A DNA stretch of 13,070 nt from Gemmatimonadota bacterium (lineage in GTDB: Bacteria > Latescibacterota > UBA2968 > UBA8231): positions 10,689-23,758 of the forward strand of contig PATE01000089.1 of NCBI GenBank assembly GCA_002712305.1, in the 5' to 3' direction. Under the pieces are notes generated by a model. That model had not been told where the DNA came from. It ran no database searches and saw nothing but the letters and a program-made list of their open reading frames with translations. The translations under genes and the position numbers were made by a program. Shown here piece after piece: positions 1 to 13,070 of the stretch. The stretch's first letter is position 1. Each line of letters opens with the position of its first letter.

Positions 1-2
1 CC

Positions 3-722
3 GATCGGTTCCGTGGAATCGGACTGGTATCTGGGGACACTGCAGACCCGGGCGACCATCTGAGTCGCCTCGTGGACATGAGCGAAGGTCGCATTGTCGG
101 TGTTCGTCTCGGATCACTCGGAGGTCCGGAAGACCCCTTCGAGCCGGTGGATGTTCGGACGCTGCCGGTCTATCCGATCTGGGAACATGCGGCACGGCAC
201 GATCTTGTCATCTGGCTCTATCCGCGAGCCGTCGACGCCCACGTGGTTCCGTATCTGTTCGAGGCGTTTCCTCAGGTACGGGTCGTCTTCAATCATCTGA
301 TGGTCTGTCCCGGGAAATTCTGGTGGGATGAGAAGGGCCGACCCCAGGCAGATGTCCCCATGCCGCCGCAGACGCGGTATTCGACGATGGGGTTGAAAAT
401 CGGACGCATCCTGGCCAATACACGAGGCACCTACCCGTTCGAGAACGTCTGCGTCCATATCTCAGGGCAGTACGCTTTCAGCAAACAGCCCTTTCCCTAT
501 CGCGATCTGGCCGGATGGCACGACAGTCTGTATCGCGTCTTCGGGGCCCGCCGACTGATGTGGGCCACAGATTTTCCCTGGACCGATGTCGATCCGGGGT
601 ACGGCAAATCTGTCGGCCTGCCGACGGAGTTGATGCCCTATCTCGATCCACAGGAACGGCGGCTGCTCATGGGCGGTACCGTGTCTGAGTTTCTGCGTTT
701 TACACCACCACCGATCACGTGA
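3..722 (+). CDS. Amidohydrolase-2 family metal-dependent hydrolase, 5'-truncated
   Basis: The reading frame is open from the window edge (first full codon at nt 3) to TGA at 720-722, so the N-terminal half, including any HxH metal motif, lies outside. A GTG at 72 is only an internal codon, because family-like sequence continues upstream of it. The visible part matches the C-terminal half of an Amidohydro_2 TIM barrel. It has a strand with an Asn-His pair (His codon 294-296) followed by a Pro-Gly turn. Near the end is the MWATDFPW block (Asp codon 570-572), where the family keeps its catalytic or metal-binding Asp. Such proteins hydrolyse lactones or amides, or decarboxylate ring acids; the substrate here is unknown. 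It has no membrane segment and is probably cytosolic. It ends 9 nt before the next gene and is likely the same transcript. Confidence 0.85.
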   Translation, partial: DRFRGIGLVSGDTADPGDHLSRLVDMSEGRIVGVRLGSLGGPEDPFEPVDVRTLPVYPIWEHAARHDLVIWLYPRAVDAHVVPYLFEAFPQVRVVFNHLMVCPGKFWWDEKGRPQADVPMPPQTRYSTMGLKIGRILANTRGTYPFENVCVHISGQYAFSKQPFPYRDLAGWHDSLYRVFGARRLMWATDFPWTDVDPGYGKSVGLPTELMPYLDPQERRLLMGGTVSEFLRFTPPPIT

Positions 723-731
723 TGAGGACCC

Positions 732-1598
732 ATGCCCACTGACGAGCAGCCGCTTCGCGACGATGAAGATGCGCGGCGAGAATTCTGGACCTTCCACATG
801 GAGCGCAGCGCCGATCTGCTCGGTGCTATGCAGAAGCAGCCCACCGAGGAGTTAGGCGAAGGATTCGCCTCCATCCCTGATGCGGCTGACGCGGCCGGAG
901 TAGAGATGTGGTTCTCCGATACCAAGATTGCCGGTGATCTCGATCGGATCTTCTACATCCGAGAAAGTTTGATTCCAGACCTGATGGCCATCGGCCGCGA
1001 CATGAACGAGCGGGGCTGGATTCTGAAGATCGAGGACGGGTATCGCACACGAGAGATGCAGACCCAATTGGGCCGCAAACCTGCCGTCTTCGACATGATC
1101 GTGCGCAGCTGCTGGTGGGAATCAGGCGGCGAGAAACCGTCACTTGATCTCATTCGGCGGCGCTCTACCTGTCTGGTGGCCAACTATCCCAATGTGGGCA
1201 CGCACACGATGGGCGCCGCCGTAGACATCTCGGTCTTCACACGCGACGACGGCATCGAGGTCTCGCGCGGCAAGCCCTATCTGGAGATGAGCGAGCTGAC
1301 GCCGATGGATTCTCCCTTCGTCAGCGAGCAGGAACAGCAGAATCGCGTCGACATCACGGCCATGATGGAAACCCACGGTTTCCTCCACTATCCGGGGGAA
1401 TTCTGGCACTACAACAAGGGTGACTCCCTCTATCACCTGGTCACGAAATCAGGTCAGGCCGCCGCCTATGGGCCCGTCCACTGGGATCCGAAGACCAATC
1501 AGGTCACCGCCTACGACGATGTAAGTTCACCCCTCACACCACCGGAGCTCATGGCCGAGCTTCTTGATGAGGCTCTGCAGCGCCTCGATCTGAGATGA
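732..1598 (+). CDS. Peptidase M15 family, VanX-like D-Ala-D-Ala dipeptidase fold
   Basis: A 288-residue protein without a signal peptide, so cytosolic like VanX. Three family signatures stand in the right order: DGYRT at residues 102-106, where VanX has its DGYRP-type arginine loop; a zinc motif with His158 and Asp165 spaced HxxGxAxD; and EFWH at 223-226, giving the catalytic Glu223 and third zinc ligand His226. The family cleaves D,D- or related dipeptides with one zinc ion. The ATG at 732 follows GAGGA at 724-728 with a short 3-nt gap. The gene overlaps the next start by 4 nt (ATGA). Its neighbours are catabolic enzymes, with no VanH, VanA or two-component genes in view. Turnover of a peptide or amino-acid conjugate is therefore more likely than glycopeptide resistance. 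The active site is certain; the substrate is not. Confidence 0.85.
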   Translation: MPTDEQPLRDDEDARREFWTFHMERSADLLGAMQKQPTEELGEGFASIPDAADAAGVEMWFSDTKIAGDLDRIFYIRESLIPDLMAIGRDMNERGWILKIEDGYRTREMQTQLGRKPAVFDMIVRSCWWESGGEKPSLDLIRRRSTCLVANYPNVGTHTMGAAVDISVFTRDDGIEVSRGKPYLEMSELTPMDSPFVSEQEQQNRVDITAMMETHGFLHYPGEFWHYNKGDSLYHLVTKSGQAAAYGPVHWDPKTNQVTAYDDVSSPLTPPELMAELLDEALQRLDLR

Positions 1599-2989
1599 CG
1601 ACAGCCTACCCACCCATGCCGGCCGTGCTTGAGGGATCGGCCCTGGTCGAGGCCTATATGGCCCGGACCACGGGTTCGGCTCGGCTGGCCGAGCGCGGAC
1701 GCACGCTGTTCCCAAGCGGCATCACCCACGACGCCCGCTACATCGAGCCCCACGGCATCTACGTCACCCATACGGAGGGCTCGCACAAATGGGACGTGGA
1801 TGGGAACGAATACGTCGACTATCCCGGTGGCCATGGGGCTCTGCTGCTTGGCCACAGCCACCCCGAGGTCGTGCAGGCAGTAACCGAACAGGTCAGCAAG
1901 GGCGTCCACTACGGTGCCAACTCGGAACTTGAACTGGAGTGGGCCGAACTCATCCAGAAACTGGTTCCGGGCGCCGAACGGGTGCGGTTCACCAATTCAG
2001 GCACCGAAGCAACGATGCTCTCTCTGCGACTGGCTCGTGCAGCGACGGGCAGACCCAAGATCATGCGACTTACAGGCCACTTCCACGGCTGGCATGACTA
2101 CGCCGCGTCCGGATTCCTCGGACAATTCGATGGTGGGCCCGCACGCGGCGTCCCGGAAGATGTGGCGCGCTCTGTGGTTCTCGCAGAGCCGGGCGACCTG
2201 ACCGAAGCCGAGCGTCTCTTCGACGACGACATCGCCGCCGTGATCCTCGAACCAACGGGATCGATCTGGGGACAAGTCCCTTTGGCCCCGGAGTACGTGC
2301 GGGGGCTGCGCGAACTGACCGCGAAACGGGGCGCGCTGCTCATTTTTGATGAGGTGATCAGTGGCTTTCGCTGTTCACCGGGCGGTGCCCAACAGGCCCT
2401 CGGCGTGACGGCCGATCTGGTCAGCCTCGGCAAGATCGTCGCCGGCGGACTGGCCGGGGCAGCCGTCACCGGTCGCGCCGACGTTCTCGAAGGCATGGAC
2501 TTTCGTCGTGCCGCTACGGAAGGTGCGGAAAAGGTCTTCCACATGGGGACGTACAACGCCGCTCCCACCACCTGCGCCGCCGGCATCGCCGGATTGCGAC
2601 TGGTGGACACGACCGATGCGTGCCAGAGAGCGATCAACTATGGGAATGGTTTGATCGATGCCCTCAACGAGATGTTCGCAGCCGAGGCCGTGTCCTGGAT
2701 TGCCTACGGCACCTTCGGCGGCTTCCATGTCTTTCTGAATCCGGAACAGATCACGACCGATCGTCAGCGCATCGAATCTGGAGAACACGACCGCGCCACG
2801 ATGAAAATTGCCGTTCCGCCAGCAGTCTCGTTGAAATTGAGAATCGGAATGTTGCTGAATGGCGTCGACATACAAGGCTGGCCCGGCGCACCGATCTCTG
2901 CAGCCCACACAGACGCGGACTGCGATCAGACGGTAGAAGCCTTCCGTCAGACGATTTACGCACTTCGTCGCGAAGGCGACTTACCATGA
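1595..2989 (+). CDS. Class III PLP-dependent aminotransferase, glutamate-1-semialdehyde aminomutase-like
   Basis: A 464-residue PLP enzyme of the HemL-like branch. It shows NSGTEAT (134-140) for phosphate binding and GHFHGWHDY (161-169). FDEVISGFR (251-259) carries the PLP-contacting Asp252. LGK (278-280) is followed by a Gly-rich loop, making Lys280 the Schiff-base lysine. HemL makes 5-aminolevulinate, but this protein is longer than typical HemL and sits with a peptidase and oxygenases, not tetrapyrrole genes. I infer a paralogue acting on another amino acid or amine. Its ATG lies inside the stop of the peptidase gene (ATGA), which implies translational coupling. No strong Shine-Dalgarno is visible. 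Confidence 0.9.
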   Translation: MTTAYPPMPAVLEGSALVEAYMARTTGSARLAERGRTLFPSGITHDARYIEPHGIYVTHTEGSHKWDVDGNEYVDYPGGHGALLLGHSHPEVVQAVTEQVSKGVHYGANSELELEWAELIQKLVPGAERVRFTNSGTEATMLSLRLARAATGRPKIMRLTGHFHGWHDYAASGFLGQFDGGPARGVPEDVARSVVLAEPGDLTEAERLFDDDIAAVILEPTGSIWGQVPLAPEYVRGLRELTAKRGALLIFDEVISGFRCSPGGAQQALGVTADLVSLGKIVAGGLAGAAVTGRADVLEGMDFRRAATEGAEKVFHMGTYNAAPTTCAAGIAGLRLVDTTDACQRAINYGNGLIDALNEMFAAEAVSWIAYGTFGGFHVFLNPEQITTDRQRIESGEHDRATMKIAVPPAVSLKLRIGMLLNGVDIQGWPGAPISAAHTDADCDQTVEAFRQTIYALRREGDLP

Positions 2990-3011
2990 CCGACCACCAC
3001 CGGAGGCTACG

Positions 3012-3848
3012 ATGCCCAAGTGCCTGAGTGACGACGCCATCTCCCAATACCATCGGGAGGGGTACTACTTTCCTCTGCCAGTGCTCTGCGACGAACAGGT
3101 CGCCACCTGTCGCGGACATCTCGAAGCCTTCGAGCAGTCGCAGGGTGAACCGATCGGCGGGGCACTGCGCAACAAATCGCACCTTCTGTTCAAGTGGATC
3201 GACGACCTGATGCGGGAAGACGCTCTCCTCGACCCCGTTGAGGATCTAATCGGTCCCGATCTGCTGTGCTGGAATACCCTGTTCTGGGTTAAGGAGGCCG
3301 GTAGCGAAAGCTTCGTCTCGTGGCACCAGGATCTGCGCTACTGGGGGCTCGATACGCATGACCTGATCACGGTCTGGCTTGCCTTGTCGCCAGCGACCAC
3401 GGAAAGTGGCTGCATGCGAGTGCTGCCGGGAAGCCACGTCGGTGAGCTACTTCCCCATGCCGACGAATACCAGGCCGACAACATGCTCACCCGTGGTCAG
3501 GAGATCTCCGTCGAAGTAGATGAGGCCCTCGCCGTCGAGATGCCCCTGAAGCCGGGGCAGGCCTCCATGCACAATGGGCGACTCGCGCATGCCTCGACGC
3601 CAAATGCATCGGCCGACCGTCGCATTGGCTTGTCCTTTCACTATGCACCAACGAAAACAAAGCAGGTCGTCGGCAACTGGGACTCGGCCGCGCTGGTTCG
3701 GGGGGAGGATCGGTACGGGCACTTCACGCACACGCCGCGGATCACGCGTGACTTCGAGCCAGCAGCCGTCGACTTCCACGAACGCGCATCGACGGCAGTG
3801 CGCGATGTGTTGTTCACGGGGGCGGAAAAGGTTCGCAAGACACTGTAG
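3012..3848 (+). CDS. Phytanoyl-CoA dioxygenase (PhyH) family Fe(II)/2-oxoglutarate oxygenase
   Basis: A 278-residue PhyH-type jelly-roll oxygenase. The iron triad is visible: His105 and Asp107 in the WHQD motif, and distal His193 in the LAHAS block. Arg203 or Arg204, about ten residues later, is placed to bind the 2-oxoglutarate carboxylate. GCMRVLPGSH (133-142) is a family hallmark. Because the HxD aspartate is present, a hydroxylase-type reaction is expected; the related halogenases carry Gly or Ala there. The start is set by GGAGG at 3002-3006, five nt before the ATG. It follows the aminotransferase by 22 nt and appears to end this operon. An 8-bp inverted repeat lies just downstream. The substrate is unknown; bacterial PhyH proteins act on many small molecules besides phytanoyl-CoA. 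Confidence 0.92.
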   Translation: MPKCLSDDAISQYHREGYYFPLPVLCDEQVATCRGHLEAFEQSQGEPIGGALRNKSHLLFKWIDDLMREDALLDPVEDLIGPDLLCWNTLFWVKEAGSESFVSWHQDLRYWGLDTHDLITVWLALSPATTESGCMRVLPGSHVGELLPHADEYQADNMLTRGQEISVEVDEALAVEMPLKPGQASMHNGRLAHASTPNASADRRIGLSFHYAPTKTKQVVGNWDSAALVRGEDRYGHFTHTPRITRDFEPAAVDFHERASTAVRDVLFTGAEKVRKTL

Positions 3849-3872
3849 CATTACATCGGGGCGGTACGATCT

Positions 3873-3901
3873 GTCCTGCATATGTGTCTGTTCTGCAGGA
3901 C
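3873..3901 (+). promoter_or_regulatory. Perfect 8-bp inverted repeat upstream of the TonB-like ORF
   Basis: GTCCTGCA (3873-3880) is matched exactly by TGCAGGAC (3894-3901), with a 13-nt loop. The right arm contains the only AGGA near the GTG start at 3910. Folding could hide that weak ribosome site, or the hairpin could help end the upstream transcript. There is no U-tract. The structure is seen; the function is inferred. Confidence 0.4.
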
Positions 3902-3909
3902 CTCCTCTG

Positions 3910-5022
3910 GTGCCGAATCTCCAGCGAAAACACTACGTCCAGCTCAGCCTGGTCGCATCGTTACTGCTGCACCTGCTGTTACCTTGGCTCTATCAGCAAT
4001 GGGCTGCGGATCAGTTGGTGGAACAACTGCAGCTTATCCGCTTTGACCAGGCCCCGTCGACCAGCACCGAACGCTTCGAAGCCCGCCCTCGCACCGCCGT
4101 ACCTGCGGTTGTCATGGAACAGCTGCGACTCTCCGAACTTCTGCAGCTGCCGGAACCAACTCCTAGCCTACCGTCACCATCCATTGCGCCAGACGATGCG
4201 ACCCCGAGCCCTCCCGCCGGCCTGACCGATGAACTGAGGCCAGAGTTTCTGCCCGGCGACACGGTCAGCTACGGCAGCACCCTGCAGGATCTCTACCACA
4301 GCGGGACCATAGAGCTCGGCAGAGACCGGCTTCTTGTTCTTCCCCTCGTCGACGTGGATTCCGAGGCATGCCAGCGGCGGGATCGGGCCGAACAGATCAT
4401 CGCTCGGGCGATCGAGGCGGTGGGGGGTCTGGAGAACATGAAGGCCATCCGCGATAAGAAGATTCGGCGCGAGGTCTGGGACAGCCTCTCCAGTGCCTGG
4501 GTCCCCAACGGGACACTGTACTATCGTCGTGGACTGCAATACCTAGAATAATATGAGCGATACGACGGCTCTCGAACCCAGGCCCGCGGCTTTGACGGAC
4601 GCCGCAGCTGGTATATCCGCTATGGTCTGCACATGCCGCCTCGCGACGAGCGGCACAACGCCGATCGTTGGGACTTCCTGACGCGATTTCGAGGCGACGG
4701 AGTGGTCGCAGAGTACGTGGGTCAGCGGCAGATACGGGGCAAGTCAGTAGAGACGATTCGAATCATCGACACGAAATACGGCCGTCAGCGTCTCGCCTAT
4801 TTCGACACCCGCAATAGTTTACTCAGTTCAGAGACGGAGGCTGGAACCACAACCCACTATGTCGAGCACCGGTGGACGGGCGATGTCTTCACTCCGTTTG
4901 AGATCGCCGTGGCGCGACCCTGTTTCGGCTGTATCGCGCGGTACCGATGGCATACCGAGCTGAATCTCGATCTCACTCCAGACATGTTCTCCATGCCACC
5001 GCCGATGACCTGGACTCCATAG
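3910..5022 (+). pseudogene. TonB-like anchor fused to a LolA-like domain, interrupted by an in-frame TAA
   Basis: The frame runs from GTG 3910 to TAG 5020-5022 (370 codons), with one TAA at 4549-4551 (codon 214). The N-terminus has a short basic stretch and one hydrophobic helix (about residues 10-28). It contains SLLLH (17-21), matching the SxxxH motif of the TonB transmembrane helix. A Pro/Ser/Thr-rich linker follows (about 75-105). From about residue 165 the sequence resembles outer-membrane-lipoprotein-sorting (LolA-like) beta-sheet proteins. It begins with a VGGLENMKAIRD-type opening and continues past the TAA in the same frame through a GFDGRRSWYIRYG-type strand. The stop therefore cuts a single domain. 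A single base change would restore it. No good start or ribosome site exists for the second half alone (first ATG 4633). Options are a nonsense pseudogene, readthrough or a sequence error. The gene has no TonB C-terminal domain. The start codon is uncertain. Confidence 0.6.
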
Positions 5023-5310
5023 ATGGTACACAAGGTCATCTTCGAGGACGGTGACGCCGACTTCCGCGTGTTGTGGAATGTGGACGAGTACTACGGGGGG
5101 AAACGTGAGACGATCAAGTTCACCGTCGTCGTACAGGAAGCCAGACTCGACGGCGGCAAGTGGGTAGGCCACATCGCTCATGTATGGAACCCCCAGGGCG
5201 CCGCCATAGACAATCGCTACGCCGACGGTGTCACCTACTTAGTGATCTCACAGATCTCCGCTGGTATGGCGCAATTGGGGCAAGCCGAGATTCTCCAGGA
5301 TGCGCCGTAA
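5023..5310 (+). CDS. Small hypothetical protein (95 aa)
   Basis: An ORF whose ATG directly abuts the TAG of the preceding LolA-like frame, in the same reading frame. The protein is acidic and beta-rich in appearance, with WNVDEYYGGKRE, a repeated valine strand and a VWNPQG block. It has no signal peptide or membrane helix. I do not recognise a family. No Shine-Dalgarno is visible, so expression would depend on coupling to the upstream gene, which itself carries a nonsense codon. The alternative is that this is the C-terminal part of the same original protein. That seems less likely, because the LolA-like part already ends in a plausible way. Confidence 0.45.
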   Translation: MVHKVIFEDGDADFRVLWNVDEYYGGKRETIKFTVVVQEARLDGGKWVGHIAHVWNPQGAAIDNRYADGVTYLVISQISAGMAQLGQAEILQDAP

Positions 5311-5620
5311 CACCAGTTCGCCAAGCCTGCAGACCCACCTCGAAGTTCACCCAAATCATTCAAGCGGTTACCAAGACGGCAGTCCGACTCCGTTGGTGTC
5401 GAACGTGTATGGCGCCGTCCATACCCTCCCTCAGACCATCGGCAGAACTCAGAAACGGCGTAGCCGGCTCGTCAACCCGGTAGACAGCCGTCAGAAGAGA
5501 CCCACCGACAGACCGAAGGCGCCCCAGCACCGAAGCCACCAACCGAGCCGGAGGCCGCTTGCAGCAACCACCCCTCCCACACGATACTGTTGATCTTCAA
5601 AATCCAGACAGGAATCTATA
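5311..5620. other. Intergenic region without a convincing gene
   Basis: About 310 bases. All reading frames here give basic, Ser/Pro/Arg-rich translations with no family-like pattern, and a 97-residue + strand frame (5300-5593) looks non-coding. I see no clear terminator or repeat. The only useful signal is AGGAA at 5610-5614, the ribosome site of the next gene. A TATAAT overlaps that gene's start codon (5617-5622) and is too close to act as its promoter. Confidence 0.6.
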
Positions 5621-6463
5621 ATGAAACTGAAGGTCTACCAGTCCTATTGGGGCAGCACCGCCCTCCCCTACGGAAGTGACGCGGAGTGGAGCATGGAGGA
5701 GAAGCTGGCCAAGATCGCTGAAGCCGGTTTCGATGGTGTCGAGTATCTGATGGAAGATGCCGATCATCGCAAGGCAATGACTCCCTTGTGTGACAAGTAT
5801 GGCCTCGACCGATCCAACATCGTGTTCCCGTGGAAGCCGGAAGAGTTCACCGCCGACATTGCCGCCGCCAAAGACGGTGGCGCCAGCCACATCAACCTGC
5901 AGCCCATGCCGATCACTCGCACCGTCGCCGAAGCGGTCCCCTACATCGTCCGCTGTCACGACATGGCCGCCGAAGCCGGGTATGAGTTGTTCTTCGAGAC
6001 CCACCGCGATCGCACCACGACGGACATGTACTTCACCCTCGATCTGATCGATGCGGTTCCAGACATGCGCCTGTGTGGCGACCTGTCGCACTTCCTCGTC
6101 GGCCGCGAATTCGCCGGCCCACCGATTTCCGAGCAGAATCAGAAATACATGGAGCAGATCCTTGAGCGCTGTGGTGCCTTCCACGGCCGGGTCGCCTCAC
6201 GCGAACAGGTGCAGGTCTCCATCAGTTTCCCCCACAACGAGGTCTGGTTCGACCTGTTCGCCGGCTGGTGGGAGCACGGCATGCGGCACGCACGTGCCAA
6301 CGCCGGGGCAGACGATGTCTTCCACTTCGTGGTCGAGTTGGGCCCACCGACGTATGCCATTCAAGGCGCCAACGGTGAAGAATTGTCCGATCGCTGGGAG
6401 GAAGCGATCATGATCAAGGATCGCGTGCAGCAGATTTGGGCAACCCTGGACGCCGAAGGCTGA
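5621..6463 (+). CDS. Sugar phosphate isomerase/epimerase-like TIM barrel
   Basis: A 280-residue protein of the xylose isomerase-like (AP endonuclease family 2) fold. Strand-end residues fit the usual divalent-metal site: Glu126 in FFETHRD, Asp154 in CGDLSHF with His157 nearby, His188 in FHGR, and Glu239 in VVELGPP. GFDGVEYL near residue 37 is the typical second-strand motif. These enzymes isomerise, epimerise or dehydrate sugars and inositols, and the substrate cannot be read here. AGGAA at 5610-5614 sits six nt before the ATG and supports the start. It leads a likely operon with the downstream PhyH and VOC genes, 71 nt away. It has no signal peptide and is probably cytosolic. Confidence 0.88.
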   Translation: MKLKVYQSYWGSTALPYGSDAEWSMEEKLAKIAEAGFDGVEYLMEDADHRKAMTPLCDKYGLDRSNIVFPWKPEEFTADIAAAKDGGASHINLQPMPITRTVAEAVPYIVRCHDMAAEAGYELFFETHRDRTTTDMYFTLDLIDAVPDMRLCGDLSHFLVGREFAGPPISEQNQKYMEQILERCGAFHGRVASREQVQVSISFPHNEVWFDLFAGWWEHGMRHARANAGADDVFHFVVELGPPTYAIQGANGEELSDRWEEAIMIKDRVQQIWATLDAEG

Positions 6464-6480
6464 AGTCCAGCAGTTTCGCC

Positions 6481-6497
6481 CAGGTCGCATCGACCTG
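6481..6497 (+). other. 7-bp stem, 3-nt loop hairpin between genes
   Basis: CAGGTCG (6481-6487) pairs with CGACCTG (6491-6497) around a CAT loop, between the isomerase-like gene and the second PhyH gene. No U-tract follows. It could be an attenuator or an mRNA-processing or stability element. It could also be chance. Confidence 0.35.
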
Positions 6498-6534
6498 AGA
6501 ATCTCATCAAACGCGATAGAGGGAGTCACCTAAC

Positions 6535-7290
6535 GTGTCGACAGCCGTGACGTCGTTCACACCTGACATGAAACACAGCTACGACGAGAAGGGTTTCCTT
6601 GTCGTTGAGCGTCTGTTCTCGGACGAGGACTTGGCCGGTGTCCGGCAGCAGATCGATGATCTGATTGCGAATCCCGACGATCCTCCTGAGGGCGTCACCG
6701 TCGGTCGCGAGGGGGACACCGAAGAAGGGTCGAAAGGCACCGGCGCCGTACGCGGTGGCGCTTTCCTGGTGCGCTTCATCCCCTACTTCCAGGATTTCGC
6801 CCGTACGCCGAAGCTGCTGGAGTATGTCCGTGGGTTGCTCGGCCCTCGAGTGAAGGTCTTCCGTGATCAGATGCTGCTCAAACCACCCGGCGGTCAGGCC
6901 AAACCCGTGCACCAGGACCAGAGCTATTTCCAGGTGATGCCCGTAAACGATCTGGTCACCGCATGGATCGCCCTCGATGAAGCAACCCTCGACAATGGAT
7001 GCATGACCTACGTTCCCGGGTCACATAGACACGGCATTTTCCCTGTTGGCGCCGATCCGAAACGTCCCGTCCACCATATCCCGGACACGGGCGATCTCGA
7101 CCTGCCCGAACCGGTCTCCTGCCCCGTCCCCACAGGGTCGATCATCTTCCATCATGGTTGTGCCCTTCACGCGAGTGCTAATAACAACACGGATACGTGG
7201 CGAAAGGCCTTGGTGTTTCACTATGCCACGTCCGATTCCGCGTCGGCACACGACAATCTCAACGAGCAAGTCTCGCTAGAAATCGACTGA
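6535..7290 (+). CDS. Phytanoyl-CoA dioxygenase (PhyH) family oxygenase
   Basis: A second, divergent PhyH protein of 251 residues. The HxD motif is PVHQD (His126, Asp128). The distal His212 lies in LHAS, followed by Arg223 for 2-oxoglutarate. GCMTYVPGSH (155-164) is the family block. The aspartate is kept, so hydroxylation is expected. The GTG start at 6535 has GAGGGAG at 6519-6525, nine nt upstream. An internal ATG at 6568 lacks a ribosome site. The stop overlaps the next start by one base (TGATG). Sequence around the motifs differs enough from the 3012-3848 protein that the two probably use different substrates. It most likely acts in the same pathway as the isomerase-like and VOC proteins. 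Confidence 0.92.
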   Translation: MSTAVTSFTPDMKHSYDEKGFLVVERLFSDEDLAGVRQQIDDLIANPDDPPEGVTVGREGDTEEGSKGTGAVRGGAFLVRFIPYFQDFARTPKLLEYVRGLLGPRVKVFRDQMLLKPPGGQAKPVHQDQSYFQVMPVNDLVTAWIALDEATLDNGCMTYVPGSHRHGIFPVGADPKRPVHHIPDTGDLDLPEPVSCPVPTGSIIFHHGCALHASANNNTDTWRKALVFHYATSDSASAHDNLNEQVSLEID

Positions 7291-7670
7291 TGGCCTCTGA
7301 CCTCTACCTTGCCGAGATCGGCCAGATCGCTCTCAACGTTCGCGACGTGGATGCCTCCGCCGAGTTCTACCAGCAGAAGCTGGGGATGCAGCTGCTATTC
7401 AAGGCACCTCCGGGTCTGGCCTTCTTCAACAACGGGTCCGTCCGCCTCATGCTCAGCGCCCCGGAGAACGGCGACTTCACCGCCTCTTCCTCCATCATCT
7501 ACTACGAGGTGGATGACATCGACACGACCACATCCGCGCTACGGGGGAAGGGTGTGCATTTCACGGGTGAACCGCATATGATCGCTCGGATGCCCGACCA
7601 CGAATTGTGGATGGCGTTCTTCAACGATCTCGATGGCAATCAACTCGCCCTGATGGAAGAGCGGCGCTAG
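7290..7670 (+). CDS. VOC/glyoxalase-fold protein
   Basis: A 126-residue single-domain vicinal-oxygen-chelate protein with two babbab modules. The first opens with IGQIALNVRDVDASAEFY (10-27). The second opens with YYEVDDID (71-78) and ends with FFNDLDGNQLALMEE (110-124), where Glu123 or Glu124 sits at a common metal position. The usual first-strand metal His is Gln12, so metal use may differ from glyoxalase I. A longer frame reaches back to 7197, but those codons overlap the PhyH gene and lack homology. The ATG at 7290, overlapping the TGA of the oxygenase, is the better start and implies coupling. It may be a dioxygenase, isomerase or lyase partner of the oxygenase. Confidence 0.85.
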   Translation: MASDLYLAEIGQIALNVRDVDASAEFYQQKLGMQLLFKAPPGLAFFNNGSVRLMLSAPENGDFTASSSIIYYEVDDIDTTTSALRGKGVHFTGEPHMIARMPDHELWMAFFNDLDGNQLALMEERR

Positions 7671-7672
7671 AG

Positions 7673-7700
7673 GCAGGCGCCCCAACGGACGGGCGCCTGC
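7673..7700. terminator. Bidirectional terminator-like stem-loop between convergent genes
   Basis: GCAGGCGCCC (7673-7682) is exactly complementary to GGGCGCCTGC (7691-7700), with an 8-nt loop. It is a 10-bp, almost all G/C stem. It fills the 43-nt gap between the stop of the VOC gene (+) and the stop of the FliG/MotA-like gene (-). No T-run flanks either side, so it is not a classic intrinsic terminator. Its placement between convergent genes still suggests transcript ending or 3' protection for both. Confidence 0.7.
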
Positions 7701-7713
7701 ACTCCAGGTCAGA

Positions 7714-8964
7714 TCACGACGCGGCAGCCATCGCCACGTCGAGTTCCTTCTCCTTCTTGCCTTCCTGAATCGCCGTCAGACCGCCCGTGAACACCTCAAG
7801 GTGGGCGCGTGTCTCGGTCAGTTCCTGGTCCTTGTGAGGTTCAAGGGTTTCGACGATCTCCGTCATGTCCCGACGGGCCGCCAGACAGCGCACGCCTTCG
7901 CTCAACATGGCGTCATCGAGATCGGCGATGAGCGGCTCCAACGCTGCCAATCCCTTTCGACGTGTCAACTCCGACAGGTCAACCAGGAGATTCGTCAACA
8001 GATCCAGATTCAGCGTCGATGCGGGGGCTACCCGCAACTGAGCCTGTAGCTCCTCGATTGACGCTCCCGTCGGTTCGATGACCACGTCAAAGTCCACTCG
8101 ATAGACGGCGACGAGCTTGTGCGCCACGATCCTCGGATTGTCCCTACCGCAGATGGCGACGATACCTTCGAGAATCACCAACTGTCGATTCTCGAAGTGC
8201 TGAAGTATCGCTCGGATCCGGGTCTTCAGCAGGTCTTCCAACAACCGGGGTTCGGCGCCATCGACGGCGAGTCGCAGGGCTTCCTGAACGAACACATCAC
8301 CAGCCACCTTGGCCGCGACTTCCAGGGACATGATGCCATTCTCTCGGGCTCGCCGAGAGAGACCGTATATGAAATCGTGGATCTCCTGCAATTTCAGTTC
8401 TGCAAGCGGGCGCTTGATTACCCCGGCGATCGCCGGTTCGAGATCGACCTCTTCGGGGGGCTCATAGGGCGGCGTCTCGTTCCCGAGAGGCCAGCCGATC
8501 ACGTCATCGCGCCCGAGAAGGCGGACCTGTGCGAGGATTCGCTCCTGAACCTCGAGGATTTCTTCCTCCGGCATGGGCCCAAGGAAGACCATCTCCTCTG
8601 TGATGAACCGCCGGACCCGCGCCGACATAACGTTGAGCATGCGTCGTTTGACGTCGTCGGAGGCCAGCTTGAGGGCGATGACGAGATCTTTCTGGTGGGT
8701 CTCGCGCAGCAGGCGCCGAGTGTCCTCATCGGACAGGGCAGAAAGCTGCTCAAACTCGAGTTCTGCGGCGGCGGCCAGGGCCGGCCATTCGCGGTATCCG
8801 TATTCGCGAGCCAGAACGTGCTGCACCTCCATCAACGTGACATCGTCGACGGTCGAATCCTCGCTCAAGCGCGGGAGGCCCTCGCGGATCTGTTCAGTGG
8901 TGGCGGGGTCGCCGTCCTGCAGTGCCCGGTGGAACTGCTTGGCCTCCTGCTTGAGGTGGCGCAA
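7714..8964 (-). CDS. Soluble fusion: ankyrin-associated N-domain, FliG C-terminal-like domain, two MotA cytoplasmic-like repeats
   Basis: A 416-residue reading with no signal peptide or membrane helix. Residues 1-70 match the N-terminal domain often found before ankyrin repeats (LKQEAKQ opening, LAREYGYREWPAL end). Residues 77-157 match the FliG C-terminal torque domain without gaps, as I recall the E. coli sequence: Lys99, Arg116, Glu123 and Glu124 fall at K264, R281, D288 and D289; R297 is lost (Pro132). Residues 193-285 resemble the MotA cytoplasmic region (ENGIMSLE, VDGAEPRLLEDLLKTRI, LEGIVAI, DNPRIVAHKL) without its four membrane helices. Residues 322-402 repeat it more weakly (RKGLAALE). 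MotA R90 and E98 equivalents are Arg207/Glu215 and Arg335/Glu343. TTG 8964 is only the last in-frame start-like codon; family-like sequence (LPHRPSL) continues upstream, so the true start is probably near 8997. Function unknown; a scaffold or signalling role is a guess. Confidence 0.8.
   Translation of the reverse strand: MRHLKQEAKQFHRALQDGDPATTEQIREGLPRLSEDSTVDDVTLMEVQHVLAREYGYREWPALAAAAELEFEQLSALSDEDTRRLLRETHQKDLVIALKLASDDVKRRMLNVMSARVRRFITEEMVFLGPMPEEEILEVQERILAQVRLLGRDDVIGWPLGNETPPYEPPEEVDLEPAIAGVIKRPLAELKLQEIHDFIYGLSRRARENGIMSLEVAAKVAGDVFVQEALRLAVDGAEPRLLEDLLKTRIRAILQHFENRQLVILEGIVAICGRDNPRIVAHKLVAVYRVDFDVVIEPTGASIEELQAQLRVAPASTLNLDLLTNLLVDLSELTRRKGLAALEPLIADLDDAMLSEGVRCLAARRDMTEIVETLEPHKDQELTETRAHLEVFTGGLTAIQEGKKEKELDVAMAAAS
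7759..8001 (-). other. MotA cytoplasmic-like repeat B within the 7714-8964 gene
   Basis: Encodes residues 322-402. It can be laid over repeat A: an LLVDLSELTRRKGLAALE opening with Arg335 and Glu343 eight apart, then a helix ending in DMTEIVETLE and a GGLTAIQEG block like the MotA C-terminal EGILSIQ-type motif. It is more diverged than repeat A, which implies an old internal duplication. Confidence 0.6.
8110..8388 (-). other. MotA cytoplasmic-like repeat A within the 7714-8964 gene
   Basis: Encodes residues 193-285. The RENGIMSLE block keeps the Arg and Glu, eight apart, of MotA R90 and E98. It also has the MotA-like LRLAVDGAEP and C-terminal EGIVAI and DNPRIV blocks, directly joined where MotA would have two membrane helices. 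Confidence 0.75.
8494..8736 (-). other. FliG C-terminal-like domain within the 7714-8964 gene
   Basis: Encodes residues 77-157. It aligns to the FliG torque-helix domain through ALK, NVMSAR, an acidic pair and LGP, all at identical spacing to E. coli FliG as I recall it. FliG normally forms the flagellar switch ring and contacts MotA; here it is embedded in a non-flagellar context. Confidence 0.75.
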
Positions 8965-9061
8965 AGACGGCCGATGCGGAAGATCGCGTGTGGAATTAGA
9001 GTCCCCTCTTTCGTGGTGCCCGATGTCCGCTGCATCAAGGGCAGAAAGAAGGTGACAATTG

Positions 9062-9102
9062 GGTACTGCAGTGGAGGCGGCCTGTGGCCTTTCCGCGGAC
9101 GT
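9062..9102 (-). promoter_or_regulatory. Upstream block shared with the ankyrin gene, copy 1
   Basis: Lies 98-138 nt upstream of TTG 8964. On the + strand it reads GGTACTGCAGTG, a 19-nt gap, then CCGCGGACGT. The first part matches copy 2 (11708-11752) at 10 of 12 bases and the last part at 10 of 10. Both copies sit at similar distances upstream of - strand genes that share an N-terminal domain. It may be a common promoter or operator, or a trace of gene duplication. No clear -35/-10 pair is visible in it. Confidence 0.35.
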
Positions 9103-9153
9103 AGAGGCGCCCTCCCGCGCCGTGATCCTAATGTAGTCCGCCTTCGCGCAGAA

Positions 9154-10158
9154 TCAACCTACTCGATACTTCTCGACGACCTCCATGTTGAGCGTGACAC
9201 CAAGACCCGGCCCTTCGGGAACCATGAAGTGTCCATCCTTCAACCCCAACCCCTCCTGCAGGACATCAGTCACACGCACAAAAGGCAACTCGTCACAGGG
9301 CAGTGTCGCATTCGGGATCGTGGACTGCAGATGGACAGAGTACGCCGCCTTCACACCCATACACAGCCCGCCGAGCTGCACCCAGCATGGCACATCCGCT
9401 GCCGCCGCCACTGCGGCGGCGTCCCGGATTTCCAGGGCCGATCCACTCAGATTCACATAGTCGATGCACTCCATCTTGAGCGCATTCACCACCATCGTCG
9501 AAGACTGAGCATGAAGAGCGATGGGGATGAAGGTCTTTTCACGCAGCAGTCGAAACCACTCGTAGTGCGTCTTGAGCACGGGATTCTCGAAATTGTGCAC
9601 CGTGCCGAAGTGCTCCAATTTGTGCGCCAGTCTGGCGGCAACATGCACCTCACCGAACTTCTGGTTTGGGTCCAGGCCAACCGAGTAGTCCGAACCGACC
9701 GCTTCCTTCATAAGTCGGACGGTCTCGACCACATTCCACGGACGTGCCTTCAGCTTGTGATTGGTGAAACCGAGACGGGCCCCCACCTCTGCCTCGGCGG
9801 CGGTTTCCTCTGGTTCCATCGGCCGTGACCAGTATGACACGGGCACGCGGTCTCGCACCTGCTTGCCGAAGAACCGGTGCAGGGGCAGACCTGCCGCCTG
9901 ACCGGCGATGTCGAGCAGGGCACACTCGAAGGGGTCCTCTTCTGTGAAAGGATCGATCGACAGTGGATCGCTGCCGATCAGACGCTGCTTCGCTTCCTCG
10001 AAGTCGGGCGGAAAACCGTGAGCCTCGCCGAGACCGATGAGACCTTCGTCGGTGATCACCCGACAGAGGGTCAGGTCGAAGATCTTCGGCATGTACTTCG
10101 CAATGGCGGGAATCGGCGGGATATCAACCTGGAACAGCTCAATCTCTTGAATCTTCAT
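9154..10158 (-). CDS. Enolase-superfamily enzyme, mandelate racemase/muconate lactonizing type
   Basis: A 334-residue protein. The capping domain begins MKIQEIELFQVDIPP. The barrel has a KxK motif (Lys135, Lys137) on strand 2, Asp163 and Asn165 (LDPNQ) on strand 3, and Glu191 (FENP) on strand 4. The closing block is PEGPGLGV (314-321). On strand 5, where a Glu or Asp usually supplies the third magnesium ligand, the sequence is IALHAQSS (213-220), with His216 instead. The family abstracts the alpha-proton of a carboxylate to racemise, dehydrate or cycloisomerise sugar acids and related compounds; the substrate is unknown. The start is ATG 10156-10158, with GGGAG at 10166-10170 seven nt upstream. 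Codons further 5' lack homology. It lies 71 nt downstream of the ankyrin gene on the same strand. Confidence 0.88.
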   Translation of the reverse strand: MKIQEIELFQVDIPPIPAIAKYMPKIFDLTLCRVITDEGLIGLGEAHGFPPDFEEAKQRLIGSDPLSIDPFTEEDPFECALLDIAGQAAGLPLHRFFGKQVRDRVPVSYWSRPMEPEETAAEAEVGARLGFTNHKLKARPWNVVETVRLMKEAVGSDYSVGLDPNQKFGEVHVAARLAHKLEHFGTVHNFENPVLKTHYEWFRLLREKTFIPIALHAQSSTMVVNALKMECIDYVNLSGSALEIRDAAAVAAAADVPCWVQLGGLCMGVKAAYSVHLQSTIPNATLPCDELPFVRVTDVLQEGLGLKDGHFMVPEGPGLGVTLNMEVVEKYRVG

Positions 10159-10229
10159 GAATGGTCTCCCGGATGATCGGATGCCTTGGGGTGAAGACCG
10201 GCGAGCCGTCGTGGCCCACCGGCTACGGA

Positions 10230-11622
10230 TCAGGGTTCGTGGGACTCCATCAGGGCAGCGATCTGGTCGAGGCCCCCGTGGCGCGCCCAACTTGTGGCCG
10301 GCGCGTTGTGCATGGCATCTGGCACGGTTGGATCACCGCCGTGGGCGAGGACCCATTCGACGATGGGCAGACGCTCCTGCTCCACGTCGGTCTTGTCCCG
10401 CGTTTCACCGAAGGAGGGCCCTGCCCGCCGGTGCAGGACGGTGGAATCGACATCGGTTCCGCGGACGAGCGCGTCTGCCCGGGCTCCATGTGCCAGCAAC
10501 CACTCTGCCGCTTCGAGTCGACCATGCGGCAAGCGTATAGAAGAGCCTGGCCCAGCACCACGTCGTCGGTTCGTTCGGCACGCACACTCGGCTCCCCACG
10601 GGCGACGACCGACCGCGTGTAGGGATCGGCGAGCCCCTGGTCGGGCAGCAGACCGGCGGGACCTACGAAGGTCTCCATCACATCGATACGACCGAGCCCC
10701 GCTGCGAATCGCAGATCGAGGCGCGCGCCTGCGTTGGCGAGCACTTCGCAGCACTCGGTGAAGCCGAAGAGCATCGGATAGGCGAGCATCACACCGGGCG
10801 CGGGGGCTTCGCTGTCGACGCCACCGGCGATCAGCGACTCGACGACGCGTGGACAGTTAAAACTGACAGCACCCTCCAACGGCTGCCCGTCGAGGTTGGG
10901 ATCAGCGCCGGCGGCAAGCAGATCGGCGGCGATCTCTCCCTCGTTGCCCTTGCGGTTGGTGCCGTTGAATACCGCCTCAGACACATCGAACAAGGGAATC
11001 GAGTCGTTCGGGGTACCGGGACTATCCCCTGCCCAATTCGGCTCGAAGCCGGCAACCCAGCGAGGATTCGCCACCTCGGGTGTCTTGGCCAGACATCGAG
11101 CGCACTGTGTCATGTTCGCCCTCACGTATCGCGACAATCAGATCTCTCACCATCGGATCGAGACGGACATAGCTCTCATACTTGCTCCACAGCGCGTAAC
11201 CTTCGCTGTTGGCGATCACAAGCCGCGCGTCGGGTGCGGACAGTTCGGTGTCACCATCGCTATAGTCGACAAACCGCTTTCGGTCGTGAACCGGTTCGAG
11301 CAGTCGCTTCCGCCCCGCCGTGTCTGCTCCGGCAAACTGTTTCCTGAGGTCATCGACACGTGCTTCGACGGATTCGATCTCCTGGACGGAGCGCTGCAGC
11401 TGGGGCCAGCTGCTAAACTGATAGGCGCGAGCTCAGGGCGAGTTGTACGTCGGAGAGTGAGGCGTCGACCGCGTCGTCGGGCGATGTGCCTGAATACTTG
11501 GGATGGTGCTCAACGAGCAGACCGAGAGCTGACGAATCGCCCTTGCCGCAGGCCTTGTGTAGATCCTTGGCCTGCTTGCGCAACTGTTCGTAGTTGGGAT
11601 GGAACGGGATCGAAAACGACAT
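10230..11622 (-). pseudogene. Ankyrin-repeat protein with N-terminal ankyrin-associated domain, broken by three frameshifts
   Basis: A perfect AAGGAGG (11631-11637) precedes ATG 11620-11622, so the start is firm. The protein then jumps frame three times. The first segment ends DVQLAL near 11437. Skipping one A continues it as ARAYQFSSWPQL, the expected end of the N-domain. That frame runs to VRSM near 11092, after which family-like sequence resumes as LAKTPEVANPRWV in another frame. The third break is near 10527, where LLYACR should join HGRLEAAEWLLAHG and one C appears missing. Ankyrin-like helical pairs (AADLLAAGADPNL, WVLAHGGDPTVPDA) lie in the second half. The restored product would be about 460 residues. 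No segment is a full protein alone. It is either a decayed gene or one hit by indel errors. Ankyrin proteins mediate protein contacts; no partner is evident. Confidence 0.75.
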
Positions 11623-11690
11623 GGCACAACCCTCCTTCGAGATCGTGCCCGGCGTCCGCGCTTTCGGGCGAAGGAAAGTTGTCGATGTGA

Positions 11691-11708
11691 CGGCGTCGTC
11701 AGACGCCG
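11691..11708. other. 7-bp stem, 4-nt loop hairpin in the divergent region
   Basis: CGGCGTC (11691-11697) pairs with GACGCCG (11702-11708) around GTCA. It lies in the 5' leader side of the ankyrin gene, about 70 nt upstream of its start, next to the shared upstream block. It may act in the leader RNA or as an operator half-site pair. Function is not shown. Confidence 0.35.
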
Positions 11709-11752
11709 GTGCTACAGTGAGCGGAGGTGGGCTCAACCCTGCCCGCGGACGT
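11708..11752 (-). promoter_or_regulatory. Upstream block shared with the FliG/MotA-like gene, copy 2
   Basis: Lies 86-130 nt upstream of the ankyrin gene start. On the + strand it reads GGTGCTACAGTG, a 23-nt gap, then CCGCGGACGT. It corresponds to copy 1 at 9062-9102 with a 4-nt longer spacer. On the - strand a TTGAGC (11731-11736) could be a -35 element, but no good -10 follows. Confidence 0.35.
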
Positions 11753-11820
11753 GGGCGCTTCCTTCCAAGCGCAGCGCAACGATAGCAACGCTTCAGGACG
11801 GCCACAAGATGAATCTGCTC

Positions 11821-11849
11821 GAGACAGCGCTCGGACGAGGAGTTATACT
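11821..11849 (+). promoter_or_regulatory. Candidate sigma70-type promoter for the beta-propeller gene
   Basis: GAGACA (11821-11826, 4 of 6 to consensus) and TATACT (11844-11849, 5 of 6) are separated by 17 nt, in an otherwise GC-rich region. The start of transcription would be near 11856, giving a leader of about 38 nt that contains the GGAAAGGAG ribosome site at 11877-11885. Prediction only. Confidence 0.4.
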
Positions 11850-11893
11850 TCTCGGTCCTTGAACCGACAACAATGTGGAAAGGAGCAGCAAAC

Positions 11894-13070
11894 ATGGGTG
11901 GTGTGTTCTTCGATCTGGGTCGACCGGTCATCGGCGGTTGGATGGGGGGTGGTTGGACGACGCACGACGACGTACGCGGTATCGACATCATCTGGGGAGG
12001 TGAATTCGGCCAGGAAGGCTCCATCCTTTTTGGCGCTGACGTCGACACGGGTCAGATCGTCGAACGGCACTGGATTCCCGGAAGGGAATTCACGTGCAAT
12101 GTCGACCCACGGAATGGCACGCTCTACGTCCACACATATCACGGCTTATACGAATACGGTCACGTCCTGCAGTCCTGGACACCCAGAGATGGCATGCGTC
12201 ACCATGGTTTCCCGTCACTGAGCCACCAACGCTTCTATCACGGCTGCATGGGCCCGGATGGCATTCTGTGGATCGGCACTCATCCCGGTTCACACTTGGT
12301 GAGCTTCGACGTCGAGACCGACACCTGGACCGATCACGGTGTCCAGGCGCCCGAGCCACACTTGCCGAACCAGCAGATCTGGTGCAACCCCCAGTATGTG
12401 GCGGATAATGGCGAGGTTGTCTGCAATATCCAGCGTGATCCTTCCGGACGCGTGGCCTACAACCCGTCGACGGGTACGACGCGCGTCCTCTACACCGTCG
12501 GTGATCCCGAGTATGGAAGTGAGGCTCACGCCAAAGGCGAAGATGATCCGCCTCGAGCCGAACTGGCAGTGGAGGTCACACGCAAGATCAAGGGTCGATT
12601 CCGCCAGGAGGGCTGTGTGTACACGGTGGACGGCGAGGAGCGGCCGATCGCGTACGAACCAACGGTGGCGACGGACATCTGTGGCCTGCATCGCGGTCCC
12701 AACGGAGACATCTACGGCGCAACCATCATCTCCATGCACATCTTCCGTTATGATCCGGTAGAGCGTTATCTGCAGGACCTCGGAAAAGTCGGTTGGGGTG
12801 GCGGCGAGATCTACGACGTGATCGCCTGCGGCGAGAAGGTGTATATGGGGAGTTATGGCGGCGGCATCTTCGCAGCATACGACCCGACCAAGTCATGGAA
12901 TCCGATGCCGGAACACGAGGGGAGGCACGCCGATGCCAACCCAATAAGCTTCGGGCCCCTCGGCGACACGATGAATCGACCCTTTGAGTACACCGTGGGA
13001 CCAGACATGCGGATCTATATCGGATGTCGAGCGAACTATCACGTATCCGGCGGCGGCCTTGCGGTTTTCG
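11894..13070 (+). CDS. Beta-propeller protein, 3'-truncated by the window edge
   Basis: The frame from ATG 11894 has no stop through the right edge, giving 392 visible residues. GGAAAGGAG (11877-11885) is eight nt upstream and fixes the start. The sequence has repeated blade-like units with a GPDGxxWIG or GPNGxIYG strand and a following FDxxTxxW-type strand. Examples are 120-145 (GPDGILWIG), 268-288 (GPNGDIYG, FRYDP), 310-337 (VYMGSYGGGIFAAYDP, SWNP) and 369-392 (GPDMRIYIG, GGGLAVF). This fits a six- to eight-bladed propeller of the SMP-30, two-component-regulator-propeller or Kelch-like kind. It has no signal peptide, so it is probably cytosolic. It may be a lactonase-like or sugar-binding protein; no catalytic residues can be assigned. 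It is transcribed divergently from the ankyrin gene. Confidence 0.85.
   Translation, partial: MGGVFFDLGRPVIGGWMGGGWTTHDDVRGIDIIWGGEFGQEGSILFGADVDTGQIVERHWIPGREFTCNVDPRNGTLYVHTYHGLYEYGHVLQSWTPRDGMRHHGFPSLSHQRFYHGCMGPDGILWIGTHPGSHLVSFDVETDTWTDHGVQAPEPHLPNQQIWCNPQYVADNGEVVCNIQRDPSGRVAYNPSTGTTRVLYTVGDPEYGSEAHAKGEDDPPRAELAVEVTRKIKGRFRQEGCVYTVDGEERPIAYEPTVATDICGLHRGPNGDIYGATIISMHIFRYDPVERYLQDLGKVGWGGGEIYDVIACGEKVYMGSYGGGIFAAYDPTKSWNPMPEHEGRHADANPISFGPLGDTMNRPFEYTVGPDMRIYIGCRANYHVSGGGLAVF

Follow-up and report, generated by a model that had tools for sequence, protein, structure and literature searches.

A predicted soluble FliG_C-MotA fusion protein encoded behind a structured leader RNA in a Latescibacterota genome

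The stretch of DNA analyzed here (the window) spans 13,070 nucleotides of contig PATE01000089.1, and its minus strand carries a gene at positions 7714 to 8964 (416 amino acids from a TTG, by ORF calling) whose product joins the torque domain of the flagellar rotor protein FliG to two cytoplasmic units of the stator protein MotA. From the amino terminus, the protein comprises a four-helix N-domain (residues 1 to 68; positions 8761 to 8964), the FliG_C torque domain with Lys99, Arg116, Glu123, and Glu124 (residues 70 to 155; 8500 to 8757), a first MotA unit with Arg207 and Glu215 (residues 188 to 290; 8095 to 8403), and a second with Arg335 and Glu343 (residues 303 to 416; 7717 to 8058), all on the minus strand. 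A structured 5′ leader RNA of the gene lies at 8994 to 9132 on the same strand (covariance model score, 103 bits). Farther upstream, also on the minus strand, is an N-domain/ankyrin-type gene of the same leader family with a broken frame (10250 to 11622), and 5′ of it is a second copy of the leader (11620 to 11782; 73.5 bits). In that gene, the frame changes near 11440 and again farther downstream, as in a pseudogene or a sequence with assembly errors.

That FliG_C and two MotA cytoplasmic regions occur in one protein was the central claim of the original prediction, made from the DNA letters, and it is borne out by Pfam, NCBIfam, PDB sequences, and the AlphaFold2 fold. The MotA regions were drawn too short in that prediction, in that both units include the C-terminal tail, and residues 1 to 68 form a domain of their own. 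FliG_C was the sole Pfam family to match the protein at an E value of ≤10 (E = 2.4e-18, 66.8 bits, cutoff 23.3), which rules out the HEAT or ankyrin helices named beforehand as the competing fold. At the same threshold, the FliF- and FliM-binding domains FliG_N and FliG_M were absent, as was the c-di-GMP-binding PilZ domain. NCBIfam models for MotA PRK08124 (E = 1.4e-16, residues 169 to 255), MotP (E = 6.8e-16, residues 190 to 261), and FliG TIGR00207 (E = 4.1e-14) were matched, and MotA PRK08456, strongest at residues 316 to 379, provided the second MotA match; these scores are far under the whole-protein cutoffs, as expected for fragments. A search of PDB sequences returned FliG_C 1qc7 (E = 1.2e-9), FliG 1lkv, and MotA 8ucs/6ysf (E of ∼2e-7).

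The AlphaFold2 model, computed as a single chain with 36 aligned sequences taken from related loci, has high local confidence (mean pLDDT, 90.8), but how the domains pack against one another is not firmly set by a pTM of 0.65. The chain may fold on itself or build rings or filaments, as the original prediction suggested. Overlaid with VIA-align, model residues 64 to 159 match FliG_C with a Z score of 17.3 (0.8 Å over 94 amino acids), and residues 188 to 416 match the MotA cytoplasmic region with a Z score of 14.4 over 153 amino acids, so that the predicted structure does overlay on both proteins. No transmembrane (TM) helix was predicted, again as anticipated, and all four TM helices of MotA are missing. 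Alignment against MotA sequences places the TM2-TM3 loop of each unit straight onto the C-terminal tail, with TM3-TM4 deleted and one continuous helix standing in their place. The helices of copy 1 (192 to 209, 211 to 220, 224 to 234, 239 to 272, and 277 to 288) follow the same order as those of copy 2 (320 to 337, 339 to 348, 352 to 362, 367 to 400, and 405 to 415), and the MotA tail motif GDNPRIVxHKL is present in copy 1. The idea that both torque domains have been reused is upheld by profiles, fold, and relatives alike.

An ortholog that is 74% identical occurs in a genome labeled Gemmatimonadetes bacterium SI074_bin69 at NCBI. Compared with it, the window gene has a dN/dS of ∼0.12 over 414 codons, which indicates that the fusion is under purifying selection. 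Profiles, fold, and dN/dS together rule out a chance or low-complexity resemblance to FliG and MotA, and an assembly join between the two parts is ruled out by the repetition of the domain order in the ortholog and in a dozen paralogs. A defense system was also considered and rejected, the fusion protein having no PADLOC match.

The paralogs' upstream regions can be aligned to each other, and the ortholog's 5′ region contains a part conserved no less than the coding region. A covariance model built from 13 leaders matched ∼100 sites across 24 of the 60 genomes searched, several non-flagellated ones among them, with the start codon at a constant position at the leader's end across the family. 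In the window, a long-range pseudoknot is formed by GUCCGC (9095 to 9100, minus strand; supported by sequence and by covariation in helix 3) and GCGGAC (9025 to 9030, minus strand; supported by sequence and covariation). The Shine-Dalgarno (SD) strand GAAAGAGGG (9004 to 9012, minus strand) is paired within the leader, with the anti-SD strand CCUUCUUUC (9044 to 9052, minus strand) opposite it; across leaders, this helix averages 9.8 bp with its own partner versus 8.4 bp with swapped partners. Pairing holds in 94.5% of cells in 84 sequences, compared with 38 to 46% when strands are slid, and in 21 of the 24 pairs, both pseudoknots included, each partner has changed. Nested helices guided the fitting of the alignment, which biases their counts, but the pseudoknots lie outside the model and are unaffected.

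In Rfam searches of six sources, no leader matched a family at gathering score, and the only match elsewhere was a tRNA; the window leader had no match at an E value of ≤10, and five other leader loci had none at ≤1. A known riboswitch was rejected as the leader's identity on this lack of an Rfam match. No exact match to the leader pattern was found in the viruses of IMG/VR. Comparative evidence strongly supports a structured RNA that contains two pseudoknots, sequesters the SD, and lacks an Rfam entry. It resembles riboswitch-type SD-sequestering leaders in being a compact pseudoknotted RNA directly 5′ of a start codon with anti-SD/SD pairing, but it differs from them in having no Rfam match and in preceding one protein family rather than functionally diverse genes. 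Action through protein autoregulation is possible, and a shared leader of this kind makes its trigger a testable question.

In the window copy, AAT (8995 to 8997, minus strand) occupies the position of the ortholog's ATG, although the leader, pseudoknot, and SD are intact. The next in-frame start is the TTG at 8964, ∼40 bases from the SD, and the first residues of the N-domain are lost along with the ATG; the reading frame itself stays open upstream as far as a stop codon at 9154 to 9156. As read from this assembly, the start codon is lost or uncertain. Given the AAT in place of the ATG and the distance of the TTG from the SD, translation of this copy may be inefficient; alternatively, the sequence may be misassembled at this point. 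Such damage is what would be expected if the gene were nonfunctional or decaying, a by-product of domain shuffling within a family rich in repeats, as would be the frame-broken neighbor, the truncation of several relatives, and the diversity and patchy spread of the fusions. We regard decay as very unlikely, given selection at the level of dN/dS noted above, a 416-codon open frame, a confidently modeled fold (pLDDT, 91), and a leader that retains its SD and pseudoknot.

What unites the family behind the leader is the N-domain, which occurs in 58 of the 79 readable ORFs downstream of it. The others are mostly broken or very short frames, together with four FliG_C-only genes and one unrelated family; in three of the four cases, the FliG_C-only gene behind the leader is followed by an N-N-FliG_C gene. 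The N-domain showed only subthreshold likeness to the start of Glyoxalase_8 and no convincing match among PDB sequences, and its four-helix model matched nothing above a Z score of 2.7 among the solved chains compared. It is common to ankyrin, sigma-54 AAA, FliM, and other fusions, and the modules found behind leader and N-domain are ankyrin repeats, sigma-54 AAA, methyltransferase, Clp_N, PhyH, PcfJ-like, and FliM. The FliM form, leader followed by N-domain and FliM domain, occurs at three loci (L134:1500-2555, minus strand; L135:1596-2444, minus strand; and L139:361-1416, plus strand).

Relatives carry flagellar rotor and stator domains in many other arrangements. An N-FliG_C×2-MotA×2 architecture was found at L011/L056 and FliG_C alone at L007, and a FliG_C-MotA fusion without an N-domain lies just 3′ of the apparent end of a histidine-kinase gene (L012:423-1103, plus strand). 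Membrane-bound MotA-FliG_C fusions occur at L051:5881-7011 and L073:1306-2565 (both minus strand); L060:8925-9536 (minus strand) belongs with these membrane MotA-FliG_C and single-TM deleted forms, and a single-TM remnant of the membrane form is present in the window's own genome (L006). In one product, three FliG_C domains and a single cytoplasmic MotA unit are attached to an ECF sigma factor (L069:936-2963, plus strand), and in another, a two-component-regulator propeller bearing an inserted FliG_C is combined with a SpoIIE phosphatase (L066:2548-6678, minus strand). FliG_M/FliG_C-like proteins have a predicted TM helix (L067:1560-3269, plus strand), in one case along with a FecR domain (L068:1867-3600, minus strand). 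FliG_N and FliG_M are joined to a histidine kinase and a receiver domain (L187:2-2542, minus strand), an FGE-sulfatase domain is joined to a complete FliG (L189:1022-3112, minus strand), and a single 935-amino-acid ORF unites FliM, FliN, and a complete FliG, the entire C-ring in one chain (L065:890-3694, plus strand).

No flagellar gene lies within the window, as had been noted beforehand, but that observation misleads for the genome as a whole (4.77 Mb in 146 contigs), which encodes at least three distinct FliG genes, MotA/ExbB-type genes, and eight flagellin matches; the FliG_C of the fusion is 51% identical to the FliG_C of its own genome. Among 64 genomes of the phylum, the relatives' sequences being mostly draft metagenome assemblies, soluble FliG_C-MotA fusions were found in eight genomes of two families, six from the window's family (G000, G001, G005, G007, G009, and G019) and two from another (G036 and G042). 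Flagellin and FliG_M occurred in exactly the same 20 of 30 tested genomes, and these included all eight with the fusion. The suggestion of a system unconnected with flagella is thus not borne out: among the genomes examined, soluble fusions are confined to flagellated ones. Within the window's family, 6 of the 15 flagellated genomes and none of the 10 non-flagellated ones carry the fusion (one-sided P = 0.028, uncorrected for phylogeny), and most flagellated relatives are without it. One contig scan beyond the phylum matched only the ortholog's named record, a result that does not imply absence elsewhere. In a tree of FliG_C domains, the fusions are scattered and a fusion of family f3 (L069) falls partly beside FliGs of f3; the domain is too short for proof, and the pattern hints at separate recruitment of FliG_C into fusions.

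How far the rotor-stator interface has been kept was assessed by alignment, with residues of the window protein placed against FliG of Thermotoga maritima and of Escherichia coli in what we take to be the E. coli numbering. Lys99, Arg116, Glu123, and Glu124 align with FliG K264, R281, D288, and D289, and Arg207/Glu215 and Arg335/Glu343 align with MotA R90/E98, so the residue mapping first proposed was correct. Its corollary, that the interface charges are kept, holds for the window copy except at the fifth torque residue, R297, which is Pro (four of five kept); across the family, only R281 and R90 are really conserved. Among FliG_C domains of soluble fusions, the R281 equivalent is Arg in 17 of 18, that of D289 is Glu or Asp in 14 of 18, and that of D288 is acidic in 11 of 18; the K264 equivalent is Lys in 3 of 17, and the R297 equivalent is never Arg (n = 18). 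Both K264 and R297 are invariant in 26 canonical FliG domains from the genomes compared. On the MotA side, 13 of the 15 first copies and all 10 second copies have Arg at the R90 equivalent, and Glu or Asp stands at the E98 equivalent in 11 of 15 first copies but in only 2 of 10 second ones. Ranked by entropy over 220 positions in 12 fusions, the R90 equivalent is 5th and that of R281 is 9th, with the acidic partners middling. R281 and D289 are mostly lost in the MotA-less FliG_C-only and N-N-FliG_C proteins (L007, L050, L071, and L083). Because R281 and R90 are conserved in the fusions and R281 and D289 are mostly lost where MotA is missing, the interface appears to be partly kept where both partners occur, to a lesser degree than originally claimed.

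In E. coli, R90 of MotA contacts D288/D289 of FliG, and E98 contacts R281 (PMC12505986). Relative to FliG, the window protein shares the FliG_C (PF01706) fold and torque helix and the R281, D288, and D289 equivalents, but it lacks FliG_N and FliG_M, is joined to MotA, and has Pro at R297. Relative to MotA, it shares the cytoplasmic fold, the helix order, the R90/E98 equivalents, and the tail motif, but it has two tandem units, no TM helices, and no MotB-type partner. The closest laboratory counterpart is an engineered Clostridium sporogenes MotA(1-262)-FliG(239-333) fusion (PDB 8UCS), in which FliG_C sits between two adjacent MotA subunits (PMC11302681). Both have FliG_C and MotA in one chain, but that construct is man-made and membrane bound, whereas here a natural, soluble protein has FliG_C followed by two MotA units. 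The membrane fusions of relatives (L051 and L073) have the construct's domain order and membrane form and are its natural counterparts. We found no description of a soluble FliG_C-MotA fusion in the literature searched, in line with the earlier statement that no such system was known; these were open-licence texts only, and their silence is weak evidence of novelty. The architecture is undescribed as far as searched, and it recurs within a family.

We propose, at about even odds (a probability of roughly 0.5, on sequence and modeling grounds), that the fusion regulates the cell's own flagellar motor by docking on it through molecular mimicry. The cell's MotA would hold the fusion's FliG_C part as if it were the rotor, and the fusion's MotA parts would hold the cell's FliG as the stator does. 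With no partner available, FliG_C could be enclosed between the fusion's own two MotA units, a self-closed state that is possible in view of the way two neighboring MotA subunits hold FliG_C between them; by analogy with 8UCS, two MotA units per FliG_C could in principle allow such a grip within one chain. The protein might then be a brake or clutch that can be switched, or a decoy for stator or rotor, and its synthesis would be gated at translation by the pseudoknotted leader that sequesters the SD site. We infer each of these steps (docking, self-closure, braking or declutching, and translational gating) for the cell. YcgR contacts MotA and FliG, and YcgR and MotL are YcgR-type brake or clutch proteins (PMC10140304 and PMC12713396); the likeness is one of proposed mode only, that of a soluble protein at the MotA-FliG interface, and the window protein, with no PilZ, would rely on mimicry instead of on c-di-GMP.

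Counted in favor of docking are the domains and their folds, the dN/dS, the flagellated-only occurrence, the conservation of R281 and R90, the frequent loss of R281 and D289 in relatives that have no MotA unit, the presence of FliM on the N-domain, and the covariation of the leader, as well as the persistence of the leader RNA, unlike the fusion, in several non-flagellated genomes and the natural membrane fusions that repeat a construct with docked FliG_C. Against it, affinity for the native partners may have changed through the loss of K264 and R297 and the poor retention of E98, and R281 and R90 may be conserved for structural reasons. Also weighing against it are the distance of the gene from any flagellar gene in the window, its absence from most flagellated relatives, the modest statistical strength of the genome association, and the lost ATG. 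A single function is also less securely inferred because FliG_C is fused to many unrelated modules in the lineage.

The same facts can be read without any motor contact, the affinity of FliG_C for MotA serving as a latch or polymerizing contact within a self-contained interaction or scaffold module. Both partners belong to the same chain, two MotA units to each FliG_C would suit the stoichiometry of a pincer, FliG_C does occur inside signaling proteins of the class (L069, L066, and L068), and R281 and R90 have stayed where other rotor residues have drifted. We nevertheless consider a scaffold unlikely, since fusions restricted to flagellated genomes and an N-domain that also carries FliM better fit a link to the motor, and the pTM of the model provides no firm packing between domains. 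A mechanosensing or assembly-checkpoint reporter, which would bind free stators or unfinished C-rings and signal through the N-domain with no braking, is suggested by relatives that join motor domains to regulators (L069, L187, and L068) and by the sigma-54 AAA modules of other N-domain proteins; it strikes us as quite unlikely for the window protein, which has no output domain and whose N-domain model lacks a clear match to a known structure.

Under the docking proposal, the fusion may represent a new way for cells to brake, declutch, or sense flagella, and a natural soluble protein bearing both torque-contact sides offers a membrane-free route to study how MotA grips FliG. More broadly and more tentatively, with the balance leaning against it, this flagellated lineage might possess a whole regulon of soluble proteins that mimic motor parts (FliG_C, MotA, and FliM on one N-domain) under a shared new leader; they would engage the motor and link regulation to its state, and the protein studied here would be the rotor-stator contact in single-chain miniature. 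As a minor observation on the assemblies, near-identical FliG regions (L002 and L003) lie close to the ends of two contigs of one genome (C81 and C142 of G000) and are probably a single gene assembled twice.
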